A program made the position numbers and the translations under genes. 6,515 bases of DNA from Pseudomonadota bacterium (GTDB taxonomy: Bacteria > Pseudomonadota > Gammaproteobacteria > Steroidobacterales > Steroidobacteraceae), in the NCBI GenBank assembly GCA_021817875.1, contig JAKAFQ010000251.1:1-6515 (forward strand), written 5' to 3'. Below are positions 1-6,515 of this stretch, piece by piece. Under the pieces are notes generated by a model, which saw only the letters and a list, made by a program, of their open reading frames with translations, made no database searches and was not told the origin of the DNA. How positions within the stretch are numbered: position 1 is the first letter of the stretch; each line of letters begins with the position of its first letter.

Positions 1-127
1 GTGGAGCACCCCTTCCGCGTGATCAAGCGCCAGTTCGGGCTCGTGAAGGTGCGCTTCCGGGGCCTGGCGAAGAATACGGCGCACGTGATCACGCTGTTTG
101 CCCTCTCGAACCTGTGGATGGCGCGCC

Positions 128-152
128 TGACCTGCCCAGGGATCTTCGGACC
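128..152. repeat. Left terminal inverted repeat of the IS3-family element
   Basis: The first 13 bases, TGACCTGCCCAGG, match the other end exactly. After a 1-bp offset, the following TTCTTAGGACC-like segment also matches with a few differences. Confidence 0.9.
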
Positions 153-154
153 AT

Positions 155-1006
155 TCATAACTGGGGAACGGCTCCCTGGTTGACGGAATCGTAACGCGCT
201 TTGAATTCGATCGGGGTCAGGTCTTTGAGGCTCGAATGCGGACGGACGTGATTGAAGTGGCGACGCCAGATTTCGATGACGACCTTCGCTTCGGCGCGGC
301 TACGGAACCACTCCAGCGACAGGCACTCGTCTCGGAACTTGCCGTTGAAGCTCTCGTCAGCGCCGTTCTGCCAGGGTTTACCGGGGTCAATCAGCGCCGT
401 TTCGATGCGCTCCTTGGCGAGCCACTCGAGGATCGCGTGACTGACGAACTCGGGGCCGTTGTCCGAGCGAAGATAGCGCGGGGCGCCGCGCCCGGAGATC
501 AGGCGGCTCAGGATCTCGATCACGCGGCTCGAGCGAATGGAGCCGGCAACGTCGATCGCCAGGCACTCCCGGGTGAACTCGTCGATCACCGTCAGGCATT
601 TGAGCTTCTGGCCGTTGGCGCAGCCGTCGAACACGAAGTCGTAGGCCCAGACCTGGTTCGGGCCGAAGGCGGGCAGCGGCCGTGGACGTGATGCGGCCAC
701 ACGCCGGCGAGGCCGCCTACGGGGCAGCTGCAGCCCCGCCAGGCGCCACAGGCGATGCGCCCGGTGACGGCTCAGGCTGCGGCCTTCTCGTCTGAGGAAC
801 ACCCGAATCCTCCTGTAGCCGTAGCGCGGGTACTGTGCCGCCAAGCGCTTCATCGCCTCCAGCGTCGGCCGATCGCGCTCGGCACGGACAGACCGGTACC
901 CAAGCCCCGAGCGGGCAACGCCCATCAGCTCGCAAGCGCGCCGCTTCGAATGGCCGCGCTCGCAAGCGAGCGCGACCTGCTCGCGGCGCGCCTGCGAGCT
1001 CACCAC
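155..1006 (-). CDS. IS3-family transposase OrfB (integrase catalytic domain)
   Basis: This is the catalytic subunit of the IS3 transposase; it cuts and joins element ends, normally as an OrfAB fusion. The protein has 283 residues. An N-terminal helical region contains the HTH_21-like segment around [15 protein letters not shown] (residues 52-66). It is followed by an rve integrase core with D123 (WAYDF), D182 (RSDNGPEF) and E218 ([10 protein letters not shown]). The last two are 35 residues apart, giving the DD(35)E signature. The frame overlaps the end of orfA and lies in the -1 frame relative to it. It remains open upstream of the GTG at 1006, so the biologically relevant product is probably the frameshifted OrfAB rather than a separately started OrfB. 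No A6G-type slippery run is present; only a short GCGAAAG precedes the overlap. No disruptions are seen. Confidence 0.94.
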
Positions 1007-1263
1007 TTTCGCCGGTTGATCTCCTTCATCGTCTCGATCTCGAGATCGCGCTCGGCAACGAGCTTCTTCAACTTCGCGTTTTCGGCTTCGAGCTGGCGAA
1101 GCCGCTTCACGTCTGCGGGCTCCAGCGTTCCGAAGCGCTTCCTCCAGGTGTAGATGGTCTGCTCGCTGACCTTATGCTTCTTCGCGACATCGGCCACCGG
1201 CACCTTGTCGGCCTCTCGCAGGATCGCGACCATCTGTTCGTCGGTAAATCGGCTCTTCTTCAT
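1000..1263 (-). CDS. IS3-family transposase OrfA (HTH DNA-binding protein)
   Basis: This 87-residue protein binds the terminal repeats of the element and supplies the N-terminal part of the OrfAB fusion. The N-terminus MKKSRFTDEQMVAILRE and the following VSEQTIYTWRKRFG form the HTH_Tnp_1 helix-turn-helix, at roughly residues 5-50. Residues from about 58 onward (LRQLEAENAKLKKLVAERD) form a leucine-zipper-like coiled coil, as in IS407-group OrfA proteins. The start at 1263 is chosen because MKKSRF is the conserved family start and an AAAGGGAG ribosome-binding site lies just upstream. An in-frame ATG at 1299 would add 12 unconserved residues. The stop (1000-1002) overlaps the orfB start region, as expected for -1 frameshifting. 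Confidence 0.94.
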   Translation of the reverse strand: MKKSRFTDEQMVAILREADKVPVADVAKKHKVSEQTIYTWRKRFGTLEPADVKRLRQLEAENAKLKKLVAERDLEIETMKEINRRKW

Positions 1264-1308
1264 CGGCTCCCTTTCTGGCTGCGGGAGCCATTCTCTCAAG
1301 TTAAGATC

Positions 1309-1332
1309 GGTCCTAAGAACCTGGGCAGGTCA
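1309..1332. repeat. Right terminal inverted repeat of the IS3-family element
   Basis: Read on the minus strand from 1332, it begins TGACCTGCCCAGG and ends TTCTTAGGACC, pairing with 128-152. It is directly followed by the second CGCC target copy at 1333-1336. Confidence 0.9.
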
Positions 1333-1610
1333 CGCCGACGATTGTTGGCGATGACGGGAGCATTGCGTCCGCAGTTCGCGAAATGAGGGGCAAATGGGAC
1401 GGAAAACGGCGTTCACGACAGGGAATCGACGCATGAACGTGTGTCGCACCGCTTCCGAGCGAGCAATTCGCCTCGCCGCCGACTCGCAGGCATCTTGTTC
1501 AGACGTTCCTTAGAAATCGAACTGGCTTAATCGAGGGAATCGGAGCGTCGCAGGTGTGGCCCCACGAGGGGTCGCTTTTCCGAAGGGATTTGGGTCATTG
1601 CGCAGGAGGA

Positions 1611-2051
1611 TTACTGCGCATCAGTCTTTCGCCAGAACTCAATCATTTTCTGGATTTCTTCGTCTGGTTCTCCACTGATTTGATGGTTCACGATAATCAG
1701 CGCATGTTGGACTTGTACCAAGCGGTTTCTATAGTCGGAGTAGAGCGCATTGAGCCCTTCCTCAACCTGTCCTGCGGTCCCTTTCCAAGATGGCGCTGAC
1801 TCGACAACTTTCTCTCGGGACTCGATGAAATTCCCGCATGCCTTCGTAGGCGCGAGTGCTGGCTGGAATTGCCAAAAGAAAGTGCAAGCTGAATGAGCAC
1901 TTAGTTCACCATCCCAGTAGCCTAGGATGTAGCCAAGTTTGCTTTCGTGTGACATGTTTCCCCACCAGGTACCATCATGGCTGCCTGCGTCAGCAGCAAA
2001 ACAACGAAGCGGGGTTAGCATAGATATCAAAATAATAATGGAGATTTTCAT
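1611..2051 (-). CDS. Small exported protein of unknown function
   Basis: This 146-residue protein is not recognised. The N-terminus MKISIIILISMLTPLRCFAA is a typical Sec signal peptide: one lysine, a hydrophobic core, and a probable cut after FAA near residue 20. Cys17 is not in a convincing lipobox, so a free periplasmic or secreted protein is more likely than a lipoprotein. The mature part has two cysteines (C56, C72) that could form a disulfide. It also has an aromatic, Gly-rich segment (GTWWGN, LGYILGYWDGE) and a helical charged C-terminus (EEIQKMIEFWRK). The start at 2051 is preferred because it places the hydrophobic core properly; an in-frame ATG 16 codons upstream would give a long basic extension. 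The ribosome-binding site is poor (GGGG about 8 bases upstream). It follows the RelA/SpoT-domain gene on the same strand after 187 bp, so co-transcription is possible but unproven. Confidence 0.65.
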   Translation of the reverse strand: MKISIIILISMLTPLRCFAADAGSHDGTWWGNMSHESKLGYILGYWDGELSAHSACTFFWQFQPALAPTKACGNFIESREKVVESAPSWKGTAGQVEEGLNALYSDYRNRLVQVQHALIIVNHQISGEPDEEIQKMIEFWRKTDAQ

Positions 2052-2238
2052 ATTCAGCGCCCCGTGACCTGCTCCCCTTAGACGCAACCGCGTGGACATT
2101 AGTAAAGTCCGTTTTTGAGGGTCGCCGCTTGCTAAACCAACGACCTCCTGCGCCCGGCAGACTGAAGGATCATTGCGCAAAGGTCGAAGTGATGTGGCGA
2201 AGCATAACAACGTTATATTGCGACGAGATTCTTTTAAG
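2052..2238. other. Intergenic gap between the RelA/SpoT gene and the exported-protein gene
   Basis: No gene is seen in this 187-bp gap. It contains a small perfect dyad, ATAAC-AAC-GTTAT, at 2204-2216, too weak and without a T-run to be a terminator. It also holds a segment at about 2168-2205 (CATTGCGC, then GCGAAGCAT) that resembles the CATTGCG/GCGAAGC dispersed repeats found in many proteobacteria. That resemblance is by eye only. Confidence 0.35.
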
Positions 2239-2931
2239 TTACGCAGTGCCGGCCCTGTGTGACTTGAATATGGCCTCACAGAGACGTGTTCCAGCGCCGA
2301 CCATCTTAGCGAGAACGCGCAATTCCTCCTTACAGGCTAAAGTCTCGGAGGGCAGAGGGTAGTTGATCGCGTGGTCGATCTCTCCCCAAATCTCCTCGAA
2401 CAGCGTGCGGACTTGAATCTCGCATGAAATCGGCAACGTGTCATTCGGCTTTACGACATAGTGAACGCTGGTGTAGCGGCTCTCTTTGATCTGTGTGGAC
2501 AGTCCCAGATCCTGGTAGAACTGAACAGAATCGGGGTCCCAGGTATAGGCCATCGGAGTTTCAAAAAGAAACCAATGACCACCCTCTACCTGTTGATGGA
2601 TGGCGGCATTGATAGCGATGAATTGCGCCATGTGTAGATGAAGCACACGGACGCCGGCCAAGTCAGTTACCTCCTGGAAGAGGTTCTCGGTGTTAATGTC
2701 GCGATTCTCGTCGACCTTCTTGCGAACGATCTTTGAGCGTAAGTGGTCACGATCTTTCAGGCGAAATTTAACGGAGTGAATTGTAGGAAATGCTCCGGAG
2801 GCAAGCGTAGGGTGGGCCGCGAAGAAGTCACGTACTCCCGTCGCGAAGATTCTCAGATTGTGGCGCTGTTCTTCGTAGGCGGCGACGCATGCCTCGACAA
2901 TCTCTGGGTTTGGCGGAGGGTACGTGGCCAT
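2239..2931 (-). CDS. RelA/SpoT-domain protein (small alarmone synthetase-like)
   Basis: The protein has 230 residues and carries one RelA/SpoT nucleotidyltransferase domain with no HD hydrolase, TGS or ACT domain, the layout of small alarmone synthetases. Family landmarks in order are a basic ATP-binding stretch FRLKDRDHLRSKIVRK (56-71), the metal-binding aspartate in DLAGVRVLHL (D90), the G-loop-like RYTSVHYVV (Y153, H157), and EIQVRTLFEEIWGEIDH (E171, Q173, R175, H187). All the residues usually required for pyrophosphate transfer appear to be present. The family makes (p)ppGpp or related alarmones; a toxic subgroup (toxSAS) instead makes ppApp or pyrophosphorylates tRNA 3' ends. Sequence alone does not tell which applies. 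Its ATG shares one base with the stop of the upstream ParA gene (TAATG), so translation is very likely coupled; GGGGG lies 4 bases before the ATG. Confidence 0.9.
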   Translation of the reverse strand: MATYPPPNPEIVEACVAAYEEQRHNLRIFATGVRDFFAAHPTLASGAFPTIHSVKFRLKDRDHLRSKIVRKKVDENRDINTENLFQEVTDLAGVRVLHLHMAQFIAINAAIHQQVEGGHWFLFETPMAYTWDPDSVQFYQDLGLSTQIKESRYTSVHYVVKPNDTLPISCEIQVRTLFEEIWGEIDHAINYPLPSETLACKEELRVLAKMVGAGTRLCEAIFKSHRAGTA

Positions 2932-3923
2932 TAGACCCCCATACGGCGTGTTATCAAGCGAGCGATATCGAGGAACCGCTCATGCAGAGCATCGATCGTA
3001 GGATAGTGACCACTATTCACATGCCCGCGCAGTTTGCTTACGGGAAGGCCTTTCTCTTGACTTGCGGCTGCAAGACTGTGGATGTCGGGAACGTCGCCAA
3101 GCTTAAATGGTGGAGCCGCGGGAACTAGGTCGGCACTTATGCGCTTGAGCTCGTCCACAACGCGACTCTTAACACGTGAGGGGATCATTCGTTCCCAGTA
3201 CTCGTGCGGCTTCGCCTTGCGACCACCATATGTTTGGTAGGCGGAGGCGACGTACCCGAGAAATTGCGGACTCCCCAGCAACAGAGTCTTCTTTGCCGTG
3301 GGGCTTGCCAATTGACGTACGGTGCCCCAGTCTTGAACCCACTTCGAAATCGAGTGGCCGACGGTTGAGAGCGCACGTAGCGAGTAAAGGTCCGTGTGAA
3401 CAGGAGTAATGAAGAAATCGCTATCCAGCAACAGTGCACGGTTCAACGGCCCGACATTTGGTCCCACGTCGTACATAACAATGTCGGCGCCCACTTGCTC
3501 TGCAATCGTTCTGGCTACCTTTGCCATCGCACCCATTACTGAATACCCGCGCGACTTGCGCGCAAACGACTCCGTCCATGCCGCTGGCAACTCTTCTTCG
3601 TACTGGGCGAGTAACACGTCGCCGACGAGAAGTGATACACCGTCGCGAATTTCAATGGGGTCAATATCTTTGACGTCACCCGTTCCGTGAACGACCGGCT
3701 CGACTGACGACCAAAGGGTCTGGCCGTCTTCTGACCCTGCAGACTCGCCGAGCAAGGTATCCAGATTGTCTTCGGGGAGATAAAACGCGGATAAGTTACA
3801 TTGCGGGTCGGTATCGACGAGTAGAACCTTCTTGCCGAGATCCGCAAAGGCGTCCGCAAGGTGGATTGTTAGCGTTGTCTTTCCAACGCCGCCCTTATGG
3901 TTGAACAGTGTGAGTGTCTTCAT
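2931..3923 (-). CDS. ParA/MinD-type P-loop ATPase
   Basis: The protein has 330 residues. The N-terminus carries a deviant Walker A motif, HKGGVGKTT (9-17), with the signature lysine K10. A second ATPase motif, VDTDPQ, lies at 36-41 and the Walker B region DIVMYDVGPN at 147-156 (D152). These are features of the dimerising ParA/Soj/MinD class that moves DNA or protein complexes. It is longer than a typical chromosomal ParA, with extra sequence between 60 and 130 and a distinctive C-terminal half (GSPQFLGYVASAYQTYGG, 217-234). No parB gene or obvious parS repeat is seen, so a standard partition role is doubtful. Its stop overlaps the start of the RelA/SpoT-domain gene, making a two-gene unit. 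The start at 3923 is supported by GAGGGG at 3932-3937, 8 bases upstream. The upstream 350 bp hold a tRNA-like element and several inverted repeats. Confidence 0.92.
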   Translation of the reverse strand: MKTLTLFNHKGGVGKTTLTIHLADAFADLGKKVLLVDTDPQCNLSAFYLPEDNLDTLLGESAGSEDGQTLWSSVEPVVHGTGDVKDIDPIEIRDGVSLLVGDVLLAQYEEELPAAWTESFARKSRGYSVMGAMAKVARTIAEQVGADIVMYDVGPNVGPLNRALLLDSDFFITPVHTDLYSLRALSTVGHSISKWVQDWGTVRQLASPTAKKTLLLGSPQFLGYVASAYQTYGGRKAKPHEYWERMIPSRVKSRVVDELKRISADLVPAAPPFKLGDVPDIHSLAAASQEKGLPVSKLRGHVNSGHYPTIDALHERFLDIARLITRRMGV

Positions 3924-3931
3924 TTGCTGGA

Positions 3932-3937
3932 CCCCTC
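3932..3937 (-). promoter_or_regulatory. Ribosome-binding site of the ParA-type ATPase gene
   Basis: GAGGGG read on the minus strand, 8 bases before the ATG at 3923. It fixes the start codon. Confidence 0.7.
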
Positions 3938-3956
3938 GGCATTTCGTTACCCAGCA

Positions 3957-3962
3957 ATTGTA
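3957..3962 (-). promoter_or_regulatory. Possible -10 box upstream of the ParA-type ATPase gene
   Basis: TACAAT on the minus strand, 33 bases upstream of the ATG and one mismatch from TATAAT. No good -35 element is seen at the proper distance, so this may be chance. If real, it would start a short transcript that excludes the tRNA-like element. Confidence 0.25.
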
Positions 3963-4049
3963 GGCATATATCCTGACGGGCGTCGGTAAGGCGCTGGCGG
4001 TCTCCCTGTAGGCACTTCTTCGCCAAGTCTCTCGCGGACCTTGAGAGAT

Positions 4050-4126
4050 TCGTACGCGTGATTGGACTCGAACCGACGACCCCTACCACTTCAAGGGTGG
4101 TGCCCTCCGGTTGGTGCAAGCGCCGT
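4050..4126 (-). other. Degenerate tRNA-like sequence (tRNA pseudogene or attachment-site remnant)
   Basis: The minus strand can be laid out as a 77-base tRNA. It has T8, a D arm GCAC/GGGC with G18G19 and A21 in the loop, a 5-bp anticodon stem ACCAC/GTGGT around the loop CCTTGAA, and a clear T arm with loop TTCGAGT and closing G-C pairs. The 3' half closely resembles proteobacterial tRNA-Val from memory (CACCAC...GGGGTCG...GGTTCGAGTCCAAT). Defects are also clear. The acceptor 3' strand CACGCGT pairs with the 5' side at only about three positions, one T-stem pair is C-A, position 33 is C instead of the usual T, the variable loop is two bases long, and the end is ACGA rather than ACCA. It is therefore unlikely to be a working tRNA. 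It lies in operon orientation, 126 bp before the ATPase start. Confidence 0.55.
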
Positions 4127-4130
4127 TTGC

Positions 4131-4157
4131 GCCCCCCGTTTGAGTAACACGGGGGGC
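4131..4157. repeat. Perfect 9-bp GC-rich hairpin
   Basis: GCCCCCCGT (4131-4139) and ACGGGGGGC (4149-4157) are perfect complements around a 9-base loop TTGAGTAAC. No T-run follows on either strand, so it is not a standard Rho-independent terminator. On the minus strand it directly precedes the tRNA-like element. The loop sequence GAGTAAC is also complementary to GTTACTC at 4202-4208. Confidence 0.75.
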
Positions 4158-4166
4158 TACCGCTTC

Positions 4167-4172
4167 ATTCTA
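4167..4172 (-). promoter_or_regulatory. Possible -10 box before the hairpin and tRNA-like element
   Basis: TAGAAT on the minus strand, one mismatch from TATAAT. A start about 7 bases downstream would give an RNA opening with the 4131-4157 hairpin, followed by the tRNA-like sequence and the ATPase gene. The -35 region is poor. Confidence 0.25.
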
Positions 4173-4192
4173 AGCTCATTGCGAAGATCAGC

Positions 4193-4246
4193 GGCTAGCC
4201 CGTTACTCATCTGCGGCCTCGCGTAACGACTAGGAACCAGCTAGCC
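4193..4246. repeat. Nested inverted repeats in the nuclease-ATPase gap
   Basis: The outer arms GGCTAGC (4193-4199) and GCTAGCC (4240-4246) are perfect complements. Inside them, CGTTAC (4201-4206) and GTAACG (4223-4228) also pair. The inner left arm overlaps GTTACTCA (4202-4209), which is complementary to TGAGTAAC at 4141-4148, so two alternative pairings are possible. The stretch could be a structured RNA, an operator or a recombination site; nothing in it identifies which. Confidence 0.5.
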
Positions 4247-4273
4247 TCTCTGTTGAGGTGCCCGCTGACCATC

Positions 4274-5209
4274 CTAAAGCGGCACCTCCTTCAACGGTCC
4301 CAGCTGATACAGCGCATCATAAAGTTGCTGGTAGCTCCTGAGCGGTGCCGGCGTCTGGCCAGGCAGCCTCTGAATTTCCGCAGCCGCCTTCCCAAGCCGC
4401 ACGAGGACGTCCGGCATCGCCGAATCGGGGACGGCCTTCACGTGCGCGCCGCGATAGTTGGAGACGACAGCGCGAATGGCTCCGGGAAGATGCGCCTCGT
4501 CGACGCTGCCGTCCGCCTTCCGGAACGGCAGTTTCCAGGTGAGAGGTTTGGACGCATCGCCGACGTAGGCGAAGCACTCGGCGGGCAGCTTGTACTTCGG
4601 ATGCAGCAAGACGCCGTCCGCGATCGAGGAAGTCGAACTTTCGGGCGTCGACGGCGCTGGGCCGGGCGGAGCACCTTCCGCCGTGCCCAAGACCTTGGCC
4701 GGACGATAGATGCCGTCCACGCTCAGCCACCACGCGTCGAGGGAATATGTGGGAGCGTCGAGCAAGAGGCGGGCGCGCGGCTGATAGCCCCCGTGCAAGA
4801 TGTCCACGGCATAGAAGAGCGTGCCGTCGCTCACGGCGATTGAGCGCACGCGCTGCTCATCGGCATAGCGGCGAGCCTGCGCCAACGCGCCGTGCAACGA
4901 AGGCTGGTCCCACCGGAGCGCCCCCGGCCGCTTCACTTCGACGAGCAGGCGCTTGATGCCTTGCTTCGTCAGGACGATGTCAGCGTACTGGAGCTGGTTG
5001 TTGAGGTCGCCGACGCTCCAGTCGAGCGCGATGGTGAACAGGTCTTCGACGATGTTCTCGGCCACTTTTTCCGCGGCCACGCCGTTCCGCTCCTGCTGGG
5101 CGAGGCGCGACTGGCGCTGGCGCAGGAACGCGGGCCACGACTCCGGCAGCCGGGCCGTGAATTTCCGGAAAGTGGCGAGGCCGTCCGAGTGGACAGCTTT
5201 GTCGTTCAT
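4274..5209 (-). CDS. PD-(D/E)XK nuclease-like protein
   Basis: The protein has 311 residues. The central part matches the PD-(D/E)XK nuclease core as seen at the N-terminus of type I restriction HsdR proteins. An acidic helix EKVAENIVEDLF (47-58) is followed by YADIVL (D77) and then LLVEVKRPG (E91, K93), with a helix containing QARRY (Q111, Y115) behind. The C-terminal 150 residues are not recognised and include a Pro/Ser-rich linker near 190-205. No helicase, methylase or specificity subunit is nearby, so the target is unknown; it may be a stand-alone nuclease or a degenerate relative. The ATG at 5209 is preferred because a plausible promoter sits just upstream and because upstream in-frame codons would overlap the divergent oxidoreductase gene. 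The ribosome-binding site is weak. It is followed on the same strand, after a 350-bp structured gap, by the ParA-type ATPase gene. Confidence 0.75.
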   Translation of the reverse strand: MNDKAVHSDGLATFRKFTARLPESWPAFLRQRQSRLAQQERNGVAAEKVAENIVEDLFTIALDWSVGDLNNQLQYADIVLTKQGIKRLLVEVKRPGALRWDQPSLHGALAQARRYADEQRVRSIAVSDGTLFYAVDILHGGYQPRARLLLDAPTYSLDAWWLSVDGIYRPAKVLGTAEGAPPGPAPSTPESSTSSIADGVLLHPKYKLPAECFAYVGDASKPLTWKLPFRKADGSVDEAHLPGAIRAVVSNYRGAHVKAVPDSAMPDVLVRLGKAAAEIQRLPGQTPAPLRSYQQLYDALYQLGPLKEVPL

Positions 5210-5242
5210 CGCGGCAATGGCAGATACCGCTGTCTCGCCGCC

Positions 5243-5271
5243 CTTATATCCCCAAATATGAAAATTGGCCA
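5243..5271 (-). promoter_or_regulatory. Probable promoter of the nuclease-like gene
   Basis: On the minus strand, TGGCCA (5266-5271) is followed after 17 bp by TATAAG (5243-5248), a partial sigma-70 match in an AT-rich island between GC-rich genes. Transcription would start near 5236, leaving a short leader before the ATG at 5209. The -35 box matches the consensus at four of six positions. Confidence 0.4.
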
Positions 5272-5343
5272 GACGGCTTCTCTGCAACCGCCGACGCGCT
5301 ATTCGCCGCGGTCCGCCGCACCGCGCACGACCGCACAGAGCTT

Positions 5344-5436
5344 TGCTGCAGATCAAACAGACCCCTGGCACTGCCGTCGTACATTCCACCGAGCGAAGCG
5401 CGGCATCGGCGAAGGGACCTATCGTGCTGCAGATCA
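5344..5436 (+). repeat. 12-bp direct repeat TGCTGCAGATCA
   Basis: The copies are at 5344-5355 and 5425-5436, 81 bp apart. The second begins at base 2 of the GTG start codon of the oxidoreductase gamma-subunit gene. It may be a chance repeat or a small duplication of the gene's 5' end. Confidence 0.5.
5411..5417 (+). promoter_or_regulatory. Ribosome-binding site of the oxidoreductase gamma-subunit gene
   Basis: GAAGGGA ends 6 bases before the GTG at 5424. It supports this start over an in-frame ATG far upstream. Confidence 0.7.
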
Positions 5437-5981
5437 TCATCCAGGGGCGGGGCGGGCAGGGCGCGCAGACCGCCGGCAACTTGCTCGCCATGGCGTTCTT
5501 CGCGCAAGGGCGCCAGGTGCAGAGCTTCGCCAGCTACGGCGGCGCGCGGCGCGGGACCCCGGTCAGCTCCTACATTCGCATCGACGACCGCCCGATCCGG
5601 GCGCGCTGCGACATCGAGCAGGCCGACGCGATCCTGTGCTTCGACGCGAGCCTGCTCGAGGCACGCCTGCTCGCGGCGGCGCGCCCGGACACGCTGATCG
5701 TGGTCAATTCGGCGCGCGAGCCGCAGCACTTCGCCGCCGCGCTGCCCGGCTACACGGTCATCCCGGTGGACGGCATCGGGGTGGCGCGGCGCCTTGGCCT
5801 TGGCCGGATCGTCAATTCGGTGCTGCTCGGGGCGTTCGCGCGCGCGCTCGCCGCGCCGCCGCTCGAAGCGCTCGAGCGCACGATCGCGGAGCAGGCGCCC
5901 AAGCTCCAGCGCGAGAACGTCGCCGCCTGCGCGGAAGGCTATCGCCGGGTGGACGCGCAACTGCAAGAGCTTGCAGCATGA
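5424..5981 (+). CDS. 2-oxoacid:ferredoxin oxidoreductase (POR-type), gamma subunit
   Basis: The 185-residue protein, the usual size for a separate gamma subunit, belongs to the pyruvate/ketoisovalerate oxidoreductase catalytic-domain family. This subunit helps form the coenzyme-A-binding part of enzymes that decarboxylate 2-oxoacids to acyl-CoA and pass electrons to ferredoxin. The N-terminus LQIIIQGRGGQGAQTAGNLL carries the hallmark GRGGQG (residues 8-13). Next come SYGGARRGTPVSSYIRI, characteristic of the gamma subunit, and the ADAILCFDASLL strand. The GTG start is supported by GAAGGGA six bases upstream and by alignment with the conserved N-terminus. Its TGA overlaps the next ATG (ATGA), so the two genes are translationally coupled. 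The substrate cannot be told from this subunit. Strong GC bias at third positions matches a native high-GC chromosome, unlike the ATPase region. Confidence 0.9.
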   Translation: MLQIIIQGRGGQGAQTAGNLLAMAFFAQGRQVQSFASYGGARRGTPVSSYIRIDDRPIRARCDIEQADAILCFDASLLEARLLAAARPDTLIVVNSAREPQHFAAALPGYTVIPVDGIGVARRLGLGRIVNSVLLGAFARALAAPPLEALERTIAEQAPKLQRENVAACAEGYRRVDAQLQELAA

Positions 5982-6515
5982 CCGCCCGCGACCTCCCGCC
6001 GACTGCCTGGACGACCGGAACCACCGAAGTCTTCAAGACCGGAACCTGGCGCGCCTCGCTGCCGCGCCACATCAGCGCGCCTTCGCCGTGCCACGCCGCC
6101 TGCCCGGTGAACGGCGACATCGCGCCGTGGATCGGGCGCACCCGCGAGGGCGACTTGCGCGGCGCATGGGAGATCCTGGTGCGCAACAACCCGTTTCCGG
6201 CGGTGGCCGGCCGGGTCTGCCATCATCCCTGCGAGGCGGCGTGCAACCGCGCGGGCCTCGACGGCGCGCTCGCGATCTGCAAGCTCGAGCGCTACGTCGG
6301 CGACCGCGCGCTCGCCGAGGGCTGGGCGTTTCCGTACCCGGCCCGCGAGCGTGCCGAGCGCGTGGCGGTGGTCGGCGCAGGGCCCTCGGGCCTGTCGGCG
6401 GCCTACCACCTGCGCCGGCGCGGCTACCGCGTGACGCTGTTCGAAGCCCGCGCGCAGCTCGGCGGGCTGATGCGCGACGGCATCCCGGCCTACCGCCTGC
6501 CGCGCGCGGCGCTCG
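5978..6515 (+). CDS. GltD-like Fe-S/FAD NAD(P)H oxidoreductase subunit (3' end outside window)
   Basis: The visible 179 residues cover the N-terminal half of a glutamate-synthase small-subunit-like protein. First comes an Fe-S domain of the Fer4_20 type, with cysteines at C38 and C42 (CHAACPVNGDI) and at C81, C85, C89 and C101 (VCHHPCEAACNR...ICKLER). The NPFPAVAGRVC context is typical. Next is an FAD-binding Rossmann start, VAVVGAGPSGLSAAY, with GAGPSG at 133-138 and the ribose-binding acid E156. Such subunits move electrons between NAD(P)H and a partner's Fe-S clusters. Overlapping the POR gamma-subunit stop by ATGA, it most likely serves as the NAD(P) module of a 2-oxoacid oxidoreductase, as in the phenylglyoxylate:NAD+ oxidoreductase of Azoarcus relatives, though that exact substrate is a guess. 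The gene is open at the window end. Confidence 0.88.
   Translation, partial: MTARDLPPTAWTTGTTEVFKTGTWRASLPRHISAPSPCHAACPVNGDIAPWIGRTREGDLRGAWEILVRNNPFPAVAGRVCHHPCEAACNRAGLDGALAICKLERYVGDRALAEGWAFPYPARERAERVAVVGAGPSGLSAAYHLRRRGYRVTLFEARAQLGGLMRDGIPAYRLPRAAL

Follow-up and report, generated by a model that had tools for sequence, protein, structure and literature searches.

Why should a ParA-like ATPase be encoded directly before an enzyme of the RelA/SpoT class? The question is raised by a window of 6,515 nucleotides (the whole stretch of DNA that was analysed), which carries both genes intact on its minus strand. The first gene of the pair (3923..2931) encodes a ParA-like ATPase of 330 aa that matched Pfam AAA_31 (E 6.1e-24) and phrog_164 (E 2.7e-37), and the second (2931..2239) encodes a nucleotidyltransferase of 230 aa with a RelA/SpoT domain (Pfam RelA_SpoT PF04607, 57.1 bits against a cut-off of 27 bits). 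The stop codon TAA of the ATPase and the start codon ATG of the enzyme overlap by a single A at the TAATG junction (2929..2933, minus strand), the junction sequence in the window being GGGGGTCTAATGGCC. The shared base recorded in the first-pass annotation was thereby confirmed, but its reading as stoichiometric expression was not borne out, as an overlap of one base suggests coupling without implying equal amounts of the two proteins. None of the six window ORFs scanned with Pfam was ParB-like, in agreement with the earlier statement that no parB is seen. Downstream of the pair lies an IS3-family element (1299..155, with OrfA at 1299..1000 and OrfB at 1006..155), bordered by inverted arms of 16 nt that are 94% complementary (125-140 and 1320-1335). 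An ORF downstream of the enzyme gene (1611-2279) had no Pfam match, and an alternative start at 2051 would give it a signal-peptide-like N-terminus. The stretch 4057-4119 on the minus strand resembles the 3' half of a tRNA by eye; ARAGORN reported no tRNA there and Rfam nothing over its thresholds.

Conservation of the pair in other genomes had been proposed as a check, and the pair was indeed conserved. A protein search at E 1e-3 returned 2734 sequences related to the enzyme and 2920 related to the ATPase. An enzyme-only alignment was used to fetch loci (the best 80 of 166 confirmed genome stretches, and 28 viral-contig loci), and the pair was counted in 99 loci, i.e. L001-L098 of this set and the window. 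An ATPase sequence was present within 60 nt upstream of the enzyme, on the same strand, in 96 of the 99 loci, at least six of which (L003, L018, L031, L068, L071, L082) have a partial ATPase or a broken frame. The three exceptions were L076 (ATPase at 134 nt), L078 (at 1153 nt) and L080, the sole locus where none was found, which encodes an enzyme homologue of 474 aa (6310-7734). Junction types varied, a possible 4-nt overlap being the commonest (25 loci), followed by overlaps of 8 nt (9) and 1 nt (7); the start codon closest to a 1-nt overlap was taken in this count, which therefore favours the 1-nt class. No ATPase of the window's kind was seen beside the ten most distant viral enzyme loci (L099-L108), so the linkage does not extend to RelA/SpoT proteins generally. 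Enzymes only 33-44% identical to that of the window still follow an ATPase at three loci fetched by the ATPase (L325, L328, L352).

The best 80 genome loci, many of them from metagenome bins, fall in 10 named phyla including archaea: Pseudomonadota (37), Bacteroidota (16), Bacillota (9), Poribacteria (7), Acidobacteriota, Campylobacterota and Methanobacteriota (2 each), and Myxococcota, Elusimicrobiota and Thermodesulfobacteriota (1 each), with 2 loci unassigned. The pair was seen on contigs titled Methanothrix harundinacea and Euryarchaeota archaeon (L039, L065); these are metagenome bins, so that the archaeal assignment may be wrong. Pairwise distances of the ATPases correlated with those of the enzymes (Mantel r 0.78 for 84 pairs, the highest of 2000 permutations giving 0.10; r 0.55 between phyla), and the two proteins therefore travel together. 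The outer neighbours do not recur, any neighbour family beyond the pair being present in at most 8 of 109 loci.

The genes that follow relatives of the ATPase were examined in viral contigs and in cellular genomes. Two ATPase alignments served as queries against viral contigs, and the best 80 of 87 and the best 80 of 383 matches were kept; the alignments were built partly from enzyme-linked ATPases, and the scans therefore favour that type. Clustering of the downstream genes at L109-L270 gave RelA/SpoT proteins at 21 loci, SIR2 proteins at 20, HEPN proteins at 15 and a cyclase-like protein at 3, some contigs having been fetched twice. A census of the downstream side only, covering 120 distinct ATPases of at least 300 aa from L110-L270 (viral contigs and five phage or plasmid loci), assigned RelA/SpoT partners to 19, SIR2 to 19, HEPN to 14, cyclase-like to 3 and a PglZ-like partner to 1; the remainder were partnerless, i.e. 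had no frame of at least 160 aa close downstream (51), not assessable (7) or unassigned (6). Among 38 cellular loci, the partners were RelA/SpoT (5), SIR2 (3), HEPN (3) and cyclase-like (1), whereas 13 loci had none or one below 120 aa, and 13 were unassigned, a group in which some look like restriction-type proteins and others like spurious frames. Two of the five cellular RelA/SpoT loci (L320, L350) belong to centre genomes chosen for the pair, so the unbiased count is 3 of 36. Since 51 of the 120 ATPases and 13 of the 38 cellular loci have no downstream partner, a partner is not obligatory.

Ten partner proteins were scanned with Pfam, which identified SIR2_2 (E 2.5e-23 and 5.6e-26) and HEPN_RiboL-PSP (1.7e-7 to 9.5e-10) and found nothing in the cyclase-like partner, the name of which rests on an FxDxxGF motif recognised by eye. 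The two SIR2 partners scanned also matched models of Thoeris ThsA (E 2.1e-18 and 1.2e-21), Dsr and LmuA. The SIR2 motif patterns were kept in 19, 19 and 12 of the 19 SIR2 partners, and Rx4H in all 14 HEPN partners. When the ATPases were placed in a tree, the SIR2-linked rows formed one clade (99), while the RelA/SpoT-linked rows were found in two places, a main clade and the window's clade, the latter mixed with partnerless members. A single clade of all RelA/SpoT-linked ATPases was rejected (p-AU 7e-43) in a test run without five rows, three of them long (L184, L260, L121) together with L264 and L266. The deviant Walker A residues K10, G11, G12, V13, K15 and T17 were invariant in 14 rows that covered four partner types and one partnerless ATPase.

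Several single loci deserve a record. Filamentous phage Pf1 (AY324828.1, L111) has, after its ParA-like Orf317, a frame of 175 aa (4019-4546) that matches HEPN_RiboL-PSP (E 2.4e-9) and is unannotated in the record. On a Salmonella plasmid (L113, 2905-5919) a DNA methyltransferase, an ATPase and a SIR2 gene are consecutive, the last two overlapping by 4 nt. A family ATPase overlaps a protein of 771 aa that matches PglZ weakly (E 2.8e-5, narrowly missing the cut-off) at L221 (5978-8293), which recalls BREX, and family ATPases of two cellular loci (L332, L355) precede long frames that look restriction-modification or helicase-like by eye. Partnerless ATPases often come after a phage CI-type repressor gene (L110, 3495-4568, and other viral loci); this was so for 21 of the 51 in the census, assigned by eye, and Salmonella phage ST160 has one small gene between the repressor and the partnerless ATPase. 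Such a position resembles that of lambda rexAB.

Some relatives of the pair occupy a defined site in prophages. In a P2-like prophage of E. coli J31, an ATPase and RelA/SpoT pair is flanked by a DinI-family gene and the portal gene; the corresponding interval of a prophage of E. coli 2014C-3307 has an ATPase and SIR2 cassette, likewise ahead of the portal gene. Identity between the two prophages is 95.5% in the 4937 nt that precede the cassettes and 96.3% in the 4121 nt that follow them, and the two ATPases are 29% identical to each other. The gpA-gpQ interval of P2-like phages is a hotspot of anti-phage systems (Rousset et al. 2022, PMC9122126), and that paper also places non-defence cargo and a 'putative plasmid partitioning system' in P2 hotspots. 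Occupancy of the hotspot was observed for relatives, not for the window pair itself. Among L001-L270 and the window, 13 distinct records, several of them near-identical to one another, have a portal gene no more than 1.3 kb from the ATPase (9 with RelA/SpoT, 3 with SIR2 and 1 with HEPN), and five more have it farther away. Within E. coli, a DNA match to the RelA/SpoT type was present in 7 of 5426 genomes and to a SIR2-type query in 27, the latter in two identity groups of 12 and 15; in the one genome examined per group, the ATPase had a SIR2 partner in the group of 12 and was partnerless in the group of 15. A second SIR2-type cassette used as query gave no match in E. coli. At L297, the SIR2 gene (7004-7876) could start 78 nt before its annotated start codon, at an in-frame ATG (position 7004) that overlaps the ATPase stop by 4 nt. 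Another E. coli P2-like prophage (L298, 4982-6040) carries a partnerless family ATPase between ogr-type and tail-region genes; the same short match was present in 15 of 5426 genomes, one of which was examined.

Known defence genes were sought around the pair with PADLOC at 42 loci of at least 20 kb, by comparing neighbours within 3 kb with those 6-9 kb away. The frames scanned were of 120-900 aa (125 of 187 near, 125 of 143 far); selection by length means that spurious frames are among them, and a protein that matched two model names may have been counted twice. Near the pair there were at least 9 member-hits, counted over 25 of the 37 model families, as compared to 5 far from it, for 125 proteins each. 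Enrichment of the pair near known defence genes was thus weak, and we gave this contrast no weight because the difference is small. PADLOC had no full-length match to either window protein. The ORF upstream of the pair (5491..4274), earlier called a nuclease gene, matched HSDR_N with 20.5 bits, under the Pfam cut-off of 25.1. The argument for defence from the insertion sequence and this gene was therefore not supported, PADLOC models being hardly commoner near the pair.

Taken together, we consider it probable (about 0.6) that the two genes form a mobile abortive-infection (anti-phage) module, in which the ATPase would be the gate or sensor and the RelA/SpoT enzyme one interchangeable effector. 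The frequency of partnerless ATPases, the weak enrichment beside known defence genes, the lack of a full-length PADLOC match and the other cargo of P2 hotspots count against it. The ATPase, encoded first, would act as an ATP-dependent switch that silences the enzyme in healthy cells; upon sensing infection it would release the enzyme, which would pyrophosphorylate a nucleotide or an RNA as acceptor and arrest growth before the phage multiplies. Toxicity of the enzyme, gating by the ATPase, the phage trigger and the pyrophosphotransfer chemistry are what we infer for the module. That the ATPase gates a harmful enzyme is suggested by the enzyme being nearly always with an ATPase while the ATPase is often partnerless, by the regulator being encoded first and closely coupled, and by the sister partners SIR2 and HEPN being of classes used in abortive infection. 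HEPN enzymes act in abortive infection. The present data fit both inhibition at rest and activation upon infection. The earlier proposal of an anti-phage switch, as far as it concerns a putative defence role regulated by the ATPase, is favoured by the SIR2 and HEPN partners of the ATPase kin and by the P2 prophage slot.

An undescribed modular defence system seems likely because the pair is conserved and mobile, its kin carry other putative suicide enzymes, and some pairs occupy a prophage defence slot. We put at even odds the wider reading of an undescribed immune superfamily that occurs in bacteria and archaea, in P2-like prophages, filamentous Pf1 and others, with a ParA-like ATPase as sensor or gate and a plug-in killing step. 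The ATPase family would then be a common chassis with swappable effectors, killing by RelA/SpoT pyrophosphotransfer, by SIR2 cleavage of NAD, by HEPN cleavage of RNA or by a cyclase-like enzyme, and the partnerless ATPases after prophage repressor genes may be superinfection-exclusion versions. No description of the pair was found among the titles and abstract openings screened in open-licence PubMed Central papers; the table of 169 systems that belongs to PMC9122126 may list such cassettes.

The same pair could also be a type II-like toxin-antitoxin addiction module, with the enzyme as toxin and the ATPase as antitoxin, which stabilises mobile DNA rather than sensing phage. Regulator-first order, close coupling, an enzyme almost never found without its ATPase and non-recurrent outer neighbours would all agree with it. 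We nevertheless hold it to be rather unlikely, since homologues of the enzyme were present in only 7 of 72,556 plasmid records (at most 47.2% identical), relatives occupy the prophage defence slot, and partnerless ATPases are common.

The enzyme itself was examined for its motifs, fold and relationships. The only Pfam domain found in it was PF04607, a synthetase domain, without a hydrolase domain. The synthetase motif TDLAGVR is at 2647..2667 (minus strand; residues 89-95), with T89, D90, L91, G93 and R95 invariant in 31 aligned rows; Asp90 presumably binds Mg, a catalytic role that we assume after RSH enzymes. YTSVHY (2458..2475, minus strand; residues 153-158) has its pattern kept in 110 of 112 family proteins and includes Tyr153, presumably the base-stacking residue. 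EIQVRT (2404..2421, minus strand; residues 171-176) has E171, Q173, V174, R175 and T176 invariant in the 31-row alignment, Glu171 being taken by us as a catalytic residue. Between the first two motifs, the loop AYTWDPD (2530..2550, minus strand; residues 128-134) is specific to the family: in the alignment, the RelP/RelQ-type references read KDY, RDY or TDY ahead of the GY..H motif, where the family has AY(T/S)WDP and a longer spacer. The (T/S)WD loop was present in 111 of 112 distinct family proteins and KDY in 2 of 112. As the KDY-type loop is replaced, the acceptor of the enzyme cannot be foretold. The AF2 model of the enzyme (mean pLDDT 91.7) had RelP/RelQ as its closest folds, the best PDB match being RelP 6ewz (E 2.5e-10) and CapRel ranking 27th.

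In a quick tree with long branches, the enzyme family was separated from the RelP/RelQ-type references, for which four small synthetases from two Bacillota genomes were taken, and from CapRel SJ46, the only toxSAS in the tree and itself on a very long branch. The family thus appears to lie outside both, a position that does not settle its kinship with toxSAS, and, on the tree check proposed earlier, it did not fall in a housekeeping clade. The trees were thinned in the main ATPase type, every third enzyme row being kept in the reference tree and every second in a test of origin. For the enzymes that accompany window-type ATPases, a single origin was not rejected (p-AU 0.43), and repeated transfer of the enzyme is therefore not claimed.

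A cellular stress-response alarmone synthetase, placed or tuned by the ATPase and without a role in conflict, would explain the intact catalytic motifs and the RelP/RelQ-like fold. This appears improbable in view of the separation from the RelP/RelQ-type references in the tree, the replaced loop and the SIR2 and HEPN partners of the ATPase kin. Its occurrence also argues against such a role: among 247 genomes from the order of Edwardsiella a full-length ATPase of the enzyme-linked type came solely from the centre genome itself, and G292 gave a partial match, the genome searches having scored the best few candidates per genome. A housekeeping synthetase was rejected because the loop is replaced, the occurrence is rare and the enzyme is linked to the ATPase.

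The window ATPase carries the superfamily hallmark of ParA/MinD, a deviant Walker A with a signature lysine, as KGGVGKTT at 3873..3896 on the minus strand (residues 10-17, signature lysine K10). Its AF2 model (mean pLDDT 82.0) had 3pg5 (DIP2308) as the best PDB fold match (E 6.7e-18), followed by Soj. Comparison of the family profile (A3) with PDB sequences gave 3pg5 over 1-345 of 366 residues (E 3.3e-53), whereas for the other 58 PDB chains among the matches listed the best stretch ends by profile residue 67. Family matches of at least 156 bits were present in at least 19 of 369 genomes from the class of a Pseudomonas reinekei locus and in at least 19 of 296 from the phylum of a Mucilaginibacter locus, centre genomes included; among the matches listed in both samples, the next best had 136 bits in a 756-aa frame (L339) and the remainder at most 115 bits, mostly over residues 1-200. 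The ATPases are thus a discrete family, separate from Soj-type ParA in sequence-profile searches and sharing its fold. A window-type ATPase was present in 1 of 249 Burkholderiaceae genomes, beside which a partner was not recognised, and a search of plasmids with a Burkholderia window-type ATPase (P0214) at E 1e-60 gave no match.

Partition or positioning, in which the ATPase would serve to segregate a phage or plasmid, with the enzyme as a bystander or a substitute for ParB, has in its favour the ParA fold, the naming of phrog_164 as a ParA-like partition protein and the putative partitioning system of P2-like phages (Rousset 2022, PMC9122126), but is very improbable as an enzyme rather than a DNA-binding adaptor follows the ATPase, the only long PDB sequence match is 3pg5, family scores (at least 156 bits) stand above those of other ParA-like matches listed in the two genome samples (at most 136), and few plasmid records have the enzyme. 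Plasmid partition as the main reading was accordingly rejected, there being no adjacent ParB and the family lying apart from Soj-type ParA by sequence profile.

If the abortive-infection reading is true, ParA-type ATPases, known for moving DNA or placing proteins, would also be gatekeepers of suicide enzymes, and prophage genes annotated as 'ParA family protein' would be tied to immunity, not partition. The product of an unusual RelA/SpoT enzyme with a replaced loop becomes a testable question, as does whether a shared ATPase chassis responds to one trigger irrespective of the effector it carries. A natural swap experiment is provided by the two E. coli prophages, which differ in their cassettes and are nearly identical in backbone.

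Among known systems, RelP and RelQ are the best structural matches of the enzyme and share its catalytic motifs, while the window family differs by its (T/S)WD loop and its ATPase partner. RelP and RelQ are stand-alone genes. The SIR2 effectors Thoeris ThsA, Dsr and Lamassu LmuA, whose models were matched by the two SIR2 partners scanned, differ from the SIR2 proteins described here in that the latter have a ParA-like ATPase as partner; Thoeris, Dsr and Lamassu use other sensors. CapRel SJ46 and other toxSAS (FaRel2, PhRel) have, like the window enzyme, a RelA/SpoT synthetase domain and an association with mobile elements. For CapRel SJ46, activation by phage proteins is described, and no ParA-like partner is mentioned in the portions consulted (PMC12691689). 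Unlike the window pair, CapRel SJ46 is a single protein of 373 aa, and it is distant from the window enzyme in tree and fold ranking. On the ATPase side, the family's one long PDB match, 3pg5, is DIP2308 of Corynebacterium diphtheriae, a structural-genomics entry titled 'uncharacterized protein'. ParA/Soj proteins resemble the window ATPase in overall fold and in Walker A and the motifs near it, but match it in sequence in short stretches only; no ParB was seen beside the window pair, and the place of a ParB-type adaptor is taken by the RelA/SpoT enzyme in 96 of the 99 loci.
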